This document shows, in pieces, positions 1-64,000 of a stretch of 64,000 nt of DNA. The DNA lies in assembly GCF_014836665.1 (NCBI RefSeq), contig NZ_JACSQJ010000001.1, positions 746,387 to 810,386 of the forward strand, in the 5' to 3' direction. The notes beneath the pieces were generated by a model. The model was not told where the DNA came from and did no database searches. It saw only the letters and a list, made by a program, of their open reading frames with translations. The stretch is from Luteimonas colneyensis. Its GTDB lineage: Bacteria; Pseudomonadota; Gammaproteobacteria; Xanthomonadales; Xanthomonadaceae. A program made the translations under genes and the position numbers. The number at the start of each line of letters is the position of its first letter. The first letter of the stretch is position 1.

Positions 1-744
1 CGTGGCCAGCAGCGCCTGGATCGCGATGAACCAGATACCGTCCCACTGCCAGGCCCAGGGATGGCGGTCGACCAGCTGGAAGCGCAGGCCGGCCTCGGCG
101 TTCTCGAAGTTCCAGGCCAGCAGCGGCGTCCACGCCGCGATGCCGAAGGCGATCGCGATCCACAGCCGCGGGTCGCGCAGTGCCTGCCGGCCCTGCGGCA
201 GCGCCAGCAGCGCGAGCGCGCCGACGCCGATCACCGCGGCGAAGCGGTAATGGCTGAGCGCGCCGATGGCGAGCCCCAGCGCGAGCTGCAGCGCGGCGCC
301 GTAGCCGACGCCCCGCAGCAGGCGCGCGCCGGCGTCCAGGCACAGCAGCGTGGCCAGCACCATCGCCGTGTCCGGCAGCGCCATCAGGCCCAGCGAGCCC
401 GACAGCGGCAGCAGCAGCGTGGCGATGCCCGCGAGCCAGCCGTGGCGCTCGCCGGACTCGCGCGCGGTCACCCGCACCACCAGCCACGGCACCAGCGAGG
501 CCAGCAGCAGGAACGGCATGCGCAGCGCCAGCGTGCCTTCGCCGAAGACGGTGGTGCCGATGCGGATCAGCCACGCGGTGAGGCCGGGAAGATCGGAATA
601 CGCCCACGCCAGGTGGCGACTCTCCTGCCAGTAGAACGCCTCGTCCACGAACAGCGGCAGGCGCGCGGCGACCACGGCCTTGAGCAGCAGCAGCGCGCAC
701 CAGAGCGCGACGAATGTCGCGCGCGCATCGATCTTTTCCCGCAT
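1..744 (-). CDS. ArnT/GT39-type membrane glycosyltransferase, 3' part cut by window edge
   Basis: The reading frame starts at an ATG (744-742) and stays open to base 1, giving 248 residues of an incomplete protein. The product is very hydrophobic with several predicted membrane helices, the first at about residues 8-28. The motif LFVDEAFYW follows it directly; an acidic DE pair in the first periplasmic loop is the hallmark of GT39/ArnT-like enzymes, which move sugars from lipid carriers onto acceptors at the periplasmic face. Further helices follow (for example FLLLASLVPWLVV). It is divergent from the MoxR operon with only 47 bp between start codons. The acceptor cannot be named because the C-terminal part is missing. 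Confidence 0.75.
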   Translation of the reverse strand, partial: MREKIDARATFVALWCALLLLKAVVAARLPLFVDEAFYWQESRHLAWAYSDLPGLTAWLIRIGTTVFGEGTLALRMPFLLLASLVPWLVVRVTARESGERHGWLAGIATLLLPLSGSLGLMALPDTAMVLATLLCLDAGARLLRGVGYGAALQLALGLAIGALSHYRFAAVIGVGALALLALPQGRQALRDPRLWIAIAFGIAAWTPLLAWNFENAEAGLRFQLVDRHPWAWQWDGIWFIAIQALLAT

Positions 745-791
745 CCTGCAACGACCTCGCTACACTTCGACCGAGCCACACGGAGCCCGGC

Positions 792-1745
792 ATGACAGCC
801 CAGTCCGCAAATCCGGACATGCTACCCGACGCACTGCGCACGGCCCTGCAGGATGCGCAGGCGCAGGTGAATTCACTGGTACTGGGCAAGCAGCAGGCGG
901 TCCGCTTCGCCTTCACCGCCCTGCTCTCGGACGGCCACCTGCTGATCGAGGACCTGCCCGGACTGGGCAAGACCACGCTGGCGCACGCCCTGGCCGCGAC
1001 CCTGGGCCTCGGCTTCCAGCGCGTGCAGTTCACCTCCGACCTGCTGCCGTCCGACATCGTCGGCGTGTCGGTCTACGAGGCCCAGGGCGGGGGCTTCAGC
1101 TTCCATCCCGGGCCGGTGTTCGCGCACGTGCTGCTGGCCGACGAGATCAACCGCGCGCCGCCGCGCACGCAGAGCGCGCTGCTCGAGGCCATGGCCGAGC
1201 ACCAGGTCACCGTGGACGGGACGACCCACGCGCTGCCGCGGCCGTTCTTCGTCATCGCGACCCAGAATCCGGTCGACCTGGCCGGCACCTACCCGCTGCC
1301 GGATTCCCAGCTCGACCGCTTCCTGCTGCGCCTGCAGCTGGGCTATCCCGATCCCGAGGCCGAGCGCGCGCTGCTGGCCGGCAGCGATCGCCGCCACCTG
1401 ATCGCGCAGGCGGCGCCCGTGCTCGGCGCCGACCAGGTGCTGCGCCTGCGCGAGGCCGTGCTGGCCGTGCATGCCAGCGACGCGCTGGTGCGCTACGTGC
1501 AGGCGCTGCTGGAACGCAGCCGGCACCACGCCGGCGTGCGCGTGGGCCTGTCGCCGCGCGCGGGCATCGCCCTGCTGCGCGCGGCGCGCGCGCACGCGCT
1601 GCTGCTCGGCCGCGGCCATGTCCTGCCCGACGACATCCAGGCCCTGTTCGGCGCGGTCGCCGCACACCGCCTGGTGGGCGATGCCGACGCCGGCGACGCC
1701 GCGGCGCTGGCACAGGCGATCCTGCACGCCGTCGCGGTCGACTGA
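792..1745 (+). CDS. MoxR-family AAA+ ATPase
   Basis: 317 aa. MoxR ATPases act as chaperones that help mature membrane or periplasmic complexes and usually sit beside DUF58 genes. The Walker A motif is visible as LPGLGKTTLAHALA (about residues 54-67) and the Walker B/MoxR signature as LLADEINRAPPRTQSALLEAM-like sequence (about 113-132). The ATG at 792 is preferred over an open in-frame extension to 714, because homologous sequence only begins near residue 10 of this shorter form. It is the first gene of a tight operon with the DUF58 and transglutaminase genes (3-bp gap to the next start). The client is unknown. Confidence 0.9.
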   Translation: MTAQSANPDMLPDALRTALQDAQAQVNSLVLGKQQAVRFAFTALLSDGHLLIEDLPGLGKTTLAHALAATLGLGFQRVQFTSDLLPSDIVGVSVYEAQGGGFSFHPGPVFAHVLLADEINRAPPRTQSALLEAMAEHQVTVDGTTHALPRPFFVIATQNPVDLAGTYPLPDSQLDRFLLRLQLGYPDPEAERALLAGSDRRHLIAQAAPVLGADQVLRLREAVLAVHASDALVRYVQALLERSRHHAGVRVGLSPRAGIALLRAARAHALLLGRGHVLPDDIQALFGAVAAHRLVGDADAGDAAALAQAILHAVAVD

Positions 1746-1747
1746 CC

Positions 1748-2725
1748 GTGGCGCGCGGGCGGCTGTCCGGCCTGCGGGCGCGCCTGGAGGCGCTGGCGCG
1801 GCCGCGCGGGCCCGAGCCGCTGCCGGTGGCGTTCGATCGCCGCCGCATCTACGTCCTGCCGACCGCCTTCGGCGCGTTCTTCGTCGTGCTGCTGGCCGTG
1901 ATGCTGGTCGGCGCGCTCAACTACAACAACAATCCCGCCCTGCTGCTGGCGCTGCTGCTGGGCGGGGCGGCCAACACCAGCCTGTTCGCCGCGCACCTGC
2001 AGCTGTCCGGACTGGCGGTGACGGCGGTCGACGCCGAGCCGGTCGCGGCCGGATCGCCGATGGCGCTGCGCGTGCACCTGCGCGCCGATCCGGCGCGCGC
2101 GCGCCGAGGCCTGCGGCTCCGGCTCGGCGACGCCATTGCCACGGCGTCGCTGGTCGACGGCGCCGGCGAAGCCCGACTTGCCCTGCCGACGCGGCGCCGC
2201 GGCTGGCTGCACCCGGGGCGGATCACCGTGTCCACCACGCGCCCGCTCGGCATCGCGCGCGCCTGGGCCTACGCCTGGCCCTCGGCGCCGCTGCTGGTGT
2301 ATCCGCGACCGGAAGCCGACGGACCGCCGCTGCCGCTGGGCGCCGGAGACACGGCGCAGGCACGCCTGCATCCCGCGGGCGACGACGTCCACCACCTGCG
2401 CGCCTACCGCCGCGGCGATTCGCGGCGCGCCATCGCCTGGAAGCCCTCCGCACGCCATGGCGCGCTGCTGGTGCGCGAGTACGAGCAGCCGCAGGGCGCG
2501 GACGTCGTGCTCGACTGGTCGACGCTCGTGCTGGCGCATGAGGACCGCATCCGCCGCCTGGCGCGCTGGGTCGACGAGGCCGAGCGCGAAGGCCGCCGCT
2601 ACCGCCTGCAGCTCCCGCGCCAGGCGATCGGTCCGGCCAGCGGCCCGGCACACCGCCACGCCTGCCTGCGCGCGCTGGCGCTGCTGCCGCCGGCGGACCC
2701 CGGCGCGGGGACGCACGATGGCTGA
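1748..2725 (+). CDS. DUF58 domain protein
   Basis: 325 aa, GTG start 3 bp after the MoxR stop codon. Two hydrophobic segments near residues 38-56 and 63-85 suggest a membrane anchor. The C-terminal half carries the DUF58 core, with HHLRAYRRGDSRRAIAWKPS typical of the family. DUF58 proteins have a vWA-like fold and nearly always pair with MoxR ATPases, so a role as the MoxR partner at the membrane is inferred from context. Its stop codon overlaps the start of the transglutaminase gene by 8 bp, which supports translational coupling. Confidence 0.88.
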   Translation: MARGRLSGLRARLEALARPRGPEPLPVAFDRRRIYVLPTAFGAFFVVLLAVMLVGALNYNNNPALLLALLLGGAANTSLFAAHLQLSGLAVTAVDAEPVAAGSPMALRVHLRADPARARRGLRLRLGDAIATASLVDGAGEARLALPTRRRGWLHPGRITVSTTRPLGIARAWAYAWPSAPLLVYPRPEADGPPLPLGAGDTAQARLHPAGDDVHHLRAYRRGDSRRAIAWKPSARHGALLVREYEQPQGADVVLDWSTLVLAHEDRIRRLARWVDEAEREGRRYRLQLPRQAIGPASGPAHRHACLRALALLPPADPGAGTHDG

Positions 2726-4661
2726 GCCGGCGCGGAGCCTCCCGCTCGATCCCCAGGCCCGCGCCTGGACGCTGGCCGCGGCCGCGGCCTGCCTTCTGCC
2801 GCTGCTGCTGCAGCTGCCTGGGCCGCTGGCGGTGGCCCTGGCGGCGGTGTCCGCGGTGGTGGGCGCGCTGTCCTGGTGGCACCGGCTGCCGGCGCCCCTG
2901 CGCCTGGCGCTGTCGCTGGCCGTGGTCGCGCTGGTGCTGGCGCAGTCGCGCTTCTCCTTCGGGCGCGACACCGGCTGCGCCCTGCTGGCGGCCATGCTTG
3001 CGCTCAAGCCGATGGAGCTGGTGAGCCTGCGCGACGCGCGCAGCCTGCTCGGCTTCGCCCTGTTCGCGCCGTTCGCGACCTTCCTGCTCGACCAGGGACC
3101 GGTGAGCCTGGTGCTGGGCCTGGCCGCGGCCCTGCTCGCGCTGGCGGCCATGCTCCGGCTGGCCGAGCTGGAAAGCGGCGAGACCGCCGCGCTGCGCCCG
3201 CGCGAGCGCCTGCGCCGCGTCGGCGCCATGGTCGCGATCGGGCTGCCGCTGGCGCTGGCCGCGTTCTGGCTGTTCCCGCGCATGGCCACCCCGCTGTGGG
3301 GCGTGCCGGAGCGCGCGATCACCCGCACCGGCCTGTCCGACACCATGCGCCCCGGCGACTGGGTCGACATGATGGTCGACGACCGTCCCGCGCTGCGCGC
3401 CACCTTCGATGGCGTCGCGCCGCCGACCTCGGAGATGTACTGGCGCGGTCCCGTGCTCTTGGACTACGACGGCCGCGAGTGGAGCGCCTCGCGCTGGTTC
3501 AGCGCCCTGCCCCCGGCCGCGGTCGAACACGGCCCCACGCGATACCGCTACGAGCTCGAGGTCGAGCCGACCGAGCGCCGCATGCTGGTCGCGCTCGAGC
3601 TGCCGCTGGCCGCGCCGGACGGCGTGCAGCAGGGCTACGACCACACCCTGTCCACGCGACGCCCGCTGACCGCGATCACGCGCTGGCGCATGCAGTCGGC
3701 CGCGCCGAGGACGTTCGACGCCGGGCTGCGCCCGGTCCTCCGCCAGGCCGCCCTGCGCCTGCCCGAGGGCTTCAACCCGCGCACCGTCGCGCTCGCCCGG
3801 CAGTGGCGCGCGGAGGCCGGCGACGGCGCGCAGGCCGATGCCGCGATCGCCAATCGCGCGCTGGAATGGATCCGCGGCGAGTTCGGCTACACGCTGACCA
3901 CGCCGCTGCTCGGCCGCCACGCCGTCGACGAATTCCTGTTCGAGCAGAAGCAGGGCTTCTGCGAGCACTTCAGCGGCGCCTTCGTGGTGTTGATGCGCGC
4001 CGCCGGCGTGCCGTCGCGCGTGGTGACCGGCTACGTCGGCGGCTACCGCAATCCCTTCGGCGATTACTGGATCGTGCGCAATTCCGATGCCCACGCCTGG
4101 GCGGAGGTCTGGCTGCCGGAGCGCGGCTGGGTGCGCGTGGATCCGACGGCCGCGGTTGCACCCGAGCGCATCTATGACACCGTCGCCGACCGCGCTTCGC
4201 GCAGCCCCGGCGGACTGCAGGCGCTCGCGCCGATGGTCGACATCGGCGACTGGATGCGCCGCGGCTGGAACGACCTGGTGCTGGGCTTCGACGCCGGACG
4301 CCAGCAGCGCCTGCTGCACGCCTTCGGCGGCGGCGACCTCGGCAGCCGCCAGCTGGTGCTGCTGTTCGCGCTGGTCGCCGGGCTGGCGCTAGCCGCGATG
4401 CTCTGGATGGTGGCCCGCGGCGAACGCGAGCGCGATCCGGTGCTCCGCGCCTGGCACCGGCTCGGCGCCCGCTACGCGCGGCTGGGGCTGGCGCGGCACC
4501 GCCACGAGACGGCCTCCGACTGGGCCGCGCGCGTGGTCGCGCTGCGCCCGCGCTCGGCGTCGCTGCTGCCGCTCACCGCGCGCTTCAACGATTGGCGCTA
4601 CGCTCCGGCCCAGGACGGGGCGCGCGACCTGCTGCGCGACCTGCGCGCCCACCGGCCGTGA
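2718..4661 (+). CDS. TgpA-like membrane transglutaminase (DUF3488 + transglutaminase core)
   Basis: 647 aa, ATG at 2718 overlapping the upstream gene. The N-terminal 200 residues hold about six membrane helices (DUF3488-type). A periplasmic transglutaminase-like domain follows with the catalytic triad in sight: Cys in KQGFCEHFSGAFV (about residue 414), His in NSDAHAWAEVW and Asp in VRVDPTA. One more helix near residue 550 and a short cytoplasmic tail close the protein. This is the layout of Pseudomonas TgpA, a periplasmic transglutaminase-like enzyme. It is the third gene of the MoxR-DUF58-TgpA operon, a combination seen widely in Proteobacteria. The natural substrate is not known from sequence. 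Confidence 0.88.
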   Translation: MAEPARSLPLDPQARAWTLAAAAACLLPLLLQLPGPLAVALAAVSAVVGALSWWHRLPAPLRLALSLAVVALVLAQSRFSFGRDTGCALLAAMLALKPMELVSLRDARSLLGFALFAPFATFLLDQGPVSLVLGLAAALLALAAMLRLAELESGETAALRPRERLRRVGAMVAIGLPLALAAFWLFPRMATPLWGVPERAITRTGLSDTMRPGDWVDMMVDDRPALRATFDGVAPPTSEMYWRGPVLLDYDGREWSASRWFSALPPAAVEHGPTRYRYELEVEPTERRMLVALELPLAAPDGVQQGYDHTLSTRRPLTAITRWRMQSAAPRTFDAGLRPVLRQAALRLPEGFNPRTVALARQWRAEAGDGAQADAAIANRALEWIRGEFGYTLTTPLLGRHAVDEFLFEQKQGFCEHFSGAFVVLMRAAGVPSRVVTGYVGGYRNPFGDYWIVRNSDAHAWAEVWLPERGWVRVDPTAAVAPERIYDTVADRASRSPGGLQALAPMVDIGDWMRRGWNDLVLGFDAGRQQRLLHAFGGGDLGSRQLVLLFALVAGLALAAMLWMVARGERERDPVLRAWHRLGARYARLGLARHRHETASDWAARVVALRPRSASLLPLTARFNDWRYAPAQDGARDLLRDLRAHRP

Positions 4662-4696
4662 GCGCGGCCGACGCCCGGACCCCAACGGAGATTCCC

Positions 4697-5176
4697 ATGC
4701 GCACCACCCTTCTCGCCCTCGCCGCGGTCGCGCTGCTCGGCGCATGCGCGTCTCAGCCGAAGCCCCTGCAGGGCGAATACGCCGCGCTGACGCCGCGCGA
4801 TGCCGCCGGAACCGACGCCACCGGCAGCCCCGTGCGCTGGGGCGGGCGCATCGTCCAGGTCGAGCCGCGCGCCGACAGCACCTGCTTCGAGATGGTATCC
4901 ACGCGTCTGGACCACTACGGCCGCCCGTACTGGGCCAGCGACGACACCGGCGGCCGCTTCATCGCCTGCCGCGCCGGCTTCTACGATCCGGCGGTGTTCG
5001 AGGTGAACCGCGAAGTGACCTTCACCGGGCGCCTGGCCGGGCACGAGAGCCGCAGCATCGGCGGCTACAGCTACCGCTTCCCGCTGGTGGACGCGGACAT
5101 CGTCTACCTGTGGCCCAAGCGCGAGCGCAGCCTGATCACGCGGCCGGCGCCGTGGCCGTGGTGGGGCTACTGGTAA
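4697..5176 (+). CDS. Slp-type outer-membrane lipoprotein
   Basis: 159 aa. A classical lipoprotein signal is present: MRTTLLALAAVALLGACA, with the lipobox LGAC placing the lipidated cysteine near residue 18. The body resembles the Slp/YeaY family (the segments GGRIVQVE, TCFEMVSTRLD and GRFIAC). Slp proteins are starvation-induced outer-membrane lipoproteins of unclear function. The ATG at 4697 is chosen because it sits directly before the signal peptide and follows AACGGAGAT. It lies 35 bp after the transglutaminase gene and may share its transcript. Confidence 0.8.
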   Translation: MRTTLLALAAVALLGACASQPKPLQGEYAALTPRDAAGTDATGSPVRWGGRIVQVEPRADSTCFEMVSTRLDHYGRPYWASDDTGGRFIACRAGFYDPAVFEVNREVTFTGRLAGHESRSIGGYSYRFPLVDADIVYLWPKRERSLITRPAPWPWWGYW

Positions 5177-5185
5177 GCCGGCCGG

Positions 5186-5533
5186 TCAGGCGGGCGTACC
5201 GAAGCGCCCGAGCGGCGCGCCCGCCAGCAGGTGCAGGTGGATCTGGAACACGGTCTGCCCGCCGTCGTCGTTGCAGTTCATGACGATGCGGTAGCCGTCT
5301 TCGGCGAACCCTTCCTTCTTCGCATACGCGGCCGCGGCCAGCGCCAGCCGGCCGACGACCTCGGCCTGCCCGGCCTGCAGGTCGTTCAAGGTGGCCACGT
5401 CCACCTTGGGCACGAACAGGACGTGCACCGGCGCCTGCGGCGCGATGTCGCGGAACGCGATCAGGTGCTCGTCCTCGTAGACGATGTCGGCGGGAAGCTC
5501 GCGCTTGATGATGCGGTGGAAGATGGTGCTCAT
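5186..5533 (-). CDS. HIT (histidine triad) nucleotide-binding protein, HinT-like
   Basis: 115 aa, the usual size for HinT purine nucleoside phosphoramidases. N-terminal CIFxxI-like region (STIFHRIIKRELPADIVYED) and the C-terminal triad segment are both present. The triad reads QIHLHLLAG: the catalytic central His and the following His are kept, while the first triad position is Gln instead of the usual His. It lies downstream of recR on the same strand, 86 bp away, and may be the last gene of the dnaX block. Confidence 0.88.
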   Translation of the reverse strand: MSTIFHRIIKRELPADIVYEDEHLIAFRDIAPQAPVHVLFVPKVDVATLNDLQAGQAEVVGRLALAAAAYAKKEGFAEDGYRIVMNCNDDGGQTVFQIHLHLLAGAPLGRFGTPA

Positions 5534-5619
5534 CGCGAAGACCTGGCAGCGGACGTTGCCGCGATGGTAGCGCTTCGCTTCGACCGGCACGCCGCCGCGG
5601 CCGACGCCGGCCGCCGGCC

Positions 5620-6216
5620 TCAGGCCATCTCGCCGCGGCTGCCGAAGGCGTGCGACAGCGTGCCGCGATCGACGTACTCCAGCTCGCCGCCCAGCGGCAG
5701 CCCGTGCGCGGGACGGCTCGGGCGCACGCCGTGCTGGCGCGCGAGCTGCGCCAGGTAGTGCGCGGTGGCCTCGCCTTCCACCGTCGGGTTGGTGGCGATG
5801 ATGAGCTCCTGCACCTCGCCCTGCGCCAGGCGCTCGCCAAGCTGGTGCAGGCCGAGCTCGCGCGGACCGATGCCGTCGAGCGGGCTGAGCCGGCCCTGCA
5901 GCACGAAGTACAGGCCGCGGTAGCCGGTGGCCTGTTCGATCGCCAGGCGGTCGGCCGGCGACTCCACCGCGCACAGCAGCTGCGCGTCGCGCGAGGCGCT
6001 GGCGCAGGTCGGGCACAGCGGCGTCTCGCTGAAGTCGCGGCAGCGCTCGCAGTGGCCGATCTTCTCCACCGCCTCGCCCAGCACCTCGGCCAGGCGCCGG
6101 CCGCCGTCACGGCCACGCTCGAGCACGTGGTAGGCCATGCGCTGCGCCGTTTTCTGGCCGACACCGGGCAGCACCCGGAAGGCCTCGACCAGCTGTTCGA
6201 GGAGGGGGACGCTCAT
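5620..6216 (-). CDS. recR: Recombination mediator protein RecR
   Basis: 198 aa, normal length. RecR works with RecO and RecF to load RecA at gaps. The N-terminal helix-hairpin-helix ([18 protein letters not shown]), the C4 zinc finger ([16 protein letters not shown], about residues 57-72) and the Toprim domain ([14 protein letters not shown]) are all visible. It is the third gene of the conserved dnaX-ybaB-recR operon, 28 bp after ybaB. Confidence 0.97.
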
Positions 6217-6244
6217 GCGGAGATACGGCTGCCCGGGCCCTGGA

Positions 6245-6565
6245 TCAGAACGGCATCTTCATGCCGGGCGGCAGCGGCATGCCGGCGGTGGCCGCGCCCA
6301 TCTTCGCCTGCGACTCGGCGTCGACCTTGTTGCTGGCGTCGTTGAAGGCGGCGGCGATCAGGTCTTCGGCCATCTCCGGGTCCGACAGCACGCTCGGGTC
6401 GATGCGCACCTTGCGGCACTCCTTGGTCCCGCTGAGGGTGATGCTGACCATGCCGCCGCCGGCGCTGCCGGTGACTTCGATGTTGGCCAGTTCGGCCTGC
6501 GCCTTCTGCAGGTTCTCCTGCATCTTCTGCGCCTGCTGCATCAGCTGGGCGATGTTTCCACGCAT
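6245..6565 (-). CDS. ybaB: YbaB/EbfC nucleoid-associated protein
   Basis: 106 aa, matching the YbaB/EbfC family, small dimeric DNA-binding proteins of the nucleoid. The family signature is clear: [18 protein letters not shown] coiled coil at the N-terminus and [20 protein letters not shown] in the middle. It starts only 2 bp after the dnaX stop codon, as in most Proteobacteria. Confidence 0.95.
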
Positions 6566-6567
6566 GT

Positions 6568-8520
6568 CTAGTGCTCCTGTTCCTGGATCGGTCGTATCGA
6601 ATCCGGCACCAGGCGCGCGCCCTGCTCCACCAGGCGGCGCACGTGCGGATCGTTGTGGAAAGCGGCTTCGGCGGCGCCCTGACGCTCGTCGCGCACGCGC
6701 TCGTTGCGCGCGTGCAGGGTCTCGCCGGAGGGCGCGCCGGCCTCGAAACGGATCTGCGGCGGCGCGCCCCAGCGAGTGCCCAGCGCGGCCGCCAGCTGCT
6801 GCACCAGGAAGGGCGCGCGCAGGTGGTCGTCGGACTCGGGCAGCGACAGGCGCAGCACCTCGCCCTCGCGCGCGATGAACGCCGAGCTGGCGGCCAGCTC
6901 GCGCACCGGGCCGCGGAGGTCCAGCGCGGCGACCAGGTCGGGCCAGGTTCCGGCATCGAGCGACGCGGCCGTCGCCTCCGCCCGCGCCGGCGAAACCGAT
7001 GCTGCCGCGGCGGCAGGTCGCGGCGCGGGGCGCGCGGGGGCGGCAGCGACGGCGGACGCGCGCGGCGCTTCGGCACGCTGCGCCGGCGCTTCCGGCCAGG
7101 GCGGCGCATCGTCGAACGGCGCAGGCGCAGGTGCGGGCTGGTGCACGACCGGCGAAGGCGCGGGCGGCGGCATCGACAGCTTGTGCGCCGAAGTGGGGGT
7201 TGCCGGTGCCGGCGCGCGATCCTGCGCCCGGACATCGGTGTCCGGGATGCGACCCGGCGAAGGCGACGATGTCGGCGCTGGCGGCTGGGCGGGCACGTCG
7301 GCGCGTGCCGAAGCCGCGCCTTCAAGCGCCGCGCGCGCGGCCGCAGCGGCCGACCGCCCCGAACCCGCCCCCGCACCGGCGCCGCTGGCGGCACTTCCGC
7401 CCGCCGCCGGCGACGCACCGATTCCCCCCTCGCCCGGCCGGAACGCGAGCATGCGCAGCAGGCTCATCTCGAAGCCGACGCGCGCGCTGGGCGCGAGGGC
7501 GATGTCGCGGCGGCCGGAGACCGCCATCTGGTACCAGAGCTGGACCAGCTCGGGACGCAGCGACGCGGCCAGCGCATCGACGTCGACGCCGTCGGCCTCG
7601 ACCTCGCTGCCCGGCACCAGCTGCTTCACCTGAATCCGGTGCAGGGCTTCGGCCAGCGCATCGAGCACGCCGCCCCAGTCGGGGGAGAATCCGGCCAGCA
7701 CCTCGATCGTCGCCATCAGCCCGGCGCCGTCCTCCTGCGCAAGCGCCGACAGCAGCGCCGCCACCCTGGTGCGGTCGACCGAGCCCAACATGGTCGCGAC
7801 CGCCTGGTCGGTCAGGGCGGCGCCGGTGCCGGCACCGCTGTAGGCGATGGCCTGGTCGAGCAGCGACAGCCCGTCGCGCAGGCTGCCGTCGGCCGCCTTC
7901 GCCAGCTGGCGCACCGCGCCTGACTCGGCCTCGATGCCCTCGGCGCCGAGGATCTTCGCGATCTGGCCGCGGATCTGCTCCTCCTCCAGGCGCTTGAGGT
8001 TGAACTGCAGGCAGCGCGACAGCACCGTTACCAGCAGCTTCTGCGGGTCGGTGGTGGCGAACAGGAACTTGACGTGCTCCGGCGGCTCCTCGAGCGTCTT
8101 CAGCAGCGCGTTGAACGCCGCCTTCGAGAGCATGTGGACTTCGTCGATCAGGTAGACCTTGTAGCGGCCGCGCGAGGGCATGTACTGCGCGTTGTCGATC
8201 AGGTCGCGCACGTTGTCGACGCCGGTGTTCGACGCCGCGTCGATCTCCAGCAGGTCGATGTAACGGCCGGCGTCGATGGCCTGGCAGGTCTCGCACTCGC
8301 CGCAGGGGTCGCTGGACGCGCCGCGCTCGCAGTTCAGGCTCTTGGCGAAGATGCGCGCGATCGTGGTCTTGCCCACGCCGCGGGTGCCAGTGAACAGGAA
8401 GGCGTGGTGGACGCGGCCGGAATCGAGCGCGTTGACCAGGGCGCGGACGACGTGTTCCTGGCCCACCAGCTCGGCGAACCGCTTCGGGCGCCACTTGCGG
8501 GCGAGGACGAGGTAGGACAT
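6568..8520 (-). CDS. dnaX: DNA polymerase III subunit tau/gamma
   Basis: 650 aa from the ATG at 8520 (an alternative ATG 9 bp upstream would add MSL). It is the clamp-loader ATPase of the replisome. Residues 1-360 carry the AAA+ core with Walker [18 protein letters not shown], the zinc-binding cluster ([16 protein letters not shown]) and Walker [12 protein letters not shown] long Ala/Pro-rich linker (about residues 385-520) leads to the C-terminal tau domain that contacts DnaE. No A/T-rich slippery heptamer is visible, so a gamma form made by frameshifting is not supported here. A longer in-frame extension toward 8685 would run through the neighbouring tRNA and is rejected. Confidence 0.96.
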
Positions 8521-8655
8521 GAGGGACATTCTGCCACGCGGCGGGCGGGCGTTCGGCGCCTCCGCGATGGTTCCTTGTCGATACAGGCGGCGGAGCGCTA
8601 GAATTGCCGGCCCCGTGCGCCGCGCCAAGGCAGGCATGACGTCCGGGCCAGGTGC

Positions 8656-8748
8656 GGAGAGGTGTCCGAGTGGTTGAAGGAGCACGCCTGGAAAGTGTGT
8701 AAGCGTCTAAACCGCGCTTCGGGGGTTCGAATCCCCCTCTCTCCGCCA
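8656..8748 (+). tRNA. tRNA-Ser (anticodon GGA)
   Basis: A complete class II tRNA of 93 nt with encoded CCA. The acceptor stem GGAGAGG/CCTCTCC, a long variable arm as expected for serine, T-loop GGTTCGAATCC and anticodon GGA in the loop after GCACGCCT are visible. Confidence 0.95.
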
Positions 8749-8790
8749 GTTCCAGGGGCACGCCGCAAGGGCCTGCCAGCAGGTTTCCAT

Positions 8791-8901
8791 GGTGGCCCCG
8801 TCGGCCCCTCGCGACGCTAGGTCGAAAACCCCGCCAGGGCCGGAAGGCAGCAACGGTATCGATCGACGCGGGTGCCGAGGCCAGTCGGCGGGGCTGCCAC
8901 C
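8791..8901 (+). ncRNA. ffs: Signal recognition particle RNA (4.5S type)
   Basis: The conserved SRP apical loop is present: GCCAGGGCCGGAAGGCAGCA at 8833-8852, including the GGAA tetraloop and the asymmetric internal loop that binds Ffh. The outer arms GGTGGC (8791) and GCCACC (8896) can pair to close the hairpin, giving about 111 nt. The location right after tRNA-Ser(GGA) and next to dnaX is common in Xanthomonadaceae. Exact ends are estimated from the pairing. Confidence 0.85.
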
Positions 8902-8908
8902 CACCTCC

Positions 8909-9667
8909 TCAGGATGCCGGCGCCGGGTGCAGCCGGGGTTCGGCGAGTGCGAACGCCTCCCCTGGTCGCGCGACGCGATGGCCGCGTGCGCGCAGCGCCT
9001 CGCCGTCGGCCTCGCTGGCGTAGTGGTAGAGCACGCAGCGTGCGAGCAGTTCCGGAGGGTACTCGCGCTCCAGGTCATCGATGCCGGTATGGGACGGATT
9101 GCCCACCAGGCCGCAGTCGTGCGCGACCAGCTCGCCCTCGCCGGCCGCCGCCGCCAGGACCTCCGGGATCGGACGCGTATCGCCGGTCCAGGCCAGGCTG
9201 CCGCGCAGGCGCAGGCCGAACGCGGTGCGCGGCCAGTGGTGGCGCGATTCGAACACCTCCAGGCGCACGCCGTCATGCCAGAAGGCATCTCCGACGGGCA
9301 CCACGCGGAAGGCGTCCCAGAAGTTCGCCCCGCCTTCGGCCAGGGCATTCGGGTAGGCGGCCACGCGCCGGTGCAGCAGCGGCAGCACGTCGACCGGCAC
9401 GTACAGCGGCATCCGCCCGCGCCGCGCCGGATCGAAATAGTTGGCCACGAACAGGCGCTCGAAGCCGGCGACGTGGTCGAGGTGGACATGGGTGACGAAC
9501 ATCGCCGGGGGCGGCTCGCCGTAGTGCGCGAGGTACGCCGTCAGGCCTTCGGCGCCGCAGTCGATCGCCAGCCACGGCGCGCCGTCGCGCTCGATGGTCG
9601 CCATCGGCGAGCCCAGCGCCACCGCCGACGCGCTGCCCACGCCCTGGAAGCGCAGCGTCCAGGCCAT
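8909..9667 (-). CDS. MBL-fold metallo-hydrolase
   Basis: 252 aa. It has the metallo-beta-lactamase fold metal site THVHLDHVAG near residue 58, with later ligands likely in LAWTGDTRPIPE and in the SRHHWP segment. Overall it resembles RNase Z-like or phosphodiesterase-like MBL proteins, but the C-terminal arm is not diagnostic, so no substrate is assigned. It begins 2 bp after the stop codon of kdkA (stop at 9670-9672), so the two genes are cotranscribed leftward. Confidence 0.8.
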   Translation of the reverse strand: MAWTLRFQGVGSASAVALGSPMATIERDGAPWLAIDCGAEGLTAYLAHYGEPPPAMFVTHVHLDHVAGFERLFVANYFDPARRGRMPLYVPVDVLPLLHRRVAAYPNALAEGGANFWDAFRVVPVGDAFWHDGVRLEVFESRHHWPRTAFGLRLRGSLAWTGDTRPIPEVLAAAAGEGELVAHDCGLVGNPSHTGIDDLEREYPPELLARCVLYHYASEADGEALRARGHRVARPGEAFALAEPRLHPAPAS

Positions 9668-9669
9668 GC

Positions 9670-10431
9670 TCAGAAGCCCTTGTCCCACTGCGCGTCGTAG
9701 CCGGCGCGCAGGCGCGCGAAGTCGGCGCGCACGTCGGCTTCGTCGCGCGCGCCGCGCAGCTTGAGCAGCGAGCGCTGCAGGCGCGCCAGGTTGCGCTCGC
9801 GCCAGGCGGTTTCGGGGATGTGCATCCGGCCGCGGTCGAAGTCGATCAGCCAGCCCTTGCCGGCCTCGTCGTAGAGGATGTTGTGCGCGTTGAGGTCGGC
9901 ATGGTCGAGGCCCTCGCGGTGGAAGCGCGCGACCAGCCGGCCGGTCTCCGCCCATGGCACGGTCGCGGGATCGGCGGCGGCCAGGTCGGCCAGCGAACGC
10001 ACGCCCACCAGACGCTGCATCAGGATGGCGGCGGTATAGGTCAGGCCGTCGCGCACGTAGGAGGCCGCGATCGGCTGCGGCACGGGCAGGCCGCGTCGGA
10101 GCAGTTCGCGCAGCAGCCGGAACTCCACGAAGCTGCGCGCGCGGTTGGCGCCGCGCCAGAGGTGGCGGTCGCGGTTGAGCGGCGCGACCAGGCCGCCGCG
10201 CAGGTAGTGGCGCAGCACGGTCGGCCCGTTGCTGGTGTCGTCGATGAACCAGGCCCCGCCGCGGCCGCTGCCGGACACCGGGACCGCGCGCGGGCCCCAG
10301 GCCCCGGGATCGAACCAGCGCGGGTCGGCTTGCCGCAGCTGCGTCCGGTCGAACAGAATCGAGCCCGCGCCGCGTCCTCCGGGACCGGCGCGGAACGGCG
10401 TCAGGCTCTCGGCGGCGTCGAACACTGCCAT
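9670..10431 (-). CDS. kdkA: 3-deoxy-D-manno-octulosonic acid (Kdo) kinase
   Basis: 253 aa. KdkA phosphorylates Kdo in the LPS inner core at the cytoplasmic face; Xanthomonads and Haemophilus use it where Kdo is single. The kinase-like catalytic loop is visible as [15 protein letters not shown] and the metal-binding loop as LIDFDRGR. An N-terminal GGxGSILFD segment precedes the fold. It is divergent from a GT9 heptosyltransferase whose TTG start lies only 19 bp away, so the pair forms an LPS-core locus. Start ATG at 10431. Confidence 0.88.
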
Positions 10432-10450
10432 CCGCCGGAGTCTAGCAAGC

Positions 10451-11506
10451 TTGCAGCCACAACCCGATCCGCCGCGCTCGATCTGCCTGCTGCGCCTGTC
10501 CGCGCTAGGCGACGTCACCCACGTGCTGCCCCTGGTGCACACGCTGCGGCGCGCCTGGCCGGACGTGGCGCTCACCTGGATCATCGGCAAGGGCGAGCAG
10601 CGCCTGCTCGAGGGCCTGCCGGGCGTCGAATTCATCGTCCACGACAAGAAGAGCGGCCGCGAGGGCATGCGCGCGCTGCGCCGCGAGCTCGCCGGCCGCG
10701 ACTTCGACGCGCTGCTGCTGATGCAGCTCGCGCTGCGCGCCAACCTGCTTTCGCGCGCGGTGCGGGCGCGGCGCCGGATCGGATACGACCGCGCGCGCTC
10801 GAAGGAGCTCCATGGCCTGTTCGTCAACGAACGCATCCCGGCCATCGCCGACGGCCACGTGCTGGACGTGCTGGGCGCTTTCGCCCGGCCGCTGGGCCTG
10901 CACCAGGACCGCATCGAGTGGAGCCTGCCGGTGCCCGCCGACGCCCGCGAATGGGCGCACGCGCAGTGGCCCGACGACGGCCGCCCGACGCTGGTGGTCT
11001 CCCCCTGCTCCAGCCACCCGCTGCGCAACTGGAGCGCGGAACGCAACGCCGCCGTGGCCGCGCACGCGGTGGCGCAGGGCTGGCGCGTGGTGCTGTGCGG
11101 CGGCCGCAGCCAGCTCGAACGCGACACCGCGGACGCGATCCTCGCCCGGGCCGGCGTGCCGCTGCTCGACCTCGTCGGCAAGGACACCCTGAAGCAGCTT
11201 CCGGCGCTGCTGGAGCGCGCCGACCTGGTGATGACGCCCGACTCCGGCCCGACCCACATCGCCAACGCCATGGGCACGAAGGTGCTGGGCCTGCACGCCG
11301 CGACCGACCCCGCGCGCAGCGGTCCCTATTCCGACCGCCGCTACTGCGTCGACCGCTACGACGAGGCCGCGCGCCTGTACCTGCGGCGGCCGGCGTCGGC
11401 GCTGCGCTGGGGCACGAAGATCGAGCGCGAGGGCGTGATGGACCTGGTCAGCGTGGACGATGCGATCGGCGCCTTCGAGCGCTACCGCGCCGACCACCCG
11501 CGCTGA
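10451..11506 (+). CDS. GT9 heptosyltransferase-family LPS core enzyme
   Basis: 351 aa from a TTG start at 10451, chosen because GGAG (10437-10440) stands 10 nt upstream and the conserved N-terminus begins at once ([19 protein letters not shown]). The GT9 signature for ADP-heptose binding is at the C-terminal half: [13 protein letters not shown] and [21 protein letters not shown]. The enzyme would add a heptose-like sugar to the LPS inner core, fitting its divergent Kdo kinase neighbour. Whether it is WaaC-like or another GT9 member cannot be decided. The frame is open further upstream to 10229, but that would run antisense through kdkA. Confidence 0.85.
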
Positions 11507-11520
11507 GCCCGGGGCGGCGT

Positions 11521-11928
11521 TCAGCCCTCGGAACCACTCCGGTAGTCCTGGTAGGACTTCTCTTCGACGTAGCTGGAGCCCAGCGCGAGATTGATCGCCT
11601 TCTTGATCCGCGCGCGCTCGTCGTTCTGCATGTACACGCTGCGCGCCAGCTCGACGAAGGCCTGGTCGAAGGACCCGGCCTTCTCCTTCAGCCGGACCTC
11701 GTCCTCGATGTCCCAGAGCCGCTCGTTGACCGCCTTCAGATCCGCGCGCAGGCGGGCGACATCGCCGCCGGCGGCGGGGTGCGCCATCCAGGTCTTCTCC
11801 AGCGCCGACAGCTCGCGGCGGACGTTGGCCAGCTTGGCCTCGTCGCTCATGCGCTCGGACTTGATCTGCAGGATCGAGATCTTGTCCAGCAGCTCGCCGA
11901 AGGAGACGGGGACGGTGATTTCGGACAT
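11521..11928 (-). CDS. DUF6165 family protein
   Basis: 135 aa, mostly helical and charged (EVRLKEKAGSFDQAFVELARSVY). The N-terminus ITVPVSFGELLDKISILQIKSERM is typical of the DUF6165 family. Relatives are often found next to LPS or capsule sugar genes, and here it converges on the heptosyltransferase with 14 bp between stop codons. No enzymatic motif can be seen and no function is assigned. Confidence 0.8.
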   Translation of the reverse strand: MSEITVPVSFGELLDKISILQIKSERMSDEAKLANVRRELSALEKTWMAHPAAGGDVARLRADLKAVNERLWDIEDEVRLKEKAGSFDQAFVELARSVYMQNDERARIKKAINLALGSSYVEEKSYQDYRSGSEG

Positions 11929-12037
11929 CGGGGACCGCCGGGGCGTCGGAGGGGCCGGCCAGTGTAGCGCTTCGCCTTGTCGCCGCTGCCCGCGGCCCGT
12001 ATCATTGCGCCCCCGGCCTCGCGGTCGGGGACACCCC

Positions 12038-12128
12038 GGAGAGGTGGCAGAGCGGTTGAATGTACCTGACTCGAAATCAGGCAGGCGTTAATAGCGCCTC
12101 GGGGGTTCGAATCCCCCCCTCTCCGCCA
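12038..12128 (+). tRNA. tRNA-Ser (anticodon CGA)
   Basis: 91 nt including CCA. Acceptor stem GGAGAGG/CCTCTCC, anticodon loop CTCGAAA with anticodon CGA, long variable arm, T-loop GGTTCGAATCC. Its 3' end takes part in the long inverted repeat that follows. Confidence 0.95.
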
Positions 12129-12180
12129 GATACGCAAAGCGCCCCGAAAGGGGCGTTTTGCGTATCTGGCGGAGAGGGGG
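12115..12180. repeat. 31-bp inverted repeat covering the tRNA-Ser 3' end and a terminator hairpin
   Basis: Arm one (12115-12145) holds the last 14 nt of tRNA-Ser(CGA) plus downstream sequence; arm two (12150-12180) is its reverse complement with one mismatch, separated by a GAAA loop. The core GCGCCCC-GAAA-GGGGCG followed by TTTTG would serve as a terminator for the tRNA. The outer 20 bp go far beyond what a terminator needs and amount to an inverted copy of the tRNA 3' end. Confidence 0.85.
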
Positions 12181-12513
12181 AATCTGATTCAACCCTCCGG
12201 TTCGACCCGACGGCGCGCCAGCGCCGCAGGGCGCCCGGCCAAAGGCCGGGCCATCCCCACCGGCCAGGTGCCACGGAAGACAGCGCAGCGCGGCACTGCC
12301 GGGCTCCACCCCACGCACATCGCCGCGCATGCTCCTCCGCGCGCATTCCTCCCCGCGCATGACACCATCGACCAATCCCACGCGCCGTCCACACCGCGTA
12401 TACCATCCCCACATCCGATTCCGCCGCCGCCCGCACTGCATGCCCGCTGACCTCCGCCGCCCGCCGCTTCCGTTGTTCCATCCAGCCCACCCGGGAACCG
12501 CCGCGGCCAGCGC
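12181..12513. other. 333-bp gene-less stretch between tRNA-Ser and the PP2C gene
   Basis: No plausible gene. It contains a GC hairpin GCCCGGCC-AAA-GGCCGGGC (12231-12250) and AT-poorer filler with repeated CCGCGCAT-like words around 12323-12360. Open frames here on both strands have low-complexity translations. The promoter of the PP2C gene presumably lies near its right end, but no clear -35/-10 pair stands out. Confidence 0.5.
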
Positions 12514-13218
12514 ATGATCGAATTCGGCCATCTCACCCACGTCGGCCTCCGACGCGAACTCAACGAAGACACCTATTACGGCGACAGCGAGCTGGGCCTG
12601 TGGCTGGTCGCCGACGGCATGGGCGGACACGAGTACGGCGAGGTCGCCAGCGCGCTGGCGCGCGAGGCGATCGTGCGCGAGACCCGCCAGGGGACGCCGC
12701 TCGCCCAGGCGATCCGCATCGCCGACGAGGAGATCATCGGCGCCTCGCGCAGGCGACAGGACGCCCTGCCGATGGGCACCACGGTGGTCGCGGCGCGGGT
12801 GACGGGCAGCCGCTTCGAGGTCGCCTGGGTCGGCGACAGCCGCGTCTACCTGTGGCGCGACGGCAAGCTCGCGCAGCTGTCGCAGGACCACAGCTACGTC
12901 CAGGAACTGATCACCCAGGGCGCGATCAGCATCGACCAGGCGCGCAGCCATCCGCAGCGCAACGTGGTCACCCAGGCGCTGGGCGTGACCGATCCGCAGT
13001 CCCTCAACGTCGAGACCATGTCCGGCGAGCTCAGCCCCGGCATGCAGCTGCTGCTGTGCAGCGACGGCCTGACCGAGGAGGTGGACGACCGCGCCATCGC
13101 CCGGGTGCTGGCGCATGGCGAATGCAGCGCGCAGGAGTGCGTCGACGGGCTGGTGGCCGCGGCGCTGGACGGCGGCGGCTCGGACAACGTCACCGTGGTG
13201 CTGGTCCGCCGGCACTGA
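12514..13218 (+). CDS. PP2C-family serine/threonine protein phosphatase
   Basis: 234 aa, the compact bacterial Stp1 type. All PP2C metal motifs are present: NEDTYY near residue 19, VADGMGGHEYGE near 35, GDSRVYLWRDG near 109, SDGLTEEV near 187 and GGSDNVTVVLV at the C-terminus. It would dephosphorylate Ser/Thr residues in the cytoplasm. No cognate kinase gene is adjacent. It converges on dnaQ. Confidence 0.92.
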   Translation: MIEFGHLTHVGLRRELNEDTYYGDSELGLWLVADGMGGHEYGEVASALAREAIVRETRQGTPLAQAIRIADEEIIGASRRRQDALPMGTTVVAARVTGSRFEVAWVGDSRVYLWRDGKLAQLSQDHSYVQELITQGAISIDQARSHPQRNVVTQALGVTDPQSLNVETMSGELSPGMQLLLCSDGLTEEVDDRAIARVLAHGECSAQECVDGLVAAALDGGGSDNVTVVLVRRH

Positions 13219-13282
13219 GGCGCCGGCGCGGCGCATGACGCGCCGGCGCCGCGGGGCCGCAATGATCGGGCCGCAGCCGTGG

Positions 13283-14014
13283 CTACGGGGCGGTGGCCTC
13301 GAGGGCGGGCGCGCCGACCTCGTCCCACAGCGCCGTTCCGGCGCGTCCGCGGATCACGGCGACGCGCGCCAGGTGCGCCTCGAGTTCGACCGGATCCACC
13401 GCCACGCGCGGCCGCGGGGCCAGCGCCCCGGGGCGCGGCAGGTCGATGCGCACCACCGAAGGCTCGGGCATGGCCGGGCCGGCCAGGCCCAGTTCGGTCT
13501 GGCCCGAGGTCAGCGCCAGATAGACCTCGGCCAGGAGCTGGGCGTCGAGCAGCGCGCCGTGCAGCTGGCGGGCGGCATTGTCCACGCCCAGGCGGCGACA
13601 GAGCGCGTCGAGCGAGTTGCGCTGGCCGGGGAAGCGCTGGCGCGCCAGCTCGAGCGAGTCGAGCACCGTGGCGCGGTCGGTGATCCGGCCGCGGCCATCG
13701 AGCATCGACAGCTCGTAGTCCAGGAAGCCGACGTCGAACGCCGCGTTGTGGATGACCAGCTCGGCGCCCTCGATGAAGTCGAGGAACTCGTCGGCGATCG
13801 CGGCGAACCGGGGCTTGTCGGCCAGGAAGTCGAGCGTCAGGCCGGTGACTTCCTGCGCGCCCGGCTCGAATTCGCGGTCGGGATGGATGTACTGGTGCCA
13901 GGTGCGTCCCGTCGGCCGGCGCTCGACCAGTTCAACGCAGCCGATCTCGACGACGCGGTTGCCCTTGCGCCATTCCAGGCCGGTGGTTTCGGTGTCGAGG
14001 ACGATCTGGCGCAT
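13283..14014 (-). CDS. dnaQ: DNA polymerase III epsilon subunit (proofreading exonuclease)
   Basis: 243 aa, typical length. The DEDDh exonuclease motifs are visible: Exo I IVLDTETTGLEW at the N-terminus, Exo II VIHNAAFDVGFLDYEL near residue 98, and Exo III with His and Asp in LHGALLDAQLLAEVYL near 160. It binds DnaE and removes misincorporated nucleotides. It lies 38 bp downstream of rnhA on the same strand, an arrangement common in gammaproteobacteria. Confidence 0.96.
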   Translation of the reverse strand: MRQIVLDTETTGLEWRKGNRVVEIGCVELVERRPTGRTWHQYIHPDREFEPGAQEVTGLTLDFLADKPRFAAIADEFLDFIEGAELVIHNAAFDVGFLDYELSMLDGRGRITDRATVLDSLELARQRFPGQRNSLDALCRRLGVDNAARQLHGALLDAQLLAEVYLALTSGQTELGLAGPAMPEPSVVRIDLPRPGALAPRPRVAVDPVELEAHLARVAVIRGRAGTALWDEVGAPALEATAP

Positions 14015-14052
14015 CGGTGGTCGTGGCTTCCAGGTGGACGGAGGGTGCGGGC

Positions 14053-14499
14053 TCAGCGCGCCGCGGCGCGCAGCCGGATGGCTTCGTTGCGCGCAAGGAC
14101 GTCGACGCGCTCGTTGTCGGGATCACCCGAGTGGCCCTTCACCCAGCGCCAGTCGACGCGGTGGCGGCCGGTGGCGGCGTGCAGGCGTTCCCAGAGGTCG
14201 CGGTTCTTCACCGGATCGCCGCCGGCGGTCTTCCAGCCGCGGCGGACCCAGTTGCGCATCCACTCGGTGATGCCCTTGCGGACGTACTGGGAGTCGGTGT
14301 GCAGCGTGACCACGCAGTCCTCGGTCAGGGTCTCGAGGGCGACGATCGCGGCCATGAGCTCCATGCGGTTGTTGGTGGTGTCCACCTCGCCGCCCACCAG
14401 CTCGCGCTCGCGCGCGCCGTAGCGCAGCAGCGCCGCCCAGCCACCCGGGCCGGGGTTGCCCAGGCAGGCCCCGTCGGTATGCACCTCGACCGCCTTCAT
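14053..14499 (-). CDS. rnhA: Ribonuclease HI
   Basis: 148 aa, standard length. It cleaves RNA in RNA-DNA hybrids. The four acidic catalytic residues can be seen: Asp in [19 protein letters not shown], Glu in [10 protein letters not shown], Asp in LHTDSQYV and Asp in [10 protein letters not shown]. Its ATG overlaps the methyltransferase stop codon (ATGA, 14496-14499), so both are translated from one message. Confidence 0.97.
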
Positions 14500-15158
14500 G
14501 CCGTCGCGGCCCCCGGCGCCACCGGCAGCAGGCGCCGCCGACGGATGGGCGTGAGCGGCAGGCTGCGCTTGTCCGCGCGCAGGAGGTAGGCCGCGCGCAG
14601 CCCGGCGCCCTCCTGGCGGCGCGCATCGGCCACCGGCTCCCAGCGCGGGCCCATGCCTTCCGACACCGCCCCCGGCTCGAGGCCGGCACGGCGCAGCAGG
14701 CGCCGCCACGACAGCGGCTCGGCGGCGCGCAGGCCATGGCCGCGCCAGCGCCACCGGTAGGGCGACAGCGGATTGAGCCCGAACAGCAGCACGCGGCCGC
14801 CGGGCAGCAGCAGGCGTTCGACTTCCTCCAGCAGCATGCTGCCCGCCGCGGCCGGCATCGCGACGTGCTGCAGCACCACCGTGCCGAAAGCCTCGCTGGG
14901 CAGCGGCAGCGGCAGGCCGCAGGACACGTCGCCGCCGAAGCGGCCGCCGCGTGGATAGAGCGCGACCCCCCGCCCGCCCTCGGGACGTTCCGGCGGCAGC
15001 GGCGCCAGCCACAGCCAGTGCTGGGCGGGCCGCTCCGCCAGCGCACCGGCGATGGCGTCGTGCTCACTCTGGAGCAGGGCCGCGCCTTCGCTGGATGCGA
15101 ACCAAGCCTGGGCAGCGTCGGGTTGACCGGAGCGGGAACGGAGCGGCATGGTCGCCAT
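14496..15158 (-). CDS. SAM-dependent methyltransferase (class I, YafS-like)
   Basis: About 220 aa from the ATG at 15158 (a second in-frame ATG lies at 15149). It has a class I SAM-binding fold in which the usual glycine motif is weak; the clearest segments are [39 protein letters not shown] (the post-motif II/III area). It sits between gloB (divergent) and rnhA, the same place as the YafS-type methyltransferase in other gammaproteobacteria. Substrate unknown. Confidence 0.8.
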
Positions 15159-15193
15159 TCTAGACGCCAGGTTCCCGCCACGCGCCCCCGCCC

Positions 15194-15964
15194 ATGGCTC
15201 CCATTCCCATTCCGGCGTTCGCCGACAACTACATCTGGCGGCTGCCCGCGCAGTCCGGCCGCGGCACGCTGCTGGTGGATCCCGGCGACGCCGCGCCGGT
15301 GCTGGCCGCCGCCAGTGCCGGCGGGTGGCGGCCCGATGCCGTGCTGCTGACCCACCACCACGACGACCACATCGGCGGCGTGACGGCGCTGCGCGAGCGC
15401 TGGCCGGGACTGGAGGTCGTCGCGCCCGACGAGGCACGCATCCCCGTTGCCACCCGCCGGGTCGGCAACGGCGACCGGGTCGAGGTCGCCGGCCACGCCT
15501 TCGATGTGCTGGCGGTGCCCGGCCATACCGTGAGCCACATCGCATTCCACGGCCATGGCCTCTTGTTTTGCGGCGACACGCTGTTCAGTCTCGGTTGCGG
15601 CCGGCTGTTCGAGGGTACGCCGGCCCGGATGCTGGCCTCGCTCGACCGGCTGGCAGCCCTGCCCGGCGACACCCTGGTGTGCTGCGGGCACGAGTACACA
15701 CAGTCGAATGCCGCCTTCGCGCGGACGGTCGACCCCGACAACCCGGCGCTCGCGCGCCGCAGCGAAGAGGTGGCCACCTTGCGCGACGATTCCCGACCCA
15801 CGCTTCCCGTCACGCTCGCCGAAGAGCGCAGCTGCAACCCCTTCCTGCGCGTGGATGCGCCGGCTGTGCGCGCCGCCATCGCGGCCTGGTCGGGGGAAGA
15901 CGTGCTGGCGCGCGTCGATGCCTTCGCCGCGCTGCGGCGCTGGAAGGACGGATTCCGCGCATGA
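15194..15964 (+). CDS. gloB: Hydroxyacylglutathione hydrolase (glyoxalase II)
   Basis: 256 aa. It hydrolyses S-lactoylglutathione in methylglyoxal detoxification. The dinuclear metal site [10 protein letters not shown] lies near residue 53, with further ligands in VPGHTVSHI and [17 protein letters not shown]; the glutathione-contacting [13 protein letters not shown] follows, and the C-terminal NPFLR motif is present. It is divergent from the methyltransferase with 35 bp between starts, and its TGA overlaps the ATG of the next gene. Confidence 0.96.
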
Positions 15965-17010
15965 GGGCGCGCAGCTTCGCCGCGGGGGCGCTGCTGATGG
16001 CGCTGGCCGCGGGACCGGTGGCGGCCGCCGACGCGGTCGCCGACGTATCGGACAGCGGCACGGCCACCAGCACGACCGCGATCACGACGACTGCCACGGC
16101 CCCGGTCGCCGGAGCCACGTCCACGGCCGTCCCCGCGTCGGGCGGCCAGGCCTCGGCGGTCCCGGCAGCGGCCGGCCAGGCCGCCGCGGTCCCGGCGCCG
16201 GCAGGGGCCACCAGCGGCACCGCCATCTACGACCGTTTCGTCGAAGGCCTGGCGCAGCCGGCCTGCGAGGACGCCAGCCCGCGCTGGCGCGCGCACTTCG
16301 CGCACGTGCCCGGGCAGCTCGTCTCCGGCGAGGGCGAGGTGCTGCCGCTGTTCGGCTACGTGGTCGAGGCGCTGCGCGCCGCCCACCTGCCGACCGAGTA
16401 CGCGCTGATCCCCTTCGTCGAGAGCGGCTACCGCCCCGGCGCGCGCAGCGGCAGCGGCCCGGCGGGGCTGTGGCAGTTCATCGCGGTCACCGCGCGCAAC
16501 CACGACATCCCGGTCCGCAGCGGCTACGACGGACGCCTGTCGCCGGTCGACGCCACCCGCGCCGCGGTGCGCTACCTGAAGACGCTGCACGGCATGTTCG
16601 CCGGCGACTGGAGGCTCGCGGTCATGGCCTTCAACGCCGGCGAGTACCGCGTGCTGGGCGCCCTGCGCCGCCACGGCCAGCGCGCCGCGAATGCTGACCC
16701 CGAGGGGCTGGAAAGCCTCTCGGGCATCACCCGCGCCTACGTGCGCAAGCTGCATGCGCTGTCCTGCCTGATGGTCGAGGCCGGCGGCGACCCGGCCTGG
16801 ACCCGCTCGCTCGACCGTCCGGTGGCGCGCCTGGTGGCGGTCGACCTGGCCGATGAGCCCGCGGGCCTCGACGGCTATGCCAGGCGCAACGCCCTCGACG
16901 CCGCGCACCTGCGCCGGCTCAACCCCGCGCTCTCCGGCAAGGTGCCGCGCGGCCACAAGGCCCTGGTCCCCATGGCGGCGGCCCCGGCGGCGGCCGGCGT
17001 GGCAAACTAG
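15961..17010 (+). CDS. MltD-like lytic transglycosylase with SLT domain
   Basis: 349 aa with a signal peptide (about residues 1-22, ending [10 protein letters not shown]). A Thr/Ala-rich linker up to about residue 85 is followed by the SLT catalytic domain: [23 protein letters not shown] contains the catalytic Glu and the GLWQ signature, and [10 protein letters not shown] is the AYNxG-type motif. A C-terminal part ([19 protein letters not shown]) looks like a degenerate LysM-like segment. It would cleave peptidoglycan in the periplasm. Start overlaps gloB by ATGA. Confidence 0.88.
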
Positions 17011-17039
17011 CCGGCCCACTCCACCGGGTCGAACACACC

Positions 17040-17858
17040 ATGGGATTCCTGCAGGGCAAGCGCGCACTCATCACCGGCATCGCCAGCCAGCGCTCCATCG
17101 CCAACGGCATCGCCGAGGCCATGCACCGCGAGGGCGCCGAGCTGGCCTTCACCTACCAGAACGAGAAGCTCAAGTCGCGCGTCGAGGATGTCGCCTCGCG
17201 CCTGGGCGGTGGCCCCTCGTTCCCGCTTGACGTCACCGACGACGCGCAGATCGACGCCCTGTTCGCCGACCTCGGCCGGCACTGGCCCGACGGCTTCGAC
17301 ATCCTGGTCCACGCCATCGCCTTCGCACCGCGCGAAGCCATCGCAGGGCAGTTCCTGGACGGCCTGTCGCGCGAGGCGTTCTCGGTCGCCCAAGACATTT
17401 CCGCCTACTCGCTGGCGGCGCTGGCCAAGGGCGCGCGCCCGCTGATGCAGGGCCGCAACGGCGCCGTGCTGACGCTGAGCTACCTGGGCGCCGTGCGCAC
17501 CCTGCCCAGCTACAACGTGATGGGCGTGGCCAAGGCCAGCCTCGAGGCCACGATGCGCTACCTGGCCTACAACCTCGGGCCGGAGGGCATCCGCGTCAAT
17601 GCGATCTCGGCCGGCCCCATCAAGACCCTGGCGGCGTCGGGCATCGGCGGCTTCCGGAAGATCCTGGGCCACGTCGAAGCGCACGCACCGATGCGCCGCA
17701 CGGTGAGCATCGAGGACGTCGGCAACGTCGCCGCCTTCCTGTGCTCCGACCTGGCATCGGGCGTGACCGGCGAGGTCACCTACGTCGACGGCGGCTACAA
17801 CATCGTCAGCATGACCGGGCTGGAAGAGCCTGCCCCCGGCGAGGCCACGGCCGGATAG
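17040..17858 (+). CDS. fabI: Enoyl-[acyl-carrier-protein] reductase (NADH), FabI
   Basis: 272 aa, slightly longer than E. coli FabI. It performs the last step of fatty-acid elongation. The FabI variant of the Rossmann dinucleotide motif reads [15 protein letters not shown] near residue 12, and the active site is [22 protein letters not shown], with Tyr-x6-Tyr and Lys spaced as in Fab[17 protein letters not shown] is the substrate-binding loop region. It is followed by a strong bidirectional terminator. Confidence 0.95.
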
Positions 17859-17904
17859 CCGGATCGGAGAGGCCCGCCGCGCATCGTCGCGGCCGGCCTG
17901 CCCG

Positions 17905-17943
17905 GACACGAAGAAGCCCGGCAGTGCCGGGCTTTTTCGTGTC
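17905..17943. terminator. Bidirectional rho-independent terminator between fabI and ppiD
   Basis: A near-perfect hairpin, AAGCCCGGCA-GTGCCGGGCTT core with outer arms GACACGAA/TTCGTGTC, with a T-run on one side and an A-run on the other. It separates the convergent fabI and ppiD. Confidence 0.9.
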
Positions 17944-17978
17944 CGTTGCGGCCGCGGGCGTCGCCGCGGCCCGGTGCG

Positions 17979-19958
17979 CTACAGGCGCGCTTCCACGGTG
18001 GTCACCCGCATCCGCTGGCGCAGCGCGCGCATCATCGCCATCGCGTCCTCGTCGCCGGCCATGCGCTCCAGCTGCGTCTTCAGCATCGCGCGCTCCTCGG
18101 CGCTGGCCGCCGCGGCGTCGCCGGGGATGACCTTCTCGACGGCATAGACCACGACGCTGCCGTCGGCCTGCAGCACGCGGCCCGCGGAGACCTTGCCTTC
18201 GGCCGGCACCGGCGCGGCGAAGATCGCCTCGTTGGCCTCCGCCGACGGCATCGGCATGCCACGCGGCGTCCCGGGCATCGGCATGTGCATCCATCCCTTC
18301 GCCGCCGCGACTTCGGCCAGCGGCTTGCCGCCGGCGACCTCGGCCACGGCCGCGTCGGCCTCGGCGAGCACGGCCTTGGCGGCGCGATCGGCGCGGATGG
18401 CCGCGACCACCTCGTCGCGCACATCGGCCAGCGGGCGCTCGCGCTCGGGCTCGTGCGCGGTGACGCGGATCAGCACGCTGTGGTTCGGAGCCAGTTCGAT
18501 CGGATCGCTGACGGTGCCGTCCTGCACCAGCGCCTCGGAGAAAGCAGCCCGCTGCACCTGCTCGTTGGCGGCGATGCCCTCGCCGCCGCCGCGGACGAAC
18601 GGACCGGCCTTCTGCACCGGCAGGCCCGCTTCGCGCGCAGCCGGCGCCAGCGAGCTCGGGTTGCGGTAGACCTGGTCCACCAGGCGGCCGATGAGATCGT
18701 TGAACGCGCGCTCGCCGTCGGTCACCGCCTGCGCGGCCGCAAGCTCGGCGCGGGCCTCCTCGAAGCCGACCTCGCGGCCTTCGCGCACCTCGCGCACCAG
18801 CAGCACGTGCCAGCCGAAATCCGTCAGGACGGGTTCGCTGGGCACGCCGGGCTCGACCGACGCGACCGCCTGGTCGAAGCTCTCGCCCATGATCCCGCCT
18901 TCGATCCAGCCGAGGTCGCCGCCGGCGGCCTTCGAGCCTTCGTCGTCGGATTCCTCGCGGGCGATCGCCGCGAAGTCGGCACCGGGGGCCCGCACCTTCG
19001 CCGCGATGGCGTCCGCGCGCGCCTTGGCCGCGTCGCGCGCACCGGCGTCGCCGCCTTCGGGCGCGCGCACCAGGATGTGCGAGACCAGGCGCTGTGCAGG
19101 CTCGACGAAACGCGCCTTCTCCTGCTCGTAGCGCGCGCGCAGCGTGGCCTCGTCGGCAGGCTGCGCAGCGGGCACGGCGTCGGCGGTGATCTCGACGTAC
19201 TCGATCGAGACCTGCTCCGGCGCGCGGTATTCGGCGCGATGCGCGTCGTACCAGGCCTGGATTTCGGCGGCGGACACGGCACCGGTATCCGCCGCGGGCG
19301 CCGGCAGCATGGCGACGGAGACGTCGCGCTGCTGGCCCAGCAGCTCCATGGTGCGCGCCAGCTGGCCCTCGCTGACGAAGGCGGTCGCGGCGACCCGGCT
19401 GGGCAGCACCAGCATCTGCAGGCGCGCGCGCAGGTCGTCCTGGTGCTGGCGCGGCGTCTGTACCGGGACCCGGGACTGCAGCAGCATCTGGTAACGCTGG
19501 GGATCGAAGCGGCCTTCGACCTGGAACTCAGGCATCGCCTGCAGCACTTCGCGCACCTGGTCGTCGCCCACGGCCACGCCCGCGCTTTCGGCGGCGAGGC
19601 CGAGCACGGCGCGGTCGACCAGCTGGTCGAGGACCGCAAGCTTGTTGTCCATCTGTTCGAACGCACGCGCGTCGAAGGCCTCGCCCTGTGCCGCGCGCGC
19701 CCGCTGGCGGGCGAACTCGAACTCGTTGCGGAACTCCTCGGGCGACACCTCGCGCGACACCCATACCGCCTTGCGCACCGGCCACACGTCGGGCGCGGAG
19801 CGCCACCATGACGGCGGCGCCTCGACCTTCGCGGCATAGCTTGCCGAATTCTGGAACAGGTACTGCTCCATGCCGAAGAAGGCGAACGGGATCGCGAGGA
19901 TCGCGACGATCACCACGGCGATCCAGCCGGAGGTCTTATCTCGAAGTGCTTGCAGCAT
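17979..19958 (-). CDS. ppiD: Peptidyl-prolyl cis-trans isomerase PpiD (SurA-type folding factor)
   Basis: 659 aa, close to the usual PpiD length. A short cytoplasmic N-terminus precedes one membrane helix (WIAVVIVAILAIPFAFFGM, about residues 12-30). A SurA-like chaperone region follows, then a parvulin PPIase domain (about residues 275-385) with QRLVSHILV, GGDLGWIEGG and FGWHVLLV signatures. PpiD acts at the periplasmic side of the SecYEG translocon. In E. coli and here it follows hupB/lon in the same orientation, with tRNA-Asp and tRNA-Val in between. Confidence 0.93.
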   Translation of the reverse strand: MLQALRDKTSGWIAVVIVAILAIPFAFFGMEQYLFQNSASYAAKVEAPPSWWRSAPDVWPVRKAVWVSREVSPEEFRNEFEFARQRARAAQGEAFDARAFEQMDNKLAVLDQLVDRAVLGLAAESAGVAVGDDQVREVLQAMPEFQVEGRFDPQRYQMLLQSRVPVQTPRQHQDDLRARLQMLVLPSRVAATAFVSEGQLARTMELLGQQRDVSVAMLPAPAADTGAVSAAEIQAWYDAHRAEYRAPEQVSIEYVEITADAVPAAQPADEATLRARYEQEKARFVEPAQRLVSHILVRAPEGGDAGARDAAKARADAIAAKVRAPGADFAAIAREESDDEGSKAAGGDLGWIEGGIMGESFDQAVASVEPGVPSEPVLTDFGWHVLLVREVREGREVGFEEARAELAAAQAVTDGERAFNDLIGRLVDQVYRNPSSLAPAAREAGLPVQKAGPFVRGGGEGIAANEQVQRAAFSEALVQDGTVSDPIELAPNHSVLIRVTAHEPERERPLADVRDEVVAAIRADRAAKAVLAEADAAVAEVAGGKPLAEVAAAKGWMHMPMPGTPRGMPMPSAEANEAIFAAPVPAEGKVSAGRVLQADGSVVVYAVEKVIPGDAAAASAEERAMLKTQLERMAGDEDAMAMMRALRQRMRVTTVEARL

Positions 19959-20027
19959 GTCAGGGCGCGCGTTGGACGTAGCCGTGCAGTCTAGCGCATG
20001 CCCGGACGCAGCGGCCCCGTGGACCGG

Positions 20028-20058
20028 AAAAGAAGAAAGGCGCCCTTTCGGGCGCCTT
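20028..20058 (-). terminator. Rho-independent terminator after tRNA-Asp
   Basis: On the minus strand: AAGGCGCCC-GAAA-GGGCGCCTT followed by TCTTCTTTT. It ends leftward transcription through tRNA-Val and tRNA-Asp before ppiD. Confidence 0.85.
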
Positions 20059-20069
20059 CCTGGTGTGAC

Positions 20070-20146
20070 TGGCGGAGTGGACGGGACTCGAACCCGCGAC
20101 CTCCGGCGTGACAGGCCAGCATTCTAACCAACTGAACTACCACTCC
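20070..20146 (-). tRNA. tRNA-Asp (anticodon GTC)
   Basis: 77 nt with CCA. Acceptor stem GGAGTGG/CCACTCC, discriminator G as expected for Asp, anticodon loop CTGTCAC, T-loop GGTTCGAGTCC. Confidence 0.96.
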
Positions 20147-20182
20147 GCGTTGTCGAACCTTGTTGCGAGCGTCAATCCCCGG

Positions 20183-20257
20183 TGGTGGGTGCTGAGGGGA
20201 TCGAACCCCCGACCCTCTCCTTGTAAGGGAGACGCTCTACCGCTGAGCTAAGCACCC
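20183..20257 (-). tRNA. tRNA-Val (anticodon TAC)
   Basis: 75 nt with CCA. Acceptor stem GGGTGCT/AGCACCC, discriminator A, anticodon TAC in the loop between CTCCC and GGGAG-like arms, T-loop GGTTCGATCC. It lies between hupB and tRNA-Asp on the same strand. Confidence 0.95.
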
Positions 20258-20269
20258 CAGCGGAGTTGC

Positions 20270-20542
20270 TCAGTTTACTGCATCCTTCAGCGCTTTGCCA
20301 GCCTTGAACACAGGATTTTTCGAAGCGGCGATCGCGATCTCTTCGCCCGTGCGCGGATTGCGGCCCGTGCGCGCGGCGCGCTCCTTGACCTGGAAGGTGC
20401 CGAAGCCGACCAGCGCGACGGTGTCGCCCTGCTTCAGGGCCGTGCCCACCGACGACAGCACGGCGTCGACGGCACGCGCGGCATCGGCCTTGGACAGGTT
20501 GGCCTCGTCGGCAACGGCCTGGACCAGATCATTCTTGTTCAT
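20270..20542 (-). CDS. hupB: DNA-binding protein HU-beta
   Basis: 90 aa, exact HU length. HU bends and compacts DNA in the nucleoid. The DNA-binding arm signature [20 protein letters not shown] (about residues 47-66) is complete, followed by [16 protein letters not shown]. It lies downstream of lon, as in E. coli, with 164 bp between them. Confidence 0.97.
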
Positions 20543-20706
20543 CTATTCGGTGCTCCTGCGCAGCACAAGGCCGCTCGTGTGGTGGCGGGCCTGCGGGCGG
20601 TGTTCGCCGCCGGCGGCTCCGGGATCGCGTGCGGCGCGGGGCCGTCGATGCGAGCGCGACTTTATACCAGCGCGCCCGCACCCACGCAAGAAAAGCGTGC
20701 GCTCCG

Positions 20707-23133
<2,427 letters not shown>

Positions 23134-23446
23134 CGGGACTCCTGGAATGGCGGGCGGCGGGTGGCCGCATGGCTCCCGTTATGGGGCCCGCCGGGGGTCC
23201 TTGCAAGCGGTGCGGACGGCGTCGATCACCGCTGGCGCGGCGCCTGTGCCACGTTCAGCTTGCGCTGGGAAAAGCCGGGCCAGGCCGTACAGGAACGACC
23301 ACGCCGACGACCTGGTCCACCCGATCTGCCGGCGCGGGACCCGCAATACCCGATGCATGGGGCGGGCGCGGCCATGGCCGCTCCTGCAGGCTGGACAAAG
23401 GTCGAACGTCGACGGCCGGGAACCACGCAGGGCCCCCGCCGGGAAC
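23134..23446. other. 313-bp intergenic stretch between lon and clpX
   Basis: No gene is supported. The part next to lon holds the sigma-32-like promoter listed separately. The rest, toward clpX, shows no convincing hairpin with a T-run, and short open frames have low-complexity arginine-rich translations. Confidence 0.5.
23179..23207 (-). promoter_or_regulatory. Sigma-32 (heat-shock) type promoter of lon
   Basis: On the minus strand: CTTGCAA (-35, 23207-23201), 14-nt spacer, CCCCATAA (-10, 23186-23179). This matches the RpoH consensus CTTGAAA-N13/14-CCCCATNT closely. Heat-shock control of lon is well known in E. coli; its use here is inferred. Confidence 0.75.
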
Positions 23447-24736
<1,290 letters not shown>

Positions 24737-24863
24737 GCCTTCGCCAATCGGTGAATCGGGGGGAGTCGGGTCGAGAATAGCACCCAGGCCCCGTGCCGCA
24801 AGCGCGGCGGGGCCGGGTTGCCGCGGGCTGGCCGCGGCTCCGAGTGGCCGGTCGGCCGCCCGG

Positions 24864-25490
24864 TCAGGCGGGCTGGATGGAGTCTTCCGGCCGGCGCTCG
24901 AGGACCTGGTCGACCAGGCCGTATTCACGTGCGGCCTCGGCGCTCTTGAAGTTGTCGCGCTCGGTGTCGTGGGCCACCGTTTCGATGGACTGGCCGGTGT
25001 GGCGCGCCAGGATCGCGTTCAGGTTCTGCTTCATCGAGAGGATCTCGCGGGCGTGGATCTCGATGTCCGTCGCCTGTCCCTGGAAGCCGCCCAGGGGCTG
25101 GTGGATCATCACCCGCGAGTTCGGCAGCGCGTAGCGCTTGCCCGCCGCGCCGGACGCCAGCAGCAGCGCGCCCATGCTGGCCGCCTGCCCGACGCAGATG
25201 GTGCTGACGTCGGGCTTGATGAACTGCATCGTGTCGTAGATCGCCATGCCCGCCGTGACGATGCCGCCGGGCGAGTTGATGTACAGGTTGATGTCCTTCT
25301 CGGGGTTCTCGGCCTCGAGGAACAGCATCTGCGCCACGATCACGTTGGCGACGTGGTCGTCGATGCCGCCGACCAGGAAGATCACCCGCTCCTTCAGCAG
25401 GCGCGAATAGATGTCGTACGCGCGCTCGCCGCGGCTGGTCTGCTCGACCACCATCGGCACGAGGTTGAGGGCCTTGGTCTCGATGCTCAT
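24864..25490 (-). CDS. clpP: ATP-dependent Clp protease proteolytic subunit ClpP
   Basis: 208 aa. The catalytic triad is intact: Ser in [15 protein letters not shown] (about residue 102), His in VMIHQPLGG (about 127), Asp in AHDTERDNF (about 176). The protein forms the tetradecameric peptidase for ClpX and ClpA. It lies 24 bp after tig and forms the tig-clpP-clpX gene set typical of Proteobacteria. Confidence 0.98.
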
Positions 25491-25514
25491 TTCAGTCCCG
25501 TGTCAGCGGAAGCG

Positions 25515-26813
25515 TCACGCCTGCGGCGCGATCGCTTCCTGGAAGGTCAGCTGCTTGTCGGTGTGCTCGGCGCGCTCGGCGATCCAGTCGATCACCTGCT
25601 CCTCCATCACCCGGTTCTGCAGTCCCGACATAAGCTGGGGATCGTTCCGGTACAAGTCAATGACCTGCTGCGGCTCCTCGTAGGTCGAGGCGATCAGGCG
25701 CAGGGTCTCGTCCAGGCGCTTGCGGTCCAGCACCAGCTGGTGCTTGCGGGCGACCTCGCCCACCAGCAGGCCGACCAGCACGCGCTTGCGCGCCGGCTCC
25801 ATGAAGTTCTCGTGGGCGTTGGCCGGCGGCTGCGAGGGACGACCCTGGCGGCGGTTCTGCTCGGCGACCTGCGCCACCAGCGCACGGGCCTCCTGCTCGA
25901 CCAGGTTCGGCGGCAGCTCGACGCCGGCGAAGGCCTCGACCAGCTGCTCGCCGACGGCGCGGCGCAGGCGGTTCATCAGCGCGCCCTTCAGCTCGCGCTC
26001 GAGGTTGGTGCGGATGTCGGCGCGGAACTGCTCCATCTCGCCGCTCTTGACGCCGAAGCTCCTGATGAACGCGGCATCGGCCTCGGGCAGCACCGCTTCG
26101 GAGACCTGCTCGGCCTTGAGGTGCACCTTCGCGGTCTTGCCGGCCAGCTGCGGCACGCGCCACTCGGCCGGGAACGCGACCTCGATGTCCTTTTCGTCGC
26201 CGGTGGACATGCCGACCAGCGCCTGCTCGATGTCGGGCAGCATCGCGCCGGAGCCGATCACCGACACCCCGCGCTCGACGCCCTCGGCGGGCAGGCGCTC
26301 GCCCTCGACGTCGGACCAGGTTTCGATGTCGACCGCGTCGCCTTCCTTCGCGGCCCGCGTCACCGCCGACCAGCTGCGGCGCTGCTGGCGAAGGTTCTCG
26401 ATCATGCGGTCGATGTCTTCCTCGGTGACCTCGGCCACCGCGCGCTCGACCTTGAGGCCGGACACGTCGAGGTCGCCGAAGTCCGGCACCACCTCGAAGG
26501 TCGCGACGTAGGCGAGCTCGTCGCCTTCGGCCGGCTCGATCTTCGGCTGGCCGGCGATGCGCAGCGCGTTGTCGCGCACGGCACCGTCGAAGCCTTCGCG
26601 CAGCAGGCCGTCGAGGACTTCGCCGCGCACCTGCTGGCCGAAGCGCTGCTCGATCACCTTCGCGGGCACCTTGCCGGGGCGGAAGCCCTTGATGCGCGCG
26701 GTGCGGGCGATCTCGCGGAGGCGGCCGCCGACCTGTTCCTGGAGGCGATCGGCCGGCAGGTTGATGGTCATCCTGCGCCCGAGGTTGCCGACGGTCTCGA
26801 CTGAAACTTGCAT
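25515..26813 (-). CDS. tig: Trigger factor (ribosome-associated chaperone)
   Basis: 432 aa from the ATG at 26813. The ribosome-binding loop [17 protein letters not shown] sits near residue 42, the PPIase (FKBP-like) domain spans about 150-240, and the helical C-terminal substrate-binding region follows. It folds nascent chains and has PPIase activity. It heads the tig-clpP-clpX set. Longer in-frame extensions upstream would enter the tRNA-Pro gene and are not used. Confidence 0.96.
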
Positions 26814-27017
26814 ACCCACTCCTGCCGCCGCGGCCGTTGCCGCGTGCTCTGGTTGTCTGGTTGGCCGGCCTGCCGGGCAGTGCCCGCGTCCGGCGACGGA
26901 ACGGGATATTTTGGCGGAATCCCGCCGCTGCCGCCAGCACTGCGCGTTGACACCATCCGGGGCGCTCCCGACAATGCCCCGTGGCCCGCCATTCCACCGG
27001 CTCCGGGCCGCGTCCGT

Positions 27018-27094
27018 CGGGGTATAGCGCAGTCTGGTAGCGCGCCTGCTTTGGGAGCAGGATGTCGGGGGTTCGAATCCCTCTACCCCGACCA
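27018..27094 (+). tRNA. tRNA-Pro (anticodon TGG)
   Basis: 77 nt with CCA. Acceptor stem CGGGGTA/TACCCCG, anticodon stem-loop CCTGC-TTTGGGA-GCAGG, T-loop GGTTCGAATCC. It is 5 bp upstream of tRNA-Arg and probably cotranscribed. Confidence 0.96.
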
Positions 27095-27099
27095 TCCCC

Positions 27100-27176
27100 G
27101 CGCCCGTAGCTCAACCGGATAGAGCACCGGCCTTCTAAGCCGGTGGTTGCAGGTTCGAGTCCTGCCGGGCGCGCCA
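27100..27176 (+). tRNA. tRNA-Arg (anticodon TCT), likely phage integration target
   Basis: 77 nt with CCA. Acceptor stem GCGCCCG/CGGGCGC, anticodon loop CTTCTAA, T-loop GGTTCGAGTCC. The host gene run ends here; a broken tyrosine integrase begins about 75 bp downstream and phage genes fill the rest of the window. The 3' half of this tRNA is therefore the most likely attachment site, but the matching repeat at the far end is outside the window. Confidence 0.95.
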
Positions 27177-27252
27177 GCCGCGTCAATGACTTACGCGGAA
27201 CGAGCGAGACGCTCCTGATTAATCTCCCGACAATTCTGGAGCGTGCGTCGCA

Positions 27253-27465
27253 AATCTGCGTGTACTGGTGCCGGCGGCGCTGGCCATCCTCTGCGCGCGC
27301 CGCGGCGAGTCCATGCCATTCGGGCTTTCGATCGCCGCCATGCTCGATCTTATGTAGAAGCCGGCCCCGAAGGGCTTCGGCCTGCCCTTCACCGTGCACG
27401 GGTTCCGTTCCGCGTTCCGCGACTGGGTGGCAGAGGAGACGCAGCACCCCGGCGAGGTGGCGGAG
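27253..27465 (+). pseudogene. Tyrosine integrase remnant (P4-type, C-terminal part)
   Basis: One frame reads VLVPAALAILCARRGES..., LSIAAMLDLM, a TAG stop (27355-27357), then KPAPKGFGLPFTVHGFRSAFRDW and AEETQHPGEVAE. The HGFRSAFRDW segment is the box II His-x-x-Arg signature of P4-type integrases, and the pieces before it match the usual VPLS..ALAIL and LSNMAML segments in shortened form. The catalytic tyrosine is missing: the frame breaks after GEVAE and runs into unrelated sequence. This is a dead integrase beside its probable tRNA-Arg target. Confidence 0.8.
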
Positions 27466-27639
27466 AGCGACAGCGGCGCGGTCCTGATCCAGAAGGGCGG
27501 GAAGCCAGACCGGATCGTGAACCTCGAGAAAAGCCGCGGCGCCGTGATCGGCGAGCGTTGGCAGTACTACCTCCGCGACAAGCAGGTGAACTTCAAAGTT
27601 CACGACGGCCGCGTCTCCCGGGTCGACGAGATCCGCTGA
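27457..27639 (+). CDS. Small unassigned protein, possibly a fragment
   Basis: 60 aa if started at the GTG at 27457, in the same frame as the integrase remnant. The translation (SGAVLIQKGGKPDRIVNLEK ... YYLRDKQVNFKVHDGRVSRV) looks like real protein with ordinary amino-acid use, unlike shadow frames. No ribosome-binding site is seen at the GTG, so it may be the C-terminal remainder of another phage gene fused to the integrase remnant by a deletion. Confidence 0.4.
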   Translation: MAESDSGAVLIQKGGKPDRIVNLEKSRGAVIGERWQYYLRDKQVNFKVHDGRVSRVDEIR

Positions 27640-27762
27640 CGTCTCCGGCGTGCTGCGCCTCCCGGCACCGCTCCTTGAAGGCGCCACGAGGTAGGCGCAC
27701 TCTCAGGCGGCAGGCCAGGCGGCGATGGCCTGCATTCGAAAACGCCGCAGGGGGATCAACCA

Positions 27763-27909
27763 ATGGCCAAGAACGAGACCACCGGCAAGAAGGCGGGCAC
27801 CGCGGCGTCGAAGGTGCTCAGTAACCGAACCTCGAGCAAGGATGCGAAGACGGCGGCGGGATCGGCGCTGACTCAGCGCCCGGCGGCGCCGAAGGGAAAG
27901 AAGCGGTAG
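27763..27909 (+). CDS. 48-aa lysine/alanine-rich small protein
   Basis: ATG preceded by AGGGGG 8 nt upstream, a good ribosome-binding site. The product ends in KGKKR and contains AASKVL, SSKDAKTAAGSALTQ, a pattern I recognise from short uncharacterised proteins scattered on mobile elements. It is followed at once by a terminator hairpin, which supports it as a self-contained gene. Function unknown. Confidence 0.65.
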   Translation: MAKNETTGKKAGTAASKVLSNRTSSKDAKTAAGSALTQRPAAPKGKKR

Positions 27910-28201
27910 GAGAGCCGGCACTGCCGGGCTGTCCCCCGGCAGTGCTTTCCGTGATCTCGCGCCGGATGCGTTCCGCGTGACGCCGCGCCCACGCTTCAAG
28001 GCCTGCCTTCCCGGACTCGAAGCTCAAGCACGGCCGGGACACCAGGGGCGCCGTGATCGGTCGATGCGCCCACAGACGAGCCACCCATCCGCCATCGGCG
28101 CGGCGCATCAGCATCGCCACCTGTTTCCCCTGACAGAGCAGCGCCAGCTCGCCCTTGGCGTGCTGGTAGCGGTCCTTCCAGATGAAGGCGGTGGGCAGCA
28201 T
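27818..28201 (-). CDS. Small conserved phage-associated protein, unassigned
   Basis: 127 aa. The first 85 residues look conserved-type (FIWKDRYQHAKGELALLCQG, VAMLMRRADGGWVARLWAH, FESGKAGLEAWARRHAERI), rich in aromatic residues and compact. The last 40 residues are Pro/Ser/Gly-rich and lie antisense to the 48-aa gene and across its terminator, so the original stop codon may have been lost. It is divergent from the SRAP gene. Function not assigned. Confidence 0.55.
   Translation of the reverse strand: MLPTAFIWKDRYQHAKGELALLCQGKQVAMLMRRADGGWVARLWAHRPITAPLVSRPCLSFESGKAGLEAWARRHAERIRREITESTAGGQPGSAGSPTASFPSAPPGAESAPIPPPSSHPCSRFGY
27918..27948 (+). terminator. Terminator hairpin after the 48-aa gene
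   Basis: GCACTGCCGGG and CCCGGCAGTGC are perfect 11-bp arms around a 6-nt loop, followed by TTT. Confidence 0.75.
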
Positions 28202-28287
28202 GGGAGCAATCCTAGGCCCTCGGCGCTCACGAACTGAGACGGTGACCCGGCGTAACCTCGGTGTCCCGCCCGCCCCTGTTCGCCGCC

Positions 28288-29214
28288 ATGTGCTACTCCG
28301 CTCTGATCGAGGCCGACTACCGGCGCTATGTGCGCCAGTTCGGTGCGAGCGTCTCGCTCGAGGACTTCACGGCTCAGGCCATGGCCGATCCCGGCAAGGG
28401 CAAGCGCCCGAAGTGGCCGAAGGGCATGCGCGACGCCGCGGCCGCGGATCCGTCGCCGGAGGCGGCGCAGCTGCGTGACGCGGTGCGCTTCTGGATCGCG
28501 CAGGATATCGCCGAGGCCGAGCGCGAGCTGGATAAGCAGCGGCGGCGGGTTGCCGACGGCCAGGCCGCCCTTGCCGATAAGCTCACGAAGAAGGCCGCCG
28601 ACGACGTGCGAATCGGCAGCAACAAGATCGAGCAACTCGAGGCGCGGCTTGTCGACCTCAGGCGCAAGGAGCCCAAGCCCCGCGACTCGAGGATCTACCC
28701 GGGCTACTACGCGCCCGTGCTGGTCTGGCAGGACGGCGCTCCTGTGGTACTGCCGATGCGCTACCAGTGCCGGCCTGCCGGCAAGCCCGAGTTCTATGAC
28801 CGCAAGTTCCCGGGCACCTACAACGCCCGCCGTGACAATCTCCAGGGGTTCTGGAAAAGCCAGTTCGGCAAGACCCACGGCGTGGTCCTCGCGCGCGCCT
28901 TCTACGAGCACGTGGAGCGCGAGGGCAAGGACGTGGTTGTGGAGTTCAGGCCGCAGGACCACAGCGAGATGCTTGTGGCCTGCCTGTGGTCGAGCTGGAT
29001 CGGCCCGGACGGCGAGGAGTTGCTCTCGTTCGCCGCGATCACAGACGATCCGCCGCTCGAGGTGTCCGCAGCCGGCCACGACCGGTGCATCGTCCCGATC
29101 CGCAGGGAGAACCTGGACCTCTGGCTGATTCCGGACACCAGCTCCGTCCAGGACCTATATCGGGTGTTGGATGACAGGGAACGCCCTTATTACGAGCATC
29201 GCGAAGCAGCTTGA
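28288..29214 (+). CDS. SRAP (HMCES/YedK-like) SOS response-associated peptidase, divergent form
   Basis: 308 aa. The ATG at 28288 is chosen over a GTG at 28261 because it puts Cys at position 2 (MCYSALIE), the residue SRAP proteins expose after Met removal to cross-link abasic sites in single-stranded DNA. The other active-site residues are visible: Asn in TYNARRDNL, Glu in ARAFYEHVE and His in AGHDRCIVPI. An insertion of about 60 charged residues (AEAERELDKQRRRVADGQAA onward) forms a likely coiled coil not found in YedK. It lies in the phage accessory region with no clear operon partner on its left. A second, N-terminally truncated copy lies 2.5 kb downstream. Confidence 0.85.
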   Translation: MCYSALIEADYRRYVRQFGASVSLEDFTAQAMADPGKGKRPKWPKGMRDAAAADPSPEAAQLRDAVRFWIAQDIAEAERELDKQRRRVADGQAALADKLTKKAADDVRIGSNKIEQLEARLVDLRRKEPKPRDSRIYPGYYAPVLVWQDGAPVVLPMRYQCRPAGKPEFYDRKFPGTYNARRDNLQGFWKSQFGKTHGVVLARAFYEHVEREGKDVVVEFRPQDHSEMLVACLWSSWIGPDGEELLSFAAITDDPPLEVSAAGHDRCIVPIRRENLDLWLIPDTSSVQDLYRVLDDRERPYYEHREAA

Positions 29215-29292
29215 GACTGCCGCTGACTGGCCATGACGTGAGCAGTCGGCAGCGCAACTCACAGGCACCTGTCTCACACGCCAATGATACGG

Positions 29293-29308
29293 CCACAATA
29301 TGTTGTGG
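29293..29308. promoter_or_regulatory. Inverted repeat upstream of the TIGR04255-like cassette
   Basis: CCACAA-TATG-TTGTGG, perfect 6-bp arms with a 4-nt spacer, in the 262-bp gene-less leader (29215-29476) before the cassette. An operator is possible; nothing else recognisable is seen in this leader. Confidence 0.35.
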
Positions 29309-29476
29309 TCGCGCACTCAACGGCGTCCTATATGTGGGCACGAATCCGACGCTTGTTGACAGTCTCATAGGCCGAGATAAAGTCGCTCGACTACCGTCTT
29401 TGAGGCTCATCCGCGGAACTATCGCGGTATGGGTCCAGACATCCTGAAAAATCACACTTGAGGCCCGCCGACTGCA

Positions 29477-30250
29477 ATGAGCGTTCAGTACGGACACTTG
29501 ATGCGTGGCGCTCCACTACGGCTGACCCATCCTCCAATTGTAGAAGCCACCTGTGAGGTGCGGTTCGCACAACCAGAGGGGGTGCCAGCCGACATGCTTC
29601 CTGGGTTGTTGTACCCGAATCTTCGCGCCCGCTATCCGGAGATGCAGCGCCAGCCCGTTGCAGATGTGCCAAGCCCGATCAGAGCAGCTGATCCCAACCT
29701 GCAATATGTTCCTTGGATTCGATTTGTCGGTGAGAAGGAGAGCATTGGGTTGGGAGATCGGGTCGCATCCGTGAGTGTGCTGTCCGAATACCAAAACTGG
29801 GAAACTTTCCGAGAACGCATTTTTGAGCTATGGGCTGCTCTGGAAGAAGTAGGTGCGCTGAACAAGGTGGAGCGCGTGTCCATTAAATTCATCAACATTA
29901 TTGATGACCCTGCCACTCCGCTGCATGAATTGCTGCGCCTGAAAGTTGAACTGGGTGATACCCAATTCCAAGACCAGCGCTTGCACTTAGTAATGCAAAC
30001 GGCACGACCGAACTTTCTCGAGATCTTGCAGGTTGTCACTCACGCACAAGTTAATTCCCAGATTAGCCCGAGTTCCGCACCTCGGCCAGGCACGGTGCTC
30101 GACGTTGACGTATTGAGTAATTGCGATCTTTCCGACTTTGTGACGCGCGGTGGCCTCCTCATTGACGAGGCACACGAAATTGCAAAGCAAGTTTTTCTAG
30201 GCGCTGTGACTGATAAGGCACTAAAAAGCTGGGGGGCTCTTTATGCATAA
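29477..30250 (+). CDS. TIGR04255-like family protein
   Basis: 257 aa. The layout matches the sporadic TIGR04255 family: an N-terminal HPPIVEATCEVRF segment, a central KVERVSIKFINIID segment and a C-terminal end at WGALY. The biochemical role of this family is unknown; members are scattered among bacteria and often found in islands. Base composition is clearly lower in G+C than the phage genes around it. It overlaps the next gene by 8 bp, so the three cassette genes form an operon. A second ATG at 29501 is also possible; neither has a strong ribosome-binding site. Confidence 0.75.
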   Translation: MSVQYGHLMRGAPLRLTHPPIVEATCEVRFAQPEGVPADMLPGLLYPNLRARYPEMQRQPVADVPSPIRAADPNLQYVPWIRFVGEKESIGLGDRVASVSVLSEYQNWETFRERIFELWAALEEVGALNKVERVSIKFINIIDDPATPLHELLRLKVELGDTQFQDQRLHLVMQTARPNFLEILQVVTHAQVNSQISPSSAPRPGTVLDVDVLSNCDLSDFVTRGGLLIDEAHEIAKQVFLGAVTDKALKSWGALYA

Positions 30251-30542
30251 TCTAGGGACAAACATCGTTCGTGGCGGTACCTTAGCCGCTCTTGGCGCGA
30301 TGTGGACAGCCACTACGCCATTTGCACCACCTACTTACAACGGAGAGCCGGAGCACGCTTATTTGTCGCCGCTGCGCAGCGTGTCCTCTTCGTCAGTCAC
30401 GATTCGGCAGGTGTCTGCACCCCGCCCTGGCGATGCCGCCATGTTCGCCGCAACTTTGGTTGCCTTGGCCGCAATTGAGAATCCGTTGCCGGCTGACGTG
30501 CAACAGATCATCTCGCGGGATCTGTTCGATTATCTGGACTAG
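30243..30542 (+). CDS. Unassigned 99-aa protein of the low-GC cassette
   Basis: 99 aa, starting inside the end of the TIGR04255-like gene. Sequence is Ala/Ser/Pro-rich with one mildly hydrophobic stretch near the N-terminus (GGTLAALGAMW) and another near residue 70 (MFAATLVALAAIENPLP). No motif is recognised. Its tight overlap with the gene before and 5-bp gap to the gene after argue that it works with them. Confidence 0.6.
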   Translation: MHNLGTNIVRGGTLAALGAMWTATTPFAPPTYNGEPEHAYLSPLRSVSSSSVTIRQVSAPRPGDAAMFAATLVALAAIENPLPADVQQIISRDLFDYLD

Positions 30543-30547
30543 TCGTT

Positions 30548-31156
30548 GTGCCATTGACGATTGAACACGCTCGCGCTTTGTTCGCGCCTGAGCTGGCAGA
30601 AGACGACTTAAAGGAAGTAGTCCGGCAGATCCAAAAGCTTCAGGAAGGCCGCGGCTTCCTCGCGGCGCATCACGAGATCCCCCGTCTGCAGGGAGACATT
30701 TGGTCAGGGCTTCCTATTGTTCGCATTAGCGCTGATGGCCATGCGGCCGCACGGCCTGCGCGCGCGATGCTCTTATCAAACACGTGCGACATAGCCGAAG
30801 AGAACGCGCGCGACTACCGGGCACATGTGACCTATGTTCCAGTAGTTCGCATCTCGGCCTTCGAGCGCATGCTCACGAATGGTGGGCTGCCTCAAGATCG
30901 CATTAACAGCATCGTCCAAAGCATTCGACTCAATGAAAGTACACGCGTCTTCTTCGTTGAAGCAGGTGCGGGCTTGGAGGAGGACTGTCTCGCGATGCTG
31001 GATCAAGCATTCTCAGCAAGCGCGGATATCCTCAATGCCGGCCACTGCGAACGCCTTGCTGTGCTGTCCGATCGAGGCCATTGGGCCTTGGTCCTGAAAA
31101 TGTCCGTGCATTTTTGCCGCCTCCGTGAGGGCGTAGTACGCGCGGCTGCTCAGTAA
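30548..31156 (+). CDS. Unassigned 202-aa protein of the low-GC cassette
   Basis: 202 aa from a GTG start. It has the segment RAMLLSNTCDIAEENARDYR near residue 73, with the sequence LLSNTCDI followed by YVPVVRI; I recall such a CD(I) motif from uncharacterised island proteins but cannot name a domain. No membrane segment. It ends the three-gene cassette; the sequence returns to high G+C shortly after. Function unknown. Confidence 0.65.
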   Translation: MPLTIEHARALFAPELAEDDLKEVVRQIQKLQEGRGFLAAHHEIPRLQGDIWSGLPIVRISADGHAAARPARAMLLSNTCDIAEENARDYRAHVTYVPVVRISAFERMLTNGGLPQDRINSIVQSIRLNESTRVFFVEAGAGLEEDCLAMLDQAFSASADILNAGHCERLAVLSDRGHWALVLKMSVHFCRLREGVVRAAAQ

Positions 31157-31182
31157 GAGCATCTATCTTCTAGCTGCAAAGT

Positions 31183-31286
31183 CGCCAGCAGCGCCGCTAT
31201 CCATGCGACGCCCGCCCGGGTGGACTGCTGCAGCCGGACCGTGCAGGTAGTGGCCGCGCGAGCGCCGGGCGTTGCTGGCGTGGGTG
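31183..31286. repeat. Palindrome-ended repeat, copy 1
   Basis: Begins CGCCAGCAGCGCCGC and ends CGTTGCTGGCGTGGG; the ends form an imperfect inverted repeat. A block of about 35 bp at its left end and 15 bp at its right end match copy 2 at 32889-32981 in the same orientation, while the middle differs. Confidence 0.7.
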
Positions 31287-31361
31287 TAGCGTCTACCAAA
31301 AGCGAAGGACTGTCAGTCAGAGAACTCCGAACAAGCTGCCGGGGATCTTCGCGAACGACCC

Positions 31362-31556
31362 TCAGCCCGGAACCAGCCCCTTCACCCTCGCGTAGAACAC
31401 GAAGCCGACCACCAGCACGATGCCGACCTGGATCGACTTGGCAATCCAGAGGCGCCGCTCCCGGCGGGTCAGCCGGCCGCACCCCTCGCACTCGCGATCG
31501 CGCTTGAGCTGCATGAAGCCGCAGTAGTCACAGGAGATGGTGCGGTAGCGGGGCAT
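31362..31556 (-). CDS. Small zinc-ribbon membrane protein
   Basis: 64 aa from the ATG at 31556. Two CxxC pairs (CDYCGFMQLKRDRECEGC, residues 9-26) make a likely zinc ribbon, followed by a basic RRERR stretch and one membrane helix (VGIVLVVGFVFYA). The frame is open further upstream, but the short form begins right at the zinc ribbon. It lies between two copies of the palindromic repeat and stands alone on its strand. Function unknown; a membrane moron protein is possible. Confidence 0.6.
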   Translation of the reverse strand: MPRYRTISCDYCGFMQLKRDRECEGCGRLTRRERRLWIAKSIQVGIVLVVGFVFYARVKGLVPG

Positions 31557-31671
31557 GTCGGTTCTCGTTGGTGGCCAGCCCCCACGATTCCCCGCTGCCG
31601 TCTCTGATCCTGCGACGGCACCTAGGTCGGGCACCAGCCCAAACCTGGATCCCGGGGGCCGCCGGCGTTGG

Positions 31672-31704
31672 TCACACCTCTAGTATCACGGGAACCACCG
31701 GCGC
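31672..31704 (-). pseudogene. Leftover 3' end of a phage tail gene
   Basis: On the minus strand the last ten codons read APVVPVILEV then TGA. The tail-tip gene at 33996-34217 ends APPVVPVTLEV. The stretch ACGGGAACCACCGGCG is shared at DNA level. The rest of this gene copy has been replaced by the truncated SRAP gene. Confidence 0.6.
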
Positions 31705-32404
31705 CGAGGCCGAGCGCGAGCTGGACAAGCAGCAGCGGCGTGTTGCGGAAGGCGAGGCCTCGCTCGCGGTGAGGCTCACGAAGAAAGCCACCGACGACGT
31801 GCGCATCGGCACGAACAAGGTGGCCCAGCTCGAGGACCGGCTGGCCAACCTGCGGCGCAAGGACCCGAAGCCGCGCGACGGCAGGATCTATCCCGGCTAC
31901 TACGCGCCCGTGATGATGTGGCAGGACGGCGGACCTGTGGTGCTGCCGATGCGCTACCAGTGCCGGCCGGCCGGCAAGCCCGAGTTCTACGACCGCAAGT
32001 TCCCTGGCACCTACAACGCCCGCCGGGACAACCTCGAGGGCTTCTGGCGCGGCCTGTTCGGCAAGACCCACGGGGTGGTGCTGGCGCGCGCCTTCTACGA
32101 GCACGTGGAGCGCGACGGCCAGGACACCGTGCTGGAGTTCCGCCCTCAGGACGGCAGCGAGATGCTGGTCGCCTGCCTGTGGTCGAGCTGGATCGGCAAG
32201 GACGGCGAGGAGCTGCTGTCCTTCGCGGCCATCACCGACGAGCCGCCGCCGGAGGTCGCCGCCGCCGGACACGATCGATGCATCATCCCCATCCGGGCCG
32301 AGAACCTCGAGGCCTGGCTCAATCCGGTCGCAGACCCGAAGGCGATCTACGCGATCCTCGACGATCGCGAACGCCCCTACTACGAACACCGCGAGGCAGC
32401 GTGA
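31702..32404 (+). pseudogene. SRAP gene copy 2, N-terminally truncated
   Basis: The frame from 31702 to 32404 is closely similar to the intact SRAP gene from its coiled-coil segment (AEAERELDK) to its end (PYYEHREAA). It keeps the Asn (TYNARRDNL), Glu (ARAFYEHVE) and His (AGHDRCIIPI) residues but has lost about 74 N-terminal residues including the catalytic Cys2. The frame stays open to 31568 but upstream codons are unrelated and run through the tail-gene leftover. It ends by overlapping the next gene (TGATG). Codons 3' of the break remain intact, so decay may be recent or the 3' part may matter only for coupling. Confidence 0.75.
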
Positions 32405-32886
32405 TGCGCGACGAGATGCGAGACGCCATTGAGGGCTTCCGGGCCGGGTTCCGGCACGCGAACTGGTACGGGAAGACGCGGCGCCAGTTCTGGGCGTGGT
32501 TCGGAGAGCAGGAGGCCGCGCTGCTGGCCCGGGCCGCAGACGAAGCCGAGCGCGCCGAGCTCGAGGACGAGCTGCTGGAGTCCAGGGCGATGGCCGACGA
32601 CTACGGATATGCAGCGCCGCCGGAACTCGACGACGTGCCGATCGAGGCGCCCGCAGCACTGGTCGACCTGGCCGAGCTCGAAGCGCGAGTCTCAGCCTTG
32701 CGCAGCCACATGCCCGCCATCCTGGCCATGGACGAGGCCGACCAGATGGAAGCCTTCGCCGGGGTCGCCGACGAGATCCTCGAGTCCGCCGGCGAGCACC
32801 GGGAGCACATCTGGTCCGAGCTGCAGTGCATCCTGCGGGACGCGGGCCTGATCCCCGGCGATGACGAGCCCTGCGACCGGGGTTGA
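32404..32886 (+). CDS. Unassigned 160-aa acidic protein
   Basis: 160 aa, translationally coupled to the truncated SRAP gene. Very acidic and helical (EAALLARAADEAERAELEDE). No known motif. Its coupling to SRAP in this copy suggests that in the source phage the two genes formed a pair; the intact SRAP copy lacks this partner. Function unknown. Confidence 0.65.
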   Translation: MRDEMRDAIEGFRAGFRHANWYGKTRRQFWAWFGEQEAALLARAADEAERAELEDELLESRAMADDYGYAAPPELDDVPIEAPAALVDLAELEARVSALRSHMPAILAMDEADQMEAFAGVADEILESAGEHREHIWSELQCILRDAGLIPGDDEPCDRG

Positions 32887-32888
32887 GG

Positions 32889-32981
32889 CCGCCAGCAGCG
32901 CCGCATCCAGCGACGCCCGCCCGGCGGTAGTGGCTGCACCGCATTGTGGGCGCGCCTGAGCCGGACGTTGCTGGCGTGGGG
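32889..32981. repeat. Palindrome-ended repeat, copy 2
   Basis: Begins CCGCCAGCAGCGCCGC and ends CGTTGCTGGCGTGGG, matching copy 1 at both ends. It is followed by a small hairpin (GGCCTGC-CGTT-GCAGGCC, 32995-33012) without a T-run. The rest of 32982-33170 holds nothing recognisable. Confidence 0.7.
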
Positions 32982-33170
32982 CGAGAGTACCAGCGGCCTG
33001 CCGTTGCAGGCCCGCGCGGGACGATGACGTGGGGCGCGTTGCTGGAGGAGACAGGTTGCCACCTTGAGCTGATCACCGGAGTCGGATAATCCCCCGGTCC
33101 ACCGTCGTCGCAATGCCTTTACCCACGCCGGAACCCGTGGCGACACTTCGCCAGTGATCTCGCGTTCGCG

Positions 33171-33941
33171 TCAGCCTGCAGCGTCCAGTTGCTGTGCGCT
33201 ATGACTGGCATGCTTTCGGAGCAGGTACATGCGGTTGACGAGCCCGCCGCCGAACATGGCCATATCCATTTCCCGAACTATTTCCAGCCCGCCGCACTGA
33301 ATGGCACGCTCGTAGCTACTGCGGGCGCGATATCGGGCGACATAGCCGCTACGGTACGCCCGGTGCATATCGCTTCCGGTTGAAAGCGTATCGATCATTA
33401 AAAGGGACCCACTTGGCTTCAAGAGCCGGCGAAGGAGGGACAAGGACTGGTCAAAAGTTACCGGGTCCACGATACAACTGGTGACTCCCATGCAAGTAAC
33501 CAGATCGGCCATGCCGGAGGAGGCAATTTCTGCCACAGTCCCCACGCTGAACTCCACGTTCCCTGCCGAACCAGCCGCTCTGGCGCGGCTTATCAGTGAG
33601 GGCGAGATGTCGAATCCCTGGACCAACTCTGCATATTCTGCAATCACGCGCGAATAGCGCCCGTCGCCGCAGCCGACGTCAATCGCTAGCCCGATCTCCC
33701 CTAGTGGTCCGAGAATCTCTCTGAGTGCGCGTTCCCGCTCAGCGTAAAATTCAGGAGGAGCGTGATAGGTGTCCCGTGCACGCTTCCAATAGGCATCGCC
33801 GGACCTTTGCAGGGCGCGAGACTGCCTGGTGAGCAGCAACAGGAAGTTCCCAAATTTTATCCCCACACCGCCCCCTAAGAACGAAGCCGCTTCCGCCCAT
33901 GGCTCGGTGCAGACTAACAGCGGCGGCGTAGCCGCGTACAT
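33171..33941 (-). CDS. Class I SAM-dependent methyltransferase (phage moron)
   Basis: 256 aa. Motif I reads AIDVGCGDGRYSRVI near residue 90, with VQGFDISPSLISRAR after it and LLRRLLKPSGSLLMIDTL as the post-III segment. It resembles small-molecule or sugar methyltransferases rather than DNA methylases (no DPPY-type motif). G+C is lower than in the tail genes next to it. It is leftward, just after the last tail gene, a position typical of lysogenic-conversion genes; a role in modifying a surface molecule is only a guess. Confidence 0.75.
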   Translation of the reverse strand: MYAATPPLLVCTEPWAEAASFLGGGVGIKFGNFLLLLTRQSRALQRSGDAYWKRARDTYHAPPEFYAERERALREILGPLGEIGLAIDVGCGDGRYSRVIAEYAELVQGFDISPSLISRARAAGSAGNVEFSVGTVAEIASSGMADLVTCMGVTSCIVDPVTFDQSLSLLRRLLKPSGSLLMIDTLSTGSDMHRAYRSGYVARYRARSSYERAIQCGGLEIVREMDMAMFGGGLVNRMYLLRKHASHSAQQLDAAG

Positions 33942-33995
33942 ATCCTTCTCGGAGCAAGATCGTGGCGCAGGCGGCGGCGCGCGTCGCAGGAAGAA

Positions 33996-34217
33996 CTAGA
34001 CCTCCAAAGTGACGGGAACCACCGGCGGCGCCTCGCCTCGGATCTCGCCGCCGCGGATGAACGCGAAATCCCCGACCCCCACGCCCTGCCCCATCACCTT
34101 CAGCGTCGACGAGTTGGGGAACTGGACGGTGCTGGTGCCGTCGGCGTTGTGCGCGATCACCTGGGCGACCAGCAGGGGGTCCGCCGAGAGCTGTTCGAAT
34201 TCCTCCCAGAGCCTCAT
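33996..34217 (-). CDS. Small tail-tip protein
   Basis: 73 aa, last gene of the structural operon. The sequence is beta-rich (GTSTVQFPNSSTLKVMGQGV, DFAFIRGGEI), like an OB-fold or gp5-type small domain. It overlaps the gene before it by ATGA. A leftover of a related gene's 3' end lies at 31672. Placement at the tail tip is inferred from gene order. Confidence 0.6.
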   Translation of the reverse strand: MRLWEEFEQLSADPLLVAQVIAHNADGTSTVQFPNSSTLKVMGQGVGVGDFAFIRGGEIRGEAPPVVPVTLEV

Positions 34218-35944
34218 CGGTACTGCCTCTCGATCGTCAGGTGCTGGCGGACGCTAAGGGCCCTGCCCTGCCGCTGCGCGTCGATGCGCACGCCGACCAC
34301 CATGCCCACCCAGGTCTCGTCCGTGTCCTGGACCTCCAGAAGCACGCCCGTGCGCACCACGCCGAGCTCAGGCATCCCCTCCGGCGCCGGCGTGGGGAAC
34401 AGCGGCACGGTGCGCTGCACGGTGCGCGCACGCCCTGCCGCGGCAAGCTCTTGGCGGCCGCGCTCCCGCTGGGCGTCCGCGTGCACCAGCAGCGGATCCA
34501 CGACCATCGGCACCTGCACCGCGCCGGCGCTGCCGGCCAGCTTCACGAAGGCCCCGCTGCCGGCGTTCTGCGCGTACACGTAGACGCCATCGGCATTGGT
34601 GCCGCCCTTCCAGGTACTCGAGCCGCTGGCCAGCACGCCGGCGGGCAGCACCGCATAGGGCGCCTCGCTGGCCCACTGCCACGGGCTCTCCGGGTAGCCC
34701 GGCGCCACGCGGATCTGCCGCGTGGCCGGGTCGCTCTCGATCGACGCGCCGATGGCGCTGGCCAGGCGCGCGATCGCCTCGATGGGCGCGAGGTCCGCGT
34801 AGCTGAAGGTGCCGCCCGGCACCAGCCAGTCAACCGCATCCCAGACCAGCGTCCACCCCGGCGGGAGCTCCTCCTCCGCGAGCTGGGCGGCCGTTCGGTC
34901 CGCCGGCGCGGTGTACGTCCGCGTCGGCGCGTGCGGCGCCGCCAGGAGCACCGAAGTGCTGTAGCCACGGAGGCTCACCGTGTTGCTGCCGAAGCGGCGA
35001 TTGTCGTCGTAGGCGTCGACCACCAGCGTCCACACGTAGCCGTTGATCGTGACTTCGATCTCCGGCAGCGAGCCGTCGTCGGGGTTCACCAGGTCCAATC
35101 CCTCGCGGTGCATCGGCGCGCTGAAGGACCAAGTGTAGCCGCCGCGTTCTTCCTGCAGGGAGGTCGACAGGAGCGGCAGCGGCGTGCGGTCCGGCAGGCG
35201 GACGGCGGTCATGGTCGGGAGCATCACGTACACCGGAAGGTCGGGGACAAGGATGGTGTCGTCGTCGACGGGCGGCGTCGGCGGCCAGACGATGACGGTG
35301 GAGCTGGAGCGCGCGGCGATCGGGGACCAGGGGAGCGCGACATAGCCACCCTGCTCGGCCACGCGGCGCCAGAGCAGCGAGGCGGCCGCGGCGTGGGCGA
35401 GGTAGCGCTTCCACGGCAGGGAGAGACCGCCGGAGTGCGCGTCAACGGCGGACCACGCCAGCGCGGCCAGACGCGCCTTGCGGATGCGCGTGTCCTCCCA
35501 GGCCACGGCCGTGCCCCTCCCGCCTGCGGCCATGGCGGAGGTCGGCATGGATGTCATGCGGCCGCTCCGGTCCGACGTCTCCGCCCAAGGGAGGGCCGCG
35601 CCGGCGCTCTCGCCATCGCGCGTCAGGGTCACCAGACTGGCGTAGGCGGACGCGGGATCCAGCGCGCCCCAAGGAAGGCGCTCGCTGCTAGCCACCGCCG
35701 CCGGGTCGATGGCCACGAGCGCAGTGGGTACGCTCCCCGACGTGCCACTCTCCCAGGCGAGGCCACCGTCGGCGACGAGGCTGGGCGCGGGAACGCCGGA
35801 GGCCGTGTCATGCCCACGGTAACGGCCAGGGTGCCGGTAGGGCAGCCCCGAGCGATAGCCCTGACCAGCGAGGTAACCACGGCGGTAGTTCGCAGCGGAT
35901 CGATACGCTGCAGGCGTGCGGTAGCTGTTGGTGAGCTCACCCAT
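34214..35944 (-). CDS. Tail tip/hub protein candidate
   Basis: 576 aa. The ATG at 35944 follows GGGAGG with 5-nt spacing and is preferred over an open extension to 36028. The N-terminus is Tyr/Gly/Arg-rich (YRRGYLAGQGYRSG); residues 85-230 contain loosely repeated LPW/LAW segments about 30 residues apart. The C-terminal half is beta-rich with EIEVTINGYVWTLVVD and WVGMVVGVRIDAQRQG, resembling hub proteins that carry small beta-barrel domains. No enzyme motif. Position between the fiber candidate and the small tip protein supports a tail role. Confidence 0.6.
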   Translation of the reverse strand: MGELTNSYRTPAAYRSAANYRRGYLAGQGYRSGLPYRHPGRYRGHDTASGVPAPSLVADGGLAWESGTSGSVPTALVAIDPAAVASSERLPWGALDPASAYASLVTLTRDGESAGAALPWAETSDRSGRMTSMPTSAMAAGGRGTAVAWEDTRIRKARLAALAWSAVDAHSGGLSLPWKRYLAHAAAASLLWRRVAEQGGYVALPWSPIAARSSSTVIVWPPTPPVDDDTILVPDLPVYVMLPTMTAVRLPDRTPLPLLSTSLQEERGGYTWSFSAPMHREGLDLVNPDDGSLPEIEVTINGYVWTLVVDAYDDNRRFGSNTVSLRGYSTSVLLAAPHAPTRTYTAPADRTAAQLAEEELPPGWTLVWDAVDWLVPGGTFSYADLAPIEAIARLASAIGASIESDPATRQIRVAPGYPESPWQWASEAPYAVLPAGVLASGSSTWKGGTNADGVYVYAQNAGSGAFVKLAGSAGAVQVPMVVDPLLVHADAQRERGRQELAAAGRARTVQRTVPLFPTPAPEGMPELGVVRTGVLLEVQDTDETWVGMVVGVRIDAQRQGRALSVRQHLTIERQYR

Positions 35945-36058
35945 GCCAGCCTCCCTAGACGACCGCCGGGAACGGCATGACCATCGCGGCACGGCCGATG
36001 TGTAGGGGGTTCTGCTGGGGGGTGGCAATGCCTGGCCGTACCCCCGCGCTCGAAAGCT

Positions 36059-37591
36059 TCATGCGAATCTCGGGGCCGTCTTCACGACAAGGTTTCCCCA
36101 CCTGGAGGACGGCGGTTTAACTACGCCGTCGAATGAGAGCATGATGTACACGTCGCCAACAGGCACAACAGAAGGCCAAGGCTGGGTTGTTGGTCTTCCG
36201 TCATGAGCACCATCCAGCTTGCCGATGTAGTTGCCCGCTGCATCGTGGATATTCATGCTGGTTTCGCCACCGCTCAGATACCACCATGCGCCGCCCGCCT
36301 TCAGGGCAGAGTTTCCCTCGTACCTCTGCCGGGTCGGATCGGACCAGACCAATGTCCACGTGACCCTATCTACCGATTCGGCGACCGCGCTATAGAACGG
36401 CGATCCAGAGAAGTCGTGCCTCTCAGTGATCGTGTACGCGCACAGGTAGCGGCTGCCATCAAAAACGATATGCGTGTCATATGCCCCGTACTCCGACGTG
36501 AGCATCCCGGGAAGCACCATCGGGACGGCCGTCCCAATGTTATGGATGCCACCATCAAGAATCCGCTTGCTCGTCGAGTACCAAATGCTGGTGATGGTGC
36601 CACCAGGCCGCGCACGCTCGCCCCAGGTGCCCGCGTAGATGTCGAAACTATCTTCCGAGTTCATAACCACGTGAGCCGCGACATCACGTTCGAACACGCC
36701 GCCTCGAGTTCCTTGGAAGCTGCTGATCTGTGTAGCAGCGTAGGTGACCAAGTCAAGTTCCCATATCGAAAGGAACCCGTTGCTCGTCACATCGAACGTG
36801 TGCGCAGAGAATACAAGCTTGTTGCCCCGAACAACTGGGGAGCCGTCCGGATGCGTGACGGGGCGAATATCTCGCATGCCACAAGTGCCGAGCGCGCCGA
36901 CCGTAAAGCGCGAGAAGCTCCAAGTAGACACGGGGGTACTTCGAACCCCGAAGCATGGCTTCATTGTCGCCAGAACTGCCGGAGACTGGATGTTGAACCG
37001 GGACAGAATGCCGTAGGCCGATACGGCCACAACCCAGCCAGCTCCAATATCGTAATACACAGAAACGCTATCGCTGTTCATACCAATGCCGATGCGCACA
37101 CTTGATCTGGAGCCGACCACGGTCGTCAGGTTCACCGAACCCACAAATGTATTGACATCGTTCTTTTTAATGAACAGCTGCAGCAAGCCGTTATCACGGT
37201 TCCATGCCGCCAGCACATGATTGGTATTGTCGATGACCCACCCAACGACGGGGGCGTTGTAACCAGACGTTACCGTGCTGATTTCATTGACATCTATTGA
37301 AATAAACTGAAGTGGCGCCTCTGGCACCGGGCCTTGGGTGTATTGGTTGATTGTTCCACTGATCTGTACCCCTCCAGGGACCAATGTGGTCGTTCCCGAT
37401 TGCTGCTGCGGCACCAGTCCGGCGAGAGAAGAAAAGGCGTTGTCGACCAGATGCGCGCGCCCGTCCGTCGGCTGGATATCGAAAGTCGTTTTCGTAGCTG
37501 CGACGGAGTATTGCTGCTGCTCCGGGACAATTTCGACCACAGGAGCGACGCCCCTGAAACCTGCAGCCGCCGCGAACATGCCCAGCATCAT
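36059..37591 (-). CDS. Receptor-binding/tail fiber candidate with beta-propeller-like sequence
   Basis: 510 aa, clearly lower in G+C than the flanking tail genes, a sign of recent exchange. Beta-strand-rich with repeated W-containing blades in the C-terminal half (DTHIVFDGSRYLCAYT, YSAVAESVDRVTWTLVW, GAWWYLSGGE), as in five-bladed GH43/68-like or sialidase-like propellers. Host receptor binding or glycan recognition is inferred from composition, position and fold pattern. It overlaps the preceding gene by ATGA; 114 bp without a gene follow it. Confidence 0.6.
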   Translation of the reverse strand: MMLGMFAAAAGFRGVAPVVEIVPEQQQYSVAATKTTFDIQPTDGRAHLVDNAFSSLAGLVPQQQSGTTTLVPGGVQISGTINQYTQGPVPEAPLQFISIDVNEISTVTSGYNAPVVGWVIDNTNHVLAAWNRDNGLLQLFIKKNDVNTFVGSVNLTTVVGSRSSVRIGIGMNSDSVSVYYDIGAGWVVAVSAYGILSRFNIQSPAVLATMKPCFGVRSTPVSTWSFSRFTVGALGTCGMRDIRPVTHPDGSPVVRGNKLVFSAHTFDVTSNGFLSIWELDLVTYAATQISSFQGTRGGVFERDVAAHVVMNSEDSFDIYAGTWGERARPGGTITSIWYSTSKRILDGGIHNIGTAVPMVLPGMLTSEYGAYDTHIVFDGSRYLCAYTITERHDFSGSPFYSAVAESVDRVTWTLVWSDPTRQRYEGNSALKAGGAWWYLSGGETSMNIHDAAGNYIGKLDGAHDGRPTTQPWPSVVPVGDVYIMLSFDGVVKPPSSRWGNLVVKTAPRFA

Positions 37592-38103
37592 GCTGCCACC
37601 GTCAGGCCGATCACGTCGGCCGTCGTGGCACTGGTCATCACCACCGTGACCGCCATGCCGGCATCCAGCTCCAACGTCCCGCCAGCTGTGGGCGACAGCG
37701 TAACGCCCGTCCCGAACAGCTCCATCGCCGCGGTCGCGCGGATGTTGAACACCTGTCCCATCACGTAGCTCTTGGCGCTGTCGAAGGTGACATCGCCGCC
37801 AGCGCGGATGTACCGGCGCCGGCCTGCATGCGCGGCCGGGTCGGCGGTGAACGCCGAAGGCTCACTGATCACATCCAGCAGCCCCCCGCTCTCCAGAGCC
37901 AGGAGGCGGCCGAGAACAGACCCGGATTCGGCGGTGTCTCCGGTGAACCCCACCAGGGCCTGCAGCGCGTTGAGCACGGCATTCGCCTTGTCGTGGACCA
38001 CGTCGTGCTCGAGGTCCGGGTCATTCTGCTTGTCGTTGGGGCCGATCTCGGGCAGCAGGTCCAAGCTGCCCGGATAACTCGTGTTGGTCGCGGGATCGGC
38101 CAT
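37588..38103 (-). CDS. Tail-associated structural protein
   Basis: 171 aa. N-terminal part resembles tail collar proteins that begin with a short acidic linker (LLPEIGPNDKQNDPDLEHDV); the C-terminal part is beta-rich (RYIRAGGDVTFDSAKSYVMG). It lies between the 1186-aa tail protein and the fiber candidate and may join the two. No specific family assigned. Confidence 0.55.
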   Translation of the reverse strand: MADPATNTSYPGSLDLLPEIGPNDKQNDPDLEHDVVHDKANAVLNALQALVGFTGDTAESGSVLGRLLALESGGLLDVISEPSAFTADPAAHAGRRRYIRAGGDVTFDSAKSYVMGQVFNIRATAAMELFGTGVTLSPTAGGTLELDAGMAVTVVMTSATTADVIGLTVAA

Positions 38104-38106
38104 GGC

Positions 38107-41100
38107 TCAGTCCTTGTCCCAGCGGGTCTGCAGGCGGATCCGGTCGTCGTCGTGCGTTCCGTGCCCGCTCAGGACCGTGCGCGCGACCCAGATCGGGCCG
38201 CCAGCAGCCACGGTGTTGAAGCGGAGGTTGTTTCCATTGGCCCAGCCAGAACCGAACCCCGCAGCCTCGATCACGAAGTACGGCTCTCCGGTGGCCGGGT
38301 TGGGCGGCGCGGCGCCGGTCGACGTGGTGCCGGTGCCGATGACGCCGAGCCCCTCGCCGATGATGTTGAACGCCGTAGAGCTGGTGAATGCCAGCCGCCA
38401 CCGCTCGGTGATGGCGTGCCTGTTGACGACCTGCAGCGGAAACAGCGCGTCGTTGTACTGGGCGCCACCACTGGGAGGAGACCCGATCAGATCGTTGCTC
38501 CAGACACCGGTCCAGGTGTTCTGTGCGAACAGATGTTCGTAGCGGGCCTGGGCATCGCCAAGGATCAGGGCGGTGCTGAGCAGGCTGTTGTCGGCGGTGT
38601 AGTCGTGGGTCAGCGGCTGCGCGATCGAGACGTCCCCGGTGATCTGGGCGTCGAGGCAGAGCGCCATGTCCTCGACCGAATGGATGGCAACCAGGGGCAT
38701 GTCGTAGCCATCCAGATCGAGCGGATTTGCGAGGGTGATCTCGCCCGCCTCGAGGTCGACCTCCCCGAGTAAGCTGAGCGGCACACCCAGACCGGCCTGG
38801 TCGTACACGGCAACGCTGGCCAGCCCATCCCGCGGCAGGGTGATCGTGCCGCCGGGCGTCAGCGGGTTCGGTAGCGAGTATGGCTGCGGGTCGTGGATCA
38901 CCAGGGTGTCGCCAGCGCGCACCACCGGCACCCGCCCATCCATCGGCAGGCGCACCGGGTTGACCTTGATGATCGCCGGGTCGATCGGCAGCGATACCTG
39001 CACCACGCAGTTGAAGCGGACGGAGTTCGGCAGCACTTCCTCGGGCCGCCAGATGTAGCCGTCGTCGTCGACGAATTCGATGTCGTACCAGGGCTCGTCC
39101 CGCTCCTCCGGAGAGAGAGAGCTGTCCAACACGTACGCACCGAAGCCCACGCTGAAGACGCCGTTGACGCTGTCCACCACACCGTGGACTCCCGACGCCG
39201 TCAGGTTCCCGTTGGCATCGGACGTGGCCATCACTTCCACGCTGTCGCGGGCGCGGATGGCCCGGATGGTGAACGTGCCAGGCCGGAGGGGCGCGCCGGG
39301 CGTACGGCCGTTGACGACGTACACCGGGATCGTCGCCACCTCCGTCAGGAGTGCCCGGATCGTGAGGGAGGGCGCCGAGCCGCCCTGCCAGGACGTGATC
39401 GACGCGATGCCGGTGATGTGGTCGAGGGTTCCTGCCGGGGTCGCGGAGCCAGCGCGGCTGTCGGAGCCGAAGTAGAGGTTGCCGGCGCGCTCGAAGTATG
39501 TGCGGCCGTTGAAGTGGAAGTTCAGGCCGCCGGGGACGATCCTGTTGCGCGTTCCCGGTGTCAGATCCAACTCGAGCGAATTCGCCTCGTGGGACTCGGT
39601 CACCTGGGCGTCGACGACATCGTCGGCCTTGTAGGTCACGGACACGGCCGAGCCGTTGATGAATCCGGCCAGGACGTTGACCGATGTCGCTCCCATGATC
39701 TTTCTGACCAGCCGGCTTCCGAGCCCGTATCGCCCGGTGTCAACGGCCGCCACACGCGTTGGCAGTGTGCCGGCATAGTCGCCGCGGATCATCTCCGCGC
39801 TGGCGGTCATGTAGGTCGTGGGGAACGTGACCACGCCAGTTGCGTAGACGATGCTGCCGCCCGGCACAGGGGCCCCGGCAGCGTCCAGAAGACCTCCAGC
39901 CCCGTCGTCGAGCAGGTGGATCTGGGTCGACAGCGTTTCCCCGTACCTGCCCTCGCCGAACGCCTGGAACGTCAGACCCGTCGATCCGGGGCGAGGCAGG
40001 CTGGACAGGGTCAGGACTACGGAGCCGCCGCCGGCGCTCGGCGTGAAGACCTCGGTGGTGGTGGTCCCGGACTCATAGTCCGCGGTGAACAGCGTATTGC
40101 TGTCCGGCAACACGGCAGGGCGCAGCAGCACCTCGCCGGTGGCGTGTATCACCCGGCCGGTGGCGTCGCCGGTGATGCTGCCATCCGCACCGGCCGTGGC
40201 CGTGCGCGGCGTCCCGCCGGCGGTCCAGGACCATTGCAACGTCTCGGGTTCGCAGTGGCCCTCGCCGAGTTGGAATCGGAACCTCGGCGGCTCGATCTCG
40301 ACGTCGCCCGTCCGGATCTCGTACTCCGACCCGGTGCCCCATGCCCACACGATGGCCGACCCGACGTCCGGCATCGCGCCCAGCGACACGGACGCCGTGC
40401 CGGTTTGGAAGTTGATCGAGCCCACGCCGACCCCCGTGTCGCCACGCAGGGCGCCGCTGCCATCGTCCTGGAGGGTGTACCAGCGCCCCTGGGCGCGGAA
40501 GCTCACCGAAAGCGACCCCGCCGTGGGGATGGGCCGCAGGGTCAAGGGATACACGTAGCCGCGGTTGCTCAGCGTGACCGGGATGATCTCCGTGTGCGCC
40601 GCGGCAGACACCGCCGCCGCTGGCCGATAGGTGAAGTTGACCGTGCCAGGCACGCTGCTGAACGTTGCGGTGCCTTGGACGTAGTCCACGGAGCCCGCCG
40701 TATTGCCGCTGGAGCCAACCAGACGGCCGGCTCCATCATCCGAACCCACCGCGGAACCCGAGTACGTGATCGAACCCGGCTCGATCGAGGTCGGAAACAC
40801 CCAGTTGGCCATCGAGGTATCCGACGCGGTGATGCGATTCACCGCCGCCGCCAGCAGCGACACCGTCCCCGCCGGCGGGGCATCCGTCACCGCGGTCTCG
40901 CTGGTCGCCGCCGGCACCAGCTGCGAGAAGATCGACTCGACCTTCACCGTCAGCGACCCCGACGGCGCATCCTGCGCGAGTCGCACCACCCCGCGGAAGC
41001 GCGCCGCGTCGCTGGCAATGGTCTTGCGCACGAGGCTGGCCGTGCCAGCTGCGGAGAAGAACCGGTTGGGCTGGCTGCCCGCGAACTCGCGCGACAGCGG

Positions 41101-41667
41101 CTGGCTGATGGTCAGGGTGATGATGCGGGCCGTGTAGTCGCCGCGGTCGTCGGTGAACGTCTGGACCTCGTGGTCCACGTCCTGCACGCGGAAGAACTCG
41201 CTGGCGCCGGCCGTATCGTTGACCAGGGCGTAGACCTCTCCGATCTCAGGCAGCGACAGCTCCGGGCGCTGGTAGACCAGGACGGTGCGCTGCCCCTCCA
41301 GTTGCCGGTCGTAGGGGATCATCCGGGTGATCACCGACGGATCGAGGTAGCGCTCGACGTAGTTCTGCGCGTCGGCGCGCACGTCGCCCCAGCCGGCATT
41401 GGTGCGGAAGATCACGCTCGACACACGCGGGTCCAGCGGGGGCGCCTGGACGATGGCGTGCAGGTCCGAGAATAGTTCGGTGTCCTCGGTGTCGGCGATC
41501 GCGAACACCTTGCGCAGCGACAGCTCGCCGTTGACGCGGTCGATCCGGCTGATGTCGTCGAAGACGTTGTTGACCTCGCCGTCAACGACCACGGTGGCCG
41601 TGGCCAGGCCGCCGCCGTCGGGGTTGTCAGTCAGCCGCTGGGGGCGGAAGAGCTTGATCTCGGACAT
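38107..41667 (-). CDS. Large tail protein with internal repeats (1186 aa)
   Basis: 1186 aa. The first 200 residues look like a baseplate or tail-shaft adaptor. Residues about 297-775 contain at least five versions of a module that runs DDGxGxLxG ... GSIxYxTGxAxF ... PxxGSxxxxY (for example around 310-345, 400-445, 494-531, 587-631 and 733-775). A beta-rich C-terminus with Trp/Asp sequences follows. Similar repeat-rich proteins are found after the tape measure in siphophages with long non-contractile tails. No enzymatic signature is visible. Confidence 0.6.
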   Translation of the reverse strand: MSEIKLFRPQRLTDNPDGGGLATATVVVDGEVNNVFDDISRIDRVNGELSLRKVFAIADTEDTELFSDLHAIVQAPPLDPRVSSVIFRTNAGWGDVRADAQNYVERYLDPSVITRMIPYDRQLEGQRTVLVYQRPELSLPEIGEVYALVNDTAGASEFFRVQDVDHEVQTFTDDRGDYTARIITLTISQPLSREFAGSQPNRFFSAAGTASLVRKTIASDAARFRGVVRLAQDAPSGSLTVKVESIFSQLVPAATSETAVTDAPPAGTVSLLAAAVNRITASDTSMANWVFPTSIEPGSITYSGSAVGSDDGAGRLVGSSGNTAGSVDYVQGTATFSSVPGTVNFTYRPAAAVSAAAHTEIIPVTLSNRGYVYPLTLRPIPTAGSLSVSFRAQGRWYTLQDDGSGALRGDTGVGVGSINFQTGTASVSLGAMPDVGSAIVWAWGTGSEYEIRTGDVEIEPPRFRFQLGEGHCEPETLQWSWTAGGTPRTATAGADGSITGDATGRVIHATGEVLLRPAVLPDSNTLFTADYESGTTTTEVFTPSAGGGSVVLTLSSLPRPGSTGLTFQAFGEGRYGETLSTQIHLLDDGAGGLLDAAGAPVPGGSIVYATGVVTFPTTYMTASAEMIRGDYAGTLPTRVAAVDTGRYGLGSRLVRKIMGATSVNVLAGFINGSAVSVTYKADDVVDAQVTESHEANSLELDLTPGTRNRIVPGGLNFHFNGRTYFERAGNLYFGSDSRAGSATPAGTLDHITGIASITSWQGGSAPSLTIRALLTEVATIPVYVVNGRTPGAPLRPGTFTIRAIRARDSVEVMATSDANGNLTASGVHGVVDSVNGVFSVGFGAYVLDSSLSPEERDEPWYDIEFVDDDGYIWRPEEVLPNSVRFNCVVQVSLPIDPAIIKVNPVRLPMDGRVPVVRAGDTLVIHDPQPYSLPNPLTPGGTITLPRDGLASVAVYDQAGLGVPLSLLGEVDLEAGEITLANPLDLDGYDMPLVAIHSVEDMALCLDAQITGDVSIAQPLTHDYTADNSLLSTALILGDAQARYEHLFAQNTWTGVWSNDLIGSPPSGGAQYNDALFPLQVVNRHAITERWRLAFTSSTAFNIIGEGLGVIGTGTTSTGAAPPNPATGEPYFVIEAAGFGSGWANGNNLRFNTVAAGGPIWVARTVLSGHGTHDDDRIRLQTRWDKD

Positions 41668-41670
41668 TCG

Positions 41671-42072
41671 TCAGACCTGCATGAGGCGAAGGGTGATGTG
41701 ATAGAGGTCGTCCGCCTGGTGCGGGACGATGTGGCGCACAGGGCGCGCCTCGACGGCGACACCGTCGTGATGCCGGAAGCGGACGTTGAAGCTGCGGCCG
41801 TCCTCGAGGGCCAGGACCAGCGGCGCCGCCTGCACCACGGCGGCCATGGCGCGCAGGGCGTCGACGGTGGCGCGGGTGGCGAGGGCCCAGTGGCGCGTCG
41901 ACGTGTCGGTGCCGCTCTCCAGGGTGATCGGCCGGCCGGCGAGCTGGGCGCTCTCCTCCACCCACAGGGCGCCGTTGCAGGCGACCTCAACCTGCGATGC
42001 CGTCGGCAGCCAGCTGTACTCGTCCGACCAGCGGAGGTCTTCCGGAAGCTCGAGCGCGCCCAGCGTCGTCAT
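41671..42072 (-). CDS. Small tail protein after the tape measure
   Basis: 133 aa, overlapping the tape measure stop by ATGA. A compact alpha/beta sequence with PITLESGTDTSTRHWALATR and FNVRFRHHDGVAVEA. In gene order it takes the position of distal tail or tip adaptor proteins. No family recognised. Confidence 0.6.
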   Translation of the reverse strand: MTTLGALELPEDLRWSDEYSWLPTASQVEVACNGALWVEESAQLAGRPITLESGTDTSTRHWALATRATVDALRAMAAVVQAAPLVLALEDGRSFNVRFRHHDGVAVEARPVRHIVPHQADDLYHITLRLMQV

Positions 42073-45000
42073 CGGCGCACCCCACGGGCGATCGCGCGCG
42101 TCGACATGCGCTGAGCGCGGCGGAGCTCCTGGAAGATCGACATGGCGATCTCGGCCTGGTCTTCGGGAACCTCGATGGTGCGTTCGCCCTCGTCGGTCCG
42201 GACGTCGAACGCCACGCGCCGCTCCACCAAGGCGGCGCTGCGCACCGGACCGGTGGACCCGCCGCCCTGTCCCTGAGCAGCTGCGATCGCCTCATCCCGC
42301 TCGCGCCGCGCCTCGTCGCGCAGGGCCTGGGCCTCGTCCCGGGCGCGCCGCTTCTGCTCCTCCAGCCGCGCCTGCTTCTCGGCGGTGGCGCGGAGCTGGG
42401 CTTCCTGCACGTAGGGGTACTGGGCCTTCAGCTTCTCCATGGCCTCGACCAGCGGGTCCTGCTTGGCGAGTTCCCTGTCGTACTCGTCGTTGAGGCGCGC
42501 GAGGGCTTCCGCCTGGGCGTTGGCCTCGGCGGTGATGCGGTTCATGGCGTCCGACCAGATTCCGCTGCTCACGGTGTTCACGTAGCGGTTGGTGGCGAAG
42601 TAGGCCTTGATCAGCTCGTCGCTGAGGCCGTCGAGCGCGACCCCGAAGCCTTGCGTCTCCTGGCTGGCCTTCTCGCTGGACTTGGCGACGCCGTCGACGC
42701 CCTTGGCCATCTGGTCGGTGGCGCTTTCGGCCGCGCCGGCGACGTCCTGCAGCTGGCCGCCGAGGCGCGCGAGGCCGTCACCCATGGCGGCCGGGACGGC
42801 CGCGGCGGTACCGGCCAGTTGGGCCAGCTGGGCGTCCACCTGCGCGACGCGACGCTGAAACTCTTCGAAGCCGATGTGCCCGGCATTCAGCGCGTCCTGC
42901 AGGGAGGCCTTCAGCGCCTGCAGCTCCTGCTTCGTGCTCGTCTGGCGGAAGGCGTTGTCGAAGGCCTGGGCAACGGCGGCGCTGCGCTGCTCGGCCGTCA
43001 GGCCGAGGGTGCCGAGGTCGGCCACCATGTCGGCGAAGGCGGTGGTGACCTCGCGGCCGGCCTTGGAGAACCCGGTACGGATCGCGTCGAGGTCCACGCC
43101 CAGCTTGCTGAGTCGGGCGCCATCGATGGCGTCGGCCATGATCTTGGCTTCGCGTGCACCGGCGGCGAAGGCGCGGGTGGCGGCGGCTTCAACCTTCGTC
43201 AGCTCTTCGGCCGACAGCTGGGCGAGGCGCTTCGTCAGCTCGTCCTCGATGGCCTTGCCGGCTGCCGTGCCGCGCACGCCGATCGATTCGATCAGGCCAG
43301 CCGCCTTCTGCAGGCCGTCGGCGGATCCCAGGTCGATGCCGTCGAACGCACCCTTGATCGCCGCGGCGGCGGTTTTGCCCTTGCCGGTGAGCTCGTCGAA
43401 CTTCTCGGACGCATCGGCCACGAAGCGCTTCACGCCCTGCGACGAAGCCGCCGCGCGGTCAAGGTCCAGCAGCCGGGCCTTCGCCTGCTCCTGCGCGAGG
43501 CCGAGCGCCTTCCACTGCTCCAGCGCCGCGGCCTCGGCCTGCGAGTCCGCCGCGGCCCGCGCCTCGCGGATCACGCCGGCGTAGTACTGCCGCGCGTTCG
43601 CCAGCGCGAACTGGTACGCCGCGGCCTGGTCGCGCGTCATCTGGTTGAGCTGCGCCGCGCTCTGCACGGCGGTGCCGGAGTACTCGCGGTACACCTGTTG
43701 CAGCTGGCGGCCCAGCAGCAGCTGTTCCTGCTGCAGCTGGCGCTGGCCGCGCTCGTAGGCCTCGACCTGCTGGGCTGCGGCCTGGCGCTCCTCCATAACG
43801 CGGCCGAGCTCGACCATCTGCTGGATGGCCCAGTCGACGCCGGCGACGGCGATGCCGATGCGCACCAGGCGCGGGAGTCGCGAGAGCGCGCCACCGAGGC
43901 CCGTGGTGGCGGCCGTATGCCGCCCGGCGGCGGCGGCGGCGGCATCCGAGGCGACGGCGTCAGCGAGCTTGGCGCGCGTCAGCGCGGAGAACTGGCCAGC
44001 GAGCTGAGCGATTTTCAGCACCGCGTAGACCTTGGCCAGGTAGAGCACCGCCTCGGCGTGCCGGCCCAGGGCAATCGTGCCGGTGCCGATGGCCTTGGCG
44101 ACCGGAGCCAGCTGCAGGCCGAAGCGCTTCAGCGCCTCGATCGAGCCGATGATCGCGTCCGATACCCGCTTCGCCAGCCCGGCCATGTCGCCGGTGGCAC
44201 CGAGCATCGAGGCCAGCTGGTCCTTCAGGTACTGCCCGAGGCCGGCCTCGACCACGTCCTGCTTGAACTGGAGCCAGCGAGCCGACGCCTGCGACAGCAG
44301 ACCGGACAGCGTGCCGAGCGAACGGCTGGCGGCACCCTCGTTCGCCCGCCCGATTTCCTCGATCAGCGCGGCGATGCTCTGCCGCCCCAGCTCGCCCTTC
44401 TCGCTGAGCTTCTGCAGCTCCTGGACGTTCTTGCCGGTGGCTTTCTGCAGCAGGTCCCAGACTGGTACGCCGCGCTCCACCAGCTGCAGGATTTCCTCGC
44501 CCTGCAGCTTCTGCTTGGCCCAGGCCTGGCCGACGGCCAGCACCTTGCCTTCCAGGTCCTGCATGGATCCGCCGGCGGCGGCGTTCTGGTCGACGAGCGC
44601 CTGCAGGGACCCGTTGAGGGGGTCGATGCCGAACGCCTTCATGCGCTTGGCCTGTTCCACGATGTCGCCGATGGCCAGCCCATTGCGCTTGGCCAGCACT
44701 TCCAGCTGGCCGAAGACGCGGTTGCCCTCTTCTTGGCTGCCGTACAGCTCTGCCATCGCTCGGCGCGCGTTCTCCAGCTGCTGCTGGACGTCGCCCAGCG
44801 CCTTGACGCCCTGCGCCGCGCTGCGGAACGTCAGCAGCGCCAGCACCGGGGCGGCCAGGCCGCGCAGGCGCTGCAGCGCGCCGCCGATGCCGTCGTAGCT
44901 GCGGGCGATGCGCTCGTTCGCCGCGGGCACGTCGGCGGCGGCCCTGGTCGCCGCGCTGCGGTACTGACCGACGGATCGCGCCGCCGAGGCTAGCGCGGTG

Positions 45001-45476
45001 CGCGCTTCGCCCATCTGGCGCCGCAGCTCGCCCTGTGCGGTGCCCAGCCGGCGCGTATCGATGCCAACCGCAGCGAGGTCGCCGCGCTGCGCCTGCAGCT
45101 GTTGACGCTGGCGCTGCACCGCGTCGGTCAGCTGGTTGACTCGCCGCGCTGCGGCTTCGGCCTCGCGCTTGGCCTTGGGACTGGTGGTCTCGGCGCCGGC
45201 CATTTCACGGAACAGGCGCTGCGCGGCCTGCTGCGCCTCCTCGAGCTCGGTCTCCGCTGCCTGCACGGAGCGCTTGAGCTTGTCGAACGCATCCACCTTG
45301 CCGATCGCGTCCATCGCGTCGGCCAGCCGCTGCATGGCTTTGCGGGCCACGCCCGCCTGCTCGTCGGCGACGTCACCAAGGTCGCCCAGGCCTTCGACCA
45401 GTCGCTTCAGCTCCTCGTCGCCGGCGGCCTCCACGTAGAGGCGGATCTTCTCCTCGAGGACGTTACGAACGGCCAT
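42069..45476 (-). CDS. Tail tape measure protein
   Basis: 1135 aa, the longest phage frame here after the 1186-aa protein. Long heptad-type coiled coil at residues 20-190, then a region of the TIGR02675 tape-measure type (about 205-400: LEVLAKRNGLAIGDIVEQAK, LVERGVPVWDLLQKATGKN), hydrophobic helices near 470-580 that would enter the host membrane, and more coiled coil to the C-terminus. It sets tail length and is ejected with the DNA. One base overlaps the minor tail protein gene upstream. Confidence 0.9.
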   Translation of the reverse strand: MAVRNVLEEKIRLYVEAAGDEELKRLVEGLGDLGDVADEQAGVARKAMQRLADAMDAIGKVDAFDKLKRSVQAAETELEEAQQAAQRLFREMAGAETTSPKAKREAEAAARRVNQLTDAVQRQRQQLQAQRGDLAAVGIDTRRLGTAQGELRRQMGEARTALASAARSVGQYRSAATRAAADVPAANERIARSYDGIGGALQRLRGLAAPVLALLTFRSAAQGVKALGDVQQQLENARRAMAELYGSQEEGNRVFGQLEVLAKRNGLAIGDIVEQAKRMKAFGIDPLNGSLQALVDQNAAAGGSMQDLEGKVLAVGQAWAKQKLQGEEILQLVERGVPVWDLLQKATGKNVQELQKLSEKGELGRQSIAALIEEIGRANEGAASRSLGTLSGLLSQASARWLQFKQDVVEAGLGQYLKDQLASMLGATGDMAGLAKRVSDAIIGSIEALKRFGLQLAPVAKAIGTGTIALGRHAEAVLYLAKVYAVLKIAQLAGQFSALTRAKLADAVASDAAAAAAGRHTAATTGLGGALSRLPRLVRIGIAVAGVDWAIQQMVELGRVMEERQAAAQQVEAYERGQRQLQQEQLLLGRQLQQVYREYSGTAVQSAAQLNQMTRDQAAAYQFALANARQYYAGVIREARAAADSQAEAAALEQWKALGLAQEQAKARLLDLDRAAASSQGVKRFVADASEKFDELTGKGKTAAAAIKGAFDGIDLGSADGLQKAAGLIESIGVRGTAAGKAIEDELTKRLAQLSAEELTKVEAAATRAFAAGAREAKIMADAIDGARLSKLGVDLDAIRTGFSKAGREVTTAFADMVADLGTLGLTAEQRSAAVAQAFDNAFRQTSTKQELQALKASLQDALNAGHIGFEEFQRRVAQVDAQLAQLAGTAAAVPAAMGDGLARLGGQLQDVAGAAESATDQMAKGVDGVAKSSEKASQETQGFGVALDGLSDELIKAYFATNRYVNTVSSGIWSDAMNRITAEANAQAEALARLNDEYDRELAKQDPLVEAMEKLKAQYPYVQEAQLRATAEKQARLEEQKRRARDEAQALRDEARRERDEAIAAAQGQGGGSTGPVRSAALVERRVAFDVRTDEGERTIEVPEDQAEIAMSIFQELRRAQRMSTRAIARGVRR

Positions 45477-46096
45477 CAGCGGGTCTTCCTGAGCAGACGC
45501 AGCTGCCGCGGCAGCTCACGCGCGATGAAGGCATTGACCTCGTCGGCCACGGCGCGAGCGTTCGCGTCCTGGTCGCCTTCGAGCATCTGGTAGGGGCTGG
45601 GGCCAGTCAGGCTGCGCAGCCGGTTGCGCGGGTCGCGCTTGCCGCCGCCATCGCGCTGCAGCTGGCGCACCACCATCCGGCGGGTGCCGTTGAGGGTGGC
45701 GATGAAGGCGGACAGGTAAATCTTCCGGCCGCCGCGGCGGATCTGGGCACTGGCCGACTGCGCCCACCTGCCGTTGACGCGCGCGCGACCGCCCCAGCGG
45801 CCGGCGAAGCGGATCAGCGGCGTGGCGCGGGTGTCGGCCTGCAGGGCGATGTACTCGCCATCGGTGTCGCCGCCGGTCAGCACGCGGAACTTGCCGGACA
45901 GCTCACTGGCCTTGACGTTGTAGCTGCCGCGGATGATGCGCTTGGCCGCGGGCTCGAAGCGGCGCCGCGCGCCTGCGAGCGTGCGGCTGCCTGCCTGCTC
46001 GAGCTGGCGTGGGCTGTAACCCTCCAGCGCGGCCTGCAGCCGCTGCACGGCGGCGCGGTTGGACGCGCGAGCCTGGCTGAGCGTGAAGCGCGCCAT
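45476..46096 (-). CDS. Prophage minor tail protein Z (GPZ)-like
   Basis: 206 aa, Arg-rich. The core RRFEPAAKRIIRGSYNVKAS followed by FRVL and GRKIYLSAFIATLNGTRRM matches the GPZ family of minor tail proteins that help finish the tail tube end. It lies directly before the tape measure instead of between head-tail genes and the tail tube, and no chaperone gene stands between it and the tube. Confidence 0.75.
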   Translation of the reverse strand: MARFTLSQARASNRAAVQRLQAALEGYSPRQLEQAGSRTLAGARRRFEPAAKRIIRGSYNVKASELSGKFRVLTGGDTDGEYIALQADTRATPLIRFAGRWGGRARVNGRWAQSASAQIRRGGRKIYLSAFIATLNGTRRMVVRQLQRDGGGKRDPRNRLRSLTGPSPYQMLEGDQDANARAVADEVNAFIARELPRQLRLLRKTR

Positions 46097-46193
46097 CAGC
46101 GCGCCCCCTCACCGCACGCGCAAAGAAGCGCCGGCACCGGGCTGACCCACGGTGCCGACGCCCCACCCCAGCTGGCCGCCGCCGCGCGCAAGG

Positions 46194-46994
46194 TCAGGCC
46201 GCAGCCTTGATCACGCGGAAGTTGTACGGCGCCTCCTGGTCGGCCGGCACGATGCACGGGCCGGTCAGGGTCGGGCTGATCGGCTCGCTGCCGAACAGGT
46301 CCACCTCGCCGTCGACGCTTGCGCGCCACTCGTACACCACCAGCTCGCCGTCGTCGCCGGTGACGCGGTTCTCCATGTCGCCGGTGACATAGAAGGTCTC
46401 GGTGGGCGTGCCGCCGCCGGCGATGTCGATGTAGGTGTAGCCGGCGTAGGAGTAGCTGATGGTGACATCGGTATCGCCGGCGCTCACCGCCGCGCTGCGG
46501 AACATGATCTGGCCGCGGCGGTAGTCGATGGTGTAGTCGGTGCCGGCGATGAGCGGCGTGCCGTTCTTCTCCACCACCGGGGCGACGGTGTCGGACAGGT
46601 AGCGGTGCGGCAGCTGCACCGGGCGGTCCTTCACGATGCCGGTGACGGGCGCGGAGGTGGCGGTGCCGGCAGCCACGGTCACCTCGGTGGCGGCCTCGCC
46701 GAACAGCACGCGGCCCAGGATCAGCGGCGGCACTTCCAGCAGGGTCAGCGCCATGCTGGTGGTGCCGGGCTCCTGCTCGGAGTAGATCGGCTGGTTGTAG
46801 CGGGTGCCGCGGCGCTTGGAGGCGATCTCGATGGTCTCGCCTTCCTCGCGGCTGAAGACCATCGCGTTGGCTTCGATGGGCTGGTTGCCGGTGGGGTCGT
46901 TGGGTTCCAGGATCACGGGGATCAGGGCGCCGAGGGCGGTCTTCCGCCACAGGCGGACGTCGCCGCCGAACTTGGTGACTGCGGGTGCGGGCAT
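46194..46994 (-). CDS. Major tail tube protein
   Basis: 266 aa, beta-rich throughout. The N-terminus (FGGDVRLWRKTALGALIPV) and the mid part (DTDVTISYSYAGYTYIDIAG) fit tail tube proteins of long-tailed phages with an extra Ig-like C-terminal part. Position two genes before the tape measure supports the call. Gap of 97 bp to the minor tail gene holds no gene. Confidence 0.75.
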   Translation of the reverse strand: MPAPAVTKFGGDVRLWRKTALGALIPVILEPNDPTGNQPIEANAMVFSREEGETIEIASKRRGTRYNQPIYSEQEPGTTSMALTLLEVPPLILGRVLFGEAATEVTVAAGTATSAPVTGIVKDRPVQLPHRYLSDTVAPVVEKNGTPLIAGTDYTIDYRRGQIMFRSAAVSAGDTDVTISYSYAGYTYIDIAGGGTPTETFYVTGDMENRVTGDDGELVVYEWRASVDGEVDLFGSEPISPTLTGPCIVPADQEAPYNFRVIKAAA

Positions 46995-47004
46995 GGTGTT
47001 CTCC

Positions 47005-47481
47005 TCAGGTGGCGGGTTGGTGGATCTGCGTCAGGCCCGCCCGTGCGGTGACCTGGGCAACGAGGTACGTGGCGCCGCGCTCGTCGTCGCCAGTGGCGAG
47101 CTGGGCGCCGGTCTGTTCGAAGGTGCGCACGAAGCGCGGCAGCTCGCGCAGGTCCTTGAACAGGAGCGCGCGCGCGAGATCGAGCAGGCAGCGGTGCATC
47201 TGCTGCACGCCGTGCTGGGCGCCGGCGGCGCTGTCGCGCTTCACGCTGAACTCGACGGTGATGTCCATGTCGAAGTTCACGGCGCTGCCGCTGGAGCTGG
47301 TGACGCTGATCAGCCCGGCCTGGATCACCGTCCCGGGCGTGTCGTCGTCGAGCGTGTCGTCATCCAGCACCACGGGCCCGGTGCCGAGGTCGGTCATGAA
47401 GCCGGCGGCGCGGGTGATGCCCTGCACGCGCTCCTGCAGGCACTCCAACAGCAGCCAGCTGGCGGCAGCGGCTTCAGCCAC
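47005..47481 (-). CDS. Tail terminator/minor tail protein candidate
   Basis: 158 aa. Mixed alpha/beta with LLLECLQERVQGITRAAGF at the N-terminus and NFDMDITVEFSVKRDSAAG in the middle, the pattern of gpU/gpZ-like tail completion proteins that cap the tail. It overlaps the preceding gene by 8 bp and ends 10 bp before the tail tube gene. Confidence 0.65.
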   Translation of the reverse strand: MAEAAAASWLLLECLQERVQGITRAAGFMTDLGTGPVVLDDDTLDDDTPGTVIQAGLISVTSSSGSAVNFDMDITVEFSVKRDSAAGAQHGVQQMHRCLLDLARALLFKDLRELPRFVRTFEQTGAQLATGDDERGATYLVAQVTARAGLTQIHQPAT

Positions 47482-47830
47482 GGCGCACCACCCAGCGGCT
47501 CAGCGAGCCGTCGTTGCTGATCTCGTCGTCGTTGATGTAGGTGTCGCCGTCCACCAGCAGGCGGCCGCCCTTGCGCGGCGGCTCGGCCATGGCGGCCAGC
47601 AGGTAGGACACCTCCACGCGGCCGGACTTGAACTGGCGGGTTTCGCCGAGGGTCTGCGTGTCGCGGTCGACGTAGACCGAGCACGACATGGCGGCCGGCG
47701 GCGGCGCGTCAGGGTCGACGGGCGGCAGCGGCGCCGGCGGTGTGTACACGCCGTTGTCGGCCATGCCGGCGCCGGCGAAGGCCCAGTGCAGGTCGGCATC
47801 GAATTCGGCGAGGAAGGCGCGCTGGCTCAC
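47474..47830 (-). CDS. Head-tail joining protein, gpFII-like
   Basis: 118 aa from a GTG that overlaps the o-spanin stop codon (GTGA). Features of the FII-type family: DADLHWAFAGAGMADNGVYTPP at the start, VSYLLAAMAEPPRKGGRLLV in the middle and NDDGSLSRWVVRR at the end. These proteins close the head-tail interface. Confidence 0.7.
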   Translation of the reverse strand: MSQRAFLAEFDADLHWAFAGAGMADNGVYTPPAPLPPVDPDAPPPAAMSCSVYVDRDTQTLGETRQFKSGRVEVSYLLAAMAEPPRKGGRLLVDGDTYINDDEISNDGSLSRWVVRRG

Positions 47831-48120
47831 GGCTCGCCGGCCTCCAGCGCCCTGATCAGGCGCAGCTGCCGGTTGCACTGGCGCAGCGCGACGATGTTGG
47901 CGTTGTACGCCTGCACCACCGCCTCCACGGTGCGCTGCTCGGCGCGCTGCTCGGGGCAGGCGCGCGTGAGCTCGTCCGGCACGGGCACGTACTCGCGCAC
48001 GGGCACCGTCACGATCTCCGGCACCACCACGCGCTGAGGCTCCGTGGTCTTGCAGCCGGCCAGCGCGAACAGCGCGAACAGCGCCAGGCAGGCGATCAGA
48101 GCAGCGGGATGTCGTCGCAC
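47827..48120 (-). CDS. Outer-membrane spanin subunit (Rz1-like lipoprotein)
   Basis: 97 aa from the GTG at 48120. Signal peptide with lipobox (ALFALFALAGCKTTEP) and then a Pro/Val-rich periplasmic part (VVVPEIVTVPVREYVPVPDE). Its start lies 25 bp inside the end of the Rz-like gene in another frame, the classical Rz/Rz1 overlap. Together the two would fuse inner and outer membranes at the end of lysis. Confidence 0.75.
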   Translation of the reverse strand: MRRHPAALIACLALFALFALAGCKTTEPQRVVVPEIVTVPVREYVPVPDELTRACPEQRAEQRTVEAVVQAYNANIVALRQCNRQLRLIRALEAGEP

Positions 48121-48506
48121 AGCGGCATCTCCAGTTGGGCACGGCAGGTGGGCAGGCGCTTGGCAGCAGTCAGGGCCCCGGAAGCCCTCGCCGCCTCTTC
48201 CTGGGCATCGCGGGCGGCGGCCGCGGCCTGGGCAGCCGCGGACGCACCGGCCGCGGCGCGGGCGTCCGCCTCCCGGATGGCCCGGGCGGTCTCTTGGTTC
48301 ACGCGGCCGAGCGTGGCGCCGCACGCGGCGGCGTCGGACTGGGCGGTGGCGAGGCGGGCGGACAGCTGCGCGCGGTCCCTGTCGCCGAGCGCCACCCCAG
48401 CCGCCTGGCCGGCGTCGTAGCCCAGGCCGCGCACCCAGAAGAACAGCAGGGCCACGGCCAGCGCGATCCCGCCCCACTTGAGCGCAGCCCACGTGCCCGG
48501 CGTCAT
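48096..48506 (-). CDS. Inner-membrane spanin subunit (Rz-like)
   Basis: 136 aa from the ATG at 48506 (ATGA overlap with the holin gene). One N-terminal membrane helix (WGGIALAVALLFFWVRGLG) followed by a long Ala-rich coiled coil (residues 35-110), the standard i-spanin design. The 3' end overlaps the lipoprotein o-spanin gene. Confidence 0.75.
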   Translation of the reverse strand: MTPGTWAALKWGGIALAVALLFFWVRGLGYDAGQAAGVALGDRDRAQLSARLATAQSDAAACGATLGRVNQETARAIREADARAAAGASAAAQAAAAARDAQEEAARASGALTAAKRLPTCRAQLEMPLCDDIPLL

Positions 48507-48766
48507 CGCCGCGTCTCCAGGCCGCGCTGGCGAAAGCTGGTGGCCACCGGCACGGCCATCGCCGAGCCCACGGCCACCGCGCCCAGCGCGATGAGCGCCC
48601 AGTCCGGGAACAACGCCTGCGCGCGCTCCGGCATGAGCGCGTACGCGCCGAGCCCCGCCGTGGCCGCGGCCGAGGCGATGGCCAGCCAGGTGGAGATCCG
48701 CACCCACAGGCACGACCAGTCCCAGCGGGGCGAGGCGCAGGGCGTGTGCGGTGCATCGCCGTTCAT
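48503..48766 (-). CDS. Holin candidate (two membrane helices)
   Basis: 87 aa. Two hydrophobic segments (LAIASAAATAGLGAYAL near residue 30 and WALIALGAVAVGSAMAVPVA near 56) and a charged C-terminus (RQRGLETRR), as in class II holins. It stands between the coiled-coil membrane protein and the Rz-like gene, within a run of overlapping lysis genes. Confidence 0.7.
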   Translation of the reverse strand: MNGDAPHTPCASPRWDWSCLWVRISTWLAIASAAATAGLGAYALMPERAQALFPDWALIALGAVAVGSAMAVPVATSFRQRGLETRR

Positions 48767-49113
48767 CGCTTCAGCCCCTGGAGCTGGCGCAGCTCCTTCG
48801 TGTCCTGCTCCAGCCGATCCACGCGCACCTTGGTTTCAGCCACGTCGCGCGTCAGTCGCGGCACGTCGCTGAGCTGCTGGGTGAGCGTGGCCACCTGGCC
48901 GTTCGTAACGGCCTGCTGCGTGACCACCTGGCCGACGGTCGCGGTGAGCGCCTTGGTGTTCTGGCTGCCTTCGTCGATCTTGGTGGTGATGCCCACGTAC
49001 AGCAGGCCGATCAGCGCCACCAGCGCCGTTGCGCCCAGGCCCACCACCCAGCGCTCCACCGCGCCCAGGACGAAGTGCATGCGGCCACCGCCCGGGCTCT
49101 GCAGGTCCATCAC
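48763..49113 (-). CDS. Membrane-anchored coiled-coil protein of the lysis cassette
   Basis: 116 aa. A membrane helix near the N-terminus (VVGLGATALVALIGLLYVGI) is followed by a long coiled coil (residues 45-116). It overlaps both neighbours by ATGA. It may be a second holin or antiholin; the motif pattern (TM plus coiled coil) is also that of a spanin, but the true Rz-like gene lies further down. Confidence 0.6.
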   Translation of the reverse strand: MMDLQSPGGGRMHFVLGAVERWVVGLGATALVALIGLLYVGITTKIDEGSQNTKALTATVGQVVTQQAVTNGQVATLTQQLSDVPRLTRDVAETKVRVDRLEQDTKELRQLQGLKR

Positions 49114-49598
49114 GCGTTGTCCCCGGCGGCGTGCCGCAGGTTGCCGGCCACGCGCCGCACCCAGCCGCGGCCGAACGTGGCGAAGGTCGACAGCGAGGCG
49201 TAGAAGTCCAGCCGCGCGGCGTTGAAGCGCAGCAGCAGATCGTTCTGGTCCGCGGCGCGCACCGCGGCGAGGGTGCGCGGGCCGATGAGGCCGTCAGCCG
49301 CGGCGCCGGCGGCGGCCTGCAGCCAGCGCACGGCGTTGCCGGTGCCGTGGTTCACGCCGGCATCGAATACCTGGAAGGCCACGGCCTGCGGCAGCTTGCC
49401 GAGCTGCTGGGCATCCCAGAAGTCGCGGCGGTAGATGGCCACCGCCTGGTCGCGCGTGAGCGCCTTGATGTTCAGCGCCGGATAGCTGCGCTTGCTGATC
49501 CCCCACTTCGTCTCGCCGCCGGGGTCGCGCTTGTCGAACACGTAGCCGCCCTCGTGGGCCAGCACGCGCTCGATGAAGATGTGGAAGCGGTCGGTCAT
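49110..49598 (-). CDS. Endolysin, GH108 N-acetylmuramidase
   Basis: 162 aa. The GH108 catalytic signature is right at the N-terminus: VLAHEGGYVFDKRDPGGETK with the catalytic Glu in HEGGY; WGIS follows. The C-terminal part (AAADGLIGPRTLAAVRAAD) is the GH108 peptidoglycan-binding region. It lacks a signal peptide, so release depends on a holin. It overlaps the next lysis gene by ATGA. Confidence 0.92.
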   Translation of the reverse strand: MTDRFHIFIERVLAHEGGYVFDKRDPGGETKWGISKRSYPALNIKALTRDQAVAIYRRDFWDAQQLGKLPQAVAFQVFDAGVNHGTGNAVRWLQAAAGAAADGLIGPRTLAAVRAADQNDLLLRFNAARLDFYASLSTFATFGRGWVRRVAGNLRHAAGDNA

Positions 49599-49674
49599 GG
49601 GAGCATCCGAGTGTTCGAAGACCCTGCCCGCCCGCGCGCCTGGCCACAGGACGCGCGGACGGGAGGGAGAGAGG

Positions 49675-50031
49675 TCAGGCGCTGTGAATGGCGCCGGCGC
49701 CGGGGCAGAGCCGCACCTTCACGGTGGGGCTCGGATTCGCCGCGGCTTCGACCGCGTAGCCGAAGCCCACCAGGTCGCCGTTGGCCGGCGCGCCGGTGAT
49801 GATCTGCCCCGCGCTGACGTCCCAGGTCACGGGCGCGCCCACGGCGATCACGGCGGTGCTCAGCTTCGGCAGGGTGAACACGCCCTCGACGTGCGCGGCG
49901 ATGGTGTCGCCGGTCTTGCCGTTTGTGACGGCGATGCCGAGCAGGCGGTTCTGCAAGACGACGCCACCGCTGGCGACATCGGCGGCGAGCGTCACGTCCA
50001 GCACGCGGCCGTCCTGGAATGCGTTCTTCAT
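49675..50031 (-). CDS. Capsid decoration (cement) protein, DUF2190 family
   Basis: 118 aa. The DUF2190 pattern is clear: LPKLSTAVIAVGAPVTWDVS and NGDLVGFGYAVEAAANPSPTV. Such proteins bind the outside of the capsid. It follows the capsid gene by 86 bp and precedes the lysis genes by 76 bp without a gene. Confidence 0.88.
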   Translation of the reverse strand: MKNAFQDGRVLDVTLAADVASGGVVLQNRLLGIAVTNGKTGDTIAAHVEGVFTLPKLSTAVIAVGAPVTWDVSAGQIITGAPANGDLVGFGYAVEAAANPSPTVKVRLCPGAGAIHSA

Positions 50032-50117
50032 GGTCTTTCTCCGGAAGTGCGGGGTGATGGCTTGTGCTGCGAGACCGGGGAGGCGGCGGGCTCACGCCCA
50101 CCGCCGCCCCCTTCCCG

Positions 50118-52397
50118 TCACGCGCCGGGGTTCTTGAAGATGCCGCGGTAGTCGGCGATCGCCGGCGCCGCGTCCAGGCGCACCTTCCAGGCCACGCCGT
50201 CGACGGTGAAGCCCTCTTCCTGCTCGAGATACGGCGTCTGGTTGCCGTCGAGGTAGCCGACCACGATGCTGTCGACGAACTGCGAGGCCGCCACGCCGTA
50301 CCACGCAGCCGGATCGGCATCGTCGAAGCGCGCGTCGTCGACCACGTCGAAGGTGTTACGGACGATGTTGGGCGTGGTGAGGTTCTTGTTGCCGTCGACC
50401 GCGTACTGGCTCTCGCGCACCGTCCGGGCCAGGCCGCCCAGCGCGATCGGGGTGAGCAGGGTCTTCAGCGGCACGCGGATGCGGTTGCCGTCCTTGTCCT
50501 TCTGCTTCGCCATCGCCGCGCGCATGGCGTCGACGCTGGTGGTGCTGATCGCCGACCCGGTGAGCAGGTTGCCGTGCTCGGCACTGAACAGCGCGAAGCC
50601 GTCCGGGAGGATCGGGTTGCTGTTGATCAGGTCGAACACCGCCTTGGCGATCGTGCGGCGCGCGGCCTGGCCGAGCTTGCGCGGCACCTCGCTGAAGATG
50701 CCGAGCTCGTCGTTGATGATGGCCTGGCGCGTGATGGAGAACAGGCGGCCGTAGGTGACGATCTTCATCGCCTGCGACTGCTCGCTGAAGGTGCCGTACT
50801 TGAACTCGCCGCCCTCCGGCACGACCAGCAGGTCCGAGAACGCGCCCAGGCCCACGAGGTTGGTCGGCTTGAAGTCAGGCACGCTGACCGCGCGGGTAAA
50901 CGCATCGATCTGCTCTTCGGCCTCTTCGTAGCCGCGCAGCACCGAGCGGCGGGCCGCGTCACCCAGCAGGCCGGGGAAGTCCGACGTGGAGTGGGTGAAC
51001 GCCGTGCCGACGATCTGCATGCGGTCCATGCCGCGGGTGTTCACGCCCGCGGCGGTGACGCACTCGCGCGCCAGATCGACCAGGGTGTGGCCGCGGTACG
51101 GGTTGTCGCCCGTGGCCTGCACCAGGCCGGCGCGCGAGTCCAGGGCATTGGCCATCGCCGAGCGGGTGAGGTCGCGCTGGTCACCGCCGGCGACGGCGGT
51201 GATGTTGCCGGCGAGCGGAGCCGCGCCCTGCGCCAGCAGCGCCAGCACGTGGCGGCCGACGTTGTCGGCGGTCACGGCCGGGTCCGCCTCGTCGATCACG
51301 CGCGCGACGTACTCGCTGACCTGGGCATTGCCCATGTGCGGCTGCGCCATGGCGCGGATCTCGGCGTTGCGGGCGCGGATGGCGCCCAGCGCCGCGGTGA
51401 CCGCGTCAGGCGCAGCGGCCGCGACAGGCGCCGGGGCCGCGGCGGTCACCGGGGCGGCGGGGGCGGCCGGCACCGCGGCCGGAGTGGCCGGTGCCGCGCT
51501 GGCCTGTGGCGCGCCGGCCGACGCGGACGCCGGCGCAGCCGACGCGAGGACGCGGAGTTCGTTGTAGTGCTGCTTCATGGTGGGATCCTCGAGTTGGCCG
51601 ATCACGGCCTGCTGTGACACCTCGGGAAGCGAGGCGAAGACGGTGGGCGACAGGGCCGCGGTGATGTGCCCGCGGAGGCAGGCGGTGACAGGTGCGGGTG
51701 CATTGGCGACGGCGGCCAGATAGCTGGCCATGGCCACCACGCGGAGGGACTCGGCAGCGACGGCGGCCTCGTTCGCTTCGACGCGGTCGGCGAAACCGAA
51801 CTCGACGGCCTCGCCGCCGGTGTACCAGTGGTCGCGGCCATCGCCGAGCAGGCCGGCGATCTCGTCCGGCTTGCCGGTCTTGGCGGCATAGGCCTCGGCC
51901 ATGGCACGCGAGTGCGTGTCGAGCGTGTCCGCGAACTCCCGGAAGTCGCTCGCATTGCCCATGCCGATGGTGGACGGCGCATGCAGCATGAACAGCGACG
52001 TGGCGTACATCACCACCTCGTCGCAGGCCATCAGCACCACGCCGGCGATGGAGGCCGCCTGGCCATCCACGAAGCCGATCTTGCGCGCCGGGTGCGAGCG
52101 CAGCGCGTTGTAGATGGCGATGCCGTCCGGCACCACCCCGCCCTCGCTGTTGATGCGGACGTGGATGGTGGCGGCGTTGATGGCGGCGATGTCCTGCGCC
52201 AGCTGCCGCGCGGACACGGAATCGCACCACAGGCTTTCGCCGATGGATCCGTAGATCATCACCTCGGCCACGCCGCTGGCGAGCGCGGTGACTTTCATGT
52301 AGCTGGGCGAAAGGCTGCCTTCCCCGGCATCGGCGGTGACGGCGGCCATTCCGTGGCAGGTGCCCAGGATCGCCAGCGCGAGTGCGGTCTTGTTCAT
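50118..52397 (-). CDS. Prohead protease/major capsid protein fusion
   Basis: 759 aa. Residues 30-235 are a ClpP-like (S14) protease with Ser in VDGQAASIAGVVLMA and His in LFMLHAPSTIG. An Ala/Pro-rich scaffold-like linker (about 265-330) leads to a major capsid domain (about 430-759; for example SDLLVVPEGGEFKYGTFSEQ and SQFVDSIVVGYLDGNQTPYL). Protease, scaffold and capsid in one chain would mature by self-cleavage. Such fusions are known in other Mu- and lambda-like phages. Confidence 0.9.
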   Translation of the reverse strand: MNKTALALAILGTCHGMAAVTADAGEGSLSPSYMKVTALASGVAEVMIYGSIGESLWCDSVSARQLAQDIAAINAATIHVRINSEGGVVPDGIAIYNALRSHPARKIGFVDGQAASIAGVVLMACDEVVMYATSLFMLHAPSTIGMGNASDFREFADTLDTHSRAMAEAYAAKTGKPDEIAGLLGDGRDHWYTGGEAVEFGFADRVEANEAAVAAESLRVVAMASYLAAVANAPAPVTACLRGHITAALSPTVFASLPEVSQQAVIGQLEDPTMKQHYNELRVLASAAPASASAGAPQASAAPATPAAVPAAPAAPVTAAAPAPVAAAAPDAVTAALGAIRARNAEIRAMAQPHMGNAQVSEYVARVIDEADPAVTADNVGRHVLALLAQGAAPLAGNITAVAGGDQRDLTRSAMANALDSRAGLVQATGDNPYRGHTLVDLARECVTAAGVNTRGMDRMQIVGTAFTHSTSDFPGLLGDAARRSVLRGYEEAEEQIDAFTRAVSVPDFKPTNLVGLGAFSDLLVVPEGGEFKYGTFSEQSQAMKIVTYGRLFSITRQAIINDELGIFSEVPRKLGQAARRTIAKAVFDLINSNPILPDGFALFSAEHGNLLTGSAISTTSVDAMRAAMAKQKDKDGNRIRVPLKTLLTPIALGGLARTVRESQYAVDGNKNLTTPNIVRNTFDVVDDARFDDADPAAWYGVAASQFVDSIVVGYLDGNQTPYLEQEEGFTVDGVAWKVRLDAAPAIADYRGIFKNPGA

Positions 52398-52401
52398 CAG
52401 T

Positions 52402-53961
52402 TCAGTCCCTCAGCATCGATGCGGTGAGCGAAGCGCGGATGGCCGCCGCGGCGGCCGCGGCCGGGCCGGCAGGCGCGCTGGCCGGCGCCGGCAGGACCGC
52501 CTCGCGCTGCGCGTTCCAGTCGCGGGTCTGCATGGCCACCTCATTCGGGTTGTTGCCGTACTGCAGCGTGTTGGCCTGCGGCGACGTCCAGCCACGGTCC
52601 TCCGCCTCGCCGCGGGCATAGGCTTCCTTCAGCGGGTCGATCCACGGCATCACCGGGCGCACGTAAGTGCTGGCGGCCAGGTGTCGCAGCTCCCACCCGC
52701 GCGGCAGGCGCACGCGCCCGGCCAGCACCGCGGCCTCGACAAAGCGCACGCGCTGCTTGCGCACGCCCATGGCGATGAAACGCTCGGACAGCATTTGGTA
52801 GGCGATCCACTTCTCCACCAGCTCCTGGCGCTGGGCGGAATAGCTGCCGTCGTAGTCCAGCGACAGGCTGCTGTAGCTGACGCCGATGCCGCCGGCGGCA
52901 GCGCGCAGCTGCTCTTTGCGCCAGGCGGCCGCGTTCGGATTCGGGCGATTGCTCGCGATCATCCCGATGTCCTCGCCTTCCAGCAGGTCGTCGAAGACGA
53001 TGCCGGGGGTGAAGCGGAGATCGCGGTCCAGGCCGCCATCAGGCACGATCATCTCGCCGGTGAGGGAGCTGCCGGCGTTCGCGCCGTAGCGCTCGGGGTT
53101 GCCCTTCTTGATGAAGGCGCACATCGAGGCAGCCACCTTGGCGGCGATGCGCTCGGACTCTTCGTAGTCCTTCACGTCCTCGAAACGCGACATGGACGAC
53201 GCGAACACGCTGAGGCCGCGCACCTGGTGCAGGCGCTTGATGTTGTGGATGCCGTGCAGGATGTCGGCGCTGACGCGCTTGGTCTCCTGCGACCAGCCCA
53301 TGCGGTCGCCCGGGTGCGTCTTGTAGACGTGGAAGGCGACAGGCCGGCCCCATGCGTTGCGCTCGACGCCCTGCAGGATGTTGCGGCCCGGATCGGTCAT
53401 ATCGAGCGGGATCAGGTCCGGCTCGATCATCTCGATGCTGTAGGGCACCACGCTGCCGTGCTGCAGGAACGGCACGGGGCCGATCAGGTCCTGGTAGTAG
53501 CTCTCCCCATCACGGAACCACGTGCGCGCCAGCAGCTGCTGGCAGGCGCCGTAGTCGTGCATGCCGGTGACTTCCGGCGCGTCCCACCACGCATCCCACA
53601 GGTCGTCGAGCTGCAGCGCCAGGTCGCGATTGATCGGCTCGCCCGGCAGGCGCGGCGCAGCCAGCACGTCGATGCCACTGCCGACGGTGTTCTGCACCAG
53701 GATGTTGAGCGCGTTGTCGGCGAGGTCGAGATCGCGCTCAAGGTGGCGCGCCTGGTCGCGCAGCTGCCGCGCGTCCATCCCGACGATCGTGTTGCCGCTG
53801 CCCCAGTCGCGCGCCAGCTTGCGGGCGCGCGAAGGGCGGGTGACTTCGTGCGCACGGGCCTTGACCTCGGCGCGGCGGGCGACCGCGAGCGCCGCCTGCG
53901 TGGCGCGATCGGTCGCGACGGCAGCCGAAAGGCGGCTGCGGGCGATCACGGCGCTGCTCAC
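52402..53961 (-). CDS. Portal protein, lambda family
   Basis: 519 aa from a GTG at 53961 that overlaps the gpW-like stop (GTGA). The lambda-type portal pattern is seen: ALNILVQNTVGSGIDVLAAP, DPGRNILQGVERNAWGRPVA, YKTHPGDRMGW, and HGIHNIKRLHQVRGLSVFA. The last 60 residues are Ala/Pro-rich. The portal ring forms the DNA channel at one capsid vertex. A longer upstream frame to 54036 overlaps the gpW-like gene and is not used. Confidence 0.92.
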   Translation of the reverse strand: MSSAVIARSRLSAAVATDRATQAALAVARRAEVKARAHEVTRPSRARKLARDWGSGNTIVGMDARQLRDQARHLERDLDLADNALNILVQNTVGSGIDVLAAPRLPGEPINRDLALQLDDLWDAWWDAPEVTGMHDYGACQQLLARTWFRDGESYYQDLIGPVPFLQHGSVVPYSIEMIEPDLIPLDMTDPGRNILQGVERNAWGRPVAFHVYKTHPGDRMGWSQETKRVSADILHGIHNIKRLHQVRGLSVFASSMSRFEDVKDYEESERIAAKVAASMCAFIKKGNPERYGANAGSSLTGEMIVPDGGLDRDLRFTPGIVFDDLLEGEDIGMIASNRPNPNAAAWRKEQLRAAAGGIGVSYSSLSLDYDGSYSAQRQELVEKWIAYQMLSERFIAMGVRKQRVRFVEAAVLAGRVRLPRGWELRHLAASTYVRPVMPWIDPLKEAYARGEAEDRGWTSPQANTLQYGNNPNEVAMQTRDWNAQREAVLPAPASAPAGPAAAAAAAIRASLTASMLRD

Positions 53962-54170
53962 GTGGTACCACCGAAGTCGGCCGTGGCCCAGCCGCAGCGC
54001 CCGCGGCGGCCTTCGGCGTCGACGCGCAACTGCCACTCGCGGCGGCCGGCGCGGATCTCGGCCAGGTCCGCGCGCGTGAGATCGCGCTCACCGAAGCGGA
54101 CCCGCTGGCCCTTCAGGACCGCGATCTCCGCATCGGTGTAGAACACCAACATCTCTTGCGCCGTCGCCAT
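53958..54170 (-). CDS. gpW-like head-tail connector
   Basis: 70 aa from the ATG at 54170. Start and length match gpW proteins (a start MATAQEMLVFYTDAEIAV, then GQRVRFGERDLTRADLAEIR). gpW follows the portal vertex and completes the DNA-filled head. It overlaps the portal gene by GTGA. Confidence 0.75.
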   Translation of the reverse strand: MATAQEMLVFYTDAEIAVLKGQRVRFGERDLTRADLAEIRAGRREWQLRVDAEGRRGRCGWATADFGGTT

Positions 54171-54294
54171 GTGTATAGCGTGGCGATGTCGGTGTCCGCG
54201 GACTAAATGAAACCGCGGACAACCCCCTTTGCAAGTTACTGATTTGAAAGGGACCAAAAACTAATTTGTCCGCACTTTCAATGAAACCGCGGAA

Positions 54295-54603
54295 TCACCC
54301 CTCTTCCGATGCGATTTCAGGCCGCGGCAGGCCTCCGGGGAACAACTTGTGGAGCGTGGAACGCGAGACGTCGAACTCCCGCATCACCCGCTTCACGGGC
54401 GCGCCCGACTCCAGCGCCGCGCGAATGTGCGGCACCGGATACTCGCGAGGTGCCGCAGGGAAGTACGGCTGCTCGCCGGCGAAGCAGCGCAGGATCGAGT
54501 CCACGAACGGCTGGGCCATCTGCTCGCTCACGCCGACGTCGCGGATCAGCGCATCGGTGATCTTGGCGCGCAGCTGCTCGGCGGTGGCAACCGCGCGGCT
54601 CAC
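54295..54603 (-). CDS. Mor/C-type DNA-binding regulator candidate
   Basis: 102 aa from a GTG at 54603 that overlaps the terminase stop (GTGA). The sequence FAGEQPYFPAAPREYPVPHIRAAL followed by KRVMREFDVSRSTLHKLF fits the Mor transcription activator pattern: a dimerisation segment and a C-terminal helix-turn-helix. Its place between terminase and gpW would let it switch on late genes, but a structural role cannot be excluded. The 124 bp that follow (54171-54294) are AT-richer and may hold a regulatory site. Confidence 0.6.
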   Translation of the reverse strand: MSRAVATAEQLRAKITDALIRDVGVSEQMAQPFVDSILRCFAGEQPYFPAAPREYPVPHIRAALESGAPVKRVMREFDVSRSTLHKLFPGGLPRPEIASEEG

Positions 54604-56537
54604 AGGCCCCACCCGTCACGCGTCGTGATGCCGGCCCGAGGCCGTCGGATCGGTGTTCCACGGGAATCGGGCGCCGCGGCGGGGAGCGCCCCCGCCGGTG
54701 TTTCACGGGAATCCGCCAACGCCACCTTGCCGGCGCTGGCCAGGAGCTGCGCCTCCCGGAGATCCCACTGCGCCCGCGTCCACCGGTTCATCCGCAGCTC
54801 GGGGTGCAGCGCCGCCGCGTAGGCATACACCCACGTGTCCAGCGGCTCGTTGCGCGGCGCGCCGCGCACGCGCTCGAACCGGTTCTTCCTCGGGTCATAG
54901 GTCTCGCTCACCAGGCCGCCGAAGTACTCGCGCGAAAGCTGGTCGCTGAAGCGCACGCGACGGTCCTCGGCCGGCTTGTCGGCGTCGGTCGAGAGCAGGC
55001 CGAACAGGTGGTGCTTGATGGCCACGGTGCCGACCGGGTAGGCGTGCACGCCGCGCTTGTCGACCAGACCGCGCCAGTTGATGTCCTGCAGCTTGGCCTT
55101 GCCCAGCGGCGGCGCGGTGTTGGCGGTGGCGCCGAAGATGGCGATATGCCGGCGCAGGCGGCGCGAGCGCACGAAGGCCTTCACCGCCTCGGTGCGGTGG
55201 CCGAGCATGTCCTGGGCGCTGCACTCCACGCGCAGCACCGCGCCGCTGGCGTGCTCGATCGGCTGGCTCAGCAGCTCCACCAGCGCGGTCCACACCTCGT
55301 CGTCGGCCGGGTCTCCCGGCAGCTCCACGTAGTCGATGGGCCAGCACGTCATGCCCTTGCCCCAGCCGACGATCTGCACCGCCAGGCGGTTGTCCTGCGT
55401 GTCGATGCCGGCGGTGGCGGCCAGCACCCAGCCGGGCACCGGGCGCAGCGGCAGCGGCTCGGCCCGGTCCTCGATCACGTTGAACTTGACGCCGCGCATC
55501 GCCGGGTCTTCCCACGGCTCGGCCAAGCGGTCATTGATGAAGGTCTTCAGCTTCGCGTTGTCGCCCTGGGCATCGCGCCACATGCGCTCCAGCTCGTGCC
55601 AGCGCGGGCCCAGGCCCATCGGGTAGTACAGGGCGTTGGCGTGGTAGCCGCGGATCAGCGCACCGGGCTCTTCGGGCACCCAGCCGCCCTTCGCGATCAT
55701 GGTGGTCTTCTGGTATTCGTCGATGGCCGCCCCGCACTCGCGGCAGACGTACCAGCACTGCGAGCCGTCCGGCGTCCACATCAGGCCGGCCCACTGCAGC
55801 GGCTGCTCGTGGCTGCACTCCGGACACGGCACGTACCACAGGCGGCGGTCGCTCTTGTCGTACAGCTCGCTGATGCGGCAGCGCCCGGCGATCTCGGGCG
55901 TGCCCACCTTCAGCCGCTTGTACTTCGACGGGAACGCCGAGGTGCGGCCGTCCAGCATCTCGCTGGGGTCGTCGCCGGACTTCAGCAGGCTCGCGAAGCT
56001 GGAGAACTCGTCGGCCAGCACCAGGCCGGCGCTGGTGGACTTCAGGCGCACCGGCGCGCCGGCGTGCTCCACGTACAGCTGGCCGCCCTGGAAATCCTTG
56101 AAGCTGCGGCGGTTCGACGCCTCGCGGCTAGACAGGCTGGTCATCACCGACTGGATGGCCGGCGTCTCTTCGATCAGCGGGTTGAGCTTCTGGTCGATCC
56201 ACTTGTTCATGGACACTTCGGCCGGAAGCGCCACGATGATCGGCATCGGGTTCTCGCACATGGTGTAGCCGAGGATGTTGACCTCGAGCTCCGACTTGCC
56301 GAACTGGATCGGCAGCCGCGCCACCACGTCGCGCACCGGGCTGCGCGCACTGAAGCAGTCCATGATCTCGACCAGCAGCGGGTTGCGGTCGTTGCGCCAC
56401 GGACCCGGCTCCTGGCTGCCCTTGCTGGACAGCACGCGGTAGCGCGCCGCCCACTCGCTGACGCGCATGGGCTTGCGCGGGGCGAGCGAGCGCGCCAGGA
56501 CGTTGGCGACGATGGGCTCGGCGGCGGCGAAGGTCAT
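54600..56537 (-). CDS. Terminase large subunit, GpA family
   Basis: 645 aa. GpA-type large terminase: ATPase part with ARLPIQFGKSELEVNILGY (Walker A-like) near residue 75 and LVLADEFSSF (Walker B) near 170; a zinc finger (CPECSHEQPLQW ... CRECG) near 235-265; and the nuclease part with AGIDTQDNRLAVQIVGWGKG near 375. It cuts and packages DNA. It overlaps the small subunit gene by ATGA. Confidence 0.94.
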   Translation of the reverse strand: MTFAAAEPIVANVLARSLAPRKPMRVSEWAARYRVLSSKGSQEPGPWRNDRNPLLVEIMDCFSARSPVRDVVARLPIQFGKSELEVNILGYTMCENPMPIIVALPAEVSMNKWIDQKLNPLIEETPAIQSVMTSLSSREASNRRSFKDFQGGQLYVEHAGAPVRLKSTSAGLVLADEFSSFASLLKSGDDPSEMLDGRTSAFPSKYKRLKVGTPEIAGRCRISELYDKSDRRLWYVPCPECSHEQPLQWAGLMWTPDGSQCWYVCRECGAAIDEYQKTTMIAKGGWVPEEPGALIRGYHANALYYPMGLGPRWHELERMWRDAQGDNAKLKTFINDRLAEPWEDPAMRGVKFNVIEDRAEPLPLRPVPGWVLAATAGIDTQDNRLAVQIVGWGKGMTCWPIDYVELPGDPADDEVWTALVELLSQPIEHASGAVLRVECSAQDMLGHRTEAVKAFVRSRRLRRHIAIFGATANTAPPLGKAKLQDINWRGLVDKRGVHAYPVGTVAIKHHLFGLLSTDADKPAEDRRVRFSDQLSREYFGGLVSETYDPRKNRFERVRGAPRNEPLDTWVYAYAAALHPELRMNRWTRAQWDLREAQLLASAGKVALADSRETPAGALPAAAPDSRGTPIRRPRAGITTRDGWGL

Positions 56538-57139
56538 GCGCCCTTCCCCGCCACGGCGAACTTGCGCGACAGATCTTCGAGTGCGTGCTCGATGGCGTTG
56601 GCCAGCAGCACGCGGCAGCGGGCTTCGTCGGTGGTGGCGGCCAGCTCCGGCGCCAGGGTAGCCGGCACATTCTCCAGCGTGGTGCGCAGGCGGGTAGCGG
56701 CGTCTGCCAGCACGCGCTCCACGTCTTCGCGCTGGATCAGCTCGCCCAGCTCCACCTGCTCGTCGCGCAGCGCCTTGCGGGCAGCGGCTTCGGCCTGGTC
56801 GGCCAGCGCCTTGGCGCGACGCTTGGCGTGCGGGTCGTCAGGCACGAAAGTGGGCGGCGCCACGTCCGCCGCATCCTGCCCCTCGCCGCCCGGGGTGGAG
56901 GAAGAAGTCCGCGCGACATTTCGCGCCGCGGCGTGGCGCTCCTTCACGCCGATCTTGGACGGGTCCCGGAGGGCGGCCAGCTTGGCCAGGGACTCCGGCA
57001 CGCGCACCTGGCGGCCGTCGTCGGTCAGCACCAGGTGGCCCTTGCCCTTGAGCTCGGTGATGTAGCTGGGGCGCCAGCCCTGCAGGTCGGCAAAGGCCCG
57101 GAAGCCAAGGGTCGCGGGCAGCTCGCGCGGCTCAGCCAT
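56534..57139 (-). CDS. Terminase small subunit, Nu1-like
   Basis: 201 aa from the ATG at 57139, placed 8 nt after AAGGAGG; a TTG at 57157 that overlaps this site is less likely. The N-terminal part reads as a winged-helix domain (LQGWRPSYITELKGKGHLVL) that would recognise the packaging site. A Ser/Gly linker (TSSSTPGGEG) near residue 77 and a long helical C-terminus follow. It is the first gene of the leftward late operon; the repeat array lies just upstream. Confidence 0.8.
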   Translation of the reverse strand: MAEPRELPATLGFRAFADLQGWRPSYITELKGKGHLVLTDDGRQVRVPESLAKLAALRDPSKIGVKERHAAARNVARTSSSTPGGEGQDAADVAPPTFVPDDPHAKRRAKALADQAEAAARKALRDEQVELGELIQREDVERVLADAATRLRTTLENVPATLAPELAATTDEARCRVLLANAIEHALEDLSRKFAVAGKGA

Positions 57140-57211
57140 GGAGGCGGCCTCCTTCAATCTTCTTTTCAGGATTCAGGGTCAGGAAGTCGTGCGCGCGCGC
57201 GCGATCGGCCC

Positions 57212-57474
57212 TGTGCGGGGTCGCGGCCGGCTGTGCGGGGACCTGTGCGGGGACGGCCGCCCGCAAGTGCCTGATGCGCAACGTCTGTGCGGCCTGTGCG
57301 GCCTGTGCGGCGTGCGCCCCACGTGCGCGCATGTGCGCGCGCGGGTGCCCGCACTGGCTGGCCGGTACTCCCATACGCGGGCGCGCGAAGTGCCCGCACA
57401 GGCCGCACAGGCCAGCAATGACGCCATTTCTGCCCGCACAGGTCCCCGCACTGGTGCGGGGACGTGCCCGCACA
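57212..57474. repeat. Iteron-like array: six TGTGCGG direct copies facing four CCGCACA copies
   Basis: Left half: TGTGCGG at 57212, 57232, 57244, 57286, 57295 and 57304. Right half: the complement CCGCACA at 57394, 57403, 57434 and 57468. A perfect 10-bp palindrome GTCCCCGCAC-TG-GTGCGGGGAC lies at 57442-57463. The 348-bp gap (57140-57487) holds no gene. It separates the primase-helicase gene from the terminase genes, so an origin, a packaging (cos/pac) site or an operator for late genes is possible. Confidence 0.75.
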
Positions 57475-57487
57475 GCCACGGCCGCCA

Positions 57488-59944
57488 TCATCGCGACGCC
57501 CTCTGGTCGCCGGACTTCGCGCGCAGCGCCGCCACGTGCTTGCCCAGCCACTCGGCCTCGTCCTCGCCCTCCGGAGCCTCGTTCCCGAGCAGCAGCACGC
57601 TGTGCGGGCCGACCTTCGTCGGCACGCCGTACTCCGGCCAGGTCATGTACCGCTTGCGGTCCGCCCGGTAGGCGCGCTTCTTCTCCAGCGCGTTGACGAA
57701 GCGCTTGAGCGAGGCGGGCTTCACGCCCACCTGGGAGCACCAGTGGCGGTAGATGTCGAACCAGTCCTGCGTCAGCCCCGCCGGCACCACGGGTTTCCCG
57801 CCGACGTCGACGATGGTGTTGGCCACGTCGCGGCGGAACACGGCATCGATGAACTCGACCGGGCTGTCCTGCGCGAGGTCGATCAGCTCGCGCTTGGCCG
57901 CGGTTTCCGGCGGCAGGGTGCCGGGGTTGAAGTCGCCCAGGTCCAGGTGCAGCAGGTAGTCGTGCAGCGCCGCGGCGCCGCCGGCGTCGATCTCCGCCAG
58001 CAGCTCGGCGTAGAACTCCTTCGGCTTCTTCGGCGGCGTCCAGATGATGCAGTGGCGCCGATCGTCTTCCTCGAGCACCACCGGCATCGATTCGTTCGAC
58101 AGGAACACCAGGTTGACGTGGTTCGCCTCGTCGTACGCGGCGATGTGCTTCGGGTTGATCCGGATCCACGTGCCCGTGATCAGGGTCTTGAGCTTGTTCT
58201 TGACCTCGAACCGGTGCGCCTGGGCCACCACCTCGTCGGCGATCAGGAACAGTTTCCGGCTGGCCCAGTCGTTGTGCTTGTCGGTCAGGGCGTCCTGGTC
58301 GAGGATCCGGCCGTACTTGCCGTAGATCGCCATCACCGTTTCGAAGAACAGGTTCTTGCCGGTGCCCTGCGGCCCGTGAACCACGATGGTGGTCTTCATC
58401 TTCGCGCCGGGGTGCTGGATCGGATACGCCACCCAGCGCAGCACCCATTCGTACAGCTCGCGGCTGTTGCGCTCGCCGCTGCACATGTACGCCAGCAGCT
58501 CGAGCAGCTTGTCGCACTTGCCGGCCTTCGGCGACGTGGGCCAGCCGCCCCACAGGTTGCAGGTCACGCTGGGGTCGCTGCAGGCCGGGTCGAAGCCCAC
58601 CTCCTCCTGGCGCACCACGTCGCGGTCACCGTGCTCCATCCACGCCTTGTGGACGTCCGGACGGATGCAGAGGTTGCGCATGTCGGTGATCGGCAGCAGG
58701 CAGTGCTCCTGCCGGTCGAACACGGCGCCGCCGGCGGCGTACACCAGCGAGTAGCGCGACAGCAGCTCGTCGACGTACTGGATCGGCTTGAGCTTGGCCG
58801 CCCCGCCCCCTGGTGTGGAGGAAGAAACGGCGCGCGGTTTTGGAGCATCCCACTGCAATTCCGAGAGGCGGGCACGCACTTGCGCGCCCACGGCGGCGAG
58901 CCCCTCCAGCGCGTGGAGGTCGTTGAAGTCGGAATCCTTGCGGCCGGACGAGATGAACTTCTCGCGCCGCGCCGCCTCATCGTGGAACGCCGGCTTCAGC
59001 CAGGCCCCCGACACGGCGACGGCCACCGCTCCGGCGGCGTTGATGCCCGCGTTGTCGCAGCGGTGCGGTTGGCCGCACTCCGGGCACGTGGCCGGGTGCT
59101 CGGTCAGCACCACGCGCGCGGCGCAGCGCGTGCCATTTTCGGCGCGCGCCTGGCAGGTGCCGAACAGGTCGTCGTCGGCGCACACCAGGATGCGGGCGCG
59201 CTTGTAGCGCTTGCGCAGCGCCTCGGCCACCGGCAGCAGGTTGCCGGCATCGAAGGCGCAGGCCACCGGCAGCCCCGTGGCTTCGTACAGCGATGCGGCC
59301 GTGGCATAGCCTTCGGCCAGCAGCACGATCCACTGCGGCGCGTGGCCGAGCAGGTGGAAGTGGCTCTTCTTCGCCAGGCCGGCGGGCCAGAACTCCTTGG
59401 CCGGCCGATTGGCCTCGCGGGCCTGGGCCGCCGTGCGGAGAAACTGCAGTCCGTGGATCTTGCCGCCGGTGTCGACGATGGGCAGCACGGCCGAGCCGTT
59501 CTTCGTGAACTTGAGGCCGTGGCCGCCGACGCCCTTCTGCTTCAGGTACGGCGCCTCGCCTTCGGCAGGCAGAACCGCCCAGGCCTTGCGGGCGCGTTCG
59601 GCGGCGCGGGCGGCTTCGCGCGCGCGCTCCAGCTCGATGCGCTTGCGGTCCTCGGCCAGGCGGCGCTTCAGCGCGGCGGCCTGGTCGGCGGTGAGCGGAT
59701 CGGCCTTGCCCAGCTCGATCTTCTGGGCGTTGTTCTCGTTGCCGCGCCAGACGCCGTAGCTGCCGACGATCAGCAGCGTGCCGTCCGACTTCGGGAATTC
59801 GTGGAGCATGTACCAGCCGCGCTTCTCGCGGCCGCCGCCTTCCACCTTGCAGCGGACCATGCGGCCAATCTCCAGGCCGCCGCGGTCGAGGATCAGGCCG
59901 AAGGCGGTGAGCTGGCGCAGCACGTCATCGTAGTTCGTGCCCAT
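57488..59944 (-). CDS. Phage primase-helicase (Toprim + D5-like helicase)
   Basis: 818 aa from the ATG at 59944 (GGGAG 8 nt upstream). The N-terminal half carries a Toprim primase part with LLAEGYATAASLYEATGLPV and ILVCADDD; a Cys cluster CPECG lies near 275. The C-terminal half is a D5/SF3-like helicase with Walker A VVHGPQGTGKNLFFE near residue 520 and FLIADEVV as Walker B. A Ser/Gly linker (VSSSTPGGGA) joins the halves. It makes the phage self-reliant for primer synthesis and unwinding. Confidence 0.88.
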   Translation of the reverse strand: MGTNYDDVLRQLTAFGLILDRGGLEIGRMVRCKVEGGGREKRGWYMLHEFPKSDGTLLIVGSYGVWRGNENNAQKIELGKADPLTADQAAALKRRLAEDRKRIELERAREAARAAERARKAWAVLPAEGEAPYLKQKGVGGHGLKFTKNGSAVLPIVDTGGKIHGLQFLRTAAQAREANRPAKEFWPAGLAKKSHFHLLGHAPQWIVLLAEGYATAASLYEATGLPVACAFDAGNLLPVAEALRKRYKRARILVCADDDLFGTCQARAENGTRCAARVVLTEHPATCPECGQPHRCDNAGINAAGAVAVAVSGAWLKPAFHDEAARREKFISSGRKDSDFNDLHALEGLAAVGAQVRARLSELQWDAPKPRAVSSSTPGGGAAKLKPIQYVDELLSRYSLVYAAGGAVFDRQEHCLLPITDMRNLCIRPDVHKAWMEHGDRDVVRQEEVGFDPACSDPSVTCNLWGGWPTSPKAGKCDKLLELLAYMCSGERNSRELYEWVLRWVAYPIQHPGAKMKTTIVVHGPQGTGKNLFFETVMAIYGKYGRILDQDALTDKHNDWASRKLFLIADEVVAQAHRFEVKNKLKTLITGTWIRINPKHIAAYDEANHVNLVFLSNESMPVVLEEDDRRHCIIWTPPKKPKEFYAELLAEIDAGGAAALHDYLLHLDLGDFNPGTLPPETAAKRELIDLAQDSPVEFIDAVFRRDVANTIVDVGGKPVVPAGLTQDWFDIYRHWCSQVGVKPASLKRFVNALEKKRAYRADRKRYMTWPEYGVPTKVGPHSVLLLGNEAPEGEDEAEWLGKHVAALRAKSGDQRASR

Positions 59945-60142
59945 TTCAGTAACTCCCGCCGGCACTGACTACCCACCAATTGCGGCCGCCATTACCCGCG
60001 TCCGCTGCACCCCAGGAGGACCCGCGCCCGGCCGTCGAACGAGGCGGCGAGACAGAGGCGACGCCCCCGCGCACGCCCGCCCCTGCAATCGCAGCGCGAT
60101 CATTCCTCTCACCCGGGGGCGAGGGGGTGCGGGGCCGCGAAC

Positions 60143-60355
60143 TCACGAGGCCGAAGTCCCGAGCCGCAGCTCGCCCTGCCTGCGCGCCGTGGCTTCCGCC
60201 TCGCGCGCCAACCGCTCGCGCTCGGCCAGCAGTGCATCGCTGCCCTGCTCCGTCACGGGTGCCGACAGCACGGCCAGCGCCGCGGCCATGCCCCGCATCG
60301 AGGCGGGCTTCGGCGGCGCGTGCGTCACTCGGCGCGGGCCGGCCCAGGTGGCCAC
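60143..60355 (-). CDS. Small unassigned early phage protein
   Basis: 70 aa with a helical, charged C-terminus (LLAERERLAREAEATARRQG). It is 3 bp downstream of the DksA-like gene in the early leftward operon. The 198 bp between it and the primase start show no further gene. Function unknown. Confidence 0.5.
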   Translation of the reverse strand: MATWAGPRRVTHAPPKPASMRGMAAALAVLSAPVTEQGSDALLAERERLAREAEATARRQGELRLGTSAS

Positions 60356-60358
60356 GGC

Positions 60359-60583
60359 TCACCGCCTGCCCCACGTGCGGAAGTGCACCTCGCGTGCTTC
60401 CTCACCGCGCTGGCAGTCCATGCAGAACTGGGCGCCCAGCGCGGTGCGCTCGGGGCTGATGGGTTCGCCGCAGTCGTGGGCGGCGCAATGCGTGCGCCCC
60501 TGCGCCCGCTGGGTCTGTGCGGCCACGGCGGCCTCGGTCTCGGCCAGCACGCGGTCCTGCACGGCATCCATGAAGTCAGGCAT
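60359..60583 (-). CDS. DksA/TraR-type C4 zinc-finger protein
   Basis: 74 aa from the ATG at 60583. It has the four cysteines of the short TraR-type zinc finger (CAAHDCGEPI ... CMDCQRGEE) and the leading MPDFMDAVQDRVLAETEAAV helix that enters the RNA polymerase secondary channel in TraR. Binding RNA polymerase is therefore the probable role. It overlaps the CII-like gene by 8 bp. Confidence 0.8.
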   Translation of the reverse strand: MPDFMDAVQDRVLAETEAAVAAQTQRAQGRTHCAAHDCGEPISPERTALGAQFCMDCQRGEEAREVHFRTWGRR

Positions 60584-61037
60584 CGACGCTGCCCTCCGGC
60601 TCGGCCATGGCCTGCAGCCGCTCCAGCAGGGACGCCATGCGCTGCTGCACCGCATAGGCCGCCGTGCGGATCTGCGCCAGCTCGGACTGCGTGAGCGCGC
60701 CGTCGGCCAGCGAGGTGTGCACGGCCGTGCCCAGGTCGCCGTTGCGCGACCACAGGGCGCTGATGGCCTCGAGCACGGCCATGTCGCAGGCGTCTTCCGC
60801 GCCGGCCGGCGAGACCACCACCTGGCCGTGCTCGGCCGCCAGCGCGTGGAGGATCCGCAGATCGCCGCTGAGGCCCATGATGCGGGACGCCTCGGCCAGG
60901 CTCAGGTGGTGCGTGGTGGTCTTCGGGTTGACCTTGCTGTTGAGCACGGCGGCACGCATACCCAAGCGCGGGGCCAGTGACTCGGCACCTCCCGGATAGG
61001 CGTGCACGCACGCATGCGCGGCGTCTGCAACGTTCAT
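60576..61037 (-). CDS. Phage regulatory protein CII (CP76-type)
   Basis: 153 aa. The family's N-terminal pattern is present: YPGGAESLAPRLGMRAAVLNSKVNPKT in pieces, then HHLSLAEASRIMGLSGD. Such CII-type proteins regulate the lysogeny decision in P2/CP76-like phages. It is downstream of the Cro-like gene, with 152 bp in between that hold no gene. Confidence 0.8.
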   Translation of the reverse strand: MNVADAAHACVHAYPGGAESLAPRLGMRAAVLNSKVNPKTTTHHLSLAEASRIMGLSGDLRILHALAAEHGQVVVSPAGAEDACDMAVLEAISALWSRNGDLGTAVHTSLADGALTQSELAQIRTAAYAVQQRMASLLERLQAMAEPEGSVDA

Positions 61038-61189
61038 CGATGCCCCCTGCGAACGTGGAAAGCGAAAGCGCCGGCAGTCAGGCTGTCGGCATGGACGGAA
61101 TACGGTTTGAAGCGCTGCGCACCTGGCACGTCACCCGGGGTCCGGGGGACGTCGTGGCCCTGCTCTTCCGGCGTGCGGAAGCCGGCCAC

Positions 61190-61393
61190 TCAGGCCACCT
61201 GCCCCGGCAGCAGATCGGGACGCTTGACCGCCACCTCGAGCGCGCGAAGGCGCGGGATCGGGGCGTCCTCCTCCCACTGCGAGACAGCCGACTGGCTGAT
61301 GCCGAACCAGCGGGCCAGATCGGCGTCGCTGAGGTCGGACCCATCGGGATCGCGCAGGGCGACCCGGAGCTGGCGCTTCGTAATGTTGTTCAT
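61190..61393 (-). CDS. Cro-like repressor
   Basis: 67 aa. The helix-turn-helix reads LSDADLARWFGISQSAVSQWEE, with IPRLRALEVAVKRPDLL after it. It is divergent from the CI-like gene with the CTTAAG operator between. Cro would turn off CI transcription and favour lytic growth. Confidence 0.85.
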   Translation of the reverse strand: MNNITKRQLRVALRDPDGSDLSDADLARWFGISQSAVSQWEEDAPIPRLRALEVAVKRPDLLPGQVA

Positions 61394-61403
61394 GGCTGGC
61401 CCA

Positions 61404-61423
61404 ACCTTAAGGGGTCTTAAGGT
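61404..61423. promoter_or_regulatory. Operator of the CI/Cro switch
   Basis: ACCTTAAG-GGGT-CTTAAGGT, perfect 8-bp arms around 4 bp. A single CTTAAG box lies at 61455-61460 on the CI side. The same two-box core stands at 62800-62815. Confidence 0.8.
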
Positions 61424-61433
61424 GCAGAGTCAA
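61405..61433 (-). promoter_or_regulatory. Leftward early promoter (cro side)
   Basis: TTGACT (61433-61428), 17-nt spacer, TTAAGG (61410-61405) on the minus strand; spacer and -10 overlap the operator. The predicted mRNA start would leave a leader of only about five nucleotides before the cro ATG, so the promoter call is tentative. Confidence 0.5.
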
Positions 61434-61466
61434 GCCCACTTGAGTGAAGGCGTCTTAAGCTGGCGT

Positions 61467-61919
61467 ATGCCTTCCGCATCCATCGGAACCCGCCTCGCCC
61501 GCCGCATGGGGGAGCTCGACCTGCACGCTGCCGAGGTGGCCAGGCGCGCGCGCACCACGGAGGCCACGGTCAGCAACTGGCTGGGGGACAAGATCTCCCC
61601 GGACCACGTGAAGGCCACCATGCTGCTGAGCATCGCCGACGCCGTGGAGATGGACCCCCGGGAGCTGCTTCTCGGTGAACCGTCTCGAACTAATTCCATT
61701 CATGAGTCGGTGCCCGCCTACAGGTCTCAGGATCTGCAACCCGACACCCTCACCCTCGCGTTCCAGCTGGCAACGGACGCCCTCGCCGAACTCGGCAAGC
61801 ACGGGAAGACGCTGCCACCCTCCAAGCTCGGCGAGATCGCCAAAGTAGCTTTCGAGCTGCTCGAGGAGGGACTGCCCCGGGCGAAGGTGCTGCGCTTCGT
61901 CCTCGCCGCAGCGGCCTGA
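61467..61919 (+). CDS. CI-like repressor
   Basis: 150 aa from the ATG at 61467. N-terminal helix-turn-helix (LHAAEVARRARTTEATVSNWLG). No LexA-type Ser/Lys peptidase domain is visible, so cleavage by RecA as in lambda CI is unlikely; the C-terminal half is helical (TLTLAFQLATDALAELGKHG) and may oligomerise. It maintains lysogeny by binding the CTTAAG operators. A longer open frame upstream would run antisense through the Cro-like gene and is rejected. Confidence 0.85.
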   Translation: MPSASIGTRLARRMGELDLHAAEVARRARTTEATVSNWLGDKISPDHVKATMLLSIADAVEMDPRELLLGEPSRTNSIHESVPAYRSQDLQPDTLTLAFQLATDALAELGKHGKTLPPSKLGEIAKVAFELLEEGLPRAKVLRFVLAAAA

Positions 61920-61938
61920 CGCCGCACAGGGGGAGCCC

Positions 61939-62307
61939 ATGCGCGATCGTGAGTTGCAGGCCAAGGTGTCACGCCTTCGCCAGATCATTTCCGAGGCCGT
62001 TCCGGTCGAGCCTCCCAAGGGCCCGGGGGAAGACGATGCCTGGCGGCGCTTCCAATCCTTCGCGGCCAACGACCCCCTGCCCGCCTTTGATGACAGCGAA
62101 CGCGCCCGGCAGATCCGCGCGATCAACCGGATCGCGACCAGCTACGGGTGGATTGCCGAGATCCAGCGGCTCCTGGACGGCCTCGGCGCTTCCAGCCTTT
62201 CGAGCCTTGACGACGACCAGGTCGCGCTCGCCCACGAGCGCCTGGTCATGCTCGAGGACTGTGCTCGCGAAGGCTTCGATCCACCGGACTGCCCCGTCGC
62301 ACGCTGA
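61939..62307 (+). CDS. Unassigned protein cotranscribed with CI
   Basis: 122 aa, ATG preceded by GGGGGAG with 5-nt spacing and 19 bp after CI. Helical and charged (RQIRAINRIATSYGWIAEIQR). No motif recognised. As a partner of the lysogenic repressor it would be made in lysogens and may be an immunity or exclusion factor, which is inference from position only. Confidence 0.65.
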   Translation: MRDRELQAKVSRLRQIISEAVPVEPPKGPGEDDAWRRFQSFAANDPLPAFDDSERARQIRAINRIATSYGWIAEIQRLLDGLGASSLSSLDDDQVALAHERLVMLEDCAREGFDPPDCPVAR

Positions 62308-62742
62308 TCAGAAGGCGCGGAAGGTCTCGCGCCCGCCGCCCTCGTCGAGTCCAGCCGGTGCGTCCCCGAACGTGGGTGGCTCGCCTTCGGTGGCGCGGAA
62401 GACGTATACGCCCACCAGCTCACCGGTCATGGCTTCCTGCTGGCCCGAGAACATGAACTTGTCCCGCGTCGAGGCTGACAGCGGGCGGTAGACGTAGCCG
62501 GCGTGCACCAGCACCCAGCCTTCCGCCTCGATGCCGTCGAGCGAAGCGTCGGCGGCGAGCGATGCAGTCGCTACGCGTGCGCCAACGAAGGCGTACACCT
62601 CGCCGGTCGTGCGGCTGACCGGGAGTTCGATCTGGAAGATTCTCCGGCCCGCGCGCCGCGCCGTTCGCGCAACACCGCGCGGCGATTGCCAGAAGCTGCT
62701 GTCGGCGCCATGCCCGGCCGCAATCCCTGCTGAAGTGTCCAT
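62308..62742 (-). CDS. Unassigned 144-aa phage protein, CI-region
   Basis: 144 aa, ATG after AAGGAGGGCGA, a strong ribosome-binding site. The sequence is compact and beta-rich (RIFQIELPVSRTTGEVYAFV, GWVLVHAGYVYRPLSAS). No known domain. It converges with the CI-linked gene and is divergent from the early rightward promoter; the single CTTAAG box at 62777-62782 lies 35 bp upstream of its start. Confidence 0.65.
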   Translation of the reverse strand: MDTSAGIAAGHGADSSFWQSPRGVARTARRAGRRIFQIELPVSRTTGEVYAFVGARVATASLAADASLDGIEAEGWVLVHAGYVYRPLSASTRDKFMFSGQQEAMTGELVGVYVFRATEGEPPTFGDAPAGLDEGGGRETFRAF

Positions 62743-62787
62743 TCGCCCTCCTTGGGGACATTTTGGCGGATCAGGACTTAAGGCCGC

Positions 62788-62817
62788 TTGACTTCTACGC
62801 TTAAGGGGTCTTAAGGT
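62788..62817 (+). promoter_or_regulatory. Second CI-type promoter/operator, early rightward operon
   Basis: TTGACT (62788-62793), 17-nt spacer, TTAAGG (62811-62816), with CTTAAG-GGGT-CTTAAG at 62800-62815 over the spacer and -10. This repeats the design in front of cro. It lies 133 bp before the first gene of the rightward run. Confidence 0.7.
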
Positions 62818-62949
62818 GTGCATGCCCCGGACGCCCCGGGGCGGGCGACCGGCGGGTCGCCACGCCGGCCTCCCCTCCGGCTGCGACGGCCCCTCCCCTG
62901 GCCTGAGCTCGACCCGCCGGCGCCCTCTTCGAATCCGAGGAGGTGCGCC

Positions 62950-63195
62950 GTGCACGAACTGCTGGACACACTGACCAACCCCACCTTCTGGCAGGGCTTC
63001 GCCGCCGCCTCGCTGGTGGCCCTGATCGCCGGCGTGATGCTGGCCACCCTGATCAGCCGCGCCAACGAAGACATCGCGCTCAGCGCGGAGCAGCGGCATA
63101 GCGACGCCGCCGCGTGGCCGGGCCGGGCAGCGAACAGCCCCAGCCTCAACCCGCGCCGCGCGCAGCGCGACAGGTTCCGCAGGGGCCCGCTGTGA
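62950..63195 (+). CDS. Small single-helix membrane protein of the early rightward operon
   Basis: 81 aa from a GTG preceded by GAGGAGG. One membrane helix (FAAASLVALIAGVMLATLI, about residues 15-33) and a basic, Arg-rich tail. An unnamed phage early membrane protein, possibly for exclusion of other phages. It overlaps the next gene by GTGA. Confidence 0.6.
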   Translation: MHELLDTLTNPTFWQGFAAASLVALIAGVMLATLISRANEDIALSAEQRHSDAAAWPGRAANSPSLNPRRAQRDRFRRGPL

Positions 63196-63458
63196 GCGCG
63201 CCCCAGCCGCCCGTGGCGCTGGTGAAGCGCGCCTACCACGTGCACATGGCCAAGCTCTCGGCCGAGGCCGCCTTCCGGGTTGCGCATCAGCGTGCCCACC
63301 AGGCCCTCGATGCCGAGATCGACGGGCGCGAGACGGCCGCGGGCCGCTTCGACCTGTACCTCCGCTCCGGGGAAGCCCGCGAGTGGAAGGGCATCGTCGC
63401 CGCCTGCCGGCGCGAAGAGAACCGCCTGGCGAAGCTTCAGCAAGGCGGTGCGCGATGA
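63192..63458 (+). CDS. Unassigned 88-aa early phage protein
   Basis: 88 aa from a GTG that overlaps the preceding stop codon. Helical and basic (HMAKLSAEAAFRVAHQRAHQ, AACRREENRLAKLQ). No motif. It overlaps the next gene by ATGA. Confidence 0.6.
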   Translation: MSAPQPPVALVKRAYHVHMAKLSAEAAFRVAHQRAHQALDAEIDGRETAAGRFDLYLRSGEAREWKGIVAACRREENRLAKLQQGGAR

Positions 63459-63838
63459 GCGCGTCCTTCAGGCCTATGAGCTTCGAAGCGTGGCGCGACG
63501 AGCAGATCGCCAACAGGCCGGCCGACATGAAGGTGGAATGCCCCACCTGTGATGGCGAAGGCGTCGACGAGTGCAGCTGCTGCGGCCATGAGCGCGAGTG
63601 CGAAGGCTGCGACGGCGACGGGCATGTCGAGTGGGGCGATCTCCAGCCGTGGCAGAAGGAGCGGCTCGTCAGCCGCGCCGCGTACGCGGCGGCGATCCTC
63701 GAAGACGGCGTCGCGTGGGCCAGCTGGCTCGGGCGCGAGCCCGCCGAGGTGCTATTCGCCGCCGGGTTCCGGGTCTGGAGCGCTGTCACTTCGAAGACCC
63801 TCGGCCTGGACACCGGCTCACCGGAGGTGACGGCATGA
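63455..63838 (+). CDS. DnaJ-type zinc-finger protein, early operon
   Basis: 127 aa. Near residue 29 it has CPTCDGEGVDECSCCGHERE followed by CEGCDGDG, resembling the CxxCxGxG repeats of DnaJ's cysteine-rich domain. No J domain is present. Such stand-alone zinc proteins are common in phage early regions; the role is not known. It overlaps the next gene by ATGA. Confidence 0.65.
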   Translation: MSASFRPMSFEAWRDEQIANRPADMKVECPTCDGEGVDECSCCGHERECEGCDGDGHVEWGDLQPWQKERLVSRAAYAAAILEDGVAWASWLGREPAEVLFAAGFRVWSAVTSKTLGLDTGSPEVTA

Positions 63839-64000
63839 ACGCCCGCACGCTCCCCGACACCCCGGCGCAGCCCGAGCACGCCACCGACGCCACCGGCGTG
63901 CTGACCGGCAACTCCGACCTGTCCGGCGTCCCCGACTGGCGCCCGTGGCCCGGTGCTGCCGAGCGCCCGACGCTGCCCGGACACGAGCACCAGATCGACC
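63835..64000 (+). CDS. Early phage gene, cut by the window edge
   Basis: The first 55 codons are seen, beginning MNARTLPDTPAQPEHATDAT and continuing Pro-rich (LSGVPDWRPWPGAAERPTLP). The protein cannot be identified from this part. Confidence 0.5.
   Translation, partial: MNARTLPDTPAQPEHATDATGVLTGNSDLSGVPDWRPWPGAAERPTLPGHEHQID

Follow-up and report, generated by a model that had tools for sequence, protein, structure and literature searches.

A prophage-borne three-gene cassette of Luteimonas colneyensis with a TIGR04255 protein and a predicted MazF/CcdB-fold protein: a probable toxin-antitoxin-like operon

Introduction

The described systems closest to the cassette reported here are MazEF/PemIK and CcdAB, the TAC systems and Panacea (PanAT). 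The catalytic pair of MazF consists of an Arg and a Thr, and the tails of MazE lie in the toxin groove. A DNA-binding domain is usual on a type II antitoxin, but it is not universal. CmdTAC is reported to be an anti-phage system whose chaperone senses a capsid protein (PMC11618068).

The cassette shares with MazEF/PemIK and CcdAB a predicted toxin fold in gene 3, a small gene that is directly upstream of the toxin gene and often overlaps it, and a conserved acidic C-tail on the small protein. It differs in that gene 3 falls outside PF02452, starts with an additional helical region and has a separate set of invariant residues, in that gene 2 has no recognisable DNA-binding domain, and in the presence of a third gene. 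TAC systems, including CmdTAC, are alike in having three genes, among them a partner that would keep the proposed antitoxin in place (PMC5105189, PMC11618068). However, gene 1 is not SecB-like, the hydrophobic segment of gene 2 is N-terminal in most members whereas the ChAD of TAC is C-terminal, and the toxin gene is the last of the operon here. The CmdT effector is an ADP-ribosyltransferase, in contrast to the predicted MazF fold of gene 3. PanAT resembles the cassette in that one constant component is combined with many toxin domains (PMC8832971), but the constant part there is the antitoxin domain, whereas here it is gene 1, with gene 2 changing along with the toxin. Other TIGR04255 cassettes share the gene 1 family and the three-gene order, but their gene 2 and gene 3 belong to other families.

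The name TIGR04255 was absent in name searches of the literature outside subscription papers and bioRxiv, and such searches gave no link of the cassette proteins to defence. On the basis of name and topic searches of the same scope, the three-gene cassette, although widespread, is apparently undescribed so far.

Results

Layout and prophage setting

The cassette lies in a 64,000-nucleotide stretch of the L. colneyensis genome, referred to here as the window (Table 1). Genes 1 and 2 overlap by 8 nt and a gap of 5 nt separates gene 2 from gene 3; the three overlapping or near-overlapping reading frames have the lengths and coordinates given in a preliminary description of this DNA. The G+C content is 0.555 for the cassette compared with 0.699 for the window, and the five lowest of 3116 sliding 1680-nt segments all start within 29261-29361, which bears out the earlier statement that the cassette is lower in G+C than its surroundings. 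This dip is local and not unique, because a second stretch of low G+C (0.56) is found at 36.5-37.5 kb of the window.

The cassette is located 2.3 kb inside a ~42 kb prophage integrated in tRNA-Arg, in agreement with the position first proposed. The prophage is real, as established by its phage structural genes and an exact 46-bp att repeat; the genes identified include a lambda-type portal, a gpA terminase, a head protease, a tape measure gene and tail genes. The preliminary description had placed the cassette between two SRAP copies. SRAP sequences do flank it on both sides, with 81% DNA identity over 706 nt, but homology to the left copy begins only at 31702 in the right copy, which is missing the N-terminal part.

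Table 1. Positions in the window of the cassette genes, their conserved segments and flanking features.
Feature	Position	Strand	Remarks
attL core	27131-27176	+	3' end of tRNA-Arg; exact 46-bp copy at 69090-69135, beyond the window
Left SRAP gene	28261-29214	+	Pfam SRAP 4e-18; flank, outside cassette
Promoter-like site TTGACA-16-TAAAGT	29356-29383	+	93 nt upstream of gene 1; weak, as chance alone predicts 1.0 such sites in the scanned stretch
Gene 1	29477-30250	+	257 aa, ATG start; TIGR04255 family protein, proposed third component
Gene 2	30243-30542	+	99 aa, ATG start; small protein, antitoxin position
Gene 2 C-terminal tail, residues 80-99	30480-30539	+	Proposed toxin-binding segment; divergent version of the conserved acidic tail
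Gene 3	30548-31156	+	202 aa, GTG start; predicted MazF/CcdB-fold protein, proposed toxin
Q48-G49-D50 of gene 3	30689-30697	+	Invariant in 80/80 aligned proteins
L76-S77-N78-x-C80-D81 of gene 3 (LLSNTCDI motif)	30773-30790	+	Invariant in 80/80 aligned proteins
C-terminal helix and end of gene 3	31109-31141	+	H188 73/80, R191 and R198 80/80
Right SRAP-like ORF	31568-32404	+	Pfam SRAP 2.3e-18; flank

Gene 3, the proposed toxin

Gene 3 matches phrog_4575 (E 1.9e-33, positions 23-207 of 209). Its structural model (pLDDT 91.3) aligns in VIA with S. aureus MazF at a Z of 11.8 over 109 residues with an rmsd of 2.4, and 124 of 997 chains reached a Z of at least 8. The best 50 VIA entries are all what we take to be MazF, MazF-like or CcdB toxins. 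In Foldseek the best match was MazF-mt1 (E 2.2e-3); this search with the gene 3 model gave no match at E ≤0.001, and MazF toxins occupied 3 of the first 50 rows (1, 6 and 8). The clear MazF/CcdB ranking comes from VIA and not from Foldseek. Gene 3 is thus predicted to have a MazF/CcdB toxin fold, formed by residues about 43-193, and residues 1-42 form an extra helical extension. This prediction, together with the MazF and PIN proteins found in the gene 3 slot elsewhere, contradicts the initial view that the sequence held no sign of a toxin.

A set of 82 gene 3 proteins of 185-245 aa was left below 85% similarity, and 79 of them were aligned with the window's protein, to give 80, for the work on the fold. 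The LLSNTCDI stretch that had been noticed earlier lies within an almost invariant motif of this alignment. No match to PF02452 (PemK/MazF) was found for the window's protein in Pfam up to E 10, and PF02452 is absent from the 24 families that the 80 proteins matched at E ≤1. An hhalign comparison with 25 PemK proteins, consisting of 24 fetched ones and that of locus L143, showed little likeness (E 0.015, probability 2.9%), and it is the fold, not the sequence, that carries the MazF statement. In this weak register the MazF Arg and Thr align to A71 and V100 of gene 3, neither of which is conserved as Arg or Thr. Gene 3 therefore seems, as judged from the alignment, to be without the usual MazF catalytic pair, which makes RNase activity uncertain. 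Motif likeness to a 'QG...SxxCD' gene 3 group (13 proteins) is local only (E 0.0024, 42 columns), and this group showed no likeness to PemK (E 0.45). Searches of solved-structure sequences with both alignments gave chance-like matches only, the best at E 0.26 and 0.75.

None of the three cassette proteins matched a PADLOC 2.0.0 profile at E ≤10. Within the set of 80 aligned gene 3 proteins, four PADLOC families were each matched by a single protein (best E 0.0028).

Gene 2, the proposed antitoxin

Profile searches, which the preliminary description had proposed as a check of each protein, placed gene 1 (TIGR04255) and gene 3 (phrog_4575) and returned nothing for gene 2. No family match up to E 10 and no recognisable antitoxin or DNA-binding domain was found for gene 2 in Pfam, NCBIfam, PADLOC or PHROGs. 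An alignment of 92 tails revealed a shared consensus, and the last 35 residues have a mean net charge of -4.05 (93 rows, two of them the window's protein). It is this C-tail, adjoining the toxin gene, that is conserved in gene 2, and not the hydrophobic part.

For 87 of the 93 rows, the strongest hydrophobic stretch begins in the N-terminal 50 aa; the stretch in the first 60 aa averages 1.48, compared with 0.94 in shuffled sequences. The stretch is often followed by an Ala-rich, cleavage-site-like sequence, as judged by eye. Many gene 2 N-termini resemble signal peptides, which would fit an exported protein better than a cytosolic antitoxin. Versions from Bacilli appear by eye to be without the hydrophobic part, yet gene 2 and gene 3 are kept. 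The window's own gene 2 features a weak N-terminal stretch (0.98), and its strongest hydrophobic stretch covers residues 62-78. A hydrophobic N-terminus of at least 1.4 was found in 63 of 92 gene 2 proteins of phrog_4575 cassettes and in 11 of 51 of other TIGR04255 cassettes; it is mostly absent from the latter and is therefore no general handle for TIGR04255.

Gene 1, the TIGR04255 protein

Alignment to the TIGR04255 model had been named in advance as the test of the family assignment of gene 1. The NCBIfam match (E 2.5e-41, 142.1 bits against a curated cut-off of 30) spans the whole model, positions 1-252 of 252, and confirms the assignment. Gene 1 also matches phrog_5464 (E 7.4e-35); the gene 1 alignment comprised 72 proteins and the window's own. 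The model (pLDDT 92.9) predicts a curved antiparallel sheet with helices, for which the fold search gave no decisive match (best Z 8.0). Foldseek suggested an AdoMetDC prozyme or TBP, but the AdoMetDC prozyme match (E 1e-4) had a TM of about 0.3, and the VIA candidates guanidino kinase, AdoMetDC and TBP had Z ≤8.0. These predicted likenesses are treated as a common arrangement and not as kinship. SecB was rejected based on an hhalign comparison with 24 SecB proteins (probability 0.2%). Additionally, gene 1 has no Pfam match up to E 10, and no SecB or other chaperone family was found.

Co-occurrence, spread and selection

A single-protein search of genome contigs with gene 3 found no relative; an alignment-based query found 79 loci. 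In 106 of the 124 loci fetched through gene 3 alone, a TIGR04255 gene is directly upstream on the same strand, and in 104 of these 106 an ORF of at least 70 aa lies between gene 1 and gene 3 (the exceptions, L067 and L088, have gene 1 and no intervening ORF of 70 aa). The co-occurrence that the preliminary description had asked about is thereby confirmed, and its idea of a three-component system is supported; a role in defence or exclusion, as it had put forward, may apply and agrees with these findings. The small gene overlaps the toxin gene or stands a few nt before it in related loci. The co-occurrence of gene 1 and gene 3 is more than chance, because TIGR04255 is found in only 30 of 398 phylum genomes. 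The 124 loci are not 124 independent events, because several are near-identical prophages (e.g. L102-L110, L134).

Gene 1 is absent from 18 of the 124 loci (L046, L054, L057, L063, L072, L080, L082-L087, L089, L091, L092, L122, L123 and L133), some of which are fragmentary or lie at the end of a contig. In L046, L072, L133, L083, L084, L086, L087, L089, L091 and L092, as well as in L009, which lies outside the 124 loci, the position of gene 1 is taken by a different ORF (209-308 aa); these ORFs have no profile likeness to TIGR04255. In some loci, the pair of gene 2 and gene 3 follows a gene that is about as long as gene 1 but unrelated to it.

Related cassettes are found on phages, such as the Pseudomonas sivasensis phage VW-6S, and on prophages, chromosomes and a plasmid, and the phyla with TIGR04255 cassettes include Pseudomonadota and Bacteroidota. 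When the window's gene 3 was used as a tblastn query, it matched 1 of 72,556 plasmid records at E 1e-5. A Pfam survey of 105 neighbouring ORFs from 57 of the 79 genome loci, made with no control set, identified integrase as the commonest neighbour family (7 of 105), and apart from it no family exceeded 2 of 105 among the best 25 of 136 families. In a comparison of 17 hand-picked close pairs, gene 1 gave 15 usable dN/dS values, of which 13 were <0.3; gene 2 had 12 of 14 below this value and gene 3 had 11 of 13, which indicates purifying selection on all three genes in relatives.

Other TIGR04255 cassettes

Three TIGR04255 cassettes feature a known toxin family in the gene 3 slot: L143 has a 95 aa gene 2 and a PemK/MazF protein (Pfam 1.1e-18), one PIN cassette has a 116 aa gene 2 (Pfam 1.4e-8) and a second a gene 2 of about 100-112 aa by eye (Pfam 2.4e-6). 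Their gene 1 proteins are 27-29% identical to the window's gene 1, compared with 13-21% for 17 other aligned TIGR04255 proteins without phrog_4575. Further cassettes have a gene 2 with a WDGY-like or HTH-like stretch and gene 3 families without a name. The chains were taken from mechanically called ORFs. No credible cassette emerged from L146, L154 and L158; L175 has a short third ORF only, and in L184 the frame before the PIN gene was read by eye and the gene 3 start was corrected for the Pfam scan. A second downstream ORF was present in 57 chains; PADLOC scans of 46 of their gene 3 proteins gave three weak matches (best E 9.4e-5), and 10 were scanned by Pfam. By eye, we take L159, L188 and a Sulfurimonas phage SNW-1 gene to be HEPN-like and L139 and L140 to be NlpC/P60-like; no family match supported these likenesses in the proteins tested, a set that covered all of these but L139.

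In a FastTree of gene 1, which left out seven loci (L142, L145, L153, L154, L157, L158 and L164), the cassettes with MazF and PIN fall within a clade of 48 members (support 0.905). These members are 43 phrog_4575 cassettes, 2 with PIN, 1 with MazF, 1 that by eye looks HEPN-like, and L189, whose gene 3 is cut. An IQ-TREE of 69 of 124 sequences (57 ingroup, 12 outgroup) groups L143, L184 and L173 together (91.3/96), places 11 distant members of the outgroup on the branch of the window (88.7/63) and joins the L143/L184/L173 group with the window and L065 weakly (80.5/43). In view of these two topologies, the direction and nesting of toxin exchange are not settled.

Discussion

The cassette is, in the reading to which we give somewhat better than even weight, a prophage-borne three-gene toxin-antitoxin-like operon with gene 3 as toxin, gene 2 as antitoxin and gene 1 as third partner. 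As we infer its working, gene 3 would be the toxic effector, most probably an RNase that stops growth or a related protein with a different target, and would be neutralised by gene 2, whose conserved acidic C-tail would lie in the toxin groove. Gene 1 would hold gene 2 in the neutralising state as a chaperone- or sensor-like partner, with contact probably made at the hydrophobic segment that most gene 2 proteins carry close to their N-terminus. Once occupied by an infecting phage or by stress, gene 1 would let go of gene 2; the released gene 2 would be lost and gene 3 would act, to the possible benefit of the host against phage.

Counted in support are the predicted toxin fold, the gene order, co-occurrence, effector exchange, the tail consensus, purifying selection and the phage or prophage context. 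The anatomy of a type II toxin-antitoxin system is present in the gene arrangement only, with a small gene beside the toxin gene in one operon. Counted against the antitoxin reading are the lack of a known domain in gene 2, the signal-peptide-like N-termini and the weak stretch in the window's own protein. The Foldseek ranking, the place of gene 3 outside the PemK family and the missing likeness of gene 1 to SecB or another chaperone family also weigh against the overall reading.

Toxin-antitoxin-like anatomy on phages, prophages and a plasmid and a sporadic distribution (phrog_4575 in 8 of 398 genomes) would also suit a plain addiction module of the phage or prophage, providing post-segregational stability and no defence, with gene 1 as an extra operon regulator. 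That explanation is unlikely, as 106 of 124 loci retain a third gene, which exceeds the needs of a plain addiction pair, and the tblastn search found a single plasmid record. The prophage location, and the hydrophobic N-terminal stretch of most gene 2 proteins with its often Ala-rich, cleavage-site-like continuation, agree instead with an operon for superinfection exclusion or lysogenic conversion, in which gene 2 is an exported or membrane protein at the envelope, genes 1 and 3 help or regulate it and there is no toxin. We judge this quite improbable: the predicted fold of gene 3 is that of cytosolic toxins, other cassettes with TIGR04255 have MazF or PIN in its place, gene 2 is conserved in the C-tail rather than the hydrophobic part, the Bacilli versions that by eye are without this part keep gene 2 and gene 3, and the window's own gene 2 is not among the hydrophobic examples.

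Gene 3 might also have a non-toxic function as an enzyme or binding protein with the MazF fold, such as a nucleic-acid reader or modifier that uses the invariant Cys-Asp-His-Arg set in another pathway. The active-site-like invariants and the canonical MazF catalytic residues, which are not conserved in the weak register, are consistent with this; however, a known toxin family fills the slot in three TIGR04255 cassettes and no neighbour family but integrase recurs above 2 of 105 (among the best 25 of 136), and such a role is very unlikely.

If the toxin-antitoxin-like reading is true, a family known by a number only would gain a role as the shared non-SecB third component of modular toxin-antitoxin-like cassettes. 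The cassette would also add an effector of MazF fold whose active site differs, and a third protein that gates a toxin in a new way. A broader proposal, which is tentative and rather doubtful, is that TIGR04255 marks a class of tripartite toxin-antitoxin defence systems in which a constant protein, without sequence kinship to SecB, guards the antitoxin and can pair with many toxins, among them the MazF-fold phrog_4575 with its rebuilt active site, MazF, PIN and others. The TIGR04255 protein would then be the infection sensor, and a phage product that occupies it would release the toxin.

Cassette Layout and Prophage Setting

Genes 1 and 2 of the cassette overlap by 8 nt and a gap of 5 nt separates genes 2 and 3. 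The G+C content of genes 1, 2, and 3 is 0.53, 0.57, and 0.58, compared to 0.72 in the host part (1-26 kb) and ~0.70 in the prophage at 34-54 kb, and the lowest five by G+C of 3116 cassette-length sliding windows all begin at 29261-29361. A second dip is found at 36.5-37.5 kb, and this low-G+C stretch of the prophage contains, amid phage tail genes, a 510-aa ORF that has no match in Pfam or PHROGs and is possibly a receptor-binding or fibre gene. Between cassette and tail genes, a gene for a SAM-dependent methyltransferase (Pfam Methyltransf_25, 2.5e-13) likewise has lowered G+C.

The region of 34-57 kb carries a lambda-type portal, gpA terminase, head protease, tape measure, and tail proteins. 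An exact 46-bp repeat of the tRNA-Arg 3' end bounds a prophage of ~42 kb, and the ORF just ahead of its second copy is a tyrosine integrase as judged by eye. The cassette is located 2.3 kb inside the left end, with the integrase-like ORF at the opposite end. Near both ends there is a 184-nt stretch (83% identical) that encodes a similar C-terminal protein segment.

Features of the cassette and its prophage
Feature	Position (nt)	Strand	Remark
Gene 1 ORF	29477-30250	+
Gene 2 ORF	30243-30542	+
Gene 3 ORF	30548-31156	+
Left SRAP gene	28261-29214		Flank of cassette
Right SRAP ORF	31568-32404		Flank of cassette
Methyltransferase gene	33171-33941	-
510-aa ORF	36059-37591	-
tRNA-Arg repeat, left	27131-27176
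tRNA-Arg repeat, right	69090-69135		Outside window
184-nt stretch, left	27467-27650
184-nt stretch, right	67607-67790		Outside window (DNA record L280)
Integrase-like ORF	67781-68992

The two SRAP copies have 706 nt in common at 81% DNA identity. The homology starts only at 31702, so the right copy lacks the first (N-terminal) part of the left copy, and its ORF is without the Met-Cys start, which is catalytic in SRAP. The pair looks like the scar of an insertion or recombination within an SRAP gene. When 51 other genomes of the genus were searched at the DNA level, with at most five candidate places scored per genome, the listed matches included none within the cassette and many in the SRAP genes, and related genomes feature SRAP matches with no cassette match among those listed. 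The L. colneyensis genome has one TIGR04255 gene.

Gene 3

Gene 3 matches phrog_4575 (E 1.9e-33) and no Pfam family. Its predicted structure (pLDDT 91.3) features additional helices in the first 42 residues, followed by a toxin fold in residues 43-193. A second structural aligner matched the model to S. aureus MazF with a Z of 11.8 over 109 residues (rmsd 2.4, 15% identity); its best 50 entries are MazF, CcdB, or other toxins that are MazF homologues, and Z was at least 8 in 124 of 997 chains. Foldseek is less clear, with no match at E 0.001 or better; MazF-mt1 is at the top (E 2.2e-3), and another MazF toxin takes the sixth and eighth ranks. In an alignment of 80 proteins, the residues Q48, G49, D50, L76, S77, N78, C80, D81, R191, and R198 are invariant, and H188 is present in 73. 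The relationship of the gene 3 profile to MazF is barely detectable by hhalign (E 0.015, probability 2.9%). In this weak register the GD of gene 3 coincides with that of MazF, and LSNTCD aligns through its SN with the QN of the MazF QND, while the MazF Arg and Thr, residues with established roles in that toxin, face positions of gene 3 that have no conserved Arg or Thr. Gene 3 is predicted from the model to have a MazF fold, and because the MazF Arg and Thr positions are not conserved in this weak register, its active site, if any, would differ from that of MazF.

Gene 2

The gene 2 protein of the window has 9-25% identity to nine relatives. An alignment of 92 distinct gene 2 tails, which includes the tail of the window, gave the consensus F-x-x-L-x-x-x-Q-E-P-L-G-x-E-F-E-x-V-L-x-x-N-L-W-D-L-Y, whose best positions include L (74/92), E (58/92), N (56/92), D (57/92), L (76/92), and Y (54/92); the tail in the window, NPLPADVQQIISRDLFDYLD, diverges from it. 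The last 35 residues have a mean net charge of -4. Most gene 2 N-termini feature a hydrophobic stretch (mean 1.48 versus 0.94 for shuffled sequences, at least 1.4 in 63/92), many being signal-peptide-like by eye, whereas such a hydrophobic N-terminus is found in just 11 of 51 gene 2 proteins from other TIGR04255 cassettes. The N-terminal hydrophobicity of the window's protein is only 0.98, and its strongest stretch is residues 62-78. Values of dN/dS from 17 hand-picked pairs are below 0.3 in 12 of the 14 that were usable; the remaining two (0.48 and 0.67) come from closely related pairs, whose dS is 0.09 and 0.17.

Gene 1

Gene 1 matches the whole TIGR04255 model (E 2.5e-41) as well as phrog_5464, with no match in Pfam or PADLOC. 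Membership tests assigned the cassette to TIGR04255 and phrog_4575, and not to PF02452, TAC, or any PADLOC system. A name search found no mention of TIGR04255, phrog_4575, or phrog_5464 in the literature searched. The predicted structure (pLDDT 92.9, pTM 0.89) is a curved antiparallel sheet with helices that weakly resembles AdoMetDC, TBP, and guanidino kinases (Z of 8.0 or less). Profile comparison revealed no kinship with SecB.

Co-occurrence and Exchange of Partners

phrog_4575 is found in 8 of 398 phylum genomes; TIGR04255 adjoins it in six, one locus (L009) has another first gene, and one (L013) is cut by the contig end. Alignment-based scans retrieved 79 genome and 45 viral loci, which span Pseudomonadota, Bacteroidota, Verrucomicrobiota, Ignavibacteria, Bacilli, and others. 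TIGR04255 is directly upstream in 106 of these 124 loci, with an intervening ORF of at least 70 aa in 104. The cassette is close to the CI repressor and integrase in Pseudomonas phage VW-6S, adjoins the portal gene in Peduoviridae phage Dobby, and is carried by a Phocaeicola plasmid. Among 105 neighbouring ORFs from 57 loci, the commonest of the 25 Pfam families listed is phage integrase (7), followed by families with 2 each. In Bacilli and some others, genes 2 and 3 are preceded by a different first gene. Such pairs at loci L083, L084, L086, L087, L089, L091, L092, and L009 have first genes of 244-308 aa that are alike by eye; L092 has no gene 2 of 90 aa among the ORFs listed, and Bacilli versions of gene 2 are without the hydrophobic N-terminus.

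TIGR04255 itself is found in 30 of the 398 phylum genomes and in 35 of the 369 class genomes. In the loci read that lack phrog_4575, it usually leads a three-gene set in which the second and third members vary. Locus L143 has a true MazF as its third gene (PemK_toxin, E 1.1e-18), and L173 (1.4e-8) and L184 (2.4e-6) have a PIN protein there, so that in at least three cases the slot after TIGR04255 and the small gene is one for a toxin. The gene 1 proteins of these three loci group together in two trees and have 27, 28, and 29% identity to that of the window, compared to 13-21% for 17 other aligned TIGR04255 proteins without phrog_4575. At viral locus L263, gene 1 is accompanied by genes of 120 aa and 188 aa, the latter with the variant motif LTHECDVDPANER.

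Further three-gene types were observed. One (L138, L148, L152, L163, L165, L175, L177, L178, L191-L195) combines TIGR04255 with a second protein that features a WDGY-like stretch and a third that is mostly 130-170 aa long and often carries 'RKDG..KP.AF'; L148, the one scanned, gave no Pfam or NCBIfam name. Another (L141, L144, L149, L151, L167, L171, L172, L179, L182, L183, L185) features a gene 2 that is HTH-like by eye and a third gene of about 190-280 aa with 'W.QG ... SH.CD'. By hhalign (E 0.0024), the latter proteins locally resemble gene 3 at its QGD and LSNxCD motifs, a hint of some wider group. On the Thermus brockianus plasmid pTB1 (L227), a TIGR04255 gene adjoins a CopG-VapC pair, with cas6 a few kb away. 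Sulfurimonas phage SNW-1 (L226, 3372-4822) carries, near the CII gene, consecutive genes for TIGR04255 and for proteins of 111 aa and 129 aa; the 129-aa protein is HEPN-like by eye and has no NCBIfam match.

Proposed Function

The best-supported reading of the cassette is a tripartite toxin-antitoxin-like operon, in which the toxin and antitoxin roles are supported by the toxin fold, the small gene with its antitoxin-like position and conserved acidic tail, and the exchange with MazF and PIN proteins. According to a 2009 survey, most toxin families, including the Kid/CcdB/PemK/MazF superfamily, apparently have a toxin function only, which favors the toxin reading (PMC2701414). Gene 1 would hold the antitoxin, a likely role by analogy with TAC systems, in which a chaperone is reported to protect the antitoxin (PMC5105189), and with CmdTAC, whose chaperone, and thereby its toxin, is reportedly released by capsid protein (PMC11618068). 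The cassette differs from these systems in that gene 1 is not SecB, the gene order is different, and the hydrophobic part of gene 2 is N-terminal and not universal. An anti-phage function of the cassette is plausible given its location in a prophage.
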